The position numbers were made by a program, and so were the translations under genes. This document shows positions 1 to 64,000 of a stretch of 64,000 nt of DNA, piece after piece. Each line of letters starts with the position of its first letter. Positions within the stretch are counted from its first letter, which is position 1. Source of the stretch: Bacteroidales bacterium. Lineage in GTDB: Bacteria > Bacteroidota > Bacteroidia > Bacteroidales > UBA932. Location: contig JAGCVS010000005.1 of NCBI GenBank assembly GCA_017962235.1, forward strand, positions 62,001 to 126,000, given 5' to 3'. The notes below the pieces were generated by a model. It was given only the letters and a program-made list of their open reading frames with translations. It did no database searches and had not been told where the DNA came from.

Positions 1-88
1 CCACAGAAACGGTGTGTCCTTCATACTCCAGGATCTCCTTGAGGGTATTGCGGATGGCGCGTTCGTCGTCTATTATCAATATTTTCAT
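1..88 (-). CDS. Response regulator, NtrX/NtrC type, N-terminal fragment (runs off the left edge)
   Basis: The first 29 codons of a gene on the minus strand are visible. The protein begins MKILIIDDERAIRNTLKEIL, the usual start of a receiver domain: beta-1 strand, then the acidic DDE pocket that holds Mg2+, then helix 1. The phosphoacceptor aspartate and any output domain lie outside the window. This opening is typical of NtrX-like sigma-54 activators in Bacteroidetes. A large NtrY-like kinase lies 3.5 kb away on the other strand and is the obvious partner candidate. That pairing and the output type are inference; the receiver assignment is firm. Confidence 0.8.
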   Translation of the reverse strand, partial: MKILIIDDERAIRNTLKEILEYEGHTVSV

Positions 89-110
89 ACAGCGCGATAC
101 TTTATTCTTG

Positions 111-118
111 CAAATGTA
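111..118 (-). promoter_or_regulatory. -7 element of the response regulator gene
   Basis: On the minus strand the sequence reads TACATTTG, an exact match to the Bacteroidetes -7 consensus TAnnTTTG, 22 bp upstream of the response regulator ATG. I see no clear -33 TTTG at the right spacing. Confidence 0.5.
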
Positions 119-156
119 GTCATTTTTTTGAGGATCTTTGTGAAAATTGACTTAGT

Positions 157-834
157 ATGAAACAACAGCCCAAAATCATCATAGCCATAGACGGCTATTC
201 CTCTACAGGCAAGAGTTCGTTTGCAAAACTCATTGCAGAAAGGCTTGGATATATACACCTCGATTCGGGTGCTCTGTACCGCGCCGTGACCCTCCACGGC
301 CTGCGCAACGGCACCATTGCAAACGGCAAGATAGACGCTGAAGCGCTGGTGGCCACCCTGCCCGGCCTGGAAGTCTCACAGCGTCCCGACACTTATATCG
401 GAGAGGAGAATGTTGAAGGGCTCATCCGCCAGATGGAGGTCAGCAGCTACGTGAGTCCGGTGAGCGCCATCCCCGCCGTGCGCGTGTTTGTAGACGACAA
501 CCTGCACAAGATGGCCAGCGGCGGCGGAGTGGTGATGGACGGCCGTGACATAGGCACCACCGTCTTTCCCAATGCGGAGCTTAAGATATTCATGCAAGCC
601 GACGAGATGGTGCGGGCGATGCGCCGCTACAAGGAGACCACCGACCCCGGCACCACCTTCATAGATGTACTGCACAACCTGCGCGACCGCGACCTGCGCG
701 ACTCCACCCGCGATGTCTCCCCGCTGCGCAAGGCAGACGACGCCATTGTGCTGGACAACACCTGCATGACGATGGACCAGGAGATCCAGTGGCTGGTGGA
801 CCTGCTCAATTCTAAGTATGGTTTCTCGCTGTAA
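157..834 (+). CDS. cmk: Cytidylate kinase
   Basis: CMP/dCMP kinase (225 aa, normal family length) that phosphorylates CMP and dCMP with ATP in the cytoplasm. The P-loop GYSSTGKS sits at residues 13-20, followed by the LDSGALYRAVT segment and the MDGRDIGTTVFPNAELKIF segment, which are strong signatures of the CMP-kinase family. The lid region has RAMRRYKE, and RDLRDSTRDVSPL is the substrate-contact segment. Its 3' end overlaps ispH by 17 bp, so the two are translationally coupled. The cmk-ispH pairing is common in bacteria. Confidence 0.97.
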   Translation: MKQQPKIIIAIDGYSSTGKSSFAKLIAERLGYIHLDSGALYRAVTLHGLRNGTIANGKIDAEALVATLPGLEVSQRPDTYIGEENVEGLIRQMEVSSYVSPVSAIPAVRVFVDDNLHKMASGGGVVMDGRDIGTTVFPNAELKIFMQADEMVRAMRRYKETTDPGTTFIDVLHNLRDRDLRDSTRDVSPLRKADDAIVLDNTCMTMDQEIQWLVDLLNSKYGFSL

Positions 835-1705
835 AGTCTGCGAGATAGACCCCGATTCGGGCTTCTGCCACGGCGTGGTACGCGCCGTTGACAAGGCGGA
901 GGAGTTCCTGTGCGGCGGCGGACGCCTGTATTCTCTGGGGGCGATGGTGCACAACACCGCAGAGATTGCCAGGCTGGCAGAGAAAGGGCTGCAGACCATA
1001 GATCTGGAGCAAATGAGGGCGCTTGGCAGCGGCGACACGGTGCTGATACGCGCCCATGGCGAACCCCCTTCTACATATTCGCTGGCCGGAGAGCGCGGCG
1101 TGAGCCTTATAGACTGCACCTGCCCCGTGGTGCTCAAGCTGCAGCGGGACATTGCCGCCGCCTGGCAGAAAGTATCCGTCACGGGCGGCTCCGTGGTAAT
1201 CTTCGGCAAGAAAGGTCATGCGGAGGTCAACGGCCTCGTGGGGCAAACAGACGGCCATGCCGTGGTTATAGAAGACCTGTCGGAAATAGACCGGCTGGAC
1301 CTCTCACGCCACATAGAACTCTTTTCCCAGACCACCCGCGACCCCTTGGAATACGAAGCACTCAAGGCTGCGCTGAAAGAGCGCACCGGCGACATTACCA
1401 TTCACGACACCATCTGCGGCCAGGTCCGCAACCGTCACCGCAGGCTCGCCGCTTTTGCCGCCGGCCACGACGTAATCCTGTTTGTGAGCGGCCCCGAAAG
1501 CTCCAACGGCAAAGTTCTGTTCGAACTCTGCCGCACACACAATCCCCGCACATATTGGGTAGAAGACCCCGCATCTCTCAAGCCGGAATGGCTAGCAGAC
1601 GCCGGTACCATAGGCATCACCGGCGCTACAAGTACCCCCCGCTGGCAACTGGAGGCGGTGGCGGCAGGGGTCAATCCATGTGGAACACCTCGGGCAGAGG
1701 GATAG
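818..1705 (+). CDS. ispH: 4-hydroxy-3-methylbut-2-enyl diphosphate reductase (IspH/LytB)
   Basis: Last enzyme of the MEP isoprenoid pathway. It reduces HMBPP to IPP and DMAPP using a [4Fe-4S] cluster. The cluster cysteines are recognisable: C17 in SGFCHGV, C102 in DCTCPVV and C200 in TICGQVRNR, with spacing close to that of the E. coli enzyme. The C-terminal TGATSTPRWQLEAV is the family's substrate-binding tail. At 295 aa it is of normal length. The ATG lies inside the cmk stop region. The 3' end overlaps the convergent rhamnose mutarotase gene by 35 bp. Confidence 0.96.
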   Translation: MVSRCKVCEIDPDSGFCHGVVRAVDKAEEFLCGGGRLYSLGAMVHNTAEIARLAEKGLQTIDLEQMRALGSGDTVLIRAHGEPPSTYSLAGERGVSLIDCTCPVVLKLQRDIAAAWQKVSVTGGSVVIFGKKGHAEVNGLVGQTDGHAVVIEDLSEIDRLDLSRHIELFSQTTRDPLEYEALKAALKERTGDITIHDTICGQVRNRHRRLAAFAAGHDVILFVSGPESSNGKVLFELCRTHNPRTYWVEDPASLKPEWLADAGTIGITGATSTPRWQLEAVAAGVNPCGTPRAEG

Positions 1706-1988
1706 AAACCGGCGAGTTGTCGGGGTTGACCTCCATGATGTCGGCCATGTAGTCCCACCATTTCTTCACGATTTCCGTATTGCCCAGATCCTGGGAGCCG
1801 GAGTCACCCTCAACCTCCTGATAAGCGAACAGGATGTTGGTCTCCTTGTCCCAATAGATAGAATAATTGCTGACTCCTGATTCGGAGAGTAGCGCCTTCA
1901 GCTCCGGCCAGATGGCCGCATGCCGCCGCTGGTACTCTTTCTCCATCCCCGGCTTGAGGAACATCTTGAATGATTCTCTGCGTTTCAT
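1671..1988 (-). CDS. rhaM: L-rhamnose mutarotase
   Basis: Small (105 aa) cytoplasmic ferredoxin-fold enzyme that interconverts the alpha and beta anomers of L-rhamnose. Family features are the N-terminal KRRESFKMFLKPG, then RRHAAIWPEL with the catalytic histidine, SIYWDKETNILFAYQEVEG, and KKWWDYMADIM before a PL-EVFH tail. No other rhamnose genes are in the window, so it is either a stand-alone copy or serves a general mutarotation role. It is convergent with ispH and the two coding ends overlap, so at most a very short 3' UTR is available. Confidence 0.93.
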   Translation of the reverse strand: MKRRESFKMFLKPGMEKEYQRRHAAIWPELKALLSESGVSNYSIYWDKETNILFAYQEVEGDSGSQDLGNTEIVKKWWDYMADIMEVNPDNSPVSIPLPEVFHMD

Positions 1989-1998
1989 AGTAGATTGA

Positions 1999-2033
1999 TT
2001 TTGACTCTAATTTCGCAATTTTTATTAAATTTG
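1999..2033 (+). promoter_or_regulatory. efp promoter
   Basis: TTTTG at 1999-2003 and TAAATTTG at 2026-2033 (22 bp spacer) match the Bacteroidetes -33/-7 pattern. The -7 box ends 31 bp before the efp ATG. Confidence 0.6.
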
Positions 2034-2064
2034 CATCTCTAGAAACCAAATTGATACTAACTAT

Positions 2065-2634
2065 ATGGCAACAACAGCTGATTTTAAGAACGGACTGTGC
2101 ATAGATTTCAACGGCAAGCCGTGTTCTATAGTATGGTTCCAGCACGTGAAGCCGGGCAAGGGTCCCGCTTTTGTAAAGTCCAAACTCCGCAACCTGGAGA
2201 ACGGCCGTATCCTGGAGAAGACCTGGAACGCTGGCGAAAAGATTGATCTCATCACCGTGGAGCACCGCCCCTACCAGTATCTTTACAAGGACGAGGACGG
2301 TTTCAACTTCATGCATGCAGAGACCTTTGAGCAGGTTCACCTTGGCCTCGATATGATTGAGAACGCCGACCTGATGAAGGAGGGCCAGACCGTGGAGATG
2401 ATTTTCCTGGCAGGCGAAGACGAGCGCTGTCTCACCTGCGAGCTGCCCACCTACGTGGAGCTTGAGGTTACCTACACAGAGCCTGCAGTGAAGGGCGACA
2501 CCGCATCTTCCAACGCTCTCAAGGAGTGCACCCTGGAGACCGGCGCAACCCTTATGGTGCCCCTGTTCATCAATCAGGGCGACAAGATCAGGGTCAACAC
2601 TGTAGACCGTACCTACGGCGAGCGCGTGAAATAA
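2065..2634 (+). CDS. efp: Elongation factor P
   Basis: EF-P (189 aa) binds between the P and E sites and rescues ribosomes stalled at polyproline. The KOW-like domain I carries the loop VKPGKGPAF, with K32 at the tip where many species add a modification. Two OB-fold domains follow, ending with NTVDRTYGERVK. The gene stands alone with its own promoter and is followed by a strong hairpin terminator. No modification gene (epmA/epmB, earP or ymfI type) is seen in the window. Confidence 0.97.
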   Translation: MATTADFKNGLCIDFNGKPCSIVWFQHVKPGKGPAFVKSKLRNLENGRILEKTWNAGEKIDLITVEHRPYQYLYKDEDGFNFMHAETFEQVHLGLDMIENADLMKEGQTVEMIFLAGEDERCLTCELPTYVELEVTYTEPAVKGDTASSNALKECTLETGATLMVPLFINQGDKIRVNTVDRTYGERVK

Positions 2635-2654
2635 TCACTGCCGCACAGGTACAC

Positions 2655-2693
2655 AAAAGGACGGCTGCCCGGAACACGGCGGCCGTCCTTTTT
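2655..2693. terminator. Bidirectional hairpin terminator after efp
   Basis: AAAAGGACGGC (2655-2665) pairs with GCCGTCCTTTT (2682-2692), with a GC-rich loop, an A-run on one side and a T-run on the other. It lies between the convergent efp and DUF4783 genes and can serve both. Confidence 0.85.
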
Positions 2694-2714
2694 ATTAATC
2701 AAATGAATATGTTT

Positions 2715-3113
2715 TTACTGTTGCTCTATCTTGATCTGGAGTATCTCGTTGCGACCGTTCACGGTTTTCACGAAAATCGTTACCCTGTACTGGTGTCCGC
2801 CGGCGTCCAAATCGCCTGAAGCGTAGCTCATAGGGGGACGGGCGCTCTTGTGCACCACCTTGAAAGATTTGGGGGTATTGTTTGTGAAAAAGTTGCGCAT
2901 AATAAGCCGGGCCTGGTTGCGGGTGCAGTTGTTCACTGTGCCCTGCACATCAACCTGGAGGTTGTCTGCAAACCAGACGGAGAGTTTGTCACTGTCGCCA
3001 GCCTCGAAATACTTGGCTATAGGGATAAATACATCGCCATCCTCTACCGCCGAGGCATTAAATTTGAATGCCGAAGCGAGCAGCAACATTGTTATCAGCA
3101 GATATTTTTTCAT
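2715..3113 (-). CDS. Secreted DUF4783-like protein
   Basis: 132-aa exported protein. Residues 1-22 form a classical signal peptide (KK, then a hydrophobic stretch, then SASA-type cleavage). The rest contains PIAKYFEAGDSDKLSVWFADNL, then RNQARLIMRNFFTNNTPKSF, then a C-terminal VTIFVKTVNGRNEILQIKIEQ strand pair. This resembles the Bacteroidetes DUF4783 family, an NTF2-like fold of unknown function. No catalytic residues are evident. It sits divergently from rlmH. Confidence 0.75.
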   Translation of the reverse strand: MKKYLLITMLLLASAFKFNASAVEDGDVFIPIAKYFEAGDSDKLSVWFADNLQVDVQGTVNNCTRNQARLIMRNFFTNNTPKSFKVVHKSARPPMSYASGDLDAGGHQYRVTIFVKTVNGRNEILQIKIEQQ

Positions 3114-3167
3114 ACCTTTATTTCTGTTATCACCGCAGATTAATTAACAAAAACCAAGCCACACCCG

Positions 3168-3641
3168 ATGAATATCCGACTTATTCTTGTTGGCAAGACA
3201 GAAGAATCTTACCTGAAGACCGGCATTGACAAATATGCAGAGCGTCTGGGGCACTATTGCAAGTTCTCCATCATTGAAATTCCGGAGCTCAAGGGGGTGC
3301 GCGCACTCACGCGCGAACAGATTAAAGAGAAAGAGGGGGCGCTGATACTCAAGGCGGTGGCGCCGGGCGACTGTCTGATTCTGCTGGACGAGCGCGGCAA
3401 GATGCTCACCTCAACGGAGTGGGCCACCCATCTGGAGAAAAAATTTTTATATAGCCCCAGAGATATTACCTTTGTGATAGGTGGCAGCTATGGTTTTGAC
3501 CAGGCGGTGTATGAGCGCGCCGATGAGAAGGTTTCTCTCTCCAAGATGACTTTCTCGCATCAACTTTGCAGGGTGATATTCCTTGAGCAGCTCTATCGCG
3601 CCTTCACAATCATCAAGGGAGAGCCTTACCATCACGAATGA
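3168..3641 (+). CDS. rlmH: 23S rRNA (pseudouridine1915-N3)-methyltransferase RlmH
   Basis: SPOUT-class methyltransferase (157 aa) that methylates pseudouridine 1915 in helix 69 of 23S rRNA using SAM. The knot region is clear: LILLDERGKMLTSTEWA, then FVIGGSYGFDQAV, then KVSLSKMTFSHQLCRVIFLEQLYRAFTIIKGEPYHHE. The C-terminal YHHE is the family end. Its stop overlaps the next gene's ATG by 4 bp, which couples it to the sensor kinase. Confidence 0.97.
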   Translation: MNIRLILVGKTEESYLKTGIDKYAERLGHYCKFSIIEIPELKGVRALTREQIKEKEGALILKAVAPGDCLILLDERGKMLTSTEWATHLEKKFLYSPRDITFVIGGSYGFDQAVYERADEKVSLSKMTFSHQLCRVIFLEQLYRAFTIIKGEPYHHE

Positions 3642-6600
3642 AGAAGCCGTACATAATCACCATAATATTGCTGGTAGCGGTTGCCGCCGCGCTGTTTGCG
3701 GCGTCGTTCATTAAGTCCGACCCTATCCGCAACGTCCAGTCCGAGGCAAAGAGCGCAGAGCGACATCTGATTGCCAGAGAGCATATCCTGGACCGCTACT
3801 CCAGTGCCGTCCTCTCCGGAGAGGTACAGCTCCACGACGAAGCCGGCCTGCCGGAGGACATGGTGATATATCATTATAAACACGATTCGCTGCACTGCTG
3901 GATAAACCAGTTCCCGGTATACAACGATGCAATTGTGACAGACCAGTCGGAGTATTCCATGCATCACCTGTATCGCGCGGGAGAGAGCAGCACCACCCCC
4001 CTGGCCTATATAGACGATGACGAGAGTTATGTGAACCTGGGCTCCGCCTGGTATTTTATAAAGAATTACCGGCAGGATTCCCAGCGTCTGCTGGCCGCCA
4101 TCTTCATAAAGAGCGATTATTCCCACGAGAGCCTCAAGGGTGAGAGTCAGGTCAACCCGCGGCTAAGGCTGGACAGCAAATACACCACGGAGCCCCTGAT
4201 GACAGATTCCGGGGCGGTAGTGCACAGCGCCTCCGGCAAGCCGCTGTTCTCCATTGCAGAGAAATCCAGCAGCCGCTTCAACTACGGGTACTACCCTCTC
4301 CACTGGATCGTGATTCTGCTGCTCATAGCGGCCGCATTCGTGCTGCACCTGGGGCTTAAGAACAAGTATTCGTTTGCAGTTTATATCGTCTCCATTACCC
4401 TGCTGGCGCTCTGGGCGCGGTATCTCGCTCACATCTGCGACCCCTCCAGCCCCATCTTCTCGCCTCTGACATACGCCGGCAGCAACATCCTGGATTCGCT
4501 GGCCAGCCTGCTCACCATAAACTGCTACATCTTTCTGGTGGCAATCGGGCTTTCTCTGCTCAGGGTGCATCTGATAAAGCTGTACCGCCGCATGAACCGT
4601 CCGCAGCGCATCGCTACCGCCGTGGCGTGCGTGGCTCTCACGGTGGCGCTGGCGCTCTATATCAATTATGCCCTGAGGTCTGTCGTCTATAACTCCAACC
4701 TCACCTTCAACCTGGCCAACATCAACCGGATAAACATCTATCCTATTCTGTGCCTGGTCTCCTTTGGCCTGCTGTTCACCGCGCTGCTGCACTGCATACA
4801 GATGAGCATCTCCGCCATCCTGGGACGCCGCCGGCTGAACATCTTCTCCTGGAAGTATCTACTGCCGTATATCGCCATAGTTGCGTTCTACACGGTGCTG
4901 ACCATATACTCCACCAGTCTCAAGAAGGAGTTTTACAGCAACAAGGTATGGACAGACCGCCTCTCGGTAGACCGCGACCTTTCGCTGGAGATGCAGCTGA
5001 GGATGATTGAGCCCGGCATCAAGAGCGACCAGATAATAGCGCTGCTCAGCTTCTGGCCCAACGGCGGCAGCGACATCATCCGCAACCGCATAATGGAGCG
5101 CTACCTTTCGCGCTCTTTCTCTACACGGTACAACCTCACTGTGACCACCTGCAACAGCGAGACCCAGATGATAATTGACCGCAACACGCCCGCCGTGAAC
5201 TGCATAGGGTATTACAGCGACGAACTCCGCAAATACGGGTCGCCGCTCAGCACCGGGTCCAGCTTCTTCTTCATGAACAACTTCAACGGGCAGACATCAT
5301 ATCTGGGAGTCTTCACGTATATCAATTACGACACGTTGCAAACCACCAATCTGTACATAGAGATCACCTCCCGGTTCTCATCGGACAACGGGACCAACAT
5401 GTCCGGGATTCTGTTCAAGAACTCCTCCGAACTATCTCTGCCAGCGTACTATTCATACGCCAAGTACTATGCCGGCCGGCTTGTGACCTACTCCGGTCAT
5501 CATGCCTTCCCCACAAATATTGACACAGAGGGGGTCAAGTTCGGCTACTACATGCAGCGCAAGGGGGATACCATCTTCTTTATCAACAAGGTATCGGACG
5601 ATGATATCGTTATAATCAGCCGCCCCGTGCCAGGCTTCCTGCGCCATCTGGTGCTGTTCTCTTATCTGCTGCTGCTGTTCGGCCTGATAATAATCCCGCT
5701 CACCGCCCGGCTGAGGCGCAGCAAGCTGCTCTCAATGCCCCGCAATTCATATAAGCGCCGCATCACATCGCTGGTGCTGTTCACCACCCTGCTGGCGCTG
5801 GGCTGCGTGGGTGTGGGCACCATCCTCTTTGTTGCAAAACGCAACAAGAATGTGAACGAGCGCAACATGGTGCGCAACATGGAGATTGTGCAGTCCACCC
5901 TGTCAGAGTACTGCCAGTACGCCTTGAGATATACCGATATCAACACTCCGCAGCTGCAGGAGGCCATGAAGTCCATCTCTGCCAGCACCGCCAACGAGAT
6001 TAACGTATACGACAGCCACGGGGTGATGGTGTGCACCACGCAGCCGGAACTCTATAACCAGTCTATACTGGGTTCCCGAATGAACTATGCCGCCTACCGC
6101 GCCATTGTGGAGGAGAGTTACATGAACTATATCGGGCAGGAGAGCATAGCCGGCAACACCTTCCAGTCTATCTACGCCCCGCTGTTCAACATAGACGGCA
6201 TGATGGTGGCCATTGCCAACATCCCGTACGTAACCGGGCAGTCGCAGTTCCAGGAAGAGGGCACCATGATTATCGCCAGCATTGTGAACCTGTACCTGCT
6301 TATACTCATCATCAGTATAGTGATAAGCCTGATGCTGGCCAACTCCATTTCGCGGCCTCTCACGGAGATCAAGAACAAGATGGAGCGGCTTTCCGGCGGC
6401 ACCAAGATGGAGCATCTGGAATACAAAGAGGGCAAAGACGAGATCGGCATGCTGGTAACCACCTACAACCGCATGGTAGATGAACTGGACGAGAGCACCC
6501 GGCGGCTGGCCCGCACGGAGCGTGATTCCGCATGGAAGGAGATGGCCCGCCAGATTGCGCACGAAATCAAGAACCCGCTCACTCCGATGCAGCTGAGCAT

Positions 6601-7189
6601 ACAGCACGTACAGCGCCTCAAGAGGGACAACGCTCCCGGCTGGCAGGAAGAATTTGACAAGGTGAGCCGTTCCCTGCTGGAGCAGATAGATATCCTCTCC
6701 CGTACCGCCTCCAACTTCTCCGCCCTCTCCAAACTATTCTCAGACGAAGTGGTTTCCCGCGAAGATCTGGTGCCGATACTGCGGCAGGAACTAGTGCTGT
6801 TCGATGCGCACGAGAACATCTCCGTGGAGCTCTCCACAGAGCTTGAAAGCGCCCCGGTGAATATCCGCAAGCAGCAGATAATCCGCGCCTTTCTGAACCT
6901 GCTGAGCAACGCCGTGCAGGCCCTTGGCAAGGATGGCGGCAAGGTGATGATCTCCCTCACCTCCACCGGCAGCAACTACCGCGTAAGCGTAGAGGACGAC
7001 GGCCCCGGCGTAAGTGAAGGCGACGTGGGCAAGCTGTTCAGCTCCAACTTTACCACCAAGACCACCGGCAGCGGATTGGGCCTGGCCATCTGCAAGGATA
7101 TCTTTGAGCAGAACGGCGGTACCATATCATACGAACGCTCCCAGAAACTCGGCGGTGCCTCCTTCGTAATCACCCTCCCCGCCGCGTAA
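3638..7189 (+). CDS. Large NtrY-like membrane sensor histidine kinase
   Basis: 1183-aa sensor kinase. One N-terminal TM helix (about residues 5-24) is followed by an extracytoplasmic region, a multi-TM block (about 218-430), a second extracytoplasmic domain, further TM helices near 668-732, a short sensor domain, and a last TM near 881-904. A HAMP linker (SISRPLTEIKNKMERLSGG) follows, then the H-box MARQIAHEIKNPLTPMQL with phosphoacceptor H975, and a HATPase domain with NLLSNAVQAL (N box), DDGPGV (G1) and SGLGLAI (G2). The HPLTPMQL-type H-box and architecture resemble NtrY, though the multi-TM front half makes it unusually long. The response regulator at the left edge is the likely partner. 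The gene is coupled to rlmH by a 4-bp overlap. Confidence 0.9.
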   Translation: MKKPYIITIILLVAVAAALFAASFIKSDPIRNVQSEAKSAERHLIAREHILDRYSSAVLSGEVQLHDEAGLPEDMVIYHYKHDSLHCWINQFPVYNDAIVTDQSEYSMHHLYRAGESSTTPLAYIDDDESYVNLGSAWYFIKNYRQDSQRLLAAIFIKSDYSHESLKGESQVNPRLRLDSKYTTEPLMTDSGAVVHSASGKPLFSIAEKSSSRFNYGYYPLHWIVILLLIAAAFVLHLGLKNKYSFAVYIVSITLLALWARYLAHICDPSSPIFSPLTYAGSNILDSLASLLTINCYIFLVAIGLSLLRVHLIKLYRRMNRPQRIATAVACVALTVALALYINYALRSVVYNSNLTFNLANINRINIYPILCLVSFGLLFTALLHCIQMSISAILGRRRLNIFSWKYLLPYIAIVAFYTVLTIYSTSLKKEFYSNKVWTDRLSVDRDLSLEMQLRMIEPGIKSDQIIALLSFWPNGGSDIIRNRIMERYLSRSFSTRYNLTVTTCNSETQMIIDRNTPAVNCIGYYSDELRKYGSPLSTGSSFFFMNNFNGQTSYLGVFTYINYDTLQTTNLYIEITSRFSSDNGTNMSGILFKNSSELSLPAYYSYAKYYAGRLVTYSGHHAFPTNIDTEGVKFGYYMQRKGDTIFFINKVSDDDIVIISRPVPGFLRHLVLFSYLLLLFGLIIIPLTARLRRSKLLSMPRNSYKRRITSLVLFTTLLALGCVGVGTILFVAKRNKNVNERNMVRNMEIVQSTLSEYCQYALRYTDINTPQLQEAMKSISASTANEINVYDSHGVMVCTTQPELYNQSILGSRMNYAAYRAIVEESYMNYIGQESIAGNTFQSIYAPLFNIDGMMVAIANIPYVTGQSQFQEEGTMIIASIVNLYLLILIISIVISLMLANSISRPLTEIKNKMERLSGGTKMEHLEYKEGKDEIGMLVTTYNRMVDELDESTRRLARTERDSAWKEMARQIAHEIKNPLTPMQLSIQHVQRLKRDNAPGWQEEFDKVSRSLLEQIDILSRTASNFSALSKLFSDEVVSREDLVPILRQELVLFDAHENISVELSTELESAPVNIRKQQIIRAFLNLLSNAVQALGKDGGKVMISLTSTGSNYRVSVEDDGPGVSEGDVGKLFSSNFTTKTTGSGLGLAICKDIFEQNGGTISYERSQKLGGASFVITLPAA

Positions 7190-7192
7190 CGA

Positions 7193-8095
7193 TTACCGGA
7201 CATCCAGATATCTGAGGCGAGGGGCATCCTGCCCCTTTATCACTCCGTTTTTCACCAGGTTGTCCAGCGACCAGGCGGCGGTGTCTGCAACCGATTTGTA
7301 GCGGAGGATACCTTTGGCGGCGTAGGTGCCGATGTAGGGGTGGGAGGCGAGTTGGGCGCGGTCGGCGTCCCATAGGGTGAAGTACGGGCGCCCCTTCCCC
7401 ACCTCGATGCCCTCCGCGAAGCCTGCGAGGCGTTCCTCATCGAATCCTTCTATCTCCAGTAACTGCTCTTTGGTTGTGAAGATGCCGCCCAGGCGCCTGC
7501 GGTATTCCAGTATCTTGTGGGCGTAATACGGCCCGATGCCGCGCAGAGTGAGCAGCGCGGCGCTGTCTGCGGTGTTAAGGTCCATCTTCGTTATGCTGAT
7601 GTAAGGTTCCAGCCGCGCGAAGGTTGCGCTGTCCACCACGTACATCTTTGCAAAGTCGCGGGCGCTGCGGTATTTGCCCCCTTTGCTGCGGTAGTTCTCT
7701 ATCACTTGCGCCTGACGTTCGCTGAAGCCGAGACGCACCAGGTCTTCATGACTCACGGTGTTGGGGTCAAAGGGGAATGTCTGCGGCTCCGGCTTCTTCT
7801 CCAACTTCTGCGCAATGATTCGGCGGGAGTCGCCGTAATCCAGCTCTTTCTGGGGTGCGATTCCCTTTTGGATTTCTCCACTCCGCTTCGCTCCGGTCGA
7901 AATGACAGAAGCATCATCTCGAGCGGAGTCGAGAGATCTCTGCCCGTCACCAACCACAAACACCGTGTCCACGCGGTGCTCGCGGTTGTATCGGAACACA
8001 TTGCCGGTGAAGATTGCGGCCTGAAAACCGAGTATTAAAAAAATGAGAGCCACAGCACCGGAGGCGGCAGCCTTTGAAAGTTTCTCTCGCTTCAT
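7193..8095 (-). CDS. Helix-hairpin-helix (ComEA-like) membrane-anchored protein
   Basis: 300-aa protein with an N-terminal TM anchor (about residues 12-30) and tandem helix-hairpin-helix motifs: PNTVSHEDLVRLGFSERQAQVIENYRSKGG, MDLNTADSAALLTLRGIGPYYAHKILEYRRRLGG, and further degenerate copies. ComEA proteins bind DNA during uptake. In Bacteroidetes, multi-HhH proteins of this kind are common and mostly unstudied. Residues roughly 50-75 are encoded by a palindromic repeat (7871-7942) that interrupts the low-complexity linker in frame. The gene ends 3 bp from the convergent kinase gene and lies 30 bp downstream of rsmI. Confidence 0.8.
   Translation of the reverse strand: MKREKLSKAAASGAVALIFLILGFQAAIFTGNVFRYNREHRVDTVFVVGDGQRSLDSARDDASVISTGAKRSGEIQKGIAPQKELDYGDSRRIIAQKLEKKPEPQTFPFDPNTVSHEDLVRLGFSERQAQVIENYRSKGGKYRSARDFAKMYVVDSATFARLEPYISITKMDLNTADSAALLTLRGIGPYYAHKILEYRRRLGGIFTTKEQLLEIEGFDEERLAGFAEGIEVGKGRPYFTLWDADRAQLASHPYIGTYAAKGILRYKSVADTAAWSLDNLVKNGVIKGQDAPRLRYLDVR
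7871..7942. repeat. Palindromic REP-like repeat inside the HhH gene
   Basis: An imperfect inverted repeat. The left arm contains TTTCTCCACTCCGCT...CGAAATGA and the right arm TCATCTCGAGCGGAGTCGAGAGATCTC-like sequence, which is its approximate reverse complement, around a short CAGAAG-containing centre. The encoded peptide contains RSLDSARDDASVISTGAKRS. I recall very similar translated strings from dispersed intergenic repeats in Bacteroidetes, but no search was run. The insertion keeps the host frame open. Confidence 0.7.
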
Positions 8096-8125
8096 ATCTA
8101 CCCTCCATAAAAAAGTTAAACTGTA

Positions 8126-8803
8126 TTATTTGTCGCTCTTTCCGGCGACCACTATCACTATCTCGCCCTTTGGCGGATGGTCGGTGAAAAACTTGCACAG
8201 CCAGCCAAGTGTGCCACGCACCGTGGTGTCGTGTATCTTGCTGATTTCGCGGCTCACGGAGGCCAGCCTCTCTTCTCCGAACGCCTCTGCCAGATTGATG
8301 AGCGTGCGCGCCAGCCGCAGCGGCGATTCGTAGAAAACCATGGTGCGCCTCTCTTCTGCCAACTCTTTCAGGCGCGTCTGGCGCCCCTTTTTAAGCGGGA
8401 GAAAGCCTTCGAAGCAGAAGCGGTCGCACGGCAGTCCCGAATTAACCAGCGCCGGGATGCATGCGGTGGCGCCGGGCAGCGTCTCCACCTCTATGCCCGC
8501 CTCCGCACAGGTGCGCGCCAGCAGGAAGCCGGGATCGCTGATGCCGGGAGTGCCGGCGTCGCTTATCAGCGCCACAGAAAGTCCAGAGAGAATCTTCTCG
8601 CGGATGCGCGCCACCGTCTCGTGCTCGTTCCACTTATGGTGGCTCTCCGCATGGGTGGTGATGCCAAAGTGCTTGAGCAGCACGCCGCTGGTGCGGGTGT
8701 CTTCTGCAAGTATCAAATCCACACTGTTCAACACCTCAACCGCCCTGGGGGTCATGTCGCCAAGGTTGCCTACCGGAGTTGGAACAATGTAGAGTTTTGA
8801 CAT
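8126..8803 (-). CDS. rsmI: 16S rRNA (cytidine1402-2'-O)-methyltransferase RsmI
   Basis: 225-aa tetrapyrrole-methylase-fold enzyme that 2'-O-methylates C1402 in the decoding centre. Family motifs are YIVPTPVGNLGDMTPRAVEVL at the N-terminus, LILAEDTRTSGVLLKHFGI, ALISDAGTPGISDPG (SAM pocket) and MVFYESPLRLARTL. The C-terminus carries KGEIVIVVAG. It is divergent from tdk and followed 30 bp later by the HhH gene. Confidence 0.96.
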   Translation of the reverse strand: MSKLYIVPTPVGNLGDMTPRAVEVLNSVDLILAEDTRTSGVLLKHFGITTHAESHHKWNEHETVARIREKILSGLSVALISDAGTPGISDPGFLLARTCAEAGIEVETLPGATACIPALVNSGLPCDRFCFEGFLPLKKGRQTRLKELAEERRTMVFYESPLRLARTLINLAEAFGEERLASVSREISKIHDTTVRGTLGWLCKFFTDHPPKGEIVIVVAGKSDK

Positions 8804-8811
8804 TTTATTTC

Positions 8812-8819
8812 TATATTTG
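8812..8819 (+). promoter_or_regulatory. -7 element of tdk
   Basis: TATATTTG matches TAnnTTTG exactly, 36 bp before the tdk ATG. No good -33 TTTG is seen at 19-21 bp. Confidence 0.5.
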
Positions 8820-8855
8820 TTTCACCATCTACAAAGATAACTATTTTCCAAAGCA

Positions 8856-9437
8856 ATGTTCATAGAGAACGCAAAAACACCCGGCTGGATTGAGGTCATC
8901 TGCGGCTCCATGTTCTCCGGCAAGACAGAAGAGCTGATACGCCGCCTGCGCCGCGCACAGTTCGCTAACCTGCGCGTGGAGATATTCAAGCCCGCCATTG
9001 ACACCCGCTACTCTGAAGAGGAGGTTGTATCGCATCAGGGCAATTCAATCCTCTCCACACCGGTGGAATCCAGCTCCAGCATTATGCTGCTCTGCGGCAA
9101 TGTGGATGTAGTGGGAATAGACGAGGCCCAGTTCTTTGACGACGGCATTGTAGATGTGGTTCAGAAGCTCGCTTCCGCCGGAATCCGCGTTATTGTGGCG
9201 GGCCTGGACATGGATTACCGGGGCAAGCCGTTCGGCCCCATGCCGGCACTTATGGCGGTGGCGGAATACGTGACCAAGGTGCACGCCATCTGCGTCCGCT
9301 GCGGCGACCCCGCCAACGTCTCCCACCGCCTTATCGCAAGCGACAAACTTGTGGAGTTGGGCGAAAAACAGACCTACGAACCCCTCTGCCGCCACTGTTT
9401 TGAAAAGGCGATGGCAGAGGCCGCCGCCAAGGAGTAA
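8856..9437 (+). CDS. tdk: Thymidine kinase
   Basis: Type II thymidine kinase (193 aa) that salvages thymidine to dTMP. The P-loop GSMFSGKT is at residues 17-24, the DEAQFF motif supplies the Walker B/catalytic region, and the C-terminal half has the structural zinc cysteines (CVRCG and CRHC). [15 protein letters not shown] is the lasso/substrate segment. Monocistronic, divergent from rsmI. Confidence 0.96.
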
Positions 9438-9466
9438 CCACTCGACATAAGGTTTGACACGTAGTG

Positions 9467-9497
9467 TTTCTTTTTTCAAAAAAAAGAAATAGCTTTG
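9467..9497 (+). promoter_or_regulatory. Candidate promoter of the Big2 lipoprotein gene
   Basis: TTTC at 9467-9470 and TAGCTTTG at 9490-9497 with a 19-bp spacer fit the Bacteroidetes pattern with one mismatch at -33. The spacer contains a T-run/A-run inverted repeat (about 9467-9489) that could double as a weak terminator for tdk. Confidence 0.45.
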
Positions 9498-9524
9498 CGT
9501 ATAACTACGTGATTTACAATCGAT

Positions 9525-11186
9525 ATGAAATCCCCCGCAATTATTCTTCCGCTGGTTTTCCTTCTGGCGGCTTGCAATTTGGCAGAAAAGACGCCGCAGA
9601 TTGAGAGCATCAGCATTGATCCAACCGAGCTTAATCTTACTGAAGGGGATACGGGCTGGTTCTACGTTTATGTAAAGCCGGATAAGGCTGCTGGAACAGA
9701 CCTCATTTACGAAAGCTCCAACCCAGAAGTTGCAGAGGTTTCTCCAGAGGGAAACATATATGCAAGAAAAGCGGGTACGGCAATAGTGACGGTGTTCTCG
9801 CCTGACAAATCCTGCAAAGCAGAATGCCGCGTGAATGTAGCCCCAAAAGTCGTGCAGGTAGGTTTTATCTCCCTTAACCAAAGAGATCTGGATCTACAGG
9901 GAGGAGAGACGTTCCAGCTGGAGGTTACCTTCAATCCGCCCGATGCAACAGACCAGAGAGTGATATGGGAATCGGATTATCCGGAAGTTGCGACGGTTTC
10001 TGAGAGCGGCCTTGTAACCGCCCACAAGAGTGGCTACACTCTAATCGTTGTCCGTTCAGAATCCAGCGATGCACTGGATGCGTGCCATGTACGTGTAACA
10101 GTACCTGTCACGGGCATACAGCTGGACAATGATTATATCCAGCTGAATAAAGGCGAATACGCAACTATAAAGGCCTCTCTTCTTCCCGAGGGTGCCAATT
10201 ATCAGCAAGTGGAATGGGTAAGTTCCAATCCTGACATCGTATCGGTCTCCAATTATGGCACAATCAGAGCCCTTGCAGCGGGCAGGGCAACGATAACGGC
10301 GTATATTGGGGAAATAACCGCAGATTGTGTTGTGGAAGTGATTGTTCCAGTAACAGAGATAGTGGTGGATCCTGCAGAAGTTACCCTGTATGAGGGGGAA
10401 ACGATTACCCTCCATGCAACAGTATATCCGGAGGACGCCACATATGACCGCATTTCCTGGAGAACGCTGAACATAGAAATAGCCGGCGTAGACGAGAACG
10501 GCCGCGTTTATGCTTTCCATGAAGGGAGCACCGGAATAGTAGCCGAAACTGGCGGGAAATGGAAAACTTGCATTGTAACCGTAAAGGAGTACATCCCGGA
10601 GCCGGACATCGTGGACCTTGGGCTTTCTGTGAAGTGGGCATCGTGCAACATGGGTGCTTCCGTTCCGGAAGAATATGGCTATTACTATTCATGGGGGGAA
10701 ACCCGACCCAAGGATACATACTCCTGGAGCACCTATTCCCTGTGTCGTGACGGCTTATGGACTTCCCTCACCCGGTACAACTGGGACCGTATGGCCGGAT
10801 ACAACTTTTATGTCGATTACAAGAACTCTCTTGATTCTTCTGACGATGCCGCCAATGTAAAACTGGGCAGATTCTGGCACATGCCCTTATTGTCGGAATT
10901 CTATGAACTGATGACTAAATGCACATGGCAGACAGGGTGGCTCAACGGTGTGGCCGGACAAATCGTTACCGGTCCCAACGGCAACACCATCTTTCTCCCG
11001 TACAACGGCTTGTATACCGGGAACAGTCGCCTCCATGCCGGTATCCACGGGTACTACTGGGCTAACGGCCTCAATACCCATATTTGCTGGGAGGCGAGTC
11101 AGCTTTGGATTACCGAAGACGGCATAGAGGACTGGTTCTACGGAGACCGCTACCTTGGTTACGCTATCCGGCCCGTTTGGAGATAA
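9525..11186 (+). CDS. Surface lipoprotein with four Big2 (Ig-like) repeats and a C-terminal FISUMP/DUF1566-like domain
   Basis: 553 aa. A lipobox (LLAAC, lipid on C17) is followed by four Ig-like Big2 repeats of about 80 residues (roughly 26-105, 112-192, 195-273 and 276-353). Each has the pattern [V/I]xxIxLxxxxLxLxxGE, a P-[D/E] turn, then WxSSNPxIAxVxxxGxVxAxxxGxAxI. The C-terminal domain starts DLGLSVKWASCNMGA and carries SWGET, FWHMPLLSEFYEL and YAIRPVWR, a domain very common in secreted Bacteroidales proteins. It probably stands out from the cell surface and binds polymers or host ligands; that role is inference. Its base composition is somewhat lower in GC than the neighbours. Confidence 0.85.
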   Translation: MKSPAIILPLVFLLAACNLAEKTPQIESISIDPTELNLTEGDTGWFYVYVKPDKAAGTDLIYESSNPEVAEVSPEGNIYARKAGTAIVTVFSPDKSCKAECRVNVAPKVVQVGFISLNQRDLDLQGGETFQLEVTFNPPDATDQRVIWESDYPEVATVSESGLVTAHKSGYTLIVVRSESSDALDACHVRVTVPVTGIQLDNDYIQLNKGEYATIKASLLPEGANYQQVEWVSSNPDIVSVSNYGTIRALAAGRATITAYIGEITADCVVEVIVPVTEIVVDPAEVTLYEGETITLHATVYPEDATYDRISWRTLNIEIAGVDENGRVYAFHEGSTGIVAETGGKWKTCIVTVKEYIPEPDIVDLGLSVKWASCNMGASVPEEYGYYYSWGETRPKDTYSWSTYSLCRDGLWTSLTRYNWDRMAGYNFYVDYKNSLDSSDDAANVKLGRFWHMPLLSEFYELMTKCTWQTGWLNGVAGQIVTGPNGNTIFLPYNGLYTGNSRLHAGIHGYYWANGLNTHICWEASQLWITEDGIEDWFYGDRYLGYAIRPVWR

Positions 11187-11195
11187 CCATAGTTG

Positions 11196-13553
11196 TTACA
11201 TCCTGGCTTTGCTGTCGGTGCCGGCGCCGGTGCCGCGGTATTTGCTCTTGGCGGTGTTGAAGTTGTAACGGATGGAGAATTTCACCTTCTGGGTGTCCAT
11301 CAGGTTGGTCTGCATTATGGTGTGGCTGCCAAAGTCGGAGTTGATGTCGTAGTGGGCGGTGCCGGCCAAATCTTTGCCTTCCAGTCTCAGCACAAGGGAG
11401 CCGTCCCTGAGCAGGGTCTTCTGCACCGCTGCGTTTATGTCGCAGTACCAGTTGCGGATATACATGTTCTCCGTATAGCCGGGGTTCATGACCATTCCGC
11501 CCAGTTCAAACTGCCAGCCGCCGGCCACTGTGAAGGTGTTATGGAGCTGCGCGAAGCATAAGGGCATGTCGTTGAATTTGGTGACGCGGATACCGGAGGC
11601 CTCGCGCGGGTCGGGGGCGTTGATGGTGAGCCACTGCGGCTGGAATCCGATGGTGTAGTTGATGTTCCACGGCCCGATGGTGGGGGTGAGGTTCACATAG
11701 GCCGCCATCTTTCTGAACGGAGTCTCTATGTTGCGGGGCTTAACCAGCACCACACCCTCATCGTTATAAGGGGAAGACCATAACATGATTGCATCGTCTG
11801 TGCGGGAATAGTCCACCATAAGGGTCACAAAGTTCCAGACCGCGCCTGCGCTGATGTCGTGGGAGAGTTCCGGCTGCAGCTGGGCATTGCCGCTCTGCCA
11901 GATATACCTGCTGTTGTAGCGGATGGCGCTGGATAGATTTGCATAATGGGGGCGCTTGGTTTTCCTGCTGTAATTGAGCATCATCTGCACCGGCCCCGCC
12001 TGGGTCGCGAAGGAGAAGGTCGGGAACCAGTTGCTGTAGTTGCGCTCAATCGGATCATCTGCGCTCCGGACATCGTTATACGCATAGCGGACATGCTCAT
12101 AGCGGATACCGGCGCTCAGCTGACCCACCTTGGGGATGAGGCACCCGTAGGATGCGAATCCGGCATAATTATCCTCCCTAACCATCGCATCGGAGGCGGG
12201 TATAGCAATGCCGCTGATGTTGTAGCGGTCGCTGCGGCGGGAGAAGGTCTGCTCCGTACCCGCCTGCAGCTGACCCATCCAGATAGGATACGACAGCACC
12301 GCCTTGGCTGCATACATCTTGCCGGCATTGAAACTGTTGCTGCTTATGGCGGCGTCGTGGGTCATCTCGCTCACCTCCTCTGATTCAGATACGGCGGAGC
12401 TTTGGTTGCCGTAATAATCCAGATTGACGTCGATTCCAAGTTTGCCTCGCACCAGGCCGTTATAATAGACGTTCGCGCCCAGATTGTAGGGGGTTTCATT
12501 GCCTATGCGGTCTGTGGAGACCGTCTTAAGCTTATCCACAAGGGAGTGGTTTAAGTATACATTGTCGTTCACATCGGTCATCACATCCACCTGCAGCTGC
12601 CTGCCCCACTCTATCTTGCCGCCGGCAAAGTGATTGTCTGCAATCTGCCAGTTGACGCCGGCGTTGCCATAGACGCTCTGAATGAAGTCTTCAGCCACCA
12701 GATCGCCGTTGTCATCAAAGAGATTATTCCCGTAAGTTGCTTTTTCCATATAGCTCAGCTGGCGTCCGGTATTGCGGTCGTAATTGATTCCCGCAAAGAA
12801 GTCCAGGCCGCCGGTGCGGTAGTTGGCGTTGAAGGCACCGTGCACATCGTTGCCCTTTGCCCAGCGGAGCGACTGGGCGTCGTTGGCATCAACACTGAAG
12901 CCGAAGCCGTCGCCCTGACGGCGGATGGTGCGGATGCGTACCACACAGCGCACTGTGGCATCGTATTGCGCGCCCGGGTTGGTGATTACCTCTATGCTCT
13001 GTATCTCGTTGCTCTGCAGGCGGTCCAGCTCGCTGCTGTCGTTCACTTTGCGACCGTTTATATAAAACAGAGGCGCACCTTTGCCGATAACCTCCAGCCC
13101 GTTCTGACCCTTGACGATGCCGGGAGTCTTGGAAAGGACATCCTTGGCGGAACCGACGTTTTCCAGCACGGAACCGCGCACATTGGTCTGCAGGCCCTCT
13201 CCGGTAAGTTTGGTCTTGGGCATCACCACTGCGATGGCTGCCCCCTCAAGCAGGAGATTGTCCGCTATTATTGTTATGACCGCGCCGTCCCTGGGGTTTA
13301 AATATTTGGTCTGATAGCCCAGCATGGCCACCATCATTATCCCGTCTTTCTCTGATGTCACTATATTGAACGTCCCGTCCTCTTCCGTCACGGTGCCGCA
13401 CACAACGGTAGAATCCGCCCTGGAGAGTACCGCAACATTCGCGTACGCCACAGGCTCCCCGCTCTCATCCACCACTTTACCTTTCCAATCGTTCTTTGCA
13501 CCGGCCGTCATTGCGGTCATCAGCAGCATTGCTGCAACAATCATCCTTTTCAT
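11196..13553 (-). CDS. TonB-type outer membrane beta-barrel receptor with carboxypeptidase-regulatory-like domain
   Basis: About 785 aa. The start at 13553 (MKRMIVAAMLLMTAM..AGA, a clear signal peptide) is preferred over an upstream in-frame start at 13616, because a consensus promoter lies between them. After the signal comes a CarboxypepD_reg-like domain (WKGKVVDESGEPVAYANVAVL), then a plug-like domain (VLSKTPGIVKGQNGLEVIGKGAPLFYINGRKV, SIEVITNPGAQYDA), then a long barrel of amphipathic strands ending KVKFSIRYNFNT. This matches the outer-membrane protein beta-barrel family of TonB-dependent receptors. No ligand can be named. It is convergent with the Big2 gene, only 9 bp apart. Confidence 0.85.
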   Translation of the reverse strand: MKRMIVAAMLLMTAMTAGAKNDWKGKVVDESGEPVAYANVAVLSRADSTVVCGTVTEEDGTFNIVTSEKDGIMMVAMLGYQTKYLNPRDGAVITIIADNLLLEGAAIAVVMPKTKLTGEGLQTNVRGSVLENVGSAKDVLSKTPGIVKGQNGLEVIGKGAPLFYINGRKVNDSSELDRLQSNEIQSIEVITNPGAQYDATVRCVVRIRTIRRQGDGFGFSVDANDAQSLRWAKGNDVHGAFNANYRTGGLDFFAGINYDRNTGRQLSYMEKATYGNNLFDDNGDLVAEDFIQSVYGNAGVNWQIADNHFAGGKIEWGRQLQVDVMTDVNDNVYLNHSLVDKLKTVSTDRIGNETPYNLGANVYYNGLVRGKLGIDVNLDYYGNQSSAVSESEEVSEMTHDAAISSNSFNAGKMYAAKAVLSYPIWMGQLQAGTEQTFSRRSDRYNISGIAIPASDAMVREDNYAGFASYGCLIPKVGQLSAGIRYEHVRYAYNDVRSADDPIERNYSNWFPTFSFATQAGPVQMMLNYSRKTKRPHYANLSSAIRYNSRYIWQSGNAQLQPELSHDISAGAVWNFVTLMVDYSRTDDAIMLWSSPYNDEGVVLVKPRNIETPFRKMAAYVNLTPTIGPWNINYTIGFQPQWLTINAPDPREASGIRVTKFNDMPLCFAQLHNTFTVAGGWQFELGGMVMNPGYTENMYIRNWYCDINAAVQKTLLRDGSLVLRLEGKDLAGTAHYDINSDFGSHTIMQTNLMDTQKVKFSIRYNFNTAKSKYRGTGAGTDSKARM

Positions 13554-13579
13554 TTTGTATTGTTTAGTATTTTCCACCG

Positions 13580-13611
13580 CAAAGATATAAACATTTTTTA
13601 ATACCTTGCAA
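13580..13611 (-). promoter_or_regulatory. Promoter of the outer membrane receptor gene
   Basis: On the minus strand TATCTTTG (13580-13587) is an exact -7 match, with TTG near 13609-13611 about 21 bp further upstream. It lies 27 bp upstream of the ATG at 13553 and argues against the longer reading frame. Confidence 0.55.
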
Positions 13612-13681
13612 TACATGGTACTAAATTTTTTAAAATTTTTGTATATTAGCAGTCAGAACGACTAATCAAATTATAAATAAT

Positions 13682-14575
13682 ATGACAATCACAGGCATCG
13701 GAGAAACCGTTCTGGACCTCATTTTCCAGAATATGCAACCTCAGGCCGCAGTTCCTGGCGGCTCCACTTTCAACGCAATGATATCCCTCGGGCGCACTGC
13801 CGGCCGCGACTGGCCCGGCATCGGCCTCAAGATGGTGACCCAGATTGGAGACGACCCGGTGGGCGACATCGTTATCGCTTTCATGAAAGAGAACGGCGTG
13901 AGCACCGATGCCGTGGTGCGTTCCAAAGGGCAGAGCACTGTATCCATGGCGATGCTGGACGAGCACCGCAACGCCACCTACGAGTTTTTCCGCGACCTCA
14001 ACCTGCCCGACTTTGAAGAACCGGAGCTGGAGTTCGTCCCCGGCGACATTGTTCTGTTCGGCTCTTTCTTTGCCATCAACCCCGAGACGCGCAACCAGAC
14101 GCGCGCCATCGTGAGCAAGGCTAAGGCGGCCGGCGCCACCGTTTATTACGATATCAACTTCCGCAAGGGACACGACCTGAACATGGCACTGCCCGAGATA
14201 GAGAAGAACATCGCCATGAGCGACATTGTGCGCGGTTCTTCTGAAGACATCGCTGCCCTGTACGGCAGCGACGATGCCGCAAAGGTGTACGCGCAGCACA
14301 TCGCGCCGCTCTGCAAGAACTTTATATGCACCAAGGGAGCCCGTGAGACGGAGGTATTCTCACCTGGATTCAACGCCTCCTACCCTGTTCCGCAGGAGAC
14401 ACCTGTGGTGAGCACCATAGGCGCCGGCGATAACTTCAATGCCGGCACCGTATATGCCCTCACCAAATTCAAGAAGCTGGACTGGGACAAGATCGTGCCC
14501 ATTGCCCACGCCTTTTCTGCCAACGTGGTGGCCAGCCTGTTCAACTACGTGGACAACGACTTTAGTATATCTTAA
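13682..14575 (+). CDS. PfkB-family carbohydrate kinase
   Basis: 297-aa ribokinase-fold sugar kinase. It begins ITGIGETVLDLIF and has PGGSTFNAMISLGRTA (substrate-binding GG motif), TVYYDINFRKG (D-x-N-x-R region), GSSEDI, and the catalytic signature TIGAGDNFNAGT, whose aspartate is the base. The usual GAGDSF or GAGDTF is GAGDNF here. Substrate is probably fructose or a related keto- or aldo-sugar; the sequence does not decide. The last 14 bp overlap the convergent metallophosphatase gene. Confidence 0.9.
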   Translation: MTITGIGETVLDLIFQNMQPQAAVPGGSTFNAMISLGRTAGRDWPGIGLKMVTQIGDDPVGDIVIAFMKENGVSTDAVVRSKGQSTVSMAMLDEHRNATYEFFRDLNLPDFEEPELEFVPGDIVLFGSFFAINPETRNQTRAIVSKAKAAGATVYYDINFRKGHDLNMALPEIEKNIAMSDIVRGSSEDIAALYGSDDAAKVYAQHIAPLCKNFICTKGARETEVFSPGFNASYPVPQETPVVSTIGAGDNFNAGTVYALTKFKKLDWDKIVPIAHAFSANVVASLFNYVDNDFSIS

Positions 14576-15386
14576 GTTCGCCCACTTCTATACCTTTGCA
14601 GCCGGCCTGCACCACAGGCACAATCACTCCGTCGAGGTTCTCTACTTCGGCGGGGTGTTTTATAAAGGTATGGCTGTGACCGCCAATAATAAAGTCGATG
14701 TTGCGGGAATTGGCAGCCACAATCTGGTCTGAAGGGTTTTCCAGGTTACCGCCGTCAAAGCCCAGATGGGACAGGAGTATAACCAAGTCGCAGCGTTTCT
14801 GCTTCTTGAGATATGCCGCCCAGCGGTTTACCTCGTCTATGGTGTTGAGCATCTCTATACCCTCAATATTCTGAGCCGACACCATGCCGCGAAGGCGGAC
14901 TGTTGCCCCTATGATACCTATCTTGAAACCGCCTCGCTTTACGATGACATACGGCTGTACATAGCCCTCCAGCGGAGTGCCGGTAAAGTCGTAATTGCAG
15001 CAGATTGTGGGATATTTTGCCCCGGCAAGCCTGCGGGCGAACTCTTCCTGGCCGTTGTCAAATTCATGGTTGCCGATGGCCTCTGCGTCATAACCCAGCA
15101 GGTTCACCAGGTCGCGTTCCAGATCGCCCTTGCCGATATTGAAGTAAGGGGTGCCCTGGTTGTAGTCGCCTGCATCCAGCAGCAGCACGTTCTCCGGGCC
15201 GTATTCTGCACGGACACTGTCTATGAAGTGGAACCTGCGCTCCACTCCGCCGCTGCCGGCGTTGCGCCCGGTGCGCACCGGCTCAATCTGGCTGTGGGTA
15301 TCGTTGGTATGAAGCACCACCAGCTTCTGGGCATTCACGGGCAGCGCCATGGCCGCCATCATCAGTATTATAAATGTGCGCTTCAT
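14562..15386 (-). CDS. 5'-nucleotidase/2',3'-cyclic phosphodiesterase-type metallophosphatase (catalytic half)
   Basis: 274-aa exported protein (signal peptide to about residue 20, MALPVNAQ). It carries the full calcineurin-like dimetal set: VLHTNDTHSQIEP, LLDAGDYNQGTPYFN, AIGNHEFDNG, LLSHLGFDGG and IIGGHSHT. It ends at the point where classical UshA-type enzymes continue into the substrate-binding domain, which here is a separate gene just upstream. The two probably act together in the periplasm to dephosphorylate nucleotides. Gap to the upstream gene is 1 bp. Confidence 0.9.
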   Translation of the reverse strand: MKRTFIILMMAAMALPVNAQKLVVLHTNDTHSQIEPVRTGRNAGSGGVERRFHFIDSVRAEYGPENVLLLDAGDYNQGTPYFNIGKGDLERDLVNLLGYDAEAIGNHEFDNGQEEFARRLAGAKYPTICCNYDFTGTPLEGYVQPYVIVKRGGFKIGIIGATVRLRGMVSAQNIEGIEMLNTIDEVNRWAAYLKKQKRCDLVILLSHLGFDGGNLENPSDQIVAANSRNIDFIIGGHSHTFIKHPAEVENLDGVIVPVVQAGCKGIEVGELKIY

Positions 15387-15387
15387 G

Positions 15388-16143
15388 TTACTTCTTTTTA
15401 GGATTGGTTACAACTACGCGGCCGTCTTTCTTAAGGTCGAGGGTCTTGCCCGCCGCCATAAGGGCCTTCATCTCGGCAATCATCACATCGCGCAGGGCAA
15501 ACGGGGTATCCAGACGGATCAGGATGCCGTTGCCCCAGTCGATGCCGTCGCCGCCGGTCACCAGAAAATCTATGGTGGCCACCTTGTAGTTCTTGTTGGA
15601 ATCCAGCGGTTTGCCACCCACCAGGCACTCTTTGACACGGCCGCCGTCTATCTTCAGCTTCACGCCGGATAGGGCCTCCACATGGTTCTTGCGGGCCATA
15701 CTGTCAAAGATATCCTTGAGCGTATCTCCCTCAACAGTGAGGATGGAGAGGTAGTTGTTGAACGGAAATATGGAGAAGATATCGTACACGCGCACAGCTC
15801 CCTTGGGGAGGTCGGTGCGGATGCCGCCAAAGTTGAGAAGGGACATATCTATCTTCTCTCCCGAATATTCCTCTGCAAAGTGGCGCAGGGCATCGGTAGC
15901 ATAGTTGCTGAGCCCGCTCTCCGGAGATTCCTTGGAATATACTGCATTGCTGTAGCATACTATCTCCTGCAGCGGAGCCATGAGCGAATCATACTTGGCT
16001 ATGGCCTCCTGCACGGAGGTGTCGGTACCGCCGTCGTAACGCGAATCCAGCTCGTGGTATTCCCACGAGTAGGAGGTGTAGCCCTTGGGGCCGCATCCGC
16101 ACACCAGCAGGGCAAGCGCCGCGGCAATCAGTATCTTTTTCAT
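15388..16143 (-). CDS. 5'-nucleotidase C-terminal domain lipoprotein
   Basis: 251 aa from the ATG at 16143, chosen because MKKILIAAALALLVCGCG forms a proper lipoprotein signal (lipid on the Cys of CGCG); the frame extends further upstream without a sensible start. It contains the substrate-binding domain of UshA-type 5'-nucleotidases: LSNYATDALRHFA, NFGGIRTDLPKGAVRVYDIFSIFPFNN, and KNYKVATIDFLVTGGDG. It has no metallophosphatase half of its own. It precedes the catalytic gene, the reverse of the domain order in fused enzymes. Confidence 0.88.
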   Translation of the reverse strand: MKKILIAAALALLVCGCGPKGYTSYSWEYHELDSRYDGGTDTSVQEAIAKYDSLMAPLQEIVCYSNAVYSKESPESGLSNYATDALRHFAEEYSGEKIDMSLLNFGGIRTDLPKGAVRVYDIFSIFPFNNYLSILTVEGDTLKDIFDSMARKNHVEALSGVKLKIDGGRVKECLVGGKPLDSNKNYKVATIDFLVTGGDGIDWGNGILIRLDTPFALRDVMIAEMKALMAAGKTLDLKKDGRVVVTNPKKK

Positions 16144-16144
16144 A

Positions 16145-17515
16145 TCAGTCTTTGTATTTGAGCCATTTGAACAAATCTTTGAAGGAAGCCTTCTTGCCGT
16201 ATGTGAGGATGCCGACCCTGTAAATCTTGGCCGACGCCCACGCGATGGCAACGAAAGTGGCTATCAGGAGCACGATGGAGAGTATCAGCTGCCATGCCGG
16301 CACCACCTGGAACGGGATGCGGGCCAGCATCACCATGGGCGATGTGAACGGAATCAGTGACGCCCACACGCTCAGCTGGCTGGAAGGATGCTGGAAGGTG
16401 TGCAGCATGATGAACAGGCCAATCATGAGCGGGATGGTGATGGGCAGCGAGAGCTGGTTGGTATCGGCCTCGTTGTCTACCGCAGAGCCCACCGCCGCGA
16501 ACATTGCGGCGTACAGCAGGTAACCCAGCACGAAATAGATCAGGAAGAAGAAGATTATCTGGCCAAAGTTGATCTGCGACAGCTGGTCCATGACGCCCGA
16601 TATCTCTCCCAAGGTACCCATGTCCGCCGTGGGGTGTACGCCCACAGTAGTGGCCTGCATGGAGTCGGTCGCTTCTGCAACGGTGGCGGTGATATCGGCC
16701 ATCTTGTCTCCCATCTTGCTGGTGATTACCCCCTGCATGGAGAACATCACCGCACCGATAAGTATAATCCAGATGGCGAACTGGGTGAGCGCCACCAGCG
16801 CTACGCCAATCAGTTTGCCCATCATAAGTTCGAACGACGATACGCTGGATACGATGACCTCCACTATGCGGTTGGTCTTCTCTTCTATCACGCCGCGCAT
16901 CACCATGGAACCGAAGATGGCCACAAACATATAAATCAGGAAGCTGAGGACATAGGCGATAATCATGTATATCTCAACCGTGTCCTTCTTCTCCTTGCCC
17001 TCGTTGGTAATGGTGTAGGCATCTATCTTTACGTCGCTGCGCACCTTTTCCATGATCTCGTCAAAGTTCTGGATGTCCAGGTTGTGCAGCTTGCGGTCGC
17101 GCAGCGCGCTGCTTATCTTGCTCTCTATGGACATCTTGCTTTCCATTCCCAAGGGCTCCTTGGAATAGGCTGTGACAGCCGCGTTGCCCGCTGAATCCAG
17201 CTGTGAAACATATATCAGAGTGGACGATTCGTAGGTCTCAAAGCTCTGTTTGAGGCTCTCTTGGGTGGTCTCTACAGGGAGGAACCGGTATTCCGTCTTG
17301 CCGGTGCTTTCAAAATAACTCTCCAGCATGCCGGTGTTGTCTACAAACGATATCACCTGCTTGTCTTCACCCGAATAGAGGGCGATGAGCATCGGTATCA
17401 CCATCAGCGCCGCCATGAGCAGCGGAGTGAGTATGGTGAGCAGGATAAACGATTTCTTCTTTACCCTCGTGGAGTATTCACGGCCAATTATCAGGCCAAT
17501 ATTGCTGAGTTTCAT
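16145..17515 (-). CDS. ABC-2 type transporter permease (NatB-like)
   Basis: 456-aa membrane subunit of an ABC exporter. The N-terminus IIGREYSTRVKKKSFILLTILTPLLM contains TM1, followed by a large extracytoplasmic domain (about residues 50-185), then a block of five or more TM helices, with MVMRGVIEEKTNRIVEVIVSSVSS, the coupling segment typical of NatB/ABC-2 permeases. The end SFKDLFKWLKYK is cytoplasmic. It overlaps the ATPase gene by 4 bp. Related systems export Na+ or other substrates; the substrate here is unknown. Confidence 0.9.
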   Translation of the reverse strand: MKLSNIGLIIGREYSTRVKKKSFILLTILTPLLMAALMVIPMLIALYSGEDKQVISFVDNTGMLESYFESTGKTEYRFLPVETTQESLKQSFETYESSTLIYVSQLDSAGNAAVTAYSKEPLGMESKMSIESKISSALRDRKLHNLDIQNFDEIMEKVRSDVKIDAYTITNEGKEKKDTVEIYMIIAYVLSFLIYMFVAIFGSMVMRGVIEEKTNRIVEVIVSSVSSFELMMGKLIGVALVALTQFAIWIILIGAVMFSMQGVITSKMGDKMADITATVAEATDSMQATTVGVHPTADMGTLGEISGVMDQLSQINFGQIIFFFLIYFVLGYLLYAAMFAAVGSAVDNEADTNQLSLPITIPLMIGLFIMLHTFQHPSSQLSVWASLIPFTSPMVMLARIPFQVVPAWQLILSIVLLIATFVAIAWASAKIYRVGILTYGKKASFKDLFKWLKYKD

Positions 17516-18417
17516 TTCTGTGTTTCGCTTACGAGTTTGATAAAGATGTCGTTCATGCGGGGTACCATCCTGCGTACGGAGACGATATCCTGTTCAGAAG
17601 AAGAGAGTGCCGCGAGCACGTCTTTCATGGCAAAGCCGTCGGCGATGTCCAGCACCGCCCGGTTGCAGTCGCGAAGCTGCTCCTGCAGGGCCACGGAGAA
17701 GACATTGCCGGCCTCGGGCAGAGTGCCGTTGTACATCACCTCAACCTGGTTGGAACCGTAGCGGGCGCGGACGTCGTCCGTAGCGCCGGTGACCACCAGA
17801 TGCGACTTGTTTATCAGGGCGATGTTGTCGCAGAGCTCCTCTACCGATTCCATGTTGTGGGTGGAAAGGATAATTGTGGTACCCTGCTCCTTGAGCTGCA
17901 GTATCTCGTTACGGATAAGCTGCGCGTTCACCGGGTCAAAGCCGGAAAAGGGCTCGTCCAGAATCAGGAGCTTGGGTTTGTGGACAACTGTAGATATGAA
18001 CTGCACCTTCTGGGCCATACCCTTGGAGAGTTCCTCCACCTTCTTGTTCCACCAGCTCTGTATCTTGAACTTGACAAACCACTTGCGCAGCTCGTTCTCT
18101 GCCTGGGCCTTGGTAAGCCCCTTGAGACGAGCCAGATACATCATCTGCTCCCCTACCTTCATCTTTTTGTAGAGTCCGCGCTCTTCAGGCAGGTAGCCTA
18201 TCTTGCGCACGAACTCGTCGTCCACCGCCTTGCCGTTAAAGAATACGCGCCCCTCCGTGGGGATGGTGATGCGGTTAATGATACGTATCAACGTGGTCTT
18301 GCCGGCGCCGTTGGGCCCCAGCAGACCGAATATCTGCCCGTCGGGTATCTGCAGCGAGACGTTGTCCAGCGCCGTAAAGTCCCCGAACCGTTTGGTTATG
18401 TTCTTACACTCCAGCAT
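17512..18417 (-). CDS. ABC transporter ATP-binding protein (NatA-like)
   Basis: 301-aa ATPase. Walker A is LLGPNGAGKTTL, the signature is a variant LSKGMAQKVQF in place of LSGGQ, and Walker B is LLILDEPFSGFDP; the H-loop is LSTHNM. The C-terminal extension after about residue 220 (DDVRARYGSNQVEV) is typical of NatA-like subunits. It feeds directly into the permease gene (4-bp overlap) and follows the fumarase gene by 5 bp. Confidence 0.93.
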   Translation of the reverse strand: MLECKNITKRFGDFTALDNVSLQIPDGQIFGLLGPNGAGKTTLIRIINRITIPTEGRVFFNGKAVDDEFVRKIGYLPEERGLYKKMKVGEQMMYLARLKGLTKAQAENELRKWFVKFKIQSWWNKKVEELSKGMAQKVQFISTVVHKPKLLILDEPFSGFDPVNAQLIRNEILQLKEQGTTIILSTHNMESVEELCDNIALINKSHLVVTGATDDVRARYGSNQVEVMYNGTLPEAGNVFSVALQEQLRDCNRAVLDIADGFAMKDVLAALSSSEQDIVSVRRMVPRMNDIFIKLVSETQK

Positions 18418-18422
18418 ATCTG

Positions 18423-20036
18423 TTATAATTTACCTGCAAAGAAATCGTTGCCCTTGTCATCTACCAAAATGAATGCGGGGAAGTCCTCTACCTGTATGCG
18501 CCAGATGGCCTCCATGCCCAGTTCAGGGTATTCCACGCACTCTATGCTCTTGATATTGTTCATGCTGAGCACAGCCGCAGGGCCGCCGATGCTGCCCAGA
18601 TAGAAGCCTCCGTGCTTCTTGCATGCGTCGGTGACCACCTTGGTACGGTTGCCCTTGGCAATCATCACCATGGAGCCGCCATGATCCTGGAATTCATCCA
18701 CGTACGGGTCCATACGGTTAGCTGTGGTGGGGCCCATGGAGCCGCAAGGCATCCCCTTGGGGGTCTTGGCGGGGCCGGCATAAAGAATCGGATGGTCCTT
18801 GAAGTATGCCGGCAAATCTTCACCTGCGTCCAGACGGGCTTTCAGCTTGGCGTGGGCGATATCGCGCGCCACTATTATGGTGCCGTTCAGGCTCACGCGG
18901 GTCGCTACAGGATATTTGCTCAGCGTTGCGCATATATCCTTCATGGGCTGATTGAGGTCGATGCGTACCACATCCCCTTCGCCCGCCCTGCGGAGCGCCT
19001 CCGGAATCAGTTCGCCGGGGTTGTCGTCCATCTTCTCGATCCAGACGCCGTCGGCATTGATCTTGGCTTTGATGTTGCGGTCTGCAGAGCAGCTCACGCC
19101 CAGGCCGATGGGGCAGCTTGCGCCGTGGCGCGGCAGGCGTATCACGCGGATATCGTGTGCGAAAGCAACGCCGCCGAACTGCGCGCCCAGCCCTATCTTG
19201 CGAGCCTCTTCCAGCAGTTGCTTCTCCAGTTCAACGTCGCGGAAGGCGCGGCCTGAAGCATCCCCCGTGGTGGGCAGCGAATCGTAATAATGGGTCGACG
19301 CCAGCTTCACGGTGAGCAGGTTCTTCTCTGCCGATGTGCCGCCGATTACGAATGCGATATGATACGGCGGGCAGGCTGCGGTGCCCAGGGTGCGCATCTT
19401 CTCCGTGAGGAAGGGAACCAGCGTGCCGGGATTCTGGATGCGGGCCTTGGTCTCCTGGTAGAGGTAGGTCTTGTTGGCGCTGCCGCCACCCTTTACCACG
19501 CAAAGGAAGCGGTATTCCATACCCTCGCACGCCTCTATGTCTATCTGTGCGGGGAGGTTGCACTTGGTGTTTATCTCATCGTACATGTTCAGGGGTGCGT
19601 TCTGGCTGTAACGCAGGTTCTCTTCTGTATAGGTCTTGTAAACACCCTTGGATAGAGCCTCCTCATCGCAGAAGCCGGTCCAGACCTGCTGGCCCTTCTC
19701 GCCGTGGATAATGGCGGTGCCGGTGTCCTGGCAGAACGGGAGCTGCCCCTTGCAGGCCACCTCCGCGTTGCGCAGCATGGTGAGGGCCACGTATTTGTCG
19801 TTTTCACTCGCCTCGGGATCGTTCAGGATAGAAGCCACCTGAAGGTTGTGGCTGCGGCGCAACAGAAAGTTCACGTCGCGGAAGGCGGCATTTGCCAGCG
19901 CGGTGAGCGCTTCGGGCGCCACCTTGAGCATCTTGTGACCTTCAAATTCTGATATGCTCACCCCCTCTTTGGTGAGACAGTAGTACTCGGTGGTATCCTT
20001 ACCGAGCTGAAACATTGGTGCGTAGAAGTATTCCAT
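18423..20036 (-). CDS. fum: Fumarate hydratase, class I (iron-sulfur)
   Basis: 537-aa [4Fe-4S] fumarase that interconverts fumarate and malate, used in anaerobes on the reductive route to succinate. Single-chain class I architecture: the N-terminal alpha part has [14 protein letters not shown] and [20 protein letters not shown], and a beta part from about residue 340 has [47 protein letters not shown] and [27 protein letters not shown]. The cluster cysteines lie in CQDTG, CPIGLGV and AACPP-type segments. Four bases separate it from prfB. Confidence 0.96.
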
Positions 20037-20040
20037 ATCG

Positions 20041-21130
20041 TTATTGATTATTACTATTACCGTTTTGCATGAGATAGAGTTTCATGAACTCGTTCAGATC
20101 GCCGTCAAGCACGCCGGTGGTGTCGCTGGTCTCGTGCCCGGTGCGCAGGTCCTTCACCAGCCGGAAGGGCTGCAGGGTGTAGTTGCGTATCTGGCTCCCC
20201 CACTCTATGCGCTTCTTGCTCCCCTCCAGCTCCGCCTGCTTCTCGCGCCGCTTCTGCAGCTCCAAATCGTACAGGTGGCTCTTGAGGATACGCAGAGCGT
20301 TCTGACGGTTGTCCAGCTGGGAGCGGGTCTCGGTGTTCTCCACAACTATGCCGGTGGGGATGTGACGCACGCGCACGCCCGTCTCCACCTTGTTCACGTT
20401 CTGCCCTCCCGCGCCGCTGCTGCGGTAGGTATCCCATTCCAGGTCGGCGGGATTGATCTCTATCTCTATGGTGTCATCCACCAGCGGATATACGAATACA
20501 GATGAGAACGATGTCTGACGCTTGCCCTGCGCGTTGAAGGGGGACATGCGCACCAGCCGGTGCACGCCGCTCTCTCCCTTGAGATAGCCATAGGCGTAAT
20601 CGCCCTCCACCTCCAGCGTGACGCTCTTCACGCCCGCTTCCTCGCCCTCCAGCACGTCCGCCACCGTAACCTTATAGCCGTTGCGCTCTGCCCAGCGGGT
20701 ATACATGCGCATCAGCATCGCGCTCCAGTCGTTGGATTCGGTGCCGCCGGCACCGCTGTTTATCTTGAGGATGGCGCCCAGATTGTCACCCTCCGCAGAG
20801 AGCATGTTGCGCATCTCCAGCGCCTCCACACTGGACACAAGGGCGTCGTATGCGCACTGGGCATCGGCCTCGGCATCTTCGCCGAATTCCATCAGCACTT
20901 CCAGGTCGGCTAGTTTGCTCTCTGCGGCGGCATAGCCGTCGGTCCAGTATTTAATGGCAGATATCTTCTTGAGGGTCTTCTCCGCCTCTTTGGGGTCGTC
21001 CCAAAAGCCCGCTTCCAGAGTGGTGGCGTGCAAAGTCTCTATCTGCTGAAGCTTGGCAGGTACGTCAAAGATACCTCCCCAACGTCTTCAACCGCTGTGC
21101 AATTTTATTAACCTCGTCTGACGTTATCAT
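20041..21130 (-). CDS. prfB: Peptide chain release factor 2, expressed by programmed +1 frameshift
   Basis: RF2 decodes UAA and UGA stop codons. The gene is in two frames. The first is ATG at 21130, encoding [21 protein letters not shown], then an in-frame TGA (21065-21067). The second frame resumes with D-V-P-A-K and runs to 20041, giving about 362 aa in total, the normal RF2 length. The junction reads AGG TAT CTT TGA C, the classical RF2 shift site with an SD-like AGG upstream. The body has the tripeptide SPF that sets UGA/UAA specificity and the catalytic [12 protein letters not shown]. Low RF2 lets the ribosome pause and shift, so the protein controls its own synthesis. The 5' end overlaps recX by 23 bp. 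Confidence 0.96.
21064..21080 (-). promoter_or_regulatory. RF2 programmed +1 frameshift site
   Basis: Minus strand: GGGG AGG TAT CTT TGA C. CTT is the slippery codon, TGA the in-frame stop that RF2 itself reads, and GGGGAGG the internal SD-like stimulator three bases before CTT. This matches the E. coli prfB site in order and spacing. Confidence 0.95.
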
Positions 21131-21566
21131 AAAAAGCCTTTATTTGGTTATACGTATATCCCCTCGAAAGCCCAAAGCGGAACAGCTTGCCCATCACCTG
21201 CTGCCCTTCCCCCTTGAGGGTGCGCAGCTTGGCTGAGAGCACCGCCTCCATCTTCTCGCGCGCCTTGCTGCCGTCTATCTGACCCAGAGCGTTCTCTATC
21301 ACATCCCGCTCCACTCCTTTGGCAGCCAGGGCGTGGCGTATCTTCTGCTCTCCCCAGCCCGCCAGGGCGCTCTTGTCACGGGCAAAGAAGGCCGCGTAAC
21401 GGTTTTCGTCGAGATATTTCTCCTCGCAAAGTTGCGAAATTATCGCTTGCGTGTCAATAGCGTCGTCGCCCGCAAGCGCCTCTATCTTTTTTTCGATATC
21501 CCGCCTGCAATACTCCCGCGCACTGCAGAGTTTTGCCATCCGGCTGTATATCTTCTTGCTGTCCAT
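21108..21566 (-). CDS. recX: Regulatory protein RecX
   Basis: 152-aa RecX-family protein that caps or destabilises RecA filaments. Three-helix repeats are recognisable: MAKLCSAREYCRRDIEKKIEAL, QLCEEKYLDENRYAAFFARDKS, GWGEQKIRHALAAKGVERDVIENAL and a C-terminal [18 protein letters not shown]. recA lies about 4 kb away on the other strand. The gene abuts the patatin gene stop and its own end overlaps the prfB start. Confidence 0.93.
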   Translation of the reverse strand: MDSKKIYSRMAKLCSAREYCRRDIEKKIEALAGDDAIDTQAIISQLCEEKYLDENRYAAFFARDKSALAGWGEQKIRHALAAKGVERDVIENALGQIDGSKAREKMEAVLSAKLRTLKGEGQQVMGKLFRFGLSRGYTYNQIKAFYDNVRRG

Positions 21567-23909
21567 CTAGAACCAGTAGCCAAAACTCATGTAGATGCCC
21601 GCACTGTGGGTCAGGCTGTTCCAGTTCAGGTCCACCTCAATGGGGCCCGCCACAAAGTCAAAGCCGTATCCCAGACGGAAGCCGGTGAAGCCACGGTTCT
21701 GCATGAAGTCGGGTATGCTCTCTCCCTGGCGTCCGTAGTTGCCCGCCAGCATAAGATAATGGCCCTTGTGTATATTGTAGCGTGCATCCACTCCCGCCAC
21801 AGCCAGCAGCGGTTCCATGGCAATCACGCCCGTGGTGCCGTAGAAGGGTATCTGGTAAGGCGAATAACGGCCCGCCTGTGTGCCGCCAATGCAGTTCATC
21901 ATCACCAGCGGCGGATTGTTGCCGGCAAGGGCGCGGGCATGCACGAACGGAATCAGGGCAAACCTGTCGCCCACGGGCTGCACCAGCTTGGCGGAGAGGC
22001 TGGCGTCAAGCATCGGAGACCTGTAATTGATGTTGGCGATATCGCGCTGATAGCGCAGCGTAGCATCCAGTTTTACACCTTTTGTGGGGAACCAGACATT
22101 GTCCAGATTGTCCACACCTATGTTGAGGAACGGTCCCATGAACATGGAACGGTTCTCGTTGGTGCTGTATGCATCGGGCATGTTGGGTACCTGCAGGTCG
22201 GTACGATAATAATACAGATCTGCCTTCAAGCCCGCCTTGAAATGTACCTTACGCAGATTTCCGGTAGACACCGCCGCCTCAAACTCGTTTTGCAGGTAAT
22301 CTATCGGTTGGATGGTCTGCCTGGTTATGGAATAAATCGGCATGGAATAGCGGCTCAGGCAGTAGCTCCCGTCAAACTCCACAAAGCTCTTGGTGAGATA
22401 CGAATAGCGGACTCCGAAGCGGTAGTTGTTGGCCAGCCGGGCAGAGAGCGCCAGCCGGTGGCCGTAGAGGCTGTTGTAGTTGAAGCCGAAATCGAGCAGG
22501 ATGGTGGATATCTCCTCCGTATCGAACCTCAAGCCGATGCCCAGCCGGTTGGTGCGGTTGGGAACCATGGTCATGGTGAGGTCGAACGGGGAATGGGAAC
22601 CGCCCAGAGTGTAAACCACAGAGTTGTATGCCTTGGTGGCGTAGAGGTTGTTAACCGCCGCCTCTATGTCAGAGATGGCTATTTTCTTGCCCGCCTCCAG
22701 GGGGAAGTTGCGGAGCAGGTATTCCTGGTCTTTGTCGCTGATTCCCACAAACTTGATGGAGGCCAGCTCTATGGTGTCGTTCAGCTTGGTGGCCAGCAGC
22801 GGCTCCTTTACCATGGGCATCGGCCCCACGAACATCTCTTCGTGCTCCCGCTCCTTCTGCGCCAGGGTCTTCTTGAGCTCCAGCAGCTGCGGCACAGCTT
22901 CGCGGGCCGCCTTCTCGCCGTTGTCAATCAGCTTGCGCAGGCTCTCCAGAGTGAAGCTCATAGTGCCCAGACCCTCGATATCGGGCCTGATGAGGATGTC
23001 GGTATCGGCCATCGCTTCTTCTGTCTTGCCGCTGGTGGTGGCGGAGAGCAGACGGCCCAGCAGGCCGCTCACCTGGTCCAGGTCGGCGGTATCGTTGTTG
23101 CTGGGCATGCGGACGCCAATTACATAATCGGCACCCATCGCCCGCGCCACGTCCACGGGATAATTGTTCTTCATACCGCCGTCCACCAGCACCATATCCT
23201 CCGTCTTTACGGGCGGGAACACGCCGGGGATGGCCATGGAGGCACGCATAGCCATGGGGAGGATACCTTTGTTGAACACCACCTCCTTGCCGGAGGTCAG
23301 GTCCGTGGCCACGCAGGCATAGGGTATCGGCAGGGTGTTGAAATCACATTCGTTATGGTAACCCACTGTGCAGTCTGAGAGCAGGCTGTATATCTTCTGG
23401 CCCGCCATCAGACCCATTGGGAGTATTCCGTTGGTGCCCCCTTCCGGAGCGAACCGCAACAGGTCGTTGCCGGAACCGGCGTTATCGCCGCCATCTTCCA
23501 GCCCCTCCTCCCCGTCTGAGCGCGCCCTGCGCTGGAGGGCCGCCTTCCAGTCGATGCCGAACGGTATCTGTATCTGATATTTGGCCTCGTCTGTCTTACG
23601 CTCGTAAGATATCTCCTCGCGGCTCACAGCGCCCGAAATCAGATAGTCCCAGTCCTGCACGGTGATTATGGAGTCGAGCTCCGCCGCCGAATGGCCCACT
23701 GCATACAGGCCGCCCACCAGGGCGCCCATGCTGGTGCCGGTTATTATATCGATGGGGATGTCATACTCTTCCAGAACCTTGAGCACACCCACGTGCGCCG
23801 CTCCTTTGGCGCCGCCGCCGCTGAGCACCACCGCCACCTTGGGGCGCTGTGCATTGGCCGCAAACAGTGTTACAAGAGTGATGAGGATTGTTGTGAGGAT
23901 GCGTTTCAT
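21567..23909 (-). CDS. Patatin-like phospholipase with POTRA and outer membrane barrel
   Basis: 780 aa from ATG 23909 (signal peptide to about residue 20, LFAANAQ); the frame extends upstream inside rlmN but without a credible start. Patatin catalytic motifs are GGGAKG (31-36, oxyanion hole), GTSMG (nucleophile S60) and DGG (D243). Residues about 120-170 form an extra hydrophilic insert. After the lipase domain a POTRA-like domain (near KKIAISDIEAAVNNLYATKAYNSVVYTL) leads into an Omp85-like barrel ending in FGYWF. This is the PlpD/type Vd-like architecture, but in Bacteroidetes the lipase is often thought to remain periplasmic. Overlaps rlmN by 4 bp. Confidence 0.9.
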   Translation of the reverse strand: MKRILTTILITLVTLFAANAQRPKVAVVLSGGGAKGAAHVGVLKVLEEYDIPIDIITGTSMGALVGGLYAVGHSAAELDSIITVQDWDYLISGAVSREEISYERKTDEAKYQIQIPFGIDWKAALQRRARSDGEEGLEDGGDNAGSGNDLLRFAPEGGTNGILPMGLMAGQKIYSLLSDCTVGYHNECDFNTLPIPYACVATDLTSGKEVVFNKGILPMAMRASMAIPGVFPPVKTEDMVLVDGGMKNNYPVDVARAMGADYVIGVRMPSNNDTADLDQVSGLLGRLLSATTSGKTEEAMADTDILIRPDIEGLGTMSFTLESLRKLIDNGEKAAREAVPQLLELKKTLAQKEREHEEMFVGPMPMVKEPLLATKLNDTIELASIKFVGISDKDQEYLLRNFPLEAGKKIAISDIEAAVNNLYATKAYNSVVYTLGGSHSPFDLTMTMVPNRTNRLGIGLRFDTEEISTILLDFGFNYNSLYGHRLALSARLANNYRFGVRYSYLTKSFVEFDGSYCLSRYSMPIYSITRQTIQPIDYLQNEFEAAVSTGNLRKVHFKAGLKADLYYYRTDLQVPNMPDAYSTNENRSMFMGPFLNIGVDNLDNVWFPTKGVKLDATLRYQRDIANINYRSPMLDASLSAKLVQPVGDRFALIPFVHARALAGNNPPLVMMNCIGGTQAGRYSPYQIPFYGTTGVIAMEPLLAVAGVDARYNIHKGHYLMLAGNYGRQGESIPDFMQNRGFTGFRLGYGFDFVAGPIEVDLNWNSLTHSAGIYMSFGYWF

Positions 23910-24934
23910 TGCTGTCGGTTTGAATTCTTGCCTGCAAGAAGGCCGCAGGCCGCCATAATATCTTCTCCGCGGGAGGCGCGTATGGTGGTGGTGATGCCCG
24001 CCGCCTCCAGCCGCTTCTGGAACTGCTCCACAAGGGCGTCGCTGCCGCTGGTATACGGGCTGTCGGGAATCTTGTGGAAGCGGATCAGGTTCATCCGGCA
24101 CTCCAGGCCGCGCAGCAGGCGCGCCAGTCCCGCCGCGTGCCGTTTGGTATCGTTCATGCCGGCGAACACAATGTATTCGAAAGTGACCCGGCGCTGGCCG
24201 GTGAAATCGTATTGGCGCACCAACTTCAGGACCTCTTCCAAAGGGTACCTGTTCTCCACCGGCATCAGTTCCCTGCGCTCTTCATGGAAAGGGTTGTGCA
24301 GACTCACCGCCAGATGGCAGGCGGTGGTGTCCAGGAACTCTTTCATGGTGGCCAGGTCGCCGATGGTGGAGAGGGTTATTCTTTTCGGGCTCCAGCCAAA
24401 GCCCCAGTCCGCAGTGAGAATCTCTATCGCCTTGTGCACATTCTCCCAGTTGTCCAGAGGCTCTCCCATACCCATAAAGACGGCGTTGGTAAGCTCTTCC
24501 GCCTCTTCCACATCCATGAACTGGGCGATTATCTCGCGCGCGGAAAGGTTGCCGTGGAACCCCTGCCGCCCCGTCATGCAGAACTTGCAGCCCATCTTGC
24601 AGCCCGCCTGCGAAGAGACGCACAGCGTGGCGCGGTCGCGGTCCGGAATCATCACGGTTTCAATGTACTGGCCGGGGGCGACTGCCTCAAATGCGTACTT
24701 GCGGGTACCGTCCTTCGAGGTCATCACCTCGGCCGGCACGGTGCGCCCCACTTCATAATTCTCAGACAGCCTGGCGCGGCTTTCCTTTGAAAGATTTGTC
24801 ATCTGATCTATGGTGCGGACCCGCTTCTTGTAGAGCCAGTCCGCCATCTGGGCGGCGGCATAGCGCTTCAGGCCGGAGGCGGTGCACACCGCTTCCAGCT
24901 CCCCCAGAGTCATCCCCAAAAGAAATTGCGCCAT
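23906..24934 (-). CDS. rlmN: 23S rRNA/tRNA adenine-C2 methyltransferase RlmN
   Basis: 342-aa radical SAM enzyme that methylates A2503 of 23S rRNA and A37 of some tRNAs. The CX3CX2C cluster motif CKMGCKFC places C112, C116 and C119 near the expected positions. GMGEPLDNWENV, LSTIGDL and LAVSLHNPFHEERRELMPV follow, and the conserved C-terminal cysteine is in MAACGLL. First gene of the nine-gene minus-strand run that reaches 14562. Confidence 0.96.
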   Translation of the reverse strand: MAQFLLGMTLGELEAVCTASGLKRYAAAQMADWLYKKRVRTIDQMTNLSKESRARLSENYEVGRTVPAEVMTSKDGTRKYAFEAVAPGQYIETVMIPDRDRATLCVSSQAGCKMGCKFCMTGRQGFHGNLSAREIIAQFMDVEEAEELTNAVFMGMGEPLDNWENVHKAIEILTADWGFGWSPKRITLSTIGDLATMKEFLDTTACHLAVSLHNPFHEERRELMPVENRYPLEEVLKLVRQYDFTGQRRVTFEYIVFAGMNDTKRHAAGLARLLRGLECRMNLIRFHKIPDSPYTSGSDALVEQFQKRLEAAGITTTIRASRGEDIMAACGLLAGKNSNRQQ

Positions 24935-24951
24935 TTTCCAATTATTTTAGG

Positions 24952-24959
24952 CAAAAATA
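24952..24959 (-). promoter_or_regulatory. -7 element of the rlmN operon
   Basis: Minus strand TATTTTTG matches TAnnTTTG, 18 bp upstream of the rlmN ATG. It sits back-to-back with a plus-strand TAAGTTTG at 24973-24980 that faces the LOG gene. Confidence 0.5.
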
Positions 24960-24985
24960 CTAAGAATTTGATTAAGTTTGCACCT

Positions 24986-25693
24986 ATGACAAACGAAGAA
25001 AAGATTATCCGCAACAGTTTCCGCCGCAAATGGCTGAACGATGTCAAGACCAACAACAGCTGGTCTGTGTTCAAGATTATGTCGGAGTTCGTACAGAGCT
25101 ACGAAAAACTGATGGAGACGGGCCCCTGCGTGGCAATTTTCGGCAGCGCGCGCACCAATCCGGAAGATAAATATTACAAGGCTTCCGTAGAGATTGCCGC
25201 CAAGCTGAGCAAGTTGGGCTTCGGCATCATCACCGGCGGCGGCCCGGGCATCATGGAGGCGGGCAACAAGGGAGCCAAGGAGGCCGGCGGCGCATCGGTG
25301 GGTCTGAACATCAACCTCCCGTTCGAGCAGTTCCCCAACCCCTATATCGATGCCGACAAACTGATTTCGTACGATTATTTCTTTGTGCGCAAGACCATCT
25401 TCATGAAATATGCGCAGGGCTACATTGCCATGCCCGGCGGCTACGGCACTTTGGACGAACTCAGCGAGGCCCTCACCCTTATCCAGACCAACAAACTGGT
25501 CTCCTTCCCAGTGATACTCTACGGCAAGGATTACTGGGAGGGGCTTCTGAAGTGGTTCAAGGATACCCTTCTCCCCCACGGCATGATAAGCCCCGGCGAC
25601 CTGGACATCTATCAGGTAGTGGACACGGTAGATGAGGCTGTGGCAATCATAGAAGAGTTCTACAACAAATACGGACCCAAACCTAATTTCTAA
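24986..25693 (+). CDS. LOG-family (TIGR00730-type) Rossmann-fold protein
   Basis: 235 aa from ATG 24986 (MTNEEKIIRNSF). The frame extends 60 bp upstream, but that part would overlap the promoter and lacks similarity to the family. The nucleotide-binding core is clear: CVAIFGSARTNPEDKYY, FGIITGGGPGIMEAGNKGAKE, FVRKTIFMKYAQGYIAMPGGYGTLDELSEALTLIQT. PGGxGTxxE is the LOG phosphoribohydrolase signature; relatives remove ribose 5-phosphate from cytokinin or purine nucleotides. Substrate in this organism is unknown. recA starts 27 bp later. Confidence 0.9.
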   Translation: MTNEEKIIRNSFRRKWLNDVKTNNSWSVFKIMSEFVQSYEKLMETGPCVAIFGSARTNPEDKYYKASVEIAAKLSKLGFGIITGGGPGIMEAGNKGAKEAGGASVGLNINLPFEQFPNPYIDADKLISYDYFFVRKTIFMKYAQGYIAMPGGYGTLDELSEALTLIQTNKLVSFPVILYGKDYWEGLLKWFKDTLLPHGMISPGDLDIYQVVDTVDEAVAIIEEFYNKYGPKPNF

Positions 25694-25720
25694 CAATATT
25701 AACCTGAAACACAATCTATT

Positions 25721-26746
25721 ATGGCTAAAGAAGAGATGAATCAAGCCGTGTCAAACGAGGAGAAGCTCAAGGCGTTGAAGGCGACTATTTCAAAAATCGA
25801 GAAGGATTATGGCAAAGGCTCTATTATGACGTTGGGAGACCAGCCGGATAGCGCTGTTTCTGTTATTCCGTCGGGCTCGATTGCCCTTGACCACGCGCTG
25901 GGTATCGGAGGATATCCCCGCGGTCGCGTCATCGAGATTTTCGGTCCCGAATCAAGCGGCAAGACCACGCTGGCGATTCACGCCATCGCGGAGGCCCAGA
26001 AGGCGGGAGGCATCGCCGCCATCATCGATGCCGAGCATGCATTTGACCGCAGCTACGCCAAGAACCTGGGCGTGAATGTGGATACGCTGCTCATTTCGCA
26101 GCCCGATAACGGCGAGCAGGCGCTGGAGATTGCGGACAACCTTATCCGCAGCGGTGCCATCGACATCATAGTTATCGACTCAGTGGCTGCGCTCACCCCC
26201 AAGGCAGAAATTGAAGGGGAGATGGGTGACAACAAGGTAGGTCTGCAGGCAAGGCTCATGAGCCAGGCTCTGCGCAAGCTCACCGCCAACATTTCCAAGA
26301 CAAATACCTGCTGCATCTTCATAAACCAGCTTCGCGAGAAGATCGGTATCCTGTTCGGCAACCCGGAGACCACCACCGGCGGCAACGCCCTCAAATTCTA
26401 CGCGTCGGTGCGCATAGACGTGCGCAAGGTCACCCAGCTCAAGGACGGTGACGCCGCCACCGGCAACCGCACCCGCGCCAAAGTTGTCAAGAACAAGATG
26501 GCGCCGCCTTTCCGCAAGGCAGAGTTCGACATCGTCTTTGGAGAGGGCATCTGCAAGGTGGGCGAGATTGTCGATCTGGCAGTGGAATACGATATCGTAC
26601 ACAAGAGCGGATCTTGGTTCAGCTACGGCGAGAGCAAGATTGGACAGGGGCGCGACGCGGTGCTGCAGGTGCTGCGCGACAACCCCGAGCTGAGCGACGA
26701 GATAGAGGCACAGGTGCGCGAGGCCCTGGCCGCAGTGAAGGACTAA
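25721..26746 (+). CDS. recA: Recombinase RecA
   Basis: 341-aa strand-exchange ATPase and SOS co-protease. Walker [10 protein letters not shown], Walker [23 protein letters not shown] with loop L1, and loop L2 [36 protein letters not shown] are all intact. The acidic C-terminal tail is short. It follows the LOG gene and is followed 16 bp later by trpS, then umuDC, so RecA and its mutagenic polymerase partners are encoded together. Confidence 0.98.
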
Positions 26747-26762
26747 TTTTTAGAATCTGACA

Positions 26763-27752
26763 ATGGACATTGTTTTAAGCGGAATACGCTCCACCGGCCA
26801 TCTCCATCTTGGCAACTATTACGGGGCGCTGAAGAATTTTGTAAGGATACAGGACACCCACAAGTGTTTCTTTTTCATAGCGGACCTCCATTCGCTCACC
26901 ACACACCCTCATCCGGAAGATTTGCACGAGGGGGTCAAGACCATCCTGGCGGAATATCTCGCCGCCGGTCTGGACCCGGAGAAATCTGCAATCTTTGTAC
27001 AGAGCGAGGTGCCCGAGGTGTGCGAGCTGTACGTCCTGCTCAACATGCTCGCGTACAAGGGCGAGATGGAACGTACCGCCAGCTTCAAGGACAAGGTGCG
27101 CCACAACCCCGACAACGTGAACATAGGCCTGCTCTCCTACCCCGTGCTGATGGCCTCCGACATCCTGATTCACAGGGCTAAATACGTCCCTGTGGGCAAG
27201 GACCAGGAGCAGCATCTGGAGATAGCCCGCCTGCTGGCGCGCCGTTTCAACAACATGTACGGCTGCGAGGTGTTCCCGGAGCCCGAGGCGTTCAACTTTG
27301 GCAGCAATCTGGTAAAGGTGCCCGGCCTGGACGGCAACGGCAAGATGGGCAAGAGCGAGGGCAACGGAGTATATCTGTGCGACGACGAGAAGACCATCAC
27401 CAAGAAGGTGATGCGCGCCGTTACCGACAGCGGCCCCACCGAGCCCAACAGCCCCAAACCGGAGGTAATTGAGAACCTGTTCACCCTGCTCAAGCTTGTG
27501 AGCGAACCTTCTACCGTGCAGTTCTTCGAGGAGAAGTGGAACGACTGTTCCATCCGCTACGGCGACATGAAAAAGCAGCTCGCCGCCGACATCTGCAAAG
27601 TGACCCTACCCATACGCGAGCGCATAGAGAGCATCTCTTCCGATGCGGAGTATCTGCGCAAGGTCACCGAGATGGGGCGCGAGAAGGCGCGTGCATCCGC
27701 CCAGGCCACCCTGGCGCTGGCAAAAGAGGCCGTGGGGCTGAAGCGATTCTAA
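26763..27752 (+). CDS. trpS: Tryptophanyl-tRNA synthetase
   Basis: 329-aa class Ic synthetase that charges tRNA-Trp. The HIGH-type motif is in STGHLHLGNYYGAL near residues 11-24 and the KMSKS-type motif is KMGKSEGN. ADLHSLTTH and PVLMASDILIHRAKYVPVGKDQEQH are additional family blocks. Length is normal. It lies between recA and umuD with small gaps, which suggests co-transcription. Confidence 0.97.
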   Translation: MDIVLSGIRSTGHLHLGNYYGALKNFVRIQDTHKCFFFIADLHSLTTHPHPEDLHEGVKTILAEYLAAGLDPEKSAIFVQSEVPEVCELYVLLNMLAYKGEMERTASFKDKVRHNPDNVNIGLLSYPVLMASDILIHRAKYVPVGKDQEQHLEIARLLARRFNNMYGCEVFPEPEAFNFGSNLVKVPGLDGNGKMGKSEGNGVYLCDDEKTITKKVMRAVTDSGPTEPNSPKPEVIENLFTLLKLVSEPSTVQFFEEKWNDCSIRYGDMKKQLAADICKVTLPIRERIESISSDAEYLRKVTEMGREKARASAQATLALAKEAVGLKRF

Positions 27753-27759
27753 GTCCGCC

Positions 27760-28143
27760 ATGTCAGACAAATCAGAGCTCGCCGTGGTCCACGCGGGGTT
27801 TCCATCCCCTGCGGAGGATTTCATGGATGTAGCCCTGGACCTCAACAAAGAACTAGTAAAGAACCCCTCCTCCACCTTCTTCGCGAGGGTGAAGGGGGTT
27901 TCTATGATAGAAGACGGCGTGGGCGACGGCGACATGCTGATAATTGACAAGAGTGCAGAACCCACCGACGGCTGCCTGGCAGTATGCTTCGTGGACGGGG
28001 AATTCACCCTTAAGCGCTACCGCAACATGGGGGATTATGCCCTGCTGATGCCCGCCAACAAAGATTTCAAGCCCATCCGCGTGGATGCCGACAACCAGTT
28101 CGCCATCTGGGGTGTGGTTAAGTATCTCGTAAAAAAAGTCTGA
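27760..28143 (+). CDS. umuD: UmuD-type SOS mutagenesis peptidase/Pol V subunit
   Basis: 127-aa S24 family protein. RecA-stimulated self-cleavage removes the N-terminal arm to make UmuD', the accessory subunit of UmuC. The cleavage pair A12-G13 lies in HAGFPSPAEDF, which resembles the E. coli CGFPSPA site. The dyad is S48 (KGVSMIEDGV) and K85 (GEFTLKRY), 37 residues apart as in E. coli. The arm before the cleavage site is only 12 residues, shorter than in E. coli. umuC begins 3 bp after the stop. Confidence 0.94.
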   Translation: MSDKSELAVVHAGFPSPAEDFMDVALDLNKELVKNPSSTFFARVKGVSMIEDGVGDGDMLIIDKSAEPTDGCLAVCFVDGEFTLKRYRNMGDYALLMPANKDFKPIRVDADNQFAIWGVVKYLVKKV

Positions 28144-28146
28144 AAG

Positions 28147-29412
28147 ATGGCTTTCATCGGCCTGTGTGACTGCAACAACTTCTTTGTGAGTTGCGAGCGG
28201 GTGTTCCGTCCCGATCTGGAACGCCGGCCGGTGATGGTGCTATCCAACAACGACGGCTGCGTGGTGGCCCGCAGCAACGAAGTCAAGGCGCTGGGCATCA
28301 AGATGGGTACCCCTCTGTTTCAGGTCCGCGACCTTGTGAAGAAGCACAATATTGCGGTGTTCTCTTCTAACTACCAGCTGTACGGCGACATGAGCCACCG
28401 GGTGATGAACATCCTTCGCAAGGCGGCCCCGAGCATAGAGGTCTACTCAATAGACGAAGCTTTCCTGAATCTGGACGAGATGCCCATGGACAAGCTGCAG
28501 CCATTTGCCCGTGACCTCTCCGCCCGCATCCGGCGGGAGGTGGGCATCCCCGTGAGCATAGGCGTCTCCCCAACCAAAACCCTGGCCAAGATTGCCAGCA
28601 AGCTGTGCAAACAGTATCCCGCACTCAAGGGGGGCTGCCTGATGTACCGCACTCAGGATGTAGAAAAAGTACTTGCAACATTCCCGGCCGGGGATATATG
28701 GGGCATCGGACGCAAAAGCAACGCCAAGTTGCACTCCATGGGGGTAGAGAGCGCGCTGGACTTTTACAACCTCCCTCCCGCGGAGGTCTACCGCACCTTC
28801 ACCGTCACCGGCCTGCGCACCTGGAAAGAGCTGCACGGCGAGCCCTGCATCGGCTTTGAGGATGTGCAGCCAGACCGCCAGACAGTGTGCATCTCCCGTT
28901 CTTTCGCCAAAGAGATGACCACGCTCGAAGAGCTGGACGCCGCCGTATCCACCTTCACCGGCAAGGTGGCGGAAAAGCTGCGCGCCGCAAAGCAGTGCGC
29001 CCAGCAGATGAGCGTCTTCATACTCACCAACCGGTTCCGCGAAGATGCACCGCAGAACTTTCAAATGAAGACCACGCTGTTCGAAGTCGCCACCGACGAT
29101 ACATTGGAGATGTCGGAGCGGGCGGCGCAGATGCTGCGGCAGATTTTCCGCCGCGGTTTTGCCTATAAGAAGGCGGGGGTGATGGTCACCAAGCTGACGC
29201 CCAAACGCGGTGTACAACAGTCATTTATGGACACCCTTGACCGAGACCGCCGCGCTCAGTTGATGGACGCCATAGACGCCATAAACCGCACCGAAGGAAA
29301 CTATACCGTACGCCTCGCATCGCAGGGAGAGATGGACCAGTTCTCTGCCCGCACCATGACCTCCCGCAAATTCACTACCTCCTGGGATGAAATAATGGAG
29401 GTCAAACTATAG
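28147..29412 (+). CDS. umuC: UmuC Y-family DNA polymerase (Pol V catalytic subunit)
   Basis: 421-aa translesion polymerase. The palm domain has [39 protein letters not shown], with the first catalytic aspartate in LCDCN, and [12 protein letters not shown] with the catalytic DE pair. [22 protein letters not shown] and the helix-hairpin-helix ([15 protein letters not shown]) follow, then the little-finger domain and a C-terminal UmuC-specific DUF4113-like segment ([20 protein letters not shown]). It forms an operon with umuD and follows recA-trpS. Confidence 0.96.
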
Positions 29413-29432
29413 TATTTTTCTTGTAAATACAT

Positions 29433-29440
29433 TACATTTG
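29433..29440 (+). promoter_or_regulatory. -7 element before the secreted-protein cluster
   Basis: TACATTTG is an exact TAnnTTTG match 37 bp upstream of the ATG at 29478. No good -33 box is visible. Confidence 0.45.
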
Positions 29441-29477
29441 TGGGAATTGTGCTTGATTATTCTTAATAATTACCGAT

Positions 29478-30044
29478 ATGAAAACTTTAAAGAAATCCAT
29501 CATGGTATTGCTGCTGGCAGCAATGCCCGTTATCGCATTCGCACAGGATGCAGAGAAGAAGTCCGTACTCCGCAACAGAGTTGAGATCGCCCAGGTAGAA
29601 TCAGAAGAGGCCAACATCCGCTTCACCAATCTGGAAGTGTTCTACATGTACGATGAATCCCCCCGCCAGTATTATCTTTCCGTGGGCAACCTGGGTATCG
29701 GCGGCGATTTGATCTCTATCAACTTTGACCCGATTTACGAGTTGTTCATCCCTCTGGGAAGCACCCTGGAAGAGGCTGTTGCAAAACTGCAGGAGATAAA
29801 GGCTTTCTACAAGAAACCCAAACGCTCATCCATGCAGCTTGACGGTTGCCTGTCTGCCATGTACCCCGACAACAACAAGCTCGAGCCCGTGACCCTCACC
29901 ACCAGAAAGATCATCCTCACCAAGACCATGGAGTTCAGCGTACCCCGCGACAATTATCTCCGCGTAACCTACGTTCCCAAGGCTGACTTTGCCAGCCTGC
30001 TGACCAGCGTCAAGGTTTACAAGAAACTCCATCCCAAACAGTAA
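29478..30044 (+). CDS. Secreted protein of unknown function
   Basis: 188 aa with a signal peptide ending AFAQ (about residue 22). The mature part is mostly beta-type with no motif I recognise. It contains LEVFYMYDESPRQYYLSVGNLGIGGD, EAVAKLQEIKAFYKKPKR and a late MEFSVPRDNYLRVTYVPKADF strand pair. No lipobox and no TM helix beyond the signal, so periplasmic or exported. It is first in a row of four exported proteins on the same strand. Confidence 0.8.
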   Translation: MKTLKKSIMVLLLAAMPVIAFAQDAEKKSVLRNRVEIAQVESEEANIRFTNLEVFYMYDESPRQYYLSVGNLGIGGDLISINFDPIYELFIPLGSTLEEAVAKLQEIKAFYKKPKRSSMQLDGCLSAMYPDNNKLEPVTLTTRKIILTKTMEFSVPRDNYLRVTYVPKADFASLLTSVKVYKKLHPKQ

Positions 30045-30065
30045 TCAGTATTTTCAATCATCAAT

Positions 30066-30638
30066 ATGAAACGCTATTTCCTCGCAGCAATCGCATTATT
30101 GCTTGCTATCAGTGCCAACGCACAGTTATTTGATTTTTCAAGCAACAACAACCGCTTTGAATTCGGCTTTGACTTTGGTACGGCTGCGACCCATTCCAAC
30201 CACCCCTCCCGCTTTGCAAACGGTATCAACGCCGTGATATGCGGTGTATATGTGGGTTTCCTGGAGGCAAGTCCCCAGCACAGGTACGACAATCATGTGA
30301 ATGCCAACCAGTATAACGACGACGAAGCCTATCTGATAACTGCCGGCTACCAGATTCCCGTGCTTCCCTGGCTCAGAATCATGCCGGTTGTGGGCTACGC
30401 TCAGACCAACGAGGGTATCACCGATGCATCTACCGTGAATATCTCCTCCGGAGAATACTCCTCCACCATGTATCACGACTACGATGTGACCCCCGGAAGC
30501 CGCGTACATTACTTCAACTACGGCGGCGGCATCTCCGTTCAGCCCGTGAAGTGGTTAAGCCTGAACGCTGTGTACACGGCTCATGGCATTTACGGCGGCA
30601 TCGGCTTTGATCTGGTTGGAATAATTGGAAGGAAATAG
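30066..30638 (+). CDS. Predicted small outer membrane protein
   Basis: 190 aa with a signal peptide (to SANAQ, about residue 20). Alternating aromatic/hydrophobic strands (FEFGFDFGTAAT, AVICGVYVGFLEAS, AYLITAGYQIPVLPWLRIMPVVGYAQ, SVQPVKWLSLNAVYTAHGIYGGIGFDLVG) suggest an eight-strand-type barrel of the kind found in many Bacteroidales. Function unknown. 21 bp after the previous gene and 15 bp before the next. Confidence 0.75.
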   Translation: MKRYFLAAIALLLAISANAQLFDFSSNNNRFEFGFDFGTAATHSNHPSRFANGINAVICGVYVGFLEASPQHRYDNHVNANQYNDDEAYLITAGYQIPVLPWLRIMPVVGYAQTNEGITDASTVNISSGEYSSTMYHDYDVTPGSRVHYFNYGGGISVQPVKWLSLNAVYTAHGIYGGIGFDLVGIIGRK

Positions 30639-30653
30639 CGTAAAACCTGTATA

Positions 30654-31811
30654 ATGAGATTCAGATTCATACCATTGATAGCCATAGTCCTTTGCTGCGC
30701 CTCCTGCGCAAATAAGGACTATGACATATCAGAGGGATTCAACAAAGAAATCACCCTCTTTGAGAACGGGATATCAGTGCCCATCGGCAGTGTGGGACCG
30801 TTCACAGTCAACTCCATTCTTGGAAAAGTCAGCGAAATGGAGGGCATAGGCAGTATGGTGGGAGAATATATCCATGTGGATGACGACGGTTTCTTATACT
30901 TTGAAGAGAACCACGATATCTTCAGGATGAACGTATATGAAATAGAAAAGGATTTAGGCGATGTGAGCACCGCCCAGACCTGGGACGCCGGATATCAATC
31001 TGGATATGTAGAAGGTATTGTGGGACTGATGCCTTACATCTGGCTCAAACCCGTTAACCAGAAACTGGTGATTACCGCCACCAATCCGCTCCGCGGGGAT
31101 GTCCATGCAAGTTGCTCCGCATCAGTATGGGTGTACACCGAAGATGATATGATTAATATTCCCATACCCGGACTTGACGATTGCGTCATGCCCGGCAGGG
31201 CAACGGAAGAGATTCTGGCCATGGACCTTGACGAGAGTCTATCAATTCCGTGTTCCATGATAGCTTTTTCAGATCTGACTCTTGACCTTCCGGCAATGCC
31301 TGTTTCCAAAGCAGACAAGACAGACAATCTGTTCTTCGCCTTTTCCTTCAATTACAGGTGCGGTATCGCCATAACCGAGGAGTTTAACATCAATGCCGGA
31401 GAGATTTCTACCGGACGGATTGATCTGGAAATAGGCAAATACCTTCTGAAAAAGTGCCAGGTTACGGTTGAGATAGAGAACACTCTTCCCCTTTCAGCAA
31501 CTGTCAGCGGTTTCAAGGTGCTTAAACCCCGCGCAGGCAAAGAAGAGGAGGCAGTGGTGGATGATAATATCGTGATTGATGCCGATATCACTGTTCCGGG
31601 CGGTTCGCCTGAGAATCCAGCTACCACTACTGCCGTCATCTCCATAGAAGCAAAAGAGGGCACCATCCCCGACATTCCGGAGGTGCTCCTGAGTCTGGTC
31701 CTGAATGGCCAGGCCGGCCTCGGAGACGTTGCCCTCAACACCAGCCAGGGCCTTACCGTGAAATCATCATCTGCCAAACTTACCGGCGGAATAACCATCC
31801 CCATAAAGTAG
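30654..31811 (+). CDS. Lipoprotein of unknown function
   Basis: 385 aa. The N-terminus FIPLIAIVLCCASCANK is a lipoprotein signal with lipid on the Cys of ASC. The mature protein is beta-rich, with an early KEITLFENGISVPIGSVGPFTVNSIL segment and a C-terminal tail that returns to repeated hydrophobic strands (GLTVKSSSAKLTGGITIPIK). No family recognised with confidence. Next gene starts 6 bp later and encodes an outer membrane protein. Confidence 0.8.
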   Translation: MRFRFIPLIAIVLCCASCANKDYDISEGFNKEITLFENGISVPIGSVGPFTVNSILGKVSEMEGIGSMVGEYIHVDDDGFLYFEENHDIFRMNVYEIEKDLGDVSTAQTWDAGYQSGYVEGIVGLMPYIWLKPVNQKLVITATNPLRGDVHASCSASVWVYTEDDMINIPIPGLDDCVMPGRATEEILAMDLDESLSIPCSMIAFSDLTLDLPAMPVSKADKTDNLFFAFSFNYRCGIAITEEFNINAGEISTGRIDLEIGKYLLKKCQVTVEIENTLPLSATVSGFKVLKPRAGKEEEAVVDDNIVIDADITVPGGSPENPATTTAVISIEAKEGTIPDIPEVLLSLVLNGQAGLGDVALNTSQGLTVKSSSAKLTGGITIPIK

Positions 31812-31817
31812 CCTGCC

Positions 31818-33167
31818 ATGAAAAAGAAGATCATCATGTTCGCAGCGCTGGCGCTGATTGCACTCAGTATGCACGCTCAGAGCTTCCAGCAGGCTCTTTT
31901 CCTGGACGGATACCGCCTGGGTTACCGTTACAATCCTGCCCTTCAGAACGAATCGGGCTTTTTGAGCGTAGGCCAGTTTGCCAATCAGACCCGCAATAAC
32001 TTTGGTGCGGCCAGCTTCCTTTATCCCCGCGACGGAGAAGTGGTTACAGCCCTCCACTCCAGCGTTACTGCAGACGAATTCCTGGGCAGCCTTCAAGACG
32101 ACAACCGCTTTACAAGCAACATAGACTACAGCCTGTTCTCCTTCGGCTGGAAGAAAGACAAGGCATACCACACCATTGAGGCCAACATACGGGCGGCTTA
32201 CGGCGCCTCCATCCCCAAGGAGATATTCGCCATTGCCAAACTCGGTACCGGAGATGGGGCCTATGATGTATCCGGCATGAATGTCTGGGGCAATGTGATG
32301 GCAGAACTGGCATACGGTTTCTCCTATAAGTTCTCCGACATCATCTCCGTAGGTGCGCGTGCCAAGCTTCTGGTGGGCATAGAATCCCTCAACTACAATG
32401 TCACCAAGTTTGACATGACCTGCTCTGAGGATGCTTATCAGGCAGACATAGAGGCCAATCTGGACTTTACCAGCCGCTGGAAAAAGGTCCGCACCAACGA
32501 TGATGGCTACATGAACTTCCTGGACCTGAGCTCAAAGGATCGCTGGAAACTCCCTTCCGGTGCTGGTCTGGCAGTTGACCTTGGTGTCACCGTTACCCCT
32601 CTGGAAGGTCTCACCCTCTCTGCATCCATGCTCGATCTGGGCGGCATGCTATGGTACTACGGCAACTGCGGCAAGTCACAGGGCACAACCACCTTCACCG
32701 GCATCCAGAGCCTTACCATGGAAGAACTCCAGGAGGGCAAGATAATGGATAAGTTCTCAGATGTAAAAGACAGCTTCCTCAACTCTCTGAAGCTGAAAGC
32801 CTTAGACGATAAAACTGTACTCGAGGGCATTCCGTTCAACATCAACCTGGGCGCCAAGTATGAAATGCCCTTCTACAGGGCACTGGCCATCGGCTCCACC
32901 GCCAATTACATCAGCGGCAGAAGCATGACCTACCGCGAGGTGCGCGGCGTGCTGGCATGGAATCCGTGCGCCTGCTTTGGCATAACCGGCAATTACGGCA
33001 CCGGCACCCACGGCCAGGTGTGGAGCTGCGCCCTTAGCGCAGCGGTGTGCAAATTCCATATGACTGCCGCATACAGCAACGGCTTTGGAGGCACCATACC
33101 CTACAGCAGCACTCCCCTGCAACCCAACAACAAGATGCTCACCGTGGGCCTGACCTACGACTTATAG
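31818..33167 (+). CDS. DUF5723-like outer membrane protein
   Basis: 449 aa, signal peptide ending MHAQ (about residue 21). The mature N-terminus YRLGYRYNPALQ, then GEVVTALHSSVTADEFLG, YGFSYKFSDIISVGARAKLLVGIESL and GLTLSASMLDLGGMLWY resemble the DUF5723 family of Bacteroidales outer membrane barrel proteins. The family's role is unknown. It sits between the lipoprotein gene and the alarmone synthetase gene (12-bp gap), so it may share a transcript with either group. Confidence 0.75.
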   Translation: MKKKIIMFAALALIALSMHAQSFQQALFLDGYRLGYRYNPALQNESGFLSVGQFANQTRNNFGAASFLYPRDGEVVTALHSSVTADEFLGSLQDDNRFTSNIDYSLFSFGWKKDKAYHTIEANIRAAYGASIPKEIFAIAKLGTGDGAYDVSGMNVWGNVMAELAYGFSYKFSDIISVGARAKLLVGIESLNYNVTKFDMTCSEDAYQADIEANLDFTSRWKKVRTNDDGYMNFLDLSSKDRWKLPSGAGLAVDLGVTVTPLEGLTLSASMLDLGGMLWYYGNCGKSQGTTTFTGIQSLTMEELQEGKIMDKFSDVKDSFLNSLKLKALDDKTVLEGIPFNINLGAKYEMPFYRALAIGSTANYISGRSMTYREVRGVLAWNPCACFGITGNYGTGTHGQVWSCALSAAVCKFHMTAAYSNGFGGTIPYSSTPLQPNNKMLTVGLTYDL

Positions 33168-33179
33168 TTATTTGGACTT

Positions 33180-34274
33180 ATGGCAGAAACACAGCTTGAC
33201 CCCCACACCCAGGAACTGCTTGAGCAGTATCGCTCCCTGCTGCCTGTCTATTCACAGATGGCGGAGGTAATCCCCGAGAAACTCAAGGGATTCTTTGAAG
33301 AGGCGGGATTCATTGTGGCCGCCGTGGAGCACCGTGTCAAGACAGAATCGTCTCTGGCGGGCAAACTGAAGCTCAAAGGAAGCAAATACGCCAGCATCTT
33401 CGATATCACCGACATCATCGGCCTGCGCGTAATCACGTTTTACGGAGATGATGTGGATAAGGTGGCATCGGTGCTGGAACGCCTCTTCGAGATTGACTGG
33501 GAGAACTCCGTGGACAAGCGAAAGGCGCATGAGACCGACAGCTTCGGCTACCTCTCGCTGCACTATATCTGCCGCATTCCGGAATCTGCCTACACCGACC
33601 CGGACCACCCGGAGCTCAACAAGATCCGCTTTGAAGTTCAGATGCGCTCTGTGCTGCAGCACGCCTGGGCCAACATGAACCATGACACCGGATACAAGAG
33701 CGGCGTGGAGATTCCCAGCATTTACGTGCGTAGCCTCAGCCGCTTGGCGGGCATCCTGGAGCTGGTGGACGATGAGTTCAGCCGCATCCGCCGCGAGCTG
33801 GCCGATTACCGCCGCAACGTGCAGAAGCTGGTGGCGTCTGGCAATCTGGGCGAGGTACAGCTGGACGGCGATTCCTTCCGCAGTTATATCGCCATAGGTC
33901 CCTTTGACCGCCTCAACCGCCGTATCGCCTCCATCAACCAGGCTGAGGTGCAGCAGGTGGACCTGTCCGCATTCCTGCCGCTGTTCAAGGCCATAGGCTT
34001 CCTGACACTGGGCGATATCGACTCTCTTATAAAGAATTTCTCAGATGCAGCATATCAGATTGCATGCTTCCAGCTGGGGCTCACCGATATTGACATCCTC
34101 TCCTCTTCGCTTGCACCGCAGGATCTCTGCACCGCATATATTTTGAAAAACGGCGGCGGCCGCATCGGTCTCAAGATGATGCTGGACACCCTCAACGGGC
34201 CTGACGAATACAACGATGCCATGGCCGGCTTCCTTGTGGAGCAGTGCAAGGACCTGCCGTTCATGAACCAGTAG
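33180..34274 (+). CDS. Stand-alone (p)ppGpp synthetase (RelA/SpoT-domain protein)
   Basis: 364 aa. The nucleotidyltransferase domain covers roughly residues 30-215 and keeps the family signatures: HRVKTESSLAGKLKLKGSKY (R52, K54; ATP-binding), FDITDIIGLRVITFYGDD, SFGYLSLHYI (the G-loop tyrosine Y124; GYLS where most have GYRS) and FEVQMRSVLQHAWANMNHDTG (E152). It should transfer pyrophosphate from ATP to GDP or GTP. It has no HD hydrolase domain, TGS or ACT, unlike long Rel. A further 150 residues at the C-terminus match nothing I know and could be regulatory. A hydrolase gene follows 3 bp later. Confidence 0.9.
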   Translation: MAETQLDPHTQELLEQYRSLLPVYSQMAEVIPEKLKGFFEEAGFIVAAVEHRVKTESSLAGKLKLKGSKYASIFDITDIIGLRVITFYGDDVDKVASVLERLFEIDWENSVDKRKAHETDSFGYLSLHYICRIPESAYTDPDHPELNKIRFEVQMRSVLQHAWANMNHDTGYKSGVEIPSIYVRSLSRLAGILELVDDEFSRIRRELADYRRNVQKLVASGNLGEVQLDGDSFRSYIAIGPFDRLNRRIASINQAEVQQVDLSAFLPLFKAIGFLTLGDIDSLIKNFSDAAYQIACFQLGLTDIDILSSSLAPQDLCTAYILKNGGGRIGLKMMLDTLNGPDEYNDAMAGFLVEQCKDLPFMNQ

Positions 34275-34277
34275 AAT

Positions 34278-34862
34278 ATGGCAAACAAACCCCTCAACAC
34301 AGATTTGCTGGACCGCGCGATTGTATTTGCGGTGAAGGCCCACGCCGGCACTGAGCGCCGCGGAAAGGGCTTCCCCTATATCGTGCATCCGATGGAGGCA
34401 GTAGAGATTGTGGCCACCATGACCTCCGACCAGGAACTTCTGGCGGCCGCAGCGCTGCACGACACTGTTGAGGATACCGATGTCACCGTGGAGCAGATCC
34501 GCGCAGAATTCGGAGACCGGATTGCCAATCTGGTAGCCGCAGAGAGCGACACCTTTGTGGCCGGACTCAGCGAGCAGGAGAGCTGGCACGCACGCAAGCA
34601 AGCGGCGATTGACCGTCTGGCCAAGGCGCCCCACGACGCCAAGATTGTGGCGTTGGGCGACAAACTCTCCAACATGCGGGCCATCGCACGCGACTATGCA
34701 GTGCAGGGCGATGCTTTCTGGAACCTTTTCCATGTCACCGACCGTTCAGAGCACGAATGGCACTACCGTGGCCTCGCGGAATCGCTCTGGGAGCTTTCCG
34801 ACACATTTGCCTATAAAGAATTTGCTCGACTGATCAATCAGGTTTTTGATGGACGCGATTAA
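34278..34862 (+). CDS. Stand-alone (p)ppGpp hydrolase (HD domain, Mesh1-like)
   Basis: 194 aa. The HD fold keeps the metal and catalytic set of small alarmone hydrolases: RRGKGFPYIVHPMEA (H37), ALHDTVEDTD (H61, D62, E65, D66) and ALGDKLSNMR (D128). The positions closely match Mesh1. It should remove pyrophosphate from (p)ppGpp and so reverse the upstream synthetase. No synthetase domain is present. The overlap with the next gene and the 3-bp gap to the previous one imply a fixed stoichiometry of the pair. Confidence 0.92.
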   Translation: MANKPLNTDLLDRAIVFAVKAHAGTERRGKGFPYIVHPMEAVEIVATMTSDQELLAAAALHDTVEDTDVTVEQIRAEFGDRIANLVAAESDTFVAGLSEQESWHARKQAAIDRLAKAPHDAKIVALGDKLSNMRAIARDYAVQGDAFWNLFHVTDRSEHEWHYRGLAESLWELSDTFAYKEFARLINQVFDGRD

Positions 34863-35679
34863 GATATCCATGGACGATTACGTCCTCTCCGGAGGCGGCG
34901 CCAACGGCGAGAGCTACGACCACCGCAGCGACCCTTCCGTGATGCTTAAGCTCTACTTCCCGGGCAAGATACAGCAGCCCCTGGACGAGATGATGCTGGC
35001 CCGCAAGGTATACGAAATGGGCATCCCCACTCCGGAACCCGGCGATTATGTCGTTACTGAAGACGGCCGCTACGGCATCCGCTTCAAGCGCATCGCGGGC
35101 AAGAAGTCATACTCCCGCGCCACCGCAGACGAGCCGGAGAAAGTGGCGCAATTCGCCGCGGAGTTCGCGCAGATGTGCCGCCGGCTGCACTCTACCCATA
35201 TTGACACATCGGCCTTCGAGAACGTAAAAGAGCGCTATTTTCGCCTGATGGCAGACAATCCGTTCTTCTCCGCGGCAGAGAAGGACAAACTTGGCCGGTT
35301 CATAGCCGACACACCCGATGAGGATACCGCCGTGCACGGTGACCTGCAATACAGCAATGCGATTTTTGTGGGCGACAAACGGTACTTTATAGACCTTGGC
35401 GACTTCTGCTGGGGCAACCATCTGTTTGATGTGGCAATGGTATACCTTTGCTGCTGCCTAAGCGACGAAGCTTTCATACTTGAGACATTCCACATGCCCA
35501 AGTCCCTTTCTACCGCCTTCTGGCAGGAATTCGCCCCCGTCTATTTTGGCGCTGGCATCCCCCTGAAGGAGATTGAAGAGCAGATACGGCCCTATGCCGG
35601 ACTCAAGACACTTATCATTGAGCGCGACACAAAGCAGCCGATGCCGGAGTTCCGCGCCGCCCTTGCCTCCATTCTATGA
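34849..35679 (+). CDS. Aminoglycoside/choline-kinase-like phosphotransferase (TIGR02172-like)
   Basis: 276 aa from ATG 34849 (an in-frame TTG 3 bp upstream is possible). The protein-kinase-like fold has the lysine in MLKLYFPGK (K34), the catalytic loop VHGDLQYSN (D165, N170) and the metal-binding D182 in FIDLGDFCWG. It resembles Bacteroidetes proteins grouped under TIGR02172. The substrate, perhaps a sugar, choline-like compound or nucleotide, is unknown. It overlaps the hydrolase by 14 bp and the phosphatase gene by 4 bp. Confidence 0.85.
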   Translation: MDAIKISMDDYVLSGGGANGESYDHRSDPSVMLKLYFPGKIQQPLDEMMLARKVYEMGIPTPEPGDYVVTEDGRYGIRFKRIAGKKSYSRATADEPEKVAQFAAEFAQMCRRLHSTHIDTSAFENVKERYFRLMADNPFFSAAEKDKLGRFIADTPDEDTAVHGDLQYSNAIFVGDKRYFIDLGDFCWGNHLFDVAMVYLCCCLSDEAFILETFHMPKSLSTAFWQEFAPVYFGAGIPLKEIEEQIRPYAGLKTLIIERDTKQPMPEFRAALASIL

Positions 35680-37862
35680 AAAACGTAGACAACAATAGAA
35701 AATCGTATCTGCGTCGGTCCACATGGGCCGGCCTGATGCTTGTGCTTGTCGCCGGGCTTACGCTTGCAGCCACCTCTCTTATCCAGTACTACTATTCCAA
35801 GAAAGGGATTGTGGCGGAGGCTACCAAACGGGCAGAAACCCAGCTGGAGGCCACACGGTACAGGGTTATGGATGTGATAGACCAGACCGAGGCGGCGGTA
35901 CGCAACAGCCTCTGGATTGCACAGTGGTGCCTGGATGTTCCCGACAGCCTCTCCCGCGTATGCCAACGCGTGGTTGAGGGCAACCCGGTTGTAGTGGGCT
36001 CTACAGTGGCTCTTGTACCGGGGCACAGCCGCCGGTATCCGCTCTACGCCCCGTATGTCTGCCGGGAAGCCGACACAATCGCCTTCAAGACTCTGGCCAC
36101 GGCAGATTATGACTACCCTTCCCAGGAATGGTTTGTAAAACCGCTTGAGACCGGAAGCGGCTACTGGTCTGAACCCTATATAGACGAAGGCGGCGGCGAA
36201 ATATTGATGACCACATATTCCGAACCCGTCAGCGACAGATATGGCAGGCAGGCTGCAGTCATTACCGGAGACATCTCCCTGGAATGGCTTGCAGACTTCA
36301 CCGGACACATTGATATTTACCCAAACGCCATCTGCCTGATGACAAGCCGCACCGGACACCTGATGATGAGCCCGGAACAGGACCAGGCGCTGCAGCAGTC
36401 TGTCGCAGAAGGTGTTGACGTATTCCGTGAAAGCGAAGAATTCAAACAATTGCAGCAGGCAATGTTGAGTGGCGAATCGGGCAACGCGGTGTTGACTGCC
36501 GGAAAAATAAAGCGTTTTACATTCTATGCCCCCATTGAGCGCACAGGATGGTTTATGTGCATCGTGATTCCCGAAGATGACATCTTTGGGAGTATCCGCA
36601 AAACCGACCGTATAGTCAAGTTGCTTCAGGCCCTGGGTCTGCTTATGCTGATTCTGATTCTCCAGGCCCTGGTCCGCAGCCAGTCCAAATACAGGACTCT
36701 TAACAAGAACAAGGAAAAGATAGAGAACGAGCTTCACATTGCGAGCTCCATCCAGATGTCCATGATTCCCCAGGTATTCCCTCCCTTCCCGGAGAGGCAC
36801 GACCTGGACATCGCCGCGGATATCGTCCCCGCCAAAGAGGTGGGCGGTGACCTGTACGACTATTTCATCCGTGACGAGAAGTTCTTCTTCTGCCTGGGAG
36901 ACGTGAGTGGGAAAGGCATTCCGGCATCACTGGTGATGGCGGTGACCCGCAGCATGTTCCGCACCCTCTCCGCCCACGAAGACAGCCCCAGCGTTATACT
37001 GTCCAACCTCAACAACAGTCTGGCCGCCGCCAATGAGACCGACATGTTCGTGACCTTCTTCTTGGGTGTGCTGAACCTCACCGACGGCCATCTGACATAC
37101 TGCAACGCCGGCCATAATCCCCCCATGATCCTCACCGATTCCATCGTGACCCTGCCGGTGGAGGCCAATCTCCCGCTGGGTGTGCTCAAGGGGATGGATT
37201 TTGTTGAACAGGAGGTACAGATGCATTACGACGATGCATTGTTCCTGTATACCGACGGCCTCTCGGAGGCGGAGAACCTTGCGCATGAGCAGTTTGGCGT
37301 ATATCGGATAGAGGCCGCCCTCCACGGGCGCAAGAATGCCTTTGACCATCTGAAGAACATGCAGAAGCATGTCACCGACTTTGTGGGGAACGCTCCCCAG
37401 AGCGACGATTTGACAATGCTGTTCCTCCACTATCTGGGATGCGAGACAACCGCTTCAGAGCACAGGATTACGCTGGATAACGAAGTATCTCAGATTTCGC
37501 GTCTGGCCAGTTTCATGGATGACGTCTGCGAAAACACCGGCCTGGATAGCGGTGTTGCCATGAACCTCAACCTGGCCATAGAAGAGGCGGTGACAAACGT
37601 CGTGCTCTATGCTTATCCAAAGGGGACCCACGGTACCGTGGATATCACCGCAGTCAAAAACGACGGCTCCCTTGAATTCACTATCACAGACGGCGGCGTT
37701 CCGTTTGACCCTACTGCCGCCCCGGAGCCCGACATAAGCGCATCGGTGGAAGACCGCCCGATTGGAGGTCTCGGCATCCATCTGGTGCGGACAATCATGG
37801 ACAAAGTTTCATACGAATATAAAGACGGCAAGAATATCCTTACCCTGATCAAAAACCTGTAA
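35676..37862 (+). CDS. Membrane sensor PP2C (SpoIIE/RsbU) phosphatase fused to an RsbW-like kinase domain
   Basis: 728 aa. TM1 is at about 16-38, an extracytoplasmic Cache-like sensor at about 40-312 (SQEWFVKPLETGSGYWSEPYID), TM2 at about 314-333, a SpoIIE-type PP2C domain at about 350-588 (AKEVGGDLYDYF, LGDVSGKGIPASLVMA, NAGHNPP, LFLYTDGLSEA, QSDDLTMLFL) and a HATPase_c_2 domain at about 600-728 (NLAIEEAVTNVVLYAYP, DGGVPFDP, GGLGIHLVRTIMD). In known partner-switch systems the phosphatase and kinase are usually separate proteins acting on a STAS protein. Here both are in one chain, and the probable STAS substrate is encoded 5 bp downstream. Confidence 0.92.
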   Translation: MKNVDNNRKSYLRRSTWAGLMLVLVAGLTLAATSLIQYYYSKKGIVAEATKRAETQLEATRYRVMDVIDQTEAAVRNSLWIAQWCLDVPDSLSRVCQRVVEGNPVVVGSTVALVPGHSRRYPLYAPYVCREADTIAFKTLATADYDYPSQEWFVKPLETGSGYWSEPYIDEGGGEILMTTYSEPVSDRYGRQAAVITGDISLEWLADFTGHIDIYPNAICLMTSRTGHLMMSPEQDQALQQSVAEGVDVFRESEEFKQLQQAMLSGESGNAVLTAGKIKRFTFYAPIERTGWFMCIVIPEDDIFGSIRKTDRIVKLLQALGLLMLILILQALVRSQSKYRTLNKNKEKIENELHIASSIQMSMIPQVFPPFPERHDLDIAADIVPAKEVGGDLYDYFIRDEKFFFCLGDVSGKGIPASLVMAVTRSMFRTLSAHEDSPSVILSNLNNSLAAANETDMFVTFFLGVLNLTDGHLTYCNAGHNPPMILTDSIVTLPVEANLPLGVLKGMDFVEQEVQMHYDDALFLYTDGLSEAENLAHEQFGVYRIEAALHGRKNAFDHLKNMQKHVTDFVGNAPQSDDLTMLFLHYLGCETTASEHRITLDNEVSQISRLASFMDDVCENTGLDSGVAMNLNLAIEEAVTNVVLYAYPKGTHGTVDITAVKNDGSLEFTITDGGVPFDPTAAPEPDISASVEDRPIGGLGIHLVRTIMDKVSYEYKDGKNILTLIKNL

Positions 37863-37867
37863 AAGAT

Positions 37868-38170
37868 ATGGAAGTCATTATTTCTAAAGAGAACAAGTTA
37901 GTTACAGCCGCACTTGTGGGCCGGCTTGACACTCCCGCATCCCAGGAGATTGCACCGCAGATTGAAAGTCTCAAGGCCGATGCTGCCGGGACCATCGTTC
38001 TGGACTGCAGCCAGTTGAGTTATATTTCCAGCTCCGGCCTCAGGATTTTCCTGTCGCTGCGCAAAGCCGCTGCAGAGAAAGGCGGGAAAGTGATTGTACG
38101 CAACATCAGCAATGAGATCCGCAGTGTGTTCATGATGACCGGATTCCTCAACCTCTTTGAGATTCAATGA
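37868..38170 (+). CDS. STAS-domain anti-sigma-factor-antagonist-like protein
   Basis: 100 aa, a single STAS domain of the SpoIIAA/RsbV type. The phosphoacceptor segment reads LSYISSSGLRIFL, with S55 the likely site; the residue before it is serine where SpoIIAA has aspartate. It starts right after the PP2C/HATPase gene and overlaps the antiporter gene by 4 bp. It is expected to be phosphorylated by the HATPase and dephosphorylated by the PP2C part of the upstream protein. The final target is not in the window; no sigma factor is seen. Confidence 0.92.
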   Translation: MEVIISKENKLVTAALVGRLDTPASQEIAPQIESLKADAAGTIVLDCSQLSYISSSGLRIFLSLRKAAAEKGGKVIVRNISNEIRSVFMMTGFLNLFEIQ

Positions 38171-39654
38171 TTCCGCTCTCTCTCTTCTCGGTGAGTCTGC
38201 TGTCGGAGCACCTGCTCCTGCTGCTGTCCATACTGATCTTCGCAGCTATCCTGGTGATGAAAGTGGGGACCCGCTTTGGCGTACCGTCCCTGCTGCTTTT
38301 CCTTATCCTAGGTATGGTTGCAGGGGCCGACGGACTCGGTCTACATTTCGAGGACTACAGGGGCGCCGAGGAGATTGGGCATTTCGCCCTCACAATCATC
38401 CTGTTCACAGCAGGTCTGGAGACATCGTTCAAGCAGACACGGCCGGTAGTAAGGCATGGAGTCCTGCTCTCTACGCTGGGAGTGCTGCTCACAGTACTCT
38501 TTACCGGAGTATTCATCTATTTGATACTTGGCAAGCTGTACGGAGCGCCCATACTCGGTTGCTTTTTGCTGGCCGCAATCATGGGCTCCACCGATTCCGC
38601 ATCGGTATTCTCAATCCTGCATGGCAAGCGGATGCATCTCAGGGAGAACCTGGGCCCCATGCTGGAGCTCGAGTCCGGTAGCAACGACCCCATGGCATAC
38701 ACTCTGACCATTATCCTGGCCCAGATTGTTGCATCTTCAAACGCCGCCACGGAACCTGCCGGATCAATGATTCTTTCAGGATTGGGGATACTTGCGCTGC
38801 AAATCGTCGTAGGCCTGATTATCGGTATCATTGTGGGATATTCCGCCACCTGGTTCCTGAACAGAGTCAAGCTACCCGGCACCTCCCTGTATTCTATATT
38901 GATTCTCAGCATAGGGTTCTTTGCCAACGGCATCGCCGGTATTTTGCACGGTAACGGTCTGCTGGCGCTTTACATAGTCGCCATCATTATCGGCAACAGA
39001 ACCAAACTGCCCGGCAGAAAAGAGATTCTCAGCTTCTTTGACGGAATGACCTGGCTCATGCAACTGGTGATGTTCCTGATGCTGGGTCTGCTGGCACGGC
39101 CGTCACAGATGCTGCAGTGGCTGCTGCCCGCGCTCCTGATAGGTGTGCTCATGATGTTTGTGGCGCGGCCCGCCAGCGTATTGCTGTGCCTGCTCCCCTT
39201 CAGAAAGCTTTCATTCAGGGCCAAGATATTCACCTCATGGGTCGGTCTGAAAGGTGCCGGTCCCATCCTCTTTGCACTCACCCCGGTACTCGCAGGACTG
39301 CAAGACGCCTCCGAGATGTTCAACATAGTGTTCATTATAACCCTGTTCTCTCTGCTGGTTCAGGGCATGACCCTGGACCCCATGGCCCGCTGGCTGCGCC
39401 TCAGCTACAGTGAAGACCCCATTGCGGAGACATTCGGCATGGAGATTCCGGATGAGATGGGCCTGCTGCGCGACCATACGGTTTGTGCAGAAGACCTGGA
39501 ACGGGGGGCAACCCTGCGCGATATGAACCTGCCCCACGGCATCCGGGTCATTATGGTGCGGCGCGGCGACAAGTTCCTTGTCCCGCACGGGAGCATGGCC
39601 CTGCACGAAGGCGACCGACTGGTTATTTTAATGGGAGAATCCGATGATGAATAA
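38167..39654 (+). CDS. Potassium/proton antiporter with C-terminal TrkA-C domain (NhaP2/CvrA-like)
   Basis: 495 aa. About twelve TM helices occupy residues 10-390 (for example VPSLLLFLILGMVAGADG, AIMGSTDSASVFSIL, ELESGSNDPMAYTLTIIL with the conserved acidic ion site). A cytoplasmic TrkA-C domain follows near 410-490 (CAEDLERGATLRDMNLPHGIRVIMVRRGDKFLVPHGSM). This is the CPA1 NhaP2/CvrA arrangement, which exchanges K+ for H+. TrkA-C domains bind nucleotides. Overlaps the STAS gene by 4 bp and the VanX gene by 11 bp. Confidence 0.9.
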   Translation: MIPLSLFSVSLLSEHLLLLLSILIFAAILVMKVGTRFGVPSLLLFLILGMVAGADGLGLHFEDYRGAEEIGHFALTIILFTAGLETSFKQTRPVVRHGVLLSTLGVLLTVLFTGVFIYLILGKLYGAPILGCFLLAAIMGSTDSASVFSILHGKRMHLRENLGPMLELESGSNDPMAYTLTIILAQIVASSNAATEPAGSMILSGLGILALQIVVGLIIGIIVGYSATWFLNRVKLPGTSLYSILILSIGFFANGIAGILHGNGLLALYIVAIIIGNRTKLPGRKEILSFFDGMTWLMQLVMFLMLGLLARPSQMLQWLLPALLIGVLMMFVARPASVLLCLLPFRKLSFRAKIFTSWVGLKGAGPILFALTPVLAGLQDASEMFNIVFIITLFSLLVQGMTLDPMARWLRLSYSEDPIAETFGMEIPDEMGLLRDHTVCAEDLERGATLRDMNLPHGIRVIMVRRGDKFLVPHGSMALHEGDRLVILMGESDDE

Positions 39655-40414
39655 GATAAAAACCGCAGCTTTGCTGCTGATATGCTGCTGCGCCATTGCT
39701 GCGGGCTGCAAATGCAAAAGCTCAGAGGACAAGGCCTTTGAAAAGGCATTCGTTACAATAACGGACGTTGTCCCCGACGCGATACTGGAAATCCGCTATT
39801 TCTGCACCTACAACTTTGTGGGAGAACGCATAGACGGCTATCTGGAGCCCACCGCCCTGCTCACCCGCGAAGCTGCCGACTCCCTGAAGGCCGTGAGCGA
39901 CGATTTGATTTCGCAGGGATACCGCATCAAAATCTTTGATGCATACCGCCCCCAGTGCGCCGTGGACCACTTTGTCCACTGGGCCGCAAACGTTCCCGAC
40001 ACCCTTATGAGGAGATACTTCTATCCCGACGTAGACAAGAGCCGACTCTTCGAACTTGAATACATCATGGCAAAGAGCGGCCATACCCGCGGCTCCACCG
40101 TGGACCTGACCCTGTTTGACATGAATCTGGAACGCGACGTAGACATGGGCTGCACCTTTGACTGGTTTGGAGTGGAGAGCCACCCCGACTTCTGCGGCAA
40201 CCCCGACACCGGCGAATTTACCGGCGACAACAGCGCCAGCCCCCAGGGACGCAGCATAACCGAAGAACAATTCAACAACCGCCTGATACTGCGCCGCGCC
40301 ATGGTGCGTCACGGCTTCAAGACCATCGACAGCGAGTGGTGGCACTTCACCCTCAAGGACGAACCCTACCCCGACACATATTTCAATTACCCCGTAAAGC
40401 AAATCAAGCAATAA
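39644..40414 (+). CDS. VanX/DdpX-like D-Ala-D-Ala dipeptidase lipoprotein
   Basis: 256 aa. The lipoprotein signal ends in AAGCKC. The zinc peptidase signatures are AKSGHTRGSTVDLTLF (SxHxxGxxxD) and DSEWWHFTL (ExxWH), with the arginine in FDAYRPQCAV. It should cleave D-Ala-D-Ala in the periplasm, releasing D-Ala for reuse. No vanH/vanA or D-lactate ligase is nearby, so a recycling role is more likely than resistance. Its start lies inside the antiporter gene. Confidence 0.9.
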   Translation: MMNKIKTAALLLICCCAIAAGCKCKSSEDKAFEKAFVTITDVVPDAILEIRYFCTYNFVGERIDGYLEPTALLTREAADSLKAVSDDLISQGYRIKIFDAYRPQCAVDHFVHWAANVPDTLMRRYFYPDVDKSRLFELEYIMAKSGHTRGSTVDLTLFDMNLERDVDMGCTFDWFGVESHPDFCGNPDTGEFTGDNSASPQGRSITEEQFNNRLILRRAMVRHGFKTIDSEWWHFTLKDEPYPDTYFNYPVKQIKQ

Positions 40415-40423
40415 CCGACACTA

Positions 40424-41314
40424 ATGAAAAAGATATCCTGCATACTGTTCACCACCGCACTTGCAGCTTCGCTGCTTTGTTCCTGCGAAGGCATCAAGAA
40501 ACAGCTGCCCACAAAGACATGGGCTTTCAGCGACACCACCGCACATTCTTCACTTTCATGCGATGTTGAGCTCCCATCAGCTTCAGACAAGGCCTCCAGT
40601 GCTATCCGCGAGGAGCTTATGGCAGTTTTGGACGGCCAGCTGAGCCATATCTCCTCCTATGAACAGGAGCCGCAGTTCGAGCCCTATGCCGGCGATAAAG
40701 GCGATATAGATGCATATATAAAGTATTATTACGATAACGCCCTGGCCTCCATCGCCCGCCTTTCAGACGAGGATGCGAGCGAACGCGAAGGTTACATGCG
40801 TGAAGACGGCGAAATGTCAGAAGAGGAGATTGAGGAGCTTCTGGCCAGCATGCCGGGCTGGGAGTATGAATTCTCCCTGAGCAAGATTGCCGACACCGCC
40901 AAATACGCGGTGTTCCAGTCGCAGAATTACATCTACATGGGCGGCGCTCACGGCGGCATCACCGGCGAGGGCTGCATCTCGTTTGATAAATCTGACGGCA
41001 GCAGGATTGCACAGTTCCTGGACCCCGACTGTGAAGAAGATCTGCAGCCGGCCATACGCGAAGGTCTATGCGATTATCTCTCAGAATGCGGCCTGGAGGT
41101 GGATGCCGACAGCATTGAAGAATATCTTCTTTTAGACGATGACATCATCCCGCTCCCGAGCTGGCAGCCCTACCCTTCTGCAGACGGGCTCGTGTTTGAA
41201 TATCAGCAATACGAGATAGCCCCCTACGCCATGGGCATGCCCTCTTTCACCATCCCTTACGAGAAGGTGGCGGCATATCTGACCCCGGAAGCAAAGAAGA
41301 TTCTGGGGCTTTAG
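40424..41314 (+). CDS. DUF3298-like lipoprotein
   Basis: 296 aa, lipobox SLLCSCEG. The mature part has an N-terminal strand-rich domain, an acidic stretch rich in Glu/Asp, then QSQNYIYMGGAHGGITGEGCISFDKSDGSRI and a C-terminal YEIAPYAMGMPSFTIPYEKVAAYLTPEA, the typical finish of DUF3298/RsiV-like proteins. RsiV is an anti-sigma factor that binds lysozyme, but this protein lacks a cytoplasmic anti-sigma part, so only the fold is shared. Last gene of the chain that begins at 33180 or earlier. Confidence 0.8.
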   Translation: MKKISCILFTTALAASLLCSCEGIKKQLPTKTWAFSDTTAHSSLSCDVELPSASDKASSAIREELMAVLDGQLSHISSYEQEPQFEPYAGDKGDIDAYIKYYYDNALASIARLSDEDASEREGYMREDGEMSEEEIEELLASMPGWEYEFSLSKIADTAKYAVFQSQNYIYMGGAHGGITGEGCISFDKSDGSRIAQFLDPDCEEDLQPAIREGLCDYLSECGLEVDADSIEEYLLLDDDIIPLPSWQPYPSADGLVFEYQQYEIAPYAMGMPSFTIPYEKVAAYLTPEAKKILGL

Positions 41315-41359
41315 AATTATTTTTTGTAAAACCTCCGCCAGAACGCCGCATAGGCGTTT

Positions 41360-41396
41360 TGTTGATAACTTCGTTGAAAACTTCCATTTTTCAACA
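41360..41396 (+). promoter_or_regulatory. Three DnaA-box-like sites upstream of nrdD
   Basis: Minus-strand TTATCAACA (41360-41368), minus-strand TTTTCAACG (41372-41380) and plus-strand TTTTCAACA (41388-41396) differ from the DnaA box TTATCCACA by one to three bases. They lie in the 217-bp gap before nrdD. Binding is not established; this is pattern recognition only. Confidence 0.4.
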
Positions 41397-41531
41397 TCGA
41401 TTCGAGGGGAGAGTTTTTGCAATTTTACATCCGGAAAGAGAATGAAAGACGGGATGCCCCGGCAGCCCGCTTTCTTGTCTTTACATCTTGTACTCGACAA
41501 ATAGCTAATACTGTTTAACCTAGACGCGACT

Positions 41532-43733
41532 ATGGACGTTAGAAAGACCAACGGCACATACGAAGAATTCGACAACGAGAAATTAAAGAAAGGCATTCGC
41601 CAGGCCTACATGGCAACCGGGCAGCACTGCCCCGAAGAGGTAGTGGTCTCCATCACAGACAACCTTTATATATACGACAAAATCTCCAGCCAGGAGATCC
41701 GCCGCCAGGTGGTGGAATCACTGATGTCCATCAACAAGAAGGCAGCCCTCGAGTACATCGAGCGCTTTGATTCCGGCCTTGACCTGCGCAAGAAGCGCGA
41801 CTTTATCAAGGACTACATCAACGCCTCCAACGCCGCCACCGGGTCCAAGTTCGACGCCAACGCCAACATCACAAGAAAAAATATTGTCACTCTCGGACAG
41901 GAGCTCTACAAAGAGAACAACATCAAGCAGAACCGCTACATCATGCGCGACAAGATCAAGTCGCTCTACGGCCGCGAAATGGCCGACAGGTATGTAGCAG
42001 ACCTTGAGAGCCATGTCCTTTACAAGCACGACGAAAGCGGCACCCCCGGCTACCCATATTGCGTAGCCATCACCATGTACCCGTTCCTGGAGAGCGGTCT
42101 CAAAGAGCTGGGCGGAGTTTCCGTGGCTCCCACCGACCTCAAGAGCTTCTGCGGCGAGTTCATCAATCTGGTGTATTCGGTAAGTTCCCAGTTCATGGGC
42201 GCCGTTGCCACTCCGGAGTTTCTGATGTACTTTGACTACTTCCTCCGCAAGGATTATGGAGACGATTACCTTAGCAAGCTGGACACCGTTGTAGAGAACA
42301 ACCTCAAGCAGCGCACGCTGGTAAAGGTTATCGACAACTACTTCCAGCAGGTGGTTCACTCCATGAACATGCCCGCCGGCAACCGCGGCTACCAGACCGT
42401 GTTCTGGAACATCGGTTACTTTGACAAGCCCTATTTCGAGGGCGTGTTCGGCGACTTCCGCTTCCCCGACGGCACCGCCCCCATCTGGGAGACCCTCAGC
42501 TGGCTGCAGAAGCACTTCATGAACTGGTTCAACGAAGAGCGCAACCACTATGTGCTCACCTTCCCCGTGGAGACCATGGCCCTTCTCACCGACGGCGGAG
42601 ACGATTATGCAGACAAGGAGTATGCAGATTTCACCGCACGCATGTGGAGCAAGGGTCACAGCTTCTTCTGCTACATCTCCAACTCGCCCGACAGCCTCTC
42701 AAGCTGCTGCCGTCTGCGCAACGAGATCCAGAAGGAAGACGGTCACAACCACACCACCCACCAGTACTCCATGGGTACCGCATCGGTTGCCACCGGCTCC
42801 AAGAGCGTGATGACCATCAACCTCAACCGTCTGGTTCAGAACGCTGCCATCAAGTACTTCAAGAACGAGAAGCGCGTGGACATGAAGCGCGGCGTGGCCC
42901 TCACCATTGCAGAGTACGACCGAGAAAAGCTCTACCAGTACATCCGCGAGGAGGTTACAGACGAGACCGAGGCTGTACACAAGTACCAGACTGCTTTCAA
43001 CGAGATTATCAAGGACTTTTTGAAGGCCGATATGCTGGACGTATACCGCGCAGGTTTCATCACCATGAACAAGCAGTATCTCACCGTGGGCGTGAACGGC
43101 CTCACCGACGCCGCAGAGTTCCTGGGCCTGGAGATCTCCCCCAACAACGACTACAAGGACTTCGTGAACATGATGCTGGAAACCATCAACGTCTGCAACC
43201 GCAAGGACAAGACCAAAGACACCATGTTCAACACCGAGTTCGTTCCGGGAGAGAACCTCTCCGGCAAGAACTACAAGTGGGATGTCCGCGACGGCTATTT
43301 TGTATCGCCTCACCATAACATGTACAGCTCTTACTTCTACAATCCGGAGGATACCAACCTTTCCATGATTGACAAGTTCAAGATGCACGGCGAGGATTAT
43401 GTGAAGTATCTGGACGGTGGCAGCGCGCTGCACATGAACGTACAGGAGCACCTGAGCTTCGAGCAGTACCGTCAGCTGCTCAACGTGGCCGCACACTACG
43501 GCACCAACTACTTTACCTTCAACTGCCGCAACACCGTTTGCAACGACTGCGGCTACATTAGCAAGGATACTCTGGAGGTGTGCCCCAAGTGCGGCAGCAA
43601 GAATCTGGACTACCTCACCAGGGTCATCGGCTACCTCAAGAGGGTGTCATCTTTCAGCGAGATGCGCCAGACAGAGGCCAAGGCACGTTATTACAACCCC
43701 AGCGAAGTTCCCACTTCAATAGAGGAGAAATAG
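41532..43733 (+). CDS. nrdD: Anaerobic ribonucleoside-triphosphate reductase
   Basis: 733-aa class III reductase that makes dNTPs from NTPs by a glycyl radical. The N-terminal ATP-cone covers about residues 1-90 (VRKTNGTYEEFDNEKLKKGIRQAYMATGQ). The barrel has SCCRLRNEI and related segments. The C-terminus has the zinc site CNDCGYIS..CPKCG and the glycyl radical motif RVIGYL (G700). It requires NrdG, encoded 3 bp downstream, and works only without oxygen, so the organism can replicate anaerobically. The upstream gap carries DnaA-box-like sites. Confidence 0.97.
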   Translation: MDVRKTNGTYEEFDNEKLKKGIRQAYMATGQHCPEEVVVSITDNLYIYDKISSQEIRRQVVESLMSINKKAALEYIERFDSGLDLRKKRDFIKDYINASNAATGSKFDANANITRKNIVTLGQELYKENNIKQNRYIMRDKIKSLYGREMADRYVADLESHVLYKHDESGTPGYPYCVAITMYPFLESGLKELGGVSVAPTDLKSFCGEFINLVYSVSSQFMGAVATPEFLMYFDYFLRKDYGDDYLSKLDTVVENNLKQRTLVKVIDNYFQQVVHSMNMPAGNRGYQTVFWNIGYFDKPYFEGVFGDFRFPDGTAPIWETLSWLQKHFMNWFNEERNHYVLTFPVETMALLTDGGDDYADKEYADFTARMWSKGHSFFCYISNSPDSLSSCCRLRNEIQKEDGHNHTTHQYSMGTASVATGSKSVMTINLNRLVQNAAIKYFKNEKRVDMKRGVALTIAEYDREKLYQYIREEVTDETEAVHKYQTAFNEIIKDFLKADMLDVYRAGFITMNKQYLTVGVNGLTDAAEFLGLEISPNNDYKDFVNMMLETINVCNRKDKTKDTMFNTEFVPGENLSGKNYKWDVRDGYFVSPHHNMYSSYFYNPEDTNLSMIDKFKMHGEDYVKYLDGGSALHMNVQEHLSFEQYRQLLNVAAHYGTNYFTFNCRNTVCNDCGYISKDTLEVCPKCGSKNLDYLTRVIGYLKRVSSFSEMRQTEAKARYYNPSEVPTSIEEK

Positions 43734-43736
43734 ACC

Positions 43737-44225
43737 GTGATAAAATACGTTCCACAGGCGACATCTGTGGTTTTGGAAGAGATACCCGGCAAGGTATCTC
43801 TTGCCGTAGATGTCAGTAACTGCCCGATGCGCTGCCCGGGCTGCCACTCCCCGTTTCTCCAGACCAACGTGGGAGAGGAACTCACTACGGATATAATAGA
43901 CGAACTGCTGGCAGACAACTTTGGGGTGAACTGCTTCCTCTTTTTCGGCGAAGGACAGGACGATGCCTCTTTCCTGGACCTGGCGTGGCACATCCGCGAC
44001 AATCATCCCGACATAGAGGTGGCGCTTTATTCGGGCCGCAACGAGGTGCCAAACACCTACTGGCGTGTGTTCCACTACATCAAGCTGGGGCCCTACGTAG
44101 AAAAGCTGGGGCCACTGAACCACCGCACCACAAACCAGCGCCTCTTCAAGGTAGAAGGACACCGCCGCATAGATATCACGCACCTTATCTGGGAGCGCGG
44201 TATCGATCCGAATGTGAAAAGGTAG
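43737..44225 (+). CDS. nrdG: Anaerobic ribonucleotide reductase activating protein
   Basis: 162-aa radical SAM activase that installs the glycyl radical on NrdD. The cluster motif CPMRCPGC gives C29, C33 and C36, with D-V-S-N before it and a C-terminal region typical of the family (LFFGEGQDDASFLDLAWHIRD, VALYSGRNE). The start is GTG at 43737, preceded by GAGGAG near 43721, and is needed to keep the N-terminus. It follows nrdD by 3 bp. Confidence 0.95.
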   Translation: MIKYVPQATSVVLEEIPGKVSLAVDVSNCPMRCPGCHSPFLQTNVGEELTTDIIDELLADNFGVNCFLFFGEGQDDASFLDLAWHIRDNHPDIEVALYSGRNEVPNTYWRVFHYIKLGPYVEKLGPLNHRTTNQRLFKVEGHRRIDITHLIWERGIDPNVKR

Positions 44226-44238
44226 TAACGGGTATCTT

Positions 44239-44868
44239 TTAGCGAGTGAAATACACAGTATCGTCAGTAACGTCAAACATTCCGTCCTTGACGTGGAACT
44301 GTATAACTTTGCCTGTACTGTCGGTATAATGACCCTTCATTGTGAAATTGCCGGCAAGTACCTTTTCTCCCCTGGACCACTTGCGAATCTTTACAGTGGC
44401 TTCTGTAACGGTTGCATTGCGGCACTCCTGCTCCCTGTCAATCACAACCGGGGTGCTGGTATAACCCGGGCCTGACTCCGGTTCTCCTAAATGGGAGAGC
44501 TCGGGCAGATAAACATATTCGAAATCCATCTCAGGCTTGAACTGGGCGCCCTCTGCGGCCTCAGCCTGAGGAATGGAGAAAGACAACCAGTAGAAATCCC
44601 TGTGATTGAGCCTGGCTTCCACCACAATGCTCCCGCTCTCCGCATCCTCCTTGTATGTAGCCCACCGGCTGAGCGGGGCTTCAGAAGGGAAACCGCCGGA
44701 CGTTTTCTGATACACACCCTCTCCGTTAAACGTAAAAGAGAGTACATTCCTCCCCTCTGCAGTCTCTTCAAAGTAGATATCAGGATTCAACCGTCCGTCG
44801 CAGGCCGCGTTGAGAAACAACGCCATTGCCCCCACGAAGACACAAGCTAATCTTTTCATTTTCTTCAT
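44239..44868 (-). CDS. Lipoprotein of unknown function
   Basis: 209 aa. Signal with lipobox (FLNAACDG). The mature protein is predicted beta-sandwich, with an early RNVLSFTFNGEGVYQKT segment, a middle EARLNHRDFYWLSFSIPQ and an end FTMKGHYTDSTGKVIQFHVKDGMFDVT. It resembles small Bacteroidales lipoproteins that combine an N-terminal tail with a single beta domain, but I cannot name the family. Convergent with nrdG (13 bp apart). Confidence 0.8.
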   Translation of the reverse strand: MKKMKRLACVFVGAMALFLNAACDGRLNPDIYFEETAEGRNVLSFTFNGEGVYQKTSGGFPSEAPLSRWATYKEDAESGSIVVEARLNHRDFYWLSFSIPQAEAAEGAQFKPEMDFEYVYLPELSHLGEPESGPGYTSTPVVIDREQECRNATVTEATVKIRKWSRGEKVLAGNFTMKGHYTDSTGKVIQFHVKDGMFDVTDDTVYFTR

Positions 44869-44924
44869 AGTTCAGGCTTTACACATTAAATGCATAAACA
44901 CCTCAAATATAACAACAAAAGATG

Positions 44925-44945
44925 AATAGGCGCCCGTATGGACAC
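44925..44945 (+). repeat. Direct repeat, copy 1
   Basis: Reads AATAGGCGCCCGTATG then GACAC. It matches copy 2 at 45023-45043 in 20 of 21 bases. The copies flank an 77-bp spacer with two GC-rich hairpins. Confidence 0.8.
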
Positions 44946-44975
44946 GAAAAAAAATGGGAACAGAAACGTGATAAT

Positions 44976-45018
44976 CGGCGCCTTGCGCCGCAGGGGTCTT
45001 AGGGGGCAGAGCCCCCTA
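44976..45018. repeat. Two GC-rich hairpins between the direct repeats
   Basis: CGGCG/CGCCG (44976-44990, 5-nt loop) and TAGGGGGC-AGA-GCCCCCTA (45000-45018, 8-bp perfect stem). Neither has a T-run. The second looks like dispersed hairpin repeats seen in many bacterial genomes, from memory only. Confidence 0.55.
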
Positions 45019-45022
45019 GTAA

Positions 45023-45043
45023 AATAGGCGCCCGTATGGGCAC
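45023..45043 (+). repeat. Direct repeat, copy 2
   Basis: Reads AATAGGCGCCCGTATG then GGCAC; one base differs from copy 1 (44925-44945). Its end runs into the left arm of the palindrome at 45037-45087. Confidence 0.8.
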
Positions 45044-45087
45044 AAGAAAAGAGACAGCTGATTCAGCTGTCTCTTTTCTTGTGCCCA
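45037..45087. terminator. 25-bp-arm perfect palindrome; probable terminator of tRNA-Leu, bidirectional
   Basis: Left arm 45037-45061 and right arm 45063-45087 are exact reverse complements around a single central T (45062). The core AAAAGAGACAGCTGA..TCAGCTGTCTCTTTT looks like a terminator on both strands. The right arm's outer GCCCA is also the 3' acceptor end of tRNA-Leu on the minus strand, so the hairpin and tRNA acceptor stem compete for the same bases. Confidence 0.75.
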
Positions 45088-45165
45088 GAACAGGGCTCGA
45101 ACCTGCACAATCTTGCGATCACTAGTCCCTGAAACTAGCGCGTCTACCAATTCCGCCATCTGGGC
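45082..45165 (-). tRNA. tRNA-Leu (anticodon CAG)
   Basis: 84-nt class II tRNA. Acceptor GCCCAGA pairs with TCTGGGC. Next come GGCGGAATTGGTAGACGCGC (D arm), anticodon stem CTAGT-TTCAGGG-ACTAG (CAG), a long variable arm GATCGCAAGATT, and T arm CAGG-TTCGAGC-CCTG. Discriminator A is followed by CAAG, so CCA is not encoded. Decodes CUG. Confidence 0.95.
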
Positions 45166-45177
45166 TCGTAGCGGGTG

Positions 45178-45210
45178 CAAAGATATGCAAAAAAATCCTT
45201 TCGAATCAAA
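45178..45210 (-). promoter_or_regulatory. tRNA-Leu promoter
   Basis: Minus strand TTTG at 45207-45210, 21-bp spacer, TATCTTTG at 45178-45185. Exact match to the Bacteroidetes consensus, 12 bp upstream of the tRNA. Confidence 0.8.
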
Positions 45211-45216
45211 AAAATA

Positions 45217-45247
45217 TTTGCTCTCACCAAAAAAAGTTATACATTTG
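45217..45247 (+). promoter_or_regulatory. tRNA-Asn promoter
   Basis: TTTG at 45217-45220, 19-bp spacer, TACATTTG at 45240-45247; exact consensus. The -33 boxes of the two tRNA promoters are only 6 bp apart and face away from each other. Confidence 0.85.
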
Positions 45248-45265
45248 CAGTCCCAAAAGGAAAAT

Positions 45266-45342
45266 TCCTCATTAGCTCAGTTGGTTAGAGCACCTGACTG
45301 TTAATCAGGGGGTCCTAGGTTCAAGTCCTAGATGAGGAGCCA
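45266..45342 (+). tRNA. tRNA-Asn (anticodon GTT)
   Basis: 77 nt including encoded CCA. Acceptor TCCTCAT/ATGAGGA, D arm with AGCTCAGTTGGTTAGAGC, anticodon arm CCTGA-CTGTTAA-TCAGG, T arm with GGTTCAAGTCC. CCA at 45340-45342 is genomic, unlike in the neighbouring tRNA-Leu. Confidence 0.97.
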
Positions 45343-45344
45343 AA

Positions 45345-45382
45345 GCGGACAAATTGTCAAAATCGGCAGTTTGTCCGTTTTT
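45345..45382 (+). terminator. Terminator of tRNA-Asn
   Basis: CGGACAAA (45346-45353) pairs with TTTGTCCG (45370-45377), followed by TTTTT. It isolates the tRNA from the unit that begins at 45395. Confidence 0.85.
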
Positions 45383-45394
45383 GTATAGAAAAAG

Positions 45395-45425
45395 CTTGTT
45401 TGTCATGAAAAACATAGTACCTTTG
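45395..45425 (+). promoter_or_regulatory. Promoter of the structured RNA/small ORF unit
   Basis: CTTG at 45395-45398 (one mismatch to TTTG), 19-bp spacer and TACCTTTG at 45418-45425 (exact -7 match). A transcript starting about 7 bp downstream would begin inside the first strand of the closing helix at 45429. Confidence 0.7.
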
Positions 45426-45428
45426 CAT

Positions 45429-45580
45429 TGTCGTTAGGTTATTTCCACTCCGGTGGATATAGTCTCAGAAACAAAAGGTGTTTCAGCCCACACTGAAATA
45501 CCTTTTTCATTAGAAATATAGCCGCAGGGGTACTTCTTTACACCTCCAAAATCCTTTACGAGACTATAAATCTAACGACA
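45429..45580 (+). ncRNA. Candidate structured RNA (multi-branched leader of a small ORF)
   Basis: Hand folding gives nested perfect helices. P1: 45429-45440 with 45569-45580 (12 bp, one G-U). A side hairpin TCCAC-TCCG-GTGGA (45444-45457) has a UNCG-type tetraloop. P2: TATAGTCTC 45458-45466 with GAGACTATA 45560-45568 (9 bp). P3: 45473-45486 with 45493-45506 (14 bp, one G-U, loop CCCACA). P4: weaker, 45527-45531 with 45542-45546. P1 closes on the A of the start codon of the following ORF. No Rfam family recognised. It could be a cis-acting leader, an independent RNA, or part of a mobile unit. Confidence 0.65.
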
Positions 45581-45726
45581 TGAACAGAAAGGTTTTTTGC
45601 ATTCGTGTGAGCCTGTGCCAAGGGTATAAGGCTCCTAAACTTGTCAAGGTGAAGGCGTATAGGCGCGTTTGCAATGGCAAGGTCGTGAAAGTCCGTTCTC
45701 ACTATCGTTTCGTTGTGGGACGATAG
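45580..45726 (+). CDS. 48-aa basic peptide, downstream of structured RNA
   Basis: Too short for usual ORF calling. Starts MNRKVFCIRVSLCQGYKAP and continues through KVKAYRRVCNGK to end VRSHYRFVVGR. It is rich in Lys/Arg (16 of 48) with three Cys and no signal peptide or TM, suggesting nucleic acid binding. The pattern K-A-Y-x-R...N-G-K...V-R-x-H-Y-R resembles short basic motifs seen at the ends of some phage and mobile-element proteins. The last codons lie in a hairpin (CTATCGT/ACGATAG, 45702-45708 with 45720-45726). It has its own promoter and terminator, so the ORF is likely real. Confidence 0.6.
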   Translation: MNRKVFCIRVSLCQGYKAPKLVKVKAYRRVCNGKVVKVRSHYRFVVGR

Positions 45727-45776
45727 ATAGTTTGGACAGACTGCGCCGATAAGGTGCTGCTACTCGACCTGCGGCT

Positions 45777-45804
45777 AAGGGGGGCTTCGGCCCTCCTTTT
45801 CTTT
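45777..45804 (+). terminator. UUCG-loop intrinsic terminator
   Basis: AAGGGGGGC-TTCG-GCCCTCCTT (9-bp stem, one G-U) followed by TTTTCTTT. It closes the unit that begins at 45395. A further hairpin precedes it (GCCG..AGGT with ACCT..CGGC, 45745-45775). Confidence 0.9.
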
Positions 45805-45850
45805 ACACTGATCTACCATCATTAACGCTGGGGAACCTCAACGTGCTTCC

Positions 45851-45882
45851 TTTTGGTATACAAAAGAAAAAGAGTAACTTTG
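45851..45882 (+). promoter_or_regulatory. Promoter of the DUF4279 gene
   Basis: TTTTG at 45851-45855, 19-bp spacer, TAACTTTG at 45875-45882; exact consensus, 24 bp before the ATG. Confidence 0.85.
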
Positions 45883-45906
45883 TAATAGAGAACCATTTAT
45901 TAAAGC

Positions 45907-46404
45907 ATGACTGAGACAACAGTATACATAGCCTTCCAAAGCAAGAGGCATATGGACGTCAAAGCCTTATCAGACTTGACAGGTGTTGAGCCGACGACCG
46001 TATGGAAGAAAGGCGACCCTATCGTTTATAATGGTCACCCTACATTAATTGTCAATGATAAGGGCGAACAGGCACCAAAGACCTATTCCTTCAGTTCATT
46101 CGAATTTGCGCTTCCTATTTACAGAGGCTTAAATGTAGACCGTCTGTTTAACAAATTGATGCGGGTCATACAGCATCCTAAGGAAGTTGGTGAGTATTGC
46201 CGGAATCACGGAATCAGGGTTCATTTGATGGTTGTGGTCTATGGCATTACCGATACTTACTCAATCCCGTCTATGTTTTACACCAATAAGTTTGTCGATT
46301 TCTTATCATTGCTGGGCGCGACTATAGACCACGATTTATATTCCGAGCCTTGGCAAATGGGCGAAGACTACGATAAGGAATGGGGGATTAAGATTTTAAA
46401 GTAA
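45907..46404 (+). CDS. DUF4279-like protein
   Basis: 165 aa, no signal or TM, cytoplasmic. It resembles the DUF4279 family: VYIAFQSKRHMDVKALSDLTGVEPTTVWKKGDP at the N-terminus, then KTYSFSSFEFALP and a C-terminal VHLMVVVYGITDTYSIPSMFY before a last helix. Family members often sit in accessory regions or near contact-dependent toxin immunity genes; the role is unknown. The DNA is clearly lower in GC than the core genome around it. Its stop overlaps the next start by 1 bp (TAATG). Confidence 0.7.
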   Translation: MTETTVYIAFQSKRHMDVKALSDLTGVEPTTVWKKGDPIVYNGHPTLIVNDKGEQAPKTYSFSSFEFALPIYRGLNVDRLFNKLMRVIQHPKEVGEYCRNHGIRVHLMVVVYGITDTYSIPSMFYTNKFVDFLSLLGATIDHDLYSEPWQMGEDYDKEWGIKILK

Positions 46405-47027
46405 TGGATAGAAAGGCCTCACAGGAAATGCCTCTGGTACAGCCAGGTCCGGGCAGCGCCATCACTTTGGGCGCGGACGGTAAGTATCATTGGTACTATG
46501 AACTAAATATGTTCAAGAGTACGGCTATCCTGGGTACAATCATAAAGATATTCGGCGGTATTATCTTTTTCATGTGGCTTCTGGACCTCATATTCAGCGG
46601 TTTTGAGGACATCTGGGGCGTCACCAAGATAATGCTTCTCATATTCGGCGGCTTTGTTGTGCTGTCGTTACTGGGTTATGCGGTTGTCGCAATCACGTAC
46701 GGCGGCAAATACTGCGTGCTTTTTGAAATGGACGAAAAAGGCGTAAGCCACGCCCAGCTGCCCAAACAGTTCAAGAAAGCCCAGGTGATGGGCTTTATCT
46801 CTGCGCTCGCTGCCGGCAGACCTTCCGCTGCCGGTCCCGGCCTGCTGGCTGCCTCCCGCAATGCCTTGTACACATCGTTCGATGGCGTGCGGTCAATCAA
46901 GCCTTTCCCCCGTCAGCACTTTATCAAAGTCAACGCACCGCTTAGCAAGAATCAGGTTTACGCAGAGGGTGAGGATTTCCAGTTCGTCCTGGATTTCATC
47001 CGGGCACATTGTCCCAAAGCCCGTTAA
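46404..47027 (+). CDS. Two-TM membrane protein of unknown function
   Basis: 207 aa. Two adjacent TM helices (about 43-66 and 75-98; ILGTIIKIFGGIIFFMWLL and KIMLLIFGGFVVLSLLGYAVVA) are followed by a cytoplasmic domain with YCVLFEMDEKGVSHAQLPKQ and a basic C-terminus (FKVNAPLS-like strand, then FVLDFIRAH). The membrane-hairpin plus PH-like layout is seen in many uncharacterised small proteins. Coupled to the DUF4279 gene and followed by a strong terminator. Confidence 0.75.
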   Translation: MDRKASQEMPLVQPGPGSAITLGADGKYHWYYELNMFKSTAILGTIIKIFGGIIFFMWLLDLIFSGFEDIWGVTKIMLLIFGGFVVLSLLGYAVVAITYGGKYCVLFEMDEKGVSHAQLPKQFKKAQVMGFISALAAGRPSAAGPGLLAASRNALYTSFDGVRSIKPFPRQHFIKVNAPLSKNQVYAEGEDFQFVLDFIRAHCPKAR

Positions 47028-47034
47028 CCAGACA

Positions 47035-47073
47035 CAAGAAACGCCCGACTTATACAAAGCAGGGCGTTTCTTG
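47035..47073. terminator. Bidirectional terminator
   Basis: CAAGAAACGCCC (47035-47046) pairs perfectly with GGGCGTTTCTTG (47062-47073), 12 bp. It lies between convergent genes ending at 47027 and 47088. Confidence 0.85.
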
Positions 47074-47087
47074 CATAATACGGGTTC

Positions 47088-47441
47088 CTATTTTCCCATC
47101 CCTTCATCCAGGGCGGCGGTGATGCCTTTGCGCATCTTGCCAAAGACATTGGAGAAGTTGAGCACGGTGCCGTCTTTGAGGGTAATCCGATAGCCGGCGA
47201 GGCCGGTCTTGTTATAGCTGTCGATTTCTGCGTAAGTGAAGCAGCGGGGCTTGTAGAACCCTGCTCCGATGGCATCAACCATGCCGGCATTGTAGTTGGG
47301 CATGACGTAAACTTTCTCGTTTGTACAAATCAGCTTGCCATTGAAGCTGACCAGACGGCTCACATTCACGGCCGGTGAAAAGTCGCCGATGATGGTCCCT
47401 TCTACCTGGGAAGGATTGAAATCCTGATCTAATAATTCCAT
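47088..47441 (-). CDS. Small cytoplasmic protein of unknown function (PH-like)
   Basis: 117 aa with no signal or TM. It has a strand-rich pattern with KLICTNEKVYVMPNYNAG, AEIDSYNKTGLAGYRITLKDGTVLNFSNV and a C-terminal amphipathic helix, resembling bacterial PH-like domains by pattern only. It follows the DUF2207 gene by 31 bp on the same strand, so the two may be co-transcribed. Confidence 0.7.
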   Translation of the reverse strand: MELLDQDFNPSQVEGTIIGDFSPAVNVSRLVSFNGKLICTNEKVYVMPNYNAGMVDAIGAGFYKPRCFTYAEIDSYNKTGLAGYRITLKDGTVLNFSNVFGKMRKGITAALDEGMGK

Positions 47442-47472
47442 AATATCGATGTTTATTGATTAATAGTCGTTT

Positions 47473-49200
47473 TTAGCGCGCACCGCCGCCATGACCGCCA
47501 CCAAAGCCGCCTCCACCGCCGCCGAAGGAGATGGAACCGCCGCCTCCCGATGAACGACGTGCCTGAGCCGCCGCTGCCTGCCTCTGGGCATCCCTGTCAA
47601 TAGCAGAAGCCATCATGGCTCTGGAGGAATCATTGAGGCTGCTGAGAACCAGATATGTGGTGGCAACATCGGTCATGTTGGAGTTGCGGGTGTACTCTTC
47701 CATAGTCTGGGGGAACAGCTTTTCAAAGTTCTTGGCTACTTTATCTGCGATGCCCATCGCCGCCGCCATCACCATATACTGCTTCCACAGCCCCACCTCG
47801 GGTGCCTCACGCTGATCCATCAGCGTAAAGTCAGAAAGGTAGTTCTTGAATTCCACGGCGTGGCAGCGCTCCTCCTGCGAAAGTGGCTTCCATACTGCCT
47901 CTCCGCTGCTGATGGCCCGGTTGGGCCAGGTGACCACGGTGGAATCGTGCCTGTAAGACCAGGACTTGAATTCGTTCTTCTCCAGAAGCAGGTTTTCACC
48001 GGCGGCATCAAGAGCTGCCCGGTATACAACCCCTTCCATATAATCGTTGAACTGCAGATCCTCTTTACCCTTCACAAACCGCAGGTTTACCCTTTCAAAC
48101 TTGTCGGCGTCCCGTTCTACTGCGAGCAGCCCATCCTGAATCCACTTCAGAAAATACGCGCTCACCAGATTGGGGAACCGCTTGCTGAAATTTGTAATGA
48201 GTTTGTCACTTGTGCAAAGCAGGCTGAACAGTGCCGTGGGATTGCCTTCCAGAGGGACATCCCGCCACCAGTCGCTTATCTTGCTCTTGCCGAATATCTT
48301 TTTATCGTAATGCCGGCCGGACACTTTCCAGTACAGCATGCAGAGCAGTCTGTAAATAATGAACAGGATGAAAAGGGCAGGAATCAGCAGGATGATGATA
48401 AGCAGTATCCTGCCCGCCTTCTCCTGGTCAAATCCGTCATCGCCGCTGTCGTAATCGCTCCCCTCCAGAGCCTCTTTCTTCAGTTCTTCAAAGGTGCCGT
48501 CGGCAGTGACTTTGGGTTCGAACATCCCCTTGTTGAACTGCATCATGGCAGAGAAGAAGCTCTTGTAGCGGAGCGGCTCTGTGGATTCAAAAGTAATTAC
48601 GCCGTCTTCTATCCCGGAATCGCCAACCATGCCGAAGCCCCAGAAGCGGACATTGCTGTCTTCTTCACTATTCCAGTACCAGGCATCGCTCCCCGACTTG
48701 TTTACGAACGTTACGGAAGCGTGCTTTGGACATACGTACCACTCATCGTTAAGGAAGTGCCAGTGGAAGCCGTCGCAATCGCCATAATCCTGAACCAGGC
48801 CTTCTATTATGTACAGGATGCCGAATTTATGGTCGCCGTATGAGCCCAGGCCCCAGCACAGCTCTATATCATCCCCCTTCTTGTGGACAATGCCACAGCG
48901 CTGGGTCTTCTCTGCCATGGAGCGCTTGGAATTCCACTGATCGCCGTCGCTTTCAAACTCCACTCCGTTCTCAATTACGGTAAAATGTGTGATTCTGCTC
49001 TTACCGGGGTTGTCAATGGGAATGTACCATTCTGTCCCCTCCGTGGCGGTGAGATCCCAAATCTGACTCACAAGGGCATTGCCGTCGTGGAACAGCTGAA
49101 CTTTGGTTATAATATCCCTGATTTCCTGCGCAGAGGCCAAATGACACAAGGCTGAGGCCATAAGCCCCAGAAAAAGCATTACAAGTCTGGATTGCCGCAT
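47473..49200 (-). CDS. DUF2207-like membrane protein with glycine-rich tail
   Basis: 575 aa from ATG 49200 (MRQSRLVMLFLGLMASALCHLASAQ, signal peptide); upstream codons are rejected because a promoter lies there. The extracytoplasmic DUF2207 domain begins EIRDIITKVQLFHDGNALVSQIWDLTATEGTEWYIP. One TM (about 262-285, LLIIILLIPALFILFIIYRLL) leads to a cytoplasmic part that ends in a run of Gly and Ser (SFGGGGGGFGGGHGGG), typical of the family. Function unknown; the family is widespread in bacteria. Confidence 0.85.
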   Translation of the reverse strand: MRQSRLVMLFLGLMASALCHLASAQEIRDIITKVQLFHDGNALVSQIWDLTATEGTEWYIPIDNPGKSRITHFTVIENGVEFESDGDQWNSKRSMAEKTQRCGIVHKKGDDIELCWGLGSYGDHKFGILYIIEGLVQDYGDCDGFHWHFLNDEWYVCPKHASVTFVNKSGSDAWYWNSEEDSNVRFWGFGMVGDSGIEDGVITFESTEPLRYKSFFSAMMQFNKGMFEPKVTADGTFEELKKEALEGSDYDSGDDGFDQEKAGRILLIIILLIPALFILFIIYRLLCMLYWKVSGRHYDKKIFGKSKISDWWRDVPLEGNPTALFSLLCTSDKLITNFSKRFPNLVSAYFLKWIQDGLLAVERDADKFERVNLRFVKGKEDLQFNDYMEGVVYRAALDAAGENLLLEKNEFKSWSYRHDSTVVTWPNRAISSGEAVWKPLSQEERCHAVEFKNYLSDFTLMDQREAPEVGLWKQYMVMAAAMGIADKVAKNFEKLFPQTMEEYTRNSNMTDVATTYLVLSSLNDSSRAMMASAIDRDAQRQAAAAQARRSSGGGGSISFGGGGGGFGGGHGGGAR

Positions 49201-49224
49201 GGTTGTTGGTCTACATGTTCTCTT

Positions 49225-49256
49225 CAAAATTAACGACAATCCGGCTAATAATCAAA
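49225..49256 (-). promoter_or_regulatory. Promoter of the DUF2207 gene
   Basis: Minus strand TTTG (49253-49256), 20-bp spacer, TAATTTTG (49225-49232). Exact consensus, 24 bp before the ATG at 49200. Confidence 0.75.
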
Positions 49257-49266
49257 CTAAAAAGCG

Positions 49267-49274
49267 TATTTTTG
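49267..49274 (+). promoter_or_regulatory. -7 element of dnaG
   Basis: TATTTTTG matches TAnnTTTG, 27 bp before the dnaG ATG, divergent from the DUF2207 promoter. No clear -33. Confidence 0.5.
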
Positions 49275-49301
49275 TAGGTTGTCGTAAAAGGCGCCTTAAA
49301 G

Positions 49302-51350
49302 ATGATAGACCACATCACAAAAGAGAGGATAATGGATGCCGCCCGCATAGAGGAGGTCATCGGCGAATTTGTGTCGCTGAGGCGCTCCGGTGCGAACTAT
49401 ATCGGCCTGTGTCCGTTCCATCAGGACAACCATCCCTCCCTCAGCGTGTCGGCCACAAAGCAGATCTTCAAGTGCTTCTCCTGCGGTCATTCGGGCAACG
49501 TGGTGTCGTTCCTGATGGACCACGAGCATATCAGTTATCCCGAGGCGCTCAAGTATCTGGCAAAGAAATACGGCATCGAGATTGTGGAGAAGGAGGAGAC
49601 GCCGGAAGAGGCGGCCCTGCGCATGCGCAGCGACAGCCTGCTGATTGTTACCGAGGCGGCTCAGAAGTTCTATCAGGAGGTGCTGTGGGACCCGGAGCGC
49701 AGTCACATGATTGGCCTGGGCTATTTCCGCCAGAGAGGCTTTACAGACGAAACCATCCGCAAATTCGGCCTGGGCTATGCCCCCGCCGGCTTTGACAACT
49801 TCACCAAATTCGCTCTGGACAACGGCTATAAAGAGGAGTATCTGCTGGAGACCGGCCTCTGCATCAAGCATGAGGACGGCCGCCTGTCAGACCGCTTCTA
49901 CGACCGCGTGATGTTCCCCATCTACTCGCTGGGCGGCAAGGTCATCGCCTTCGGCGGGCGAATAATGTCGTCTGAGAAAAAGGCGGCCAAATATGTCAAT
50001 TCGCCCGAGTCGCAGATATACAGCAAGAGCCGCTCCACCCTGTACGGCCTTTTCCAGGCAAAAAACGCCATCGCCCGGCAAGACAAGTGCATAATGGTGG
50101 AGGGTTATGCCGATGTGATATCGATGCACCAGCGCGGCATTGAGAATGTGGTGGCCAGCAGCGGCACCGCCCTCACCGAGGGGCACATCAACCTGGTGAA
50201 GCGCTTCACCAAACGCATCACCTTCATTTACGACAGCGACCCCGCCGGCATCAAAGCCTCCATGCGAGGCATCGACATGGTGCTGGAAGCGGGCATGGAG
50301 GTCAAGATTGTGCTGCTGCCCCAGGGCGAGGATCCCGACTCCTTTGCACAGGCCAACGAGAAGGCCGACATTGAGGAGTACATCGCAGCCCACGAGCAGG
50401 ATTTCATATCGTTCAAGATTGACATCCTCTCAAAGGATATCGCCCCCAACGACATCTACGGCCGCACCCAGATGATAAACGACATTGTTCAGACGGTGTC
50501 TGTGATTCCGGATGACATAACCCGCAACGTCTATATCGAGACGGTGGCGGGGACGTTCAACCTGCAGCAGGATTCCCTCTTCTCCCGCATCCGCCGCCTG
50601 CGCCAGAAGCGGCGCGAGCAGATGGCCGCCCGCAGCAATTACAACCGCGCCCGAGACGGTTATGCCCCCTCTGAGGCGCCCGCGGATGCCGCATATACGC
50701 CCGACGGCGGCGAATCATATCCCTCCGAACAGTACGAGCCGGTAGCGGCAAAGGCGGAGTCAAGGACCGTCACCAACGATTATCTGGCGGTGTGCGAGCG
50801 CGAACTGGTGGAGCTGCTGGTAAAGTGGGGCGAATATACCATCCACTGGGAGAGCAACATGAACTACGGCGGCGAGAAGATACCTGAGGTTACGGTAGCT
50901 CAGTATATCCGCAGCCAGATGGAAGAGGACGGCCTGGCGCTTCAGAATCCGCTGTACAAGAAGGTTTACGACGAATACTTTGCCCTGGAAAAAGTCCCCA
51001 GCGACAACTGCGAAGAGGTTCAGGGGCATGTGATAAAGTATTTCACCTTCCACGACGACAAGGATGTGCTGCAACTTATAACGGAGATGCTCTCCGAGAG
51101 CCATCCCATCACCATAAAGAACTTCAACGACTCCATCACCAGCGAAGAGCACCGGCTTTACAAGGATGTGCCGCGGGTGATGCTGCAATACAAATCGCGC
51201 ATAGTGGCGCTGCAGCAGACAAAGCTGCAGAAGGAGATAGTGAAGGCGGGCAAGGAGGGCGACGACGCCCGTCAGAAAGAGCTCACCAGAACCTTCTCGC
51301 GCCTTGTGCAGGTCCGCGCCCTGCTTGAAAAAGAACTCAAAAAGTATTAA
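49302..51350 (+). CDS. dnaG: DNA primase
   Basis: 682-aa primase that makes RNA primers at the replication fork. CHC2 zinc finger at about residues 37-65 ([31 protein letters not shown]), RNA polymerase domain with the TOPRIM core ([15 protein letters not shown], then FIYDSDPAG) and a C-terminal helicase-binding region (residues about 480-682). Ala/Pro-rich linker near 460 joins the domains. Followed 5 bp later by metG. Confidence 0.97.
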
Positions 51351-51355
51351 ACGAT

Positions 51356-53413
51356 ATGGCAGACAACTACAAACGCACTCTTGTAACATGTGCCCTTCCC
51401 TATGCGAACGGCCCCGTACACATCGGACATCTCGCCGGCGTCTATGTCCCGGCTGACATCTACGTGAGATATCTGCGCATGCGCGGCCGCGAGGTCCTGT
51501 TTGTGTGCGGCAGCGACGAGCACGGCGTGCCCATCACCATCAAGGCGCTCCAGCAGGGATGCACCCCGCAGGATATCGTGGACAAATACCACGGCATTAT
51601 AAAGAAGGCTTTCGCAGACTTCGGAATCAACTTTGACATCTACTCCCGCACCACCAGCAAGGTACACGAGCAAACCGCATCCGAGTTCTTCCGCAAGCTT
51701 TACGACGAGGGCAAGTTCATAGAGAAAGAGAGCGAGCAGTATTACGACGAGCAGGCGCACCAGTTCCTGGCAGACCGCTACATCATGGGTACCTGCCCCA
51801 AGTGCGGCAACGAGCGCGCATACGGCGACCAGTGCGAGAAATGCGGCTCTACCCTGAGCCCGGACGAGCTGATTAATCCCCACTCCACCATAAGCGGCGC
51901 CCCGCTGGTAAAGAAGACCACCAAGCACTGGTACCTCCCGCTGGACAAGTACGAGCCCTGGCTCAAGGAGTGGATACTTGAGGGTCACAAAGAGTGGAAA
52001 ACCAACGTATACGGCCAGTGCAAGAGCTGGCTGGACGGCGGCCTGCAGCCCCGTGCCGTGAGCCGCGACCTGGACTGGGGTGTTCCCGTGCCGGTAGAAG
52101 GCGCCGAGGGCAAAGTGCTCTACGTGTGGTTCGACGCCCCCATAGGCTACATCTCCAACACCAAGGAGCTGCTGCCCAACGACTGGGAAAAGTGGTGGAA
52201 GAACCCCGAGACCAAGCTGGTGCACTTTATCGGCAAAGACAACATTGTGTTCCACTGCATAGTATTCCCCTCCATGCTCAAGGCATACGGCGGATACATC
52301 CTCCCCGACAATGTCCCTGCGAACGAGTTCCTGAACCTCGAAGGCGACAAGATATCCACCTCCCGCAACTGGGCTGTATGGCTGCATGAATACCTGGAGG
52401 AGTTCCCCGGCCAGCAGGACGTACTGCGCTACGTGCTCACCGCCAACGCCCCCGAAACCAAGGACAACGACTTCACATGGAAGGACTTCCAGGGACGCAA
52501 CAACAGCGAGCTGGTAGCCATTCTGGGTAACTTTGTGAACCGCGCCGTGGTGCTCACCCACAAGTATTTCGACGGCAAGGTGCCGGAGAACCTCAAACCC
52601 GAAGCCATCGACGGCGAGGTAATGAGCCAGATCCCCGCAATCAAGGCGGCTATTGAAGACAACATAGAGCACTATCGCTTCCGTGAGGCGCTCAAGGAGG
52701 CCATGAACCTGGCGCGACTGGGTAACAAATACATCAGCGACACGGAACCCTGGAAGGTTGCCAAGACCGATATGGAGCGCTGTGCCTCCATCCTCTATCA
52801 CTCCATACAGCTTTGCGCCGACATCGCGATAGCGTGCGAGCCGTTCCTCCCCTTCTCAATGGAGCGCCTAGCCACCATGCTCAACCTTGAGAACCGCAGC
52901 TGGGAGAGCTTTGGCAACGTAGAGCTGCTGGAGCCCGGCCACCAGCTGAACCCCGCGGAGCTGCTGTTCGCCAAGATAGAAGACGCCCAGGTGGATGCCC
53001 AGATAAAAAAGCTGGAGGACACCAAGAAGGCCAATGAGGCTTCCGAGGCTGCCGCAGCGCCCGCCGGTGCCCCCGAAGCGGCCAAGGAGCAGTGCACCTT
53101 TGAAGACTTTGAGAAGATGGACATCCGCACCGCCACAGTGCTGGAGGCGGAGCGCGTTCCCAAGACCGACAAGCTGCTGCATCTGAAGATCGACACCGGA
53201 CTGGACCAGCGCGAAATAGTTTCCGGCATCGCCGAATTCTACACTCCGGAAGAGATGGTTGGCAAGCAGATATGCATCCTGGCCAACCTGCAGCCCCGCA
53301 AGATACGCGGCATAGAGTCCAAAGGAATGATTCTGATGGCCCGTCAGAGCGACGGCAAGATGCGCATCATCTCCCCCGAAGAGCCCCTTACCAACGGCGC
53401 CTGCATCGGGTAG
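51356..53413 (+). CDS. metG: Methionyl-tRNA synthetase with C-terminal tRNA-binding domain
   Basis: 685 aa. The catalytic domain has the HIGH motif in [12 protein letters not shown], a zinc knuckle ([18 protein letters not shown]), and KMSKS in the form KISTSRN, as in several Bacteroidetes and archaeal-type enzymes. The anticodon domain follows, then an Ala-rich linker and the OB-fold tRNA-binding domain ([49 protein letters not shown]). The stop codon directly abuts the stop of the convergent TonB-like gene. Confidence 0.97.
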
Positions 53414-54136
53414 TTACTGCGCAATAAATCTGTAAACGATAGATCCTTTCTGGGGGTCGGGAGCGGAGTCGCTGCGGTTAAAGCGGCTGCGGGAAGCGGC
53501 GCGTTCTGCCCACTGCCAGAGCGATTTGTCTTTGGATGAGGCCGATTCTATTACCTGAGCTTTGATTACGCGGCCGGAACGGTTAACGTAGATGGCTACG
53601 GCCACATCACCGCCGCCAAAACCTTTGTAAGCCGGGATGGGCAGCTGCACCGCCTTGCGCCCTTCCAAATCAAAGGAGAGTACCGAGGGGCCACTGTAGG
53701 CCGGAGCATCCGAATGCTCGTCAGTGACGGCTTCCTGATTGCCGGTATCCACCATCTCCGCCTCGGCTTCTGCCAGCGCCTTGCGGCGGGACGCCTCCAG
53801 CTTGGCCTCAACCGAGGTGCCCAGCGCCTCGCGTTCCGCGCGGGCCTTGATGGCATTTGCATCCACTGTCACATTGCGCACCACCGGCGTGGGGGCTGCG
53901 GCAATCATGGCGTCCAGCTCTTTGCTCACGCGGTCTTTGAATGCCTTTTCCTGCTCTACCTGCTTTATGAGTTCCTGCTTTTCCTGCTGGGTGAAATCGA
54001 GTATGAAACTACTCTCCTTTTTCAGCTGCCGCCCGATAGAGAAAATGAGCAGGATAATCAACACGACAAGATGGAAGATTATTGTCGAGTAGAGTCCCAC
54101 CCGGCTTTCCCGGCGGTGCTGAAGGGCAAGGTCCAT
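53414..54136 (-). CDS. TonB-like energy transducer protein
   Basis: 240 aa. One N-terminal TM (about 15-36, YSTIIFHLVVLIILLIFSIG), a long charged coiled-coil/periplasmic region rich in Glu, Lys and Ala (about 45-130) and a C-terminal TonB-like domain (GDVAVAIYVNRSGRVIKAQVIESASS..AASRSRFN). The usual Pro-rich spacer is missing. It likely transmits proton-motive force to outer membrane receptors; which ones is unknown. Its ATG overlaps the udk stop by 1 bp. Confidence 0.8.
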   Translation of the reverse strand: MDLALQHRRESRVGLYSTIIFHLVVLIILLIFSIGRQLKKESSFILDFTQQEKQELIKQVEQEKAFKDRVSKELDAMIAAAPTPVVRNVTVDANAIKARAEREALGTSVEAKLEASRRKALAEAEAEMVDTGNQEAVTDEHSDAPAYSGPSVLSFDLEGRKAVQLPIPAYKGFGGGDVAVAIYVNRSGRVIKAQVIESASSKDKSLWQWAERAASRSRFNRSDSAPDPQKGSIVYRFIAQ

Positions 54137-54765
54137 TACTTCTTAAGCCAGGTCTTGTCGTTCAGAGCTTTCTCTATGGTGGCCAGAAGAATGTTGATGG
54201 CCACGTGGTTGTGTCCGCCCTGCGGCACAATTATATCGGCGTAGCGCTTGCTGGGGGCGATGAACTGAAGGTGCATCGGCTTCACGGTCTCGTTATAGCG
54301 CTTGATAACGGCCTTTACGTCCTTGCCGCGCTCGGCGATGTCGCGCTCCATGATGCGGGAGAGGCGGTCGTCGTCGTCGGCATCCACATAAACCTTGATG
54401 TCCATCTGCTTCATGAGCTTCTGGCAGGTGAAAATCAGGATGCCTTCCACAATAATGATGTCGGCCGGCTCCACGTGGATGGTTTCGTCTTTGCTGCGGC
54501 CGCAGGTTATATAAGAATACACCGGCTGCTCTATGGCCTCGCCCTTCTTGATCTGTTCAAGCTGGGAGCACAGCAAGTCAAAGTCGATGGCGTTGGGATG
54601 GTCAAAGTTGTAGACCTTCTTCTCCTCGTCGCTCAGATAGCTGCAGTCCTTGTAGTAGGAATCCTGCGGAATTACCACGATGCGGTCTTTGAAGACCCTC
54701 TGGAGCCTGTGCACTACGGTAGATTTGCCGCTGCCGCTGCCTCCTGCGATGCCGATGATTAACAT
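54136..54765 (-). CDS. udk: Uridine kinase
   Basis: 209-aa kinase that phosphorylates uridine and cytidine. P-loop GIAGGSGSGKST at residues 5-16, then VIPQDSYYKDCSYLSDEEKKVYNFDHPNAIDFDLL, the segment that binds the nucleoside, and DIIIVEGILIF (Walker B). DRLSRIMERDIAERGKD is the lid. Normal length. asnS is upstream, the TonB-like gene downstream. Confidence 0.95.
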   Translation of the reverse strand: MLIIGIAGGSGSGKSTVVHRLQRVFKDRIVVIPQDSYYKDCSYLSDEEKKVYNFDHPNAIDFDLLCSQLEQIKKGEAIEQPVYSYITCGRSKDETIHVEPADIIIVEGILIFTCQKLMKQMDIKVYVDADDDDRLSRIMERDIAERGKDVKAVIKRYNETVKPMHLQFIAPSKRYADIIVPQGGHNHVAINILLATIEKALNDKTWLKK

Positions 54766-54777
54766 GATATGTCGTTT

Positions 54778-56169
54778 TTAAAATTCTGCGTTGTTGGGTG
54801 TGCGCGGGAACGGAATCACGTCGCGGATGTTGGCCATACCCGTCACAAACATAAGCAGACGTTCAAATCCCAGGCCGAAACCGCTGTGAGGGCAGCTGCC
54901 AAAGCGGCGGGTGTCCAGATACCACTCCAGGGTGCGGTGGCTCATACCCAGTTCGTCTATGCGGGCATTCAGCTTCTCGAACGACGCCTCACGCTCGCTG
55001 CCGCCTATAATCTCGCCAATCTTGGGGAAGAGCACGTCCATTGCACGCACCGTTTTGCCGTCCTCGTTCTGCTTCATGTAGAACGCCTTGATATCCTTGG
55101 GATAATCTGTGAGGATAACGGGCTTTTTGAAGTGCTTCTCAACCAGATAGCGCTCGTGCTCGCTCTGCAGGTCTATGCCCCAACCCACGGGATACTCGAA
55201 CTTGACGCCGTCTGCCACGGCCTTCTCCAGAATCTTGATGCCCTCGGTGTAGGTCAGGCGCACAAAACTGTCTTTCAATACACCCTGCAGACGCTCAATG
55301 AGTTCCTTGTCAAACATGTTGTTCAGGAAGGTGATATCGTCCATGCAGTGATCCAGGGCATACTGCACCAGATACTTGATGAACTCTTCCGCCAGGTCCA
55401 TGTTATCCTTTATGTCGTAGAACGCCATCTCGGGTTCTATCATCCAGAACTCTGCCAGGTGGCGCGGGGTGTTGCTGTTCTCAGCACGGAAAGTGGGGCC
55501 GAAGGTGTAAATCTCGCCCAGCGCGGTGGCGCCAAGTTCCCCTTCAAGCTGGCCGGACACGGTGAGCGATGTGAGACGGCCAAAGAAATCCTTGCTGTAA
55601 TCTACCTTGCCCTCTTCTGTGCGCGGCGGGTTGTCCATATCCAGGGTGGTCACCTGGAACATGGCGCCGGCACCCTCTGCATCGGCAGCGGTGATGAGCG
55701 GGGTATGCAGATAGTAGAAACCTTTGCTATTGAAGTAGTTGTGGATTGCAAACGCCATATTGTGACGGATGCGCAACACTGCTCCGAAGGTATTGGTGCG
55801 CGGCCTCAGATGGGCGATTTCGCGGAGGAACTCCATGCTGTGACCCTTCTTCTGAAGAGGATAGGTGGCATCGCATTCACCGTAAATCTCTATCTCGGAA
55901 GCCTGAATCTCCACAGCCTGGCCGCCGCCCATGCTCTCTACCAGGTCTCCGGTAACCGCGAGGCATGCGCCGGTGGTGATGCGCTTCATGAACTCCTCGT
56001 CGAACTTGGCAAGGTCGCATACCACCTGGATATTATTTATCGTAGAACCGTCGTTGAGGGCTATGAAAGCCACGTTCTTATTGCCGCGCTTGGTGCGGAC
56101 CCAACCTTTGGCGAGCACCTGCTGTCCGGGTGTCTCTTTCAACAACTGAGCTACTTTTTTACGTTCCAT
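54778..56169 (-). CDS. asnS: Asparaginyl-tRNA synthetase
   Basis: 463 aa from ATG 56169 ([16 protein letters not shown]); the frame extends 9 codons upstream, less likely. The OB-fold anticodon domain ([26 protein letters not shown]) is followed by a class II core with motif 2 ([21 protein letters not shown]) and motif 3 ([15 protein letters not shown]). It charges the tRNA-Asn type encoded at 45266. Co-linear with GSCFA and udk. Confidence 0.96.
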
Positions 56170-56198
56170 ATCGTTTTTGATTATTACAAACTTCAAAA

Positions 56199-57071
56199 TT
56201 ACTCGTTTAGAGCTGTATTTCCAAATTGGAATTTGCGGTGCAGGGCCGCCCTGGCCTGTTTGCGGGCCAGACGGATCTTCTCAGAGCAATCCTCGTCCAG
56301 AGCGAACTGCCTGAAACACTCAAAGATATGCTCCACCGCCAGATGGCTGGGATGGGTCATATTCTCTTCGTAAAAGCGGTAGTCGCGCAGCTCATCCATC
56401 ATAATCTCGTATGCAGGGAAATAATGCACGTTGGCAAAACGATCCTGCAGCGCATCAATGGCCAGCAGCAGCGACGCCTTGCTTATCTGGTTGCCGTGGG
56501 CGCCGTCTGCCGTGTGGCGGATGGGGCTCACGGTAAAAATCCACTCCTTTTCAGGATGACGTTCCACCACCGGCGCCAGAAAAGCAGCGCTCTGCTCCAC
56601 CGACAGGCGTTCGCGGCGGAACTGCGAAGCTACAATCTTGTGGCAGTTGGAGACAATCATATCCCTTCCCAGATGACGGAACACCCAGCTGGTGCCCAGC
56701 GTAACCACGCACACGCCTGCGGCGGCGAATGCATCCGCGGCGGCGGTGAGGGCGCCGTTTGCATCGTTCAGGAACTCCTCCTGCGACGGGCGTGAAAAGC
56801 GGCTGTGATGCCAGAAAGATGTGTAGAGGCCCTCGTTGCAGATCACATCGGCACAAGTGAACGGCTCGCGCGAATCCATCCGGTTGAAAGATTGCGCGAT
56901 GGAGGCGGGATTGTACAGCACCCCGAACGGGTTCACCGTTACATCAAAGCCCGACTCCGCCATTATTCCGCCAATGGAATCGGCAAAGCAGGACCCCATG
57001 AAGAGGTACTTGTCGCTGTAGTCCAGCCTGCGTTGCAGCGGCTCAATTGCCACCGGTGTCGTAAGGTTCAT
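56199..57071 (-). CDS. GSCFA-family protein
   Basis: 290 aa. The name-giving motif appears as [15 protein letters not shown] near residue 26, followed by NPFGVLYNP and HSRFS. The C-terminal half has [11 protein letters not shown] and a late [15 protein letters not shown] with His, a layout like SGNH/GDSL hydrolases (Ser in GSC, Asp/His near the end). Substrate unknown. It overlaps the Ctp gene by 29 bp. Confidence 0.88.
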
Positions 57072-58656
57072 TCTTTACTGCAATCTGTATCAGGTTGTCC
57101 GTGGTCTGATATATCGGGTAGAAGGCCTCGTCTCCCATGGGTGTATAGCGGGCAACCAGCGCCTTCACCTGGGTGAGGATGTACTCTTTGCAGAGTTCCC
57201 ATTCACCCGGCTTGGGGGTCACGTTGCTGCGGGCCGCAAATGCAAGGAAACCCTTCTCCAGGTCGATGCCGGAGATGAAGCGCTCGAATGCCGGCATGGT
57301 CGCTGCAGCCGCTATCTCTTTGGTATGGGCATCAAGGACCTCGGAAGCATACTTTATCTGAAGCCCAAGACGGTTGCACTCTACATAGAAGTCGGTGGCA
57401 ACAGTATCCACCGGGACAAAAACGTCCGGCACGATACCGCCGCCGCCGTATACGGTGCGTCCGCCCACGGTCTTGTACTGGGTTTCTGTATCGTACTTGA
57501 TGCTGTCGGCAGAGAACATCTCGCCGCTGGCATAGCGCTCGTAAATCTCAAGCTCGTAATCCTCACTGTAGGGCTTCTGGATGCAGCGCCCGGAGGGGGT
57601 GTAATAACGCGCCACGGTGAGCCTTATGCCGGAGCCGTCGGAGAAATAGACCGGTTCCTGCACCAGACCCTTGCCAAACGAACGTACGCCATATATGGTA
57701 CCGCGGTCGTTATCCTGAATGGCTCCGGAAACGATTTCGCTGGCAGAGGCGCTATGGGCGTTCAGCAGCACCGCGAGGTCCAGGTTCTGGTTGCGACCGC
57801 GGCCGTCGGCACGCATGTCAGTGCGGGGACGCGCCTTGCCCTCCATGTAGACTATCATCTGCCCCTTCTCAAGGAATTCGTTGGCCAGTAGCATCGCCTG
57901 GTCAAGGTAACCGCCGGTGTTGTCGCGGAGGTCGAATACCAGACGCGTCATACCCGCCTCGCGCAGCTTGTCCATCGCCTTAACGCACTCCGCATGGGTG
58001 GTGCGGGCAAACTTGCTGAGCTTTATGTAGCCGGTGGTGTCGTTGAGCATGTATGCCACGTCCACACTGTTCATGGGTATCTTGTCGCGTGTTATGGTAA
58101 ACGGTATCAGCTCGTCCGAACCATGACGCAATATGCTGATAACCACCTTTGTCCCCTTGGGGCCGCGCATCAGCGAGACCATCGTGTCCTGCGGCATCTT
58201 GACACCCGCTATCACCCTTTCGTCTACCTTTATGACACGGTCGCCGACCCGTATGCCCGCCTTCTCAGAGGGGCCACCGGTAATCACCGAATTCACCACT
58301 ACGGTATCGTTGGGCACGTTGAACTGGATGCCGATTCCCTCGAAGCCGCCAGCCAGCGACTCCTCAGCCTCCTTGAGCTCCTGCGGAGGGAGGTATACGG
58401 AGTGCGGGTCAAGTTCGCGCATCACATCGGGAATGATGTCCTCTATCACCTGCTTGTGGTCGATGTCGTCCACATAGTTCTTGTCCACGCTCTGCAGCAC
58501 CAGAATCAGCTTTGACCAGTCGGAATTGAGCGCTTTCACGTCCACTGTGTTGTGGCGCGAAGAAGGGAGCGCACGGATAATGATACCGGCCGCCAACGCT
58601 ATGGTAATCACCCACAGAAGCGGGCGGATGACTTTGTCAAAAACGTTCTTATTCAT
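57043..58656 (-). CDS. ctp: C-terminal processing peptidase (S41) with PDZ domain
   Basis: 537 aa. An N-terminal TM/signal (about 10-30) is followed by a PDZ domain (ITGGPSEKAGIRVGDRVIKVDERVIAG) and the S41 core: DLRDNTGGYLDQAMLLANEFL, the catalytic serine in SASASEIVSGAI and the catalytic lysine in GVRSFGKGLVQ. It degrades or trims periplasmic proteins by their C-termini. The C-terminal extension (about 400-537) is longer than in the smallest family members. Overlaps its neighbours at both ends. Confidence 0.93.
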   Translation of the reverse strand: MNKNVFDKVIRPLLWVITIALAAGIIIRALPSSRHNTVDVKALNSDWSKLILVLQSVDKNYVDDIDHKQVIEDIIPDVMRELDPHSVYLPPQELKEAEESLAGGFEGIGIQFNVPNDTVVVNSVITGGPSEKAGIRVGDRVIKVDERVIAGVKMPQDTMVSLMRGPKGTKVVISILRHGSDELIPFTITRDKIPMNSVDVAYMLNDTTGYIKLSKFARTTHAECVKAMDKLREAGMTRLVFDLRDNTGGYLDQAMLLANEFLEKGQMIVYMEGKARPRTDMRADGRGRNQNLDLAVLLNAHSASASEIVSGAIQDNDRGTIYGVRSFGKGLVQEPVYFSDGSGIRLTVARYYTPSGRCIQKPYSEDYELEIYERYASGEMFSADSIKYDTETQYKTVGGRTVYGGGGIVPDVFVPVDTVATDFYVECNRLGLQIKYASEVLDAHTKEIAAAATMPAFERFISGIDLEKGFLAFAARSNVTPKPGEWELCKEYILTQVKALVARYTPMGDEAFYPIYQTTDNLIQIAVKNEPYDTGGN

Positions 58657-59062
58657 ATTTGCAAACCTCTATCCCGGCCCTCTTGAGCAGGTCTATCCCG
58701 TCTGTGATACGATATTCGCGGCGATATACCACACGGGTTATGCCGCTCTGTATTATCAATTTGGCGCACTCCATGCAGGGCGAGTCGGTGACGTACAAAG
58801 TGGCGCCGTCGCTGCTGTTGTGGCTCATGGCCACCTTGGTGATGGCGTTGGCCTCTGCGTGCAGCACATAGGGCTTGGTGACCCCGTCCTCTTCGCAGAC
58901 GTTCTCAAAGCCGCGTGGGGTGCCGTTGTAACCGTCGGAGATAATCATCCTGTCCTTGACAATCAGGGCGCCCACCTGGCGGCGCTGGCAATAAGAGTTG
59001 CGCGCCCAGATATCGGCCATGTCAAGATAGCTGCGGTCAAATTGTTTTTGTTTGTCTGTCAT
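58649..59062 (-). CDS. dCMP deaminase (CMP/dCMP deaminase family)
   Basis: 137 aa. Zinc site H68-A-E70 (HAEANAI) with catalytic glutamate and C96-x2-C99 (PCMEC). RRQVGALIVKDRMIISDGYNG and the late MPLL-type tail are as in dCMP deaminases of the ComEB family. It makes dUMP for thymidylate synthesis. Its start overlaps the acyl-CoA ligase by 26 bp and its end overlaps ctp by 8 bp. Confidence 0.92.
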   Translation of the reverse strand: MTDKQKQFDRSYLDMADIWARNSYCQRRQVGALIVKDRMIISDGYNGTPRGFENVCEEDGVTKPYVLHAEANAITKVAMSHNSSDGATLYVTDSPCMECAKLIIQSGITRVVYRREYRITDGIDLLKRAGIEVCKYE

Positions 59063-60689
59063 ATAGATAGCGTTTTATACTGTTTTTGGGTGTCTTTTCA
59101 AACTCCTGCTCGCGGACCTCAACCTGGGCGATATTGCAGTATGTGGGCAGCTCGCCGTTGAGTGTCATGACCTCGTCTTTGAGGGCGCGGTTCAACGTTT
59201 CGCCAGCCAAACCGGCGGCAGCCGCGCTTTCGCGGTCGGGCACAATCAGCGCCACCAGCCGGTTGCCGTCCGCCACCACCAGCGATTCCTGTACGTACGG
59301 CAGGGTGTTGATGCTGCTCTCTATCTCCTCCGGGAAGATATTCTGACCGGCGGAATTCAGGATCATGCTGGTGCAGCGACCCCTTAGGGAGAGGAAGCCG
59401 TCGGCGTCAAGGGTGCCGATGTCGCCGGTGCGGAACCATCCGTCGGCACTCAGCACCTCGGCGGTCCGTTCCGGCATCTTGAGGTAGCCCAGGAACAGGT
59501 TGCCACCGCGGATATATACCTCGCCGGGGATGTTAGCCGCATCGGGAGAGTCTATCCTTATATCGCTATAGAATGCCCTCTTCCCGCAGGTGTGGGGCTT
59601 TATCTCCTTGCAGGATGAAAGCGATACCAGCGGGCCGCACTCAGTCATGCCGCTGCCCACGGTGTACCGGAACCCTATCGCCGCCAGGAAATCCTCTATC
59701 TGACGGTTCATCGGGGCACCGCCCACCATCACTTCTGAGAATCTGCCGCCAAAGATCGTGGTAAGCGCATCACACGCCTTCTTTTTCTGTTCCTGAGTGA
59801 GGTTCTCCGCCTCCGGCGTGCAGCCCGTCTCCGCCATCACCTTGCGGCATATCTTCTCAATTACCAGAGGGACGGTCATTATTATGTCGGGGCGTATCCT
59901 TGCAAAAGTCTCCTTTATCACCGTAGGACTCGGGGGGCGCATCAGAAAATGGACGTGAGCCCCGATTGTCATCTCAAAGATGAAGTCCATGGTCATTCCG
60001 TACATGTGAGCCAGCGGGAGCATTGAGACCACGTTTGAATTGCAGTCCAGCTGCGGTGCCACACGATGAATCAGCTCTATGTTGAAGAGCAGGGAACGGT
60101 ACGGCAGCATCACCCCTTTGGCAAAGCCGCTGGTGCCGGAGGTATAATTGATCAGCGCCAGATCTTCCGGAGAATCTTTGTGGAACACCACATCTTCCGG
60201 AGCCACGCCGCGCGGATATTTTCTGTGGAACTCCCTCAGGGCGGCGGCCAGACGGCCGGAGATGTCGCTGTTTGAGGTATGTACTACTTCAAAGTCCTCT
60301 ATCCGTATGATGGCTGCCAGATCTGGCATCCGGGCCGGATCCAGCTCCTCCAGGATGGCGCTGCCGGCAAACAGCAGTTTGGACTCGCTGTGGTTTACAA
60401 GATAGTGGATGCTGCCAGGGCGGAAATCGCTCAGTATGGGCACCGGAACCGCGCCGGCGGACATTACGGCCAGAAAAGCCACGCCCCATGCCGCCTGGTT
60501 GCGGGAGCATATCGCCACCCTGCTGCCCGGCTCCACGCCGCAACCGGCAAACAGATGCTGAAGCATCACCGTATGTCTGCCCACGTCGCTGTAGAGAAGC
60601 GTCTCGCCCTCGCAGTTGGAGAGCGCCGGAGAGTTCCAATGCTCCCGGATGCTGCTCTCAAAGAGTTTATTCAACGAGTCGTTTCTCAT
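59037..60689 (-). CDS. AMP-binding long-chain acyl-CoA synthetase-like ligase
   Basis: 550 aa of the ANL superfamily. The P-loop-like motif is INYTSGTSGFAKGVMLPYR, followed by VSMLPLAHMYGMT, TVGSGMTECGPL, WFRTGDIGTLDADGFLSLRGR and the C-terminal lysine region KTPKNSIKRYLY. It should activate a fatty acid to acyl-AMP and then acyl-CoA, or load a carrier. The substrate is not given by the sequence. It follows the ABC exporter by 4 bp. Confidence 0.9.
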   Translation of the reverse strand: MRNDSLNKLFESSIREHWNSPALSNCEGETLLYSDVGRHTVMLQHLFAGCGVEPGSRVAICSRNQAAWGVAFLAVMSAGAVPVPILSDFRPGSIHYLVNHSESKLLFAGSAILEELDPARMPDLAAIIRIEDFEVVHTSNSDISGRLAAALREFHRKYPRGVAPEDVVFHKDSPEDLALINYTSGTSGFAKGVMLPYRSLLFNIELIHRVAPQLDCNSNVVSMLPLAHMYGMTMDFIFEMTIGAHVHFLMRPPSPTVIKETFARIRPDIIMTVPLVIEKICRKVMAETGCTPEAENLTQEQKKKACDALTTIFGGRFSEVMVGGAPMNRQIEDFLAAIGFRYTVGSGMTECGPLVSLSSCKEIKPHTCGKRAFYSDIRIDSPDAANIPGEVYIRGGNLFLGYLKMPERTAEVLSADGWFRTGDIGTLDADGFLSLRGRCTSMILNSAGQNIFPEEIESSINTLPYVQESLVVADGNRLVALIVPDRESAAAAGLAGETLNRALKDEVMTLNGELPTYCNIAQVEVREQEFEKTPKNSIKRYLYDRQTKTI

Positions 60690-60693
60690 ATTG

Positions 60694-62520
60694 TCATAAT
60701 ACAGCCTGCAGCGAACACAGGTGTGAATACAAGCCCTCTTTTTCCAATAATTCCTTGTGAGTGCCGCGCTCTGCTATAGCGCCGTCCCGCAGCACAATTA
60801 TCTCGTCGGCATGCTGAATGGTAGAGAGGCGATGGGCAATTACCAGCGAAGTGCGGTTCTGCATCAGGCGCTCCAGGGCGTCCTGTACCAGCCGCTCGCT
60901 CTCTGTGTCAAGGGCGCTGGTGGCTTCGTCCAGAATCAACACCGACGGATTCTTGAGCACCGCCCGCGCTATGGAGATGCGCTGCCGCTGGCCGCCTGAA
61001 AGACGCTGGCCGCGGTCGCCTATGTTGGTCTGGTATCCCTGCGGCATCGCCATGATAAACTCCTCTGCGTTGGCTATGCGCGCCGCCTGCCGCACTTCTT
61101 CTTCTCCCACCCCTTCTATGCCGAAGGATATGTTGTTGTATACCGTATCGTTAAAGAGGATGGAGTCTTGCGTAACCACGCCCAGCAGGCGTATCAGATC
61201 GCCCATGCGGTAATTGCGGATGTCCACGCCGTCTATGCGTATGGCACCGCCGGTGACATCCCAGAAGCGGGGCAGCAGATCTGCCAGAGTGGTTTTTCCG
61301 GCACCAGAAGGGCCCACCACTGCCACCGTTTTCCCCTTGGGGATGGTGAAGCTCACATCTTTGAGCACGGGACCGTCGCCATAGTCAAAGGTGACATGGT
61401 CAAACTCAATTCTGTCGCTGAATTCTTCCAGCGGCTTTGCATCCTGGGCCTCTTCAATCTCGTTCTCCGTATCCAGAATCGCGAAGATGCGGTTGCCGGA
61501 AACCAGTCCCTTCTGGATGCTGGCATAAGCTGCGGCGATGGCCTTTGTGGGTTCCAGCACCCGCCAGTAAAAGCCGATGTACACCACAAAGCCGGGCCAG
61601 CTCATCCCCAGCTTGCCGTGCAGGTTGAGCCACCCGCCGTAGAAAAGCACCAGCACCGCCACAGTGATGCCCAGGAACTCCGATACGGGAGAAGCCAGCT
61701 CCTGCCGGTTGGCTATGGCCTGACTCACCTGTTTGTGCTTCTGGTTATCCTTGGCAAACTGCCCCTGCACATACTTTTCCGCATTGAAGGCCTTCACTAT
61801 GCGCAGACCCGATATCGCCTCGTCAAAACGGCTGGTTATCCGCCCCATGAGGGACTGGGTCACCGCCGCCTCGCGCCGCAGATTGTGGGTGATGCGGCTT
61901 ATCACAAACGCCGACACCGGTATCGCCACCAGCGACACTATGGTCAGGCGGGGCGACATGTAGAACAACATCGCCATGAAGCCTATCACCAGCAGCGGTT
62001 CGCGGAATATTATATGGAAGCTGCTCGCCACCGTGTTCTGCACCTCGTTCACATCGTTGGAGATGCTGGAGAGGATGTCGCCCTTGCGCTTGTCGCTGAA
62101 GTAGCCCACGTTCAGGGAGCTTATCTTGGCAAACAAGTCGCGCCGCACGTTCATCATCAGGCGGGTCTTCATGCTCACCAGGATGCGCTGCGAAAGGTAG
62201 CGGCACAGATTGGCGAAGAACGATGCCCCAATCAGCGAGAGCGATACGAACCACAGGGCGCGCATCACACCGCCGGAGGCGATTTTGCTGCCCACCAGAT
62301 ACTGGAACATCTGCTCAAAATAGCCGATGCTGAACGAGAATTCCGGCGCCTGATCCACCCCGGTCATTATCTGAGGCTCAAAAAGGAGCGAGAGTACCGG
62401 CCCGATAAGGGCATAATTGGCAATCCCGAATATCACGGAGAGGATAGACAACGCCAGATACCCCGGCCAGTAACGGCCGTAGGGCTTGGCGTAAGAGAGT
62501 ATCCTGTTGAATGTGGACAT
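60694..62520 (-). CDS. ABC transporter, fused permease/ATPase (MsbA-like)
   Basis: 608-aa half-transporter. Six TM helices occupy about residues 17-310. The nucleotide-binding domain follows with Walker A VGPSGAGKTTL, signature RLSGGQRQRISIARAVL, Walker B VLILDEATSALD and H-loop IAHRLST. This is the lipid/drug exporter type; in Gram-negatives MsbA moves lipid A. First gene of the minus-strand run that continues to 53414. A terminator separates it from the FKBP gene upstream. Confidence 0.93.
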   Translation of the reverse strand: MSTFNRILSYAKPYGRYWPGYLALSILSVIFGIANYALIGPVLSLLFEPQIMTGVDQAPEFSFSIGYFEQMFQYLVGSKIASGGVMRALWFVSLSLIGASFFANLCRYLSQRILVSMKTRLMMNVRRDLFAKISSLNVGYFSDKRKGDILSSISNDVNEVQNTVASSFHIIFREPLLVIGFMAMLFYMSPRLTIVSLVAIPVSAFVISRITHNLRREAAVTQSLMGRITSRFDEAISGLRIVKAFNAEKYVQGQFAKDNQKHKQVSQAIANRQELASPVSEFLGITVAVLVLFYGGWLNLHGKLGMSWPGFVVYIGFYWRVLEPTKAIAAAYASIQKGLVSGNRIFAILDTENEIEEAQDAKPLEEFSDRIEFDHVTFDYGDGPVLKDVSFTIPKGKTVAVVGPSGAGKTTLADLLPRFWDVTGGAIRIDGVDIRNYRMGDLIRLLGVVTQDSILFNDTVYNNISFGIEGVGEEEVRQAARIANAEEFIMAMPQGYQTNIGDRGQRLSGGQRQRISIARAVLKNPSVLILDEATSALDTESERLVQDALERLMQNRTSLVIAHRLSTIQHADEIIVLRDGAIAERGTHKELLEKEGLYSHLCSLQAVL

Positions 62521-62539
62521 CCGGGGCTTTTATATCGTC

Positions 62540-62583
62540 AAAACGCAGTATGTCGCTATAAGCTAGCCGGCATACTGCGCTTT
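62540..62583 (-). terminator. Terminator of the FKBP lipoprotein gene
   Basis: CGCAGTATG (62544-62552) pairs with CATACTGCG (62571-62579), 9 bp perfect; on the minus strand it is followed by TTTTG. It lies between the FKBP gene and the ABC transporter gene. Confidence 0.75.
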
Positions 62584-62616
62584 AAATCGGGTTCAGCCGA
62601 ATCTTTGCGGCCGCTG

Positions 62617-63330
62617 TTATTTCTCTTCCTGCTCTACGAAAGGCATAACCTCGTGCAGCTCAACCTTGAACTTGAGAGTCTGGTTGGGGCCCATAGGACC
62701 GCGTGCACCGTATGCAAGCTCCGAAGGAATCCAGAGAACAACCTCGCTGCCCTCGTCGCAGAACATCAGACCGTCCTGCCAACCCTCGATAACGCGGTTG
62801 AGAACGAAAGTAGCGGTGTCGCCGCGCTGGTAAGAGGAATCAAATACCTTGCCGTCCAGGGTGCAGCCCTCGTAGCTGACCTTTACGGTATCCTGTTTGT
62901 TGGTGGGGAACACACCGTTACCCTTGCGGACTACCAGATACTGGAGGCCCTTGAAAGTGGTCTCAACGCCCTCTGCGGTAGTGTTCTTTGCGAGGAACTC
63001 CTCACCTTTCTTCTTGTTGAGGTCAGCCATTACCTGGTCACGCTTGCGCATGAACTCGCTCATGTGGGTGTTTACGAACATCTGGTCCAGCTCCGGCTTG
63101 TCACCTTTCATGACATCCCTCATACCCTTCATAACCTGGCTCATGTTCATGTCACCGAGGTTGTTCATGGTAATCATCTGACCAAAATAAACACCGAGTG
63201 CATAACTAGCAGTGTCAACTTCTGCCTTTGTGATGCCTTCCGGCTGCTTTTCTACTGAAGGAACATTGTAGCATGCAACAGTCATGAGAGCCACCATGGC
63301 GCCGACTGCAAAAAACTTGATAGATTTCAT
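62617..63330 (-). CDS. FKBP-type peptidyl-prolyl isomerase lipoprotein
   Basis: 237 aa from ATG 63330 (an upstream TTG at 63342 is less likely). The signal ends in a lipobox (MTVACYN, lipid on C20). An N-terminal helical region (about 30-120, FKBP_N dimerisation type with MNNLGDMNMSQVMKGMRDVM) leads to the FKBP domain (VKVSYEGCTLDGKVFDSSYQRG, FVLNRVIEGWQDGLMFCDEGSEVVLWIPSELAYGARG). A Mip/FkpA-like folding helper, here probably at the outer membrane. Confidence 0.93.
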   Translation of the reverse strand: MKSIKFFAVGAMVALMTVACYNVPSVEKQPEGITKAEVDTASYALGVYFGQMITMNNLGDMNMSQVMKGMRDVMKGDKPELDQMFVNTHMSEFMRKRDQVMADLNKKKGEEFLAKNTTAEGVETTFKGLQYLVVRKGNGVFPTNKQDTVKVSYEGCTLDGKVFDSSYQRGDTATFVLNRVIEGWQDGLMFCDEGSEVVLWIPSELAYGARGPMGPNQTLKFKVELHEVMPFVEQEEK

Positions 63331-63379
63331 TGTTTGATTCAATTATTTTTAAACTTTATAATCGTCTAATTGTGAACTG

Positions 63380-63412
63380 CAAATATACTCATTATTTCCT
63401 AAAACGGCCAAA
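63380..63412 (-). promoter_or_regulatory. FKBP gene promoter
   Basis: Minus strand TTTG (63409-63412), 21-bp spacer, TATATTTG (63380-63387). Exact consensus, 49 bp before the ATG. Confidence 0.8.
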
Positions 63413-63428
63413 ATAGTGGATAAGTTTT

Positions 63429-63459
63429 TTTGTGGAATGCATTTTTTTGGGTATATTTG
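63429..63459 (+). promoter_or_regulatory. recQ promoter
   Basis: TTTG (63429-63432), 19-bp spacer, TATATTTG (63452-63459); exact consensus, 30 bp before the ATG. It is divergent from the FKBP promoter. Confidence 0.85.
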
Positions 63460-63489
63460 GTATCTGGGAAGATTTGTGAAAGAACCGCC

Positions 63490-64000
63490 ATGACTATCAG
63501 CAGAGACGAATTATATTCCAAACTGAAGACTTTCTTCGGCTTTGACGCCTTCAAGGGCAACCAAGAGGAGATCATAATGCACCTAATCGAGGGGCATGAC
63601 GCATTTGTGCTGATGCCCACCGGTGGCGGCAAGTCTCTGTGCTACCAGTTGCCGGCACTGTGTCTGCCCGGCTGCGCGATTGTCATCTCCCCCCTGATTG
63701 CGCTAATGAAGAATCAGGTGGACGCCCTGCGCGAATTCGCCAATACTGAAGACAAGGCCCACATCGCCCACTTTTTGAATTCTTCGCTGAGCAAGACCCA
63801 GATCCAGCAGGTCCGCGCCGACCTGGTGGCGGGCCGCACCAAACTGCTCTACGTCGCCCCCGAATCGCTTACAAAAGAAGAGAACGTGGCGATGCTCAAA
63901 ACGATACCCATCTCTTTCTACGCGATAGACGAGGCACACTGTATCTCAGAGTGGGGACACGACTTCCGCCCCGAATACCGTCGCATCAACGAGACGGTGG
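63490..64000 (+). CDS. recQ: ATP-dependent DNA helicase RecQ, N-terminal part (runs off the right edge)
   Basis: 170 codons are visible. It starts MTISRDELYSKLKTFFGFD and carries helicase motif I PTGGGKSLCYQLPAL, motif Ia VISPLIALMKNQVDAL, motif Ib LLYVAPESL and the DEAH box AIDEAHCISEWGHDFRPEY, which identify RecQ. The helicase C-terminal, zinc/RQC and HRDC domains are beyond the window. RecQ unwinds DNA at stalled forks. Confidence 0.95.
   Translation, partial: MTISRDELYSKLKTFFGFDAFKGNQEEIIMHLIEGHDAFVLMPTGGGKSLCYQLPALCLPGCAIVISPLIALMKNQVDALREFANTEDKAHIAHFLNSSLSKTQIQQVRADLVAGRTKLLYVAPESLTKEENVAMLKTIPISFYAIDEAHCISEWGHDFRPEYRRINETV

Follow-up and report, generated by a model that had tools for sequence, protein, structure and literature searches.

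In the mRNAs of ribosomal proteins S15 (rpsO) and S4, a pseudoknot lies at the start region of a gene for an RNA-binding protein that is autoregulated. In tmRNA an open reading frame (ORF) is embedded among pseudoknots, and the tisB mRNA, which encodes a type I toxin, reportedly needs a pseudoknot for translation. The toxin mRNAs hok and aapA3 are held inert by 5′-3′ pairing (PMC6733600). The timP mRNA requires a pseudoknot for translation initiation (PMC11228461), which is a warning that a pseudoknot can open an mRNA and not just close it. The nearest named arrangement to the one described below, a structured leader before a short peptide of no known family, is the cyanobacterial Downstream-peptide RNA (RF01704), for which PMC2864571 reports conservation of the 5′ UTR only.

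Here we describe a conserved RNA-plus-peptide family that has no name in the collections searched. One copy lies at 45395-45804 (+ strand, 410 nt) of the window, the whole 64,000-nt stretch of DNA that was analysed. Like the type I toxin mRNAs (hok, aapA3, timP, tisB), it appears to combine a small ORF and long-distance pairing or a pseudoknot with a sequestered start region, and the 49 ORFs of the family counted as intact (43-58 aa) are within type I toxin size, under about 60 codons. However, type I toxins are described as hydrophobic and membrane-acting whereas the unit peptide is basic, judged by charge alone. A pseudoknot across the entire ORF also sets the unit apart from these mRNAs, and in timP and tisB the pseudoknot serves translation whereas that of the unit is proposed to act against it. 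With the S15 and S4 mRNAs the unit shares a pseudoknot or helix over the start region (P1 and P5 below), but it is dispersed in multiple copies, has a second pseudoknot across the ORF and encodes no ribosomal protein; a ribosomal-protein leader was rejected since the peptide gives no ribosomal protein family in Pfam or NCBIfam. Unlike Downstream-peptide RNA, to which it has no covariance-model match, the unit includes the ORF and the 3′ end in its fold and occurs in a different phylum. An ORF among pseudoknots also recalls tmRNA, but ARAGORN, applied to the window and to 51 unit loci, detects no tmRNA and none of its tRNA-like domain. The composition and layout of the unit are new, and the likely logic of translational caging is familiar. 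No description of the family was found in the literature searched, which took in a minority of subscription papers.

Architecture of the unit

The predicted RNA is about 370 nt long and starts from a single promoter (Table 1). A pattern search 100-210 nt 5′ of the ORF found the −7 box TA..TT[TC]G[TC] in 53 of the 56 units compared. In these 53, T stands at −31 in 50 units and at −30 in 43, and G stands at −29 in 41, which corresponds to a −33 TTG consensus; the Bacteroidetes promoter consensus used for comparison is the one quoted in PMC7366714. The whole 410 nt folds with a z score of −6.7 on the + strand versus −3.8 on the other strand. The leader (45430-45582, 153 nt) reaches −52 kcal/mol at a z score of −7.3, with none of 200 dinucleotide shuffles as stable. 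The observation of a structured unit is real and beyond chance.

A preliminary description of this DNA had proposed a closed transcription unit, and this is borne out by the presence of promoter, folded leader, ORF and terminator. The CTTG/TACCTTTG promoter that it named agrees with the consensus of the 53 units, and its UUCG-loop terminator is called by the terminator scan. P1, the UNCG-type hairpin, the 9-bp P2 and the 14-bp P3 all exist where it had placed them, P1 indeed closes on the start codon, and the Lys/Arg-rich 48-codon ORF is confirmed. Its author had recognised no Rfam class; at the gathering threshold the window gives two tRNAs only, and region 45340-45900 gives no match even at E up to 5.

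Table 1. Features of the unit and the adjacent tRNA gene (all positions refer to the window).
Feature	Position	Strand	Sequence	Remarks
tRNA-Asn	45266-45342	+		ARAGORN; ends 84 nt before the unit, same strand
Bacteroidetes-type promoter	45395-45425	+	CTTG (−33), TACCTTTG (−7)	−33 at 45395-45398, −7 at 45418-45425
P1, 5′ strand	45430-45440	+		pairs with 45569-45579; likely at or near the transcript 5′ end
UCCG-capped hairpin	45444-45457	+	TCCAC-TCCG-GTGGA	fold
P2, 5′ strand	45458-45466	+	TATAGTCTC	inner part of the P1 stem; pairs with 45560-45568, 9 bp
P3 hairpin and U run	45473-45507	+	AAAAGGTGTTTCAG/CTGAAATACCTTTT	helix 45473-45506, 14 bp; intrinsic-terminator-like
PK, 5′ strand	45519-45528	+	TAGCCGCAGG	pairs with 45768-45777 across the whole ORF
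Conserved motif	45529-45534	+	GGTACT	just 3′ of the PK 5′ strand
P5, 5′ strand	45548-45557	+	AAAATCCTTT	one bulged T; just 5′ of the P1 3′ strand
P2 and P1, 3′ strands	45560-45579	+		end on the last base before ATG
ORF, 48 aa	45580-45726	+	MNRKVFCIRVSLCQGYKAPKLVKVKAYRRVCNGKVVKVRSHYRFVVGR	peptide profile, dN/dS, phrog_21154 match
P5, 3′ strand	45588-45596	+		inside the ORF, codons 3-6
P6 hairpin	45609-45634	+	GAGCC/GGCTC	in the ORF; 45609-45613 with 45630-45634
P8 hairpin	45743-45757	+	GCGCC/GGTGC	between the stop codon and the PK 3′ strand
PK, 3′ strand	45768-45777	+	CCTGCGGCTA	3′ of the ORF
Intrinsic terminator, UUCG loop	45777-45804	+		hairpin 45777-45798; terminator scan; 97% paired in group A

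Comparative evidence for the fold

The 56 units, which are partly non-independent, are what remains of 64 distinct peptide matches after removal of eight weak or truncated ones. They fall into three sequence groups built on one plan: A, which is window-like, B and C. Four alignments were used. A6 was realigned to the covariance model and so leans to structure, whereas A3 (group A, 21 units), A4 (group C, 21 units) and A5 (leader, 13 units) are unfitted MAFFT alignments. Cells with two-sided changes, the counts of which are not probabilities because the shuffles ignore relatedness, number 218 against 69.5 in shuffles for A6 (slid controls 46-67), 129 against 61.7 for A3 (27-56), 74 against 38.6 for A4 (31-40) and 31 against 14.5 for A5, with none of 500 shuffles as high in any alignment. 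For A5 one slid control is near-equal in two-sided pairs (16 versus 17), with 20 cells versus 31. In A6, G-U pairs outnumber A-C mismatches by 56 to 22, an excess that points to an RNA of the + strand.

The preliminary description had suggested a search for compensatory changes in P1, P2 and P3, and these are found; the structure is kept by such changes. In A6 all 11 pairs of P1 and all nine of P2 have two-sided changes, and seven of 11 and seven of nine do so on the unfitted group A alignment. P3 has 92-93% of its cells paired. The UCCG hairpin is less clear and only weakly kept, with 61% of cells paired when realigned and 38% on the unfitted alignment. In group C, just 46% of P1 is paired on the unfitted alignment and P4 as placed there is weak (46% of cells).

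Two pseudoknotted helices that were absent from the first reading, PK and P5, come out of the comparison. For PK, eight of ten pairs are two-sided and 86% paired in group A (21 units), and in group C (21 units) the helix is 100% paired with four of nine pairs two-sided; in that group it runs itself into the final U tract. P5 has five of nine pairs two-sided in group A (81% paired) and five of seven in group C (92%). When PK and P5 strands were swapped between units of a group, own partners were only modestly better, which is expected of strands that are alike, and the evidence for both helices therefore comes from the group A and group C alignments. By this comparison the fold extends beyond the 5′ leader, with PK as a long-range pseudoknot spanning the ORF. 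Two further hairpins lie within and behind the coding sequence: P6 is 95% paired in group A and its equivalent 96% in group C, each with one of five pairs two-sided, and P8 is 76% and 94% paired, each with three of five. Since helices involve coding sequence, the same bases are constrained by both peptide and RNA fold. At the end of the PK 5′ strand and in the motif that follows it, four positions show no variation among the 21 sequences of group A: G45528, G45530, T45531 and C45533.

In the comparison P5 and P1 form an H-type pseudoknot. They interlock at the initiation region with the start codon placed between them, an arrangement that would fit the translational control that had been suggested from the helix at the ATG.

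P1 differs in sequence among most copies while complementarity is retained. Averaged over 53 units, the own P1 partner gives −23.5 kcal/mol versus −11.5 for swapped partners; it ranks best in 28 units and among the top three in 48, and is poor in five. The same holds within a single genome (G006) that has five copies (own −21.3, cross −10.3 kcal/mol), where one cross pair (−19.1) is nevertheless stronger than the own pair of that unit (−17.9). The P1 pairing is thus largely copy-specific. Of 47 ATG-started units, 27 have the start-codon complement CAT among the first 14 nt behind the promoter, versus a control rate of 0.15; the other 20 have no CAT at the 5′ end.

P3 looks like a terminator placed inside the leader. 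A U run follows it in units of all three groups, and at least five T occur in the 8 nt past the hairpin in 40 of 53 units, with the hairpin chosen by script and wrong in a few. In the window, a standard scan did not call P3 as a terminator. Leader-only copies were identified by eye in genomes G018, G019 (two), G004, G001 and G145; a further one, in G150, lacks the promoter. Several of them end at P3, and other matches consist of the P3 hairpin alone or are degenerate. Such copies may be functional short RNAs or the remains of deletions. One leader-only copy, with promoter, hairpin and P3 terminator, occupies the same place in two species (L163 and L164, about 1440-1560), near a ferredoxin-like gene as judged by eye, and may be an independent gene for a short RNA.

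The peptide

The window copy has 14 Lys/Arg residues and no Asp or Glu, and net charge across the units ranges from +8 to +15. The kept core is VKVKAYKRxxNGKVxKVRSHYR. Examined by dN/dS, as the preliminary description had proposed, the peptide is under purifying selection, with a median dN/dS of 0.38 (282 pairs with dS <0.9) and a pN/pS of 0.50 over all pairs. Close pairs have ratios of synonymous to non-synonymous changes of 9:1, 5:1 and 6:1. Some pairs exceed a dN/dS of 1, where the helices may constrain synonymous sites.

By a lenient criterion (an ATG near the N-terminus and an open frame up to the end of the core), 49 of the 56 ORFs are intact. The others have a lost or alternative start (one with GTG in place), a frameshift, a stop or a truncation. 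The preliminary description had named homologues with a broken ORF and lost helices as an argument against the unit. Broken ORFs and 5′-only copies do occur, but homologous loci and covariation exist and the broken ones are a minority. Because of these seven ORFs and the 5′-only copies, the RNA may in places persist without the peptide, or be decaying.

AlphaFold2 predicts four short strands, with a pLDDT of about 91 for residues 21-40, 57-63 before and 75 after these (mean 75.4). The sole consistent family match is to phrog_21154, a profile without assigned function, which matches 23 of 27 members at E ≤0.01 (best E 2e-9) and the window peptide at E 2.7e-6 over residues 14-43 only. Pfam gave no convincing family (best E 0.054, in two of 27 members). 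The best NCBIfam match had an E of 0.008 in one of 27 members, and the names were unrelated, one being uS13 at E 0.056; the window copy matched nothing in either collection. Against PDB sequences the best E was 0.83, and PDB and viral fold searches returned nothing at E ≤0.001; the best viral fold match (E 0.12) is a Paracoccus phage protein with the same motif. From the net charge we suggest that the peptide probably binds nucleic acid, and it may close its own cage.

The phrog_21154 peptides of Marinitoga camini viruses have the core motif in common with the unit peptide, and their gene lacks such a leader by eye. In Marinitoga camini virus 2 (L152, about 2940-3130) and virus 1 (L204) the two arms of a perfect 12-nt inverted repeat, TTGGGAGTGCAG/CTGCACTCCCAA, flank this gene; the repeat is identical in both viruses and equalled by 2-5 of 300 shuffles. 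An enclosing helix is not a general property of phage homologues, since three others lack it.

Distribution and dispersal

When 60 related genomes were searched at the DNA level, five further members of the genus yielded seven clear homologous loci (E ≤6e-9) between them, and the peptide is found in 13 of 26 genomes of the genus, including the one studied here. With a 27-row profile the peptide is detected in 119 of 398 genomes of the host family, in seven of 25 genera, with one to six matches per genome. Beyond the family it fades (five of 393 genomes of the order, two of 296 of the phylum), and the non-family matches are weak (E 4e-4 or worse). A GTDB-wide scan gave 20 loci, of which 19 are Bacteroidales, mostly from ruminant or rumen records; the remaining one, in Saprospiraceae, has no RNA unit by eye. 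Complete units occur on two IMG/VR contigs, which does not make the unit phage-borne; phage records contained no close relative (E 3 or worse) and plasmids none.

Near-identical copies occur in unrelated flanks. L063 and L086 are 92% identical over a 438-nt stretch that begins 207 nt before the start and reaches 82 nt beyond the core, and L103 and L107 98% over 521 nt. Such cases show transfer of the module, or rearrangement at its edges. Other copies (L048/L055/L061 and L070/L084) are at orthologous places, and because these were kept over species not all units behave as recent invaders. In the set L171-L174 the upstream flank is common to L171, L173 and L174 at about 99% and differs in L172. 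Downstream the four are common up to one point past the terminator, after which similarity is lost; in two pairs a weaker similarity can be followed over roughly another 30-40 nt. Different genes follow at this right edge, as if it were a recombination or insertion point.

A same-strand tRNA gene (Asn, Leu, Met, Arg or Cys) lies 65-336 nt upstream in nine of 53 units, so the adjacency noticed in the window recurs in the family. About eight of these cases are independent, because L063 and L072 share flanking sequence. Control tRNA density, taken from the window and 23 unrelated loci, is 0.2% of strand positions; were it as high as 1%, the chance of nine tRNA-adjacent units would still be 3e-9. 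In relatives with printed sequence, the same tRNA is followed by other sequence. A tRNA attachment site was rejected, as the last 12 nt of the tRNA are not repeated, and no second copy of the tRNA end was found, in the nine loci or the window.

Among 92 scanned of 105 neighbour proteins, no Pfam family among those shown occurs more than twice, which gives no sign of a conserved neighbour or defence island. No recurrent transposase was found among the 92 (resolvase 2, phage integrase 2; single-member families were shown in part). Terminal inverted repeats reach p ≤0.05 in six of 51 units, with a mean p of 0.45 and no common repeat; this is no general excess and no signal of mobility. Both findings speak against an insertion sequence or MITE. 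At the edges of the window unit there is a 16-nt imperfect inverted repeat (45379-45394/45850-45865, p 0.04).

Possible mechanisms

The comparison shows the fold, the peptide and the dispersal, and from the anatomy we infer silencing, a trigger and an activity of the peptide. In view of the above it is somewhat probable that the unit is a mobile and autonomous mini-gene, caged by the fold of its own mRNA and off by default. The folded mRNA would be translationally silent because two interlocked helices enclose the region where initiation takes place. Opening of the cage would need a signal, which could be processing, a bound ligand or protein, or loss of binding by the peptide itself, and synthesis of the peptide would follow. 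P3 may end many transcripts near +75, yielding a short leader RNA that would carry the P1 5′ strand and with it a sequence antisense to the start region of the same unit.

There are several rival readings. One is autogenous regulation, in which the basic peptide would attach to the P1/P5 pseudoknot of the mRNA that encodes it and thereby prevent initiation, in the manner of ribosomal proteins S15 or S4, making the unit a self-limiting source of an RNA-binding peptide. A start codon between two interlocked helices, the 14 Lys/Arg residues without any acid in the window copy and the predicted four-stranded beta core with its confident residues 21-40 are all consistent with this. However, the P1 sequence changes from copy to copy and the peptide core does not; the peptide would have to recognise either a shape or the conserved P3 loop or GGTACT motif. 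In addition, the Pfam, NCBIfam and PDB values given above contain no convincing RNA-binding family. We consider autogenous regulation a tentative and less likely possibility.

Alternatively, the unit could be a selfish element resembling a type I toxin system, in which a harmful peptide is encoded by an inert folded mRNA and the P3-ended leader RNA acts in trans as antisense repressor. The long-range 5′-3′ pairing and the sequestering of the start would parallel hok and aapA3 (PMC6733600). The patchy occurrence in one to six copies per genome, some of them broken, the largely copy-specific pairing and the existence of leader-only copies also fit. What makes a type I-like element doubtful is the peptide, which by its charge is basic and not hydrophobic, together with the conservation of some copies at orthologous places over species. 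Termination at P3 is only predicted, and leader-only copies may be mere deletions. Searched for the main promoter type, the opposite strand has −7-like boxes in none of 22 group A, two of seven group B and five of 21 group C units, which is no conserved antisense promoter of that type for a canonical antisense antitoxin. In three group C loci (L059, L060, L099) such boxes lie 55-68 nt into the ORF and may represent an antisense promoter of a subgroup.

The self-caged mini-gene can be drawn in a more specific form, as a new minimal mobile element of Bacteroidales. This would be an RNA-peptide module of about 430 bp that prefers sites behind tRNA genes and carries its off-switch on the same strand, as a P3-ended RNA with a copy-specific antisense 5′ arm; read-through would give a pseudoknot-locked mRNA for a basic nucleic-acid-binding peptide. 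With all these parts together, we consider this form rather unlikely.

A riboswitch for a small effector peptide has a low probability. Here a metabolite would bind the leader core (P3 loop, GGTACT) and open or close the cage. Unpaired motifs are indeed conserved amid variable helices, a terminator-like leader hairpin would fit attenuation, and structured RNAs before ORFs for 17-100 residues are a precedent (PMC2864571). But the fold differs from a 5′ aptamer in that it takes in both ORF and 3′ end, the Rfam search was empty even at its most permissive threshold, no neighbouring gene recurs among the 92 scanned, and some genomes contain divergent copies.

That the RNA itself is the product, as a non-coding RNA or ribonucleoprotein with the ORF as partner protein or incidental, is improbable: P5 and P6 run through the ORF, 5′-only copies exist and a copy that has lost the ORF end (L205) retains both PK strands and the terminator by eye, but synonymous changes dominate in close copies (e.g. 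9 to 1, 5 to 1), most ORFs are intact and ORF-less copies are a minority of those found.

The family is new to the Rfam copy searched, and two of its helices are pseudoknotted, covary and either include coding sequence or bridge it. Bacteroidota mRNAs are described as lacking classical Shine-Dalgarno sites (PMC7366714), and the unit offers a small experimental system for ribosome entry into, or exclusion from, a folded mRNA of this phylum. A cyanobacterial type I system has been presented as the first outside three phyla (PMC12390103), and putative type I systems were noted in B. thetaiotaomicron (PMC7366714). Against this background, a mobile gene for a small peptide, caged and present in one family of Bacteroidales, would serve as a test case. 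The link to same-strand tRNA genes gives a concrete starting point for finding out how the units spread.

Some neighbouring sequences deserve description. In one genome, two loci (L074 and L075) have a common downstream stretch about 80-400 nt past the ORF core, which we take to resemble the C terminus of a protein of the Rpn/PD-(D/E)XK nuclease type. In the window the next gene (45907-46401) encodes a DUF4279 protein (E 9e-9); it is present in three of 26 genomes of the genus, so the region after tRNA-Asn is variable. On the other side lie a 28-nt direct repeat (44925-44952/45023-45050, 89%) and, at 45037-45087, a 25-bp perfect palindrome with a 1-nt spacer, the second arm of which overlaps the 3′ end of tRNA-Leu.
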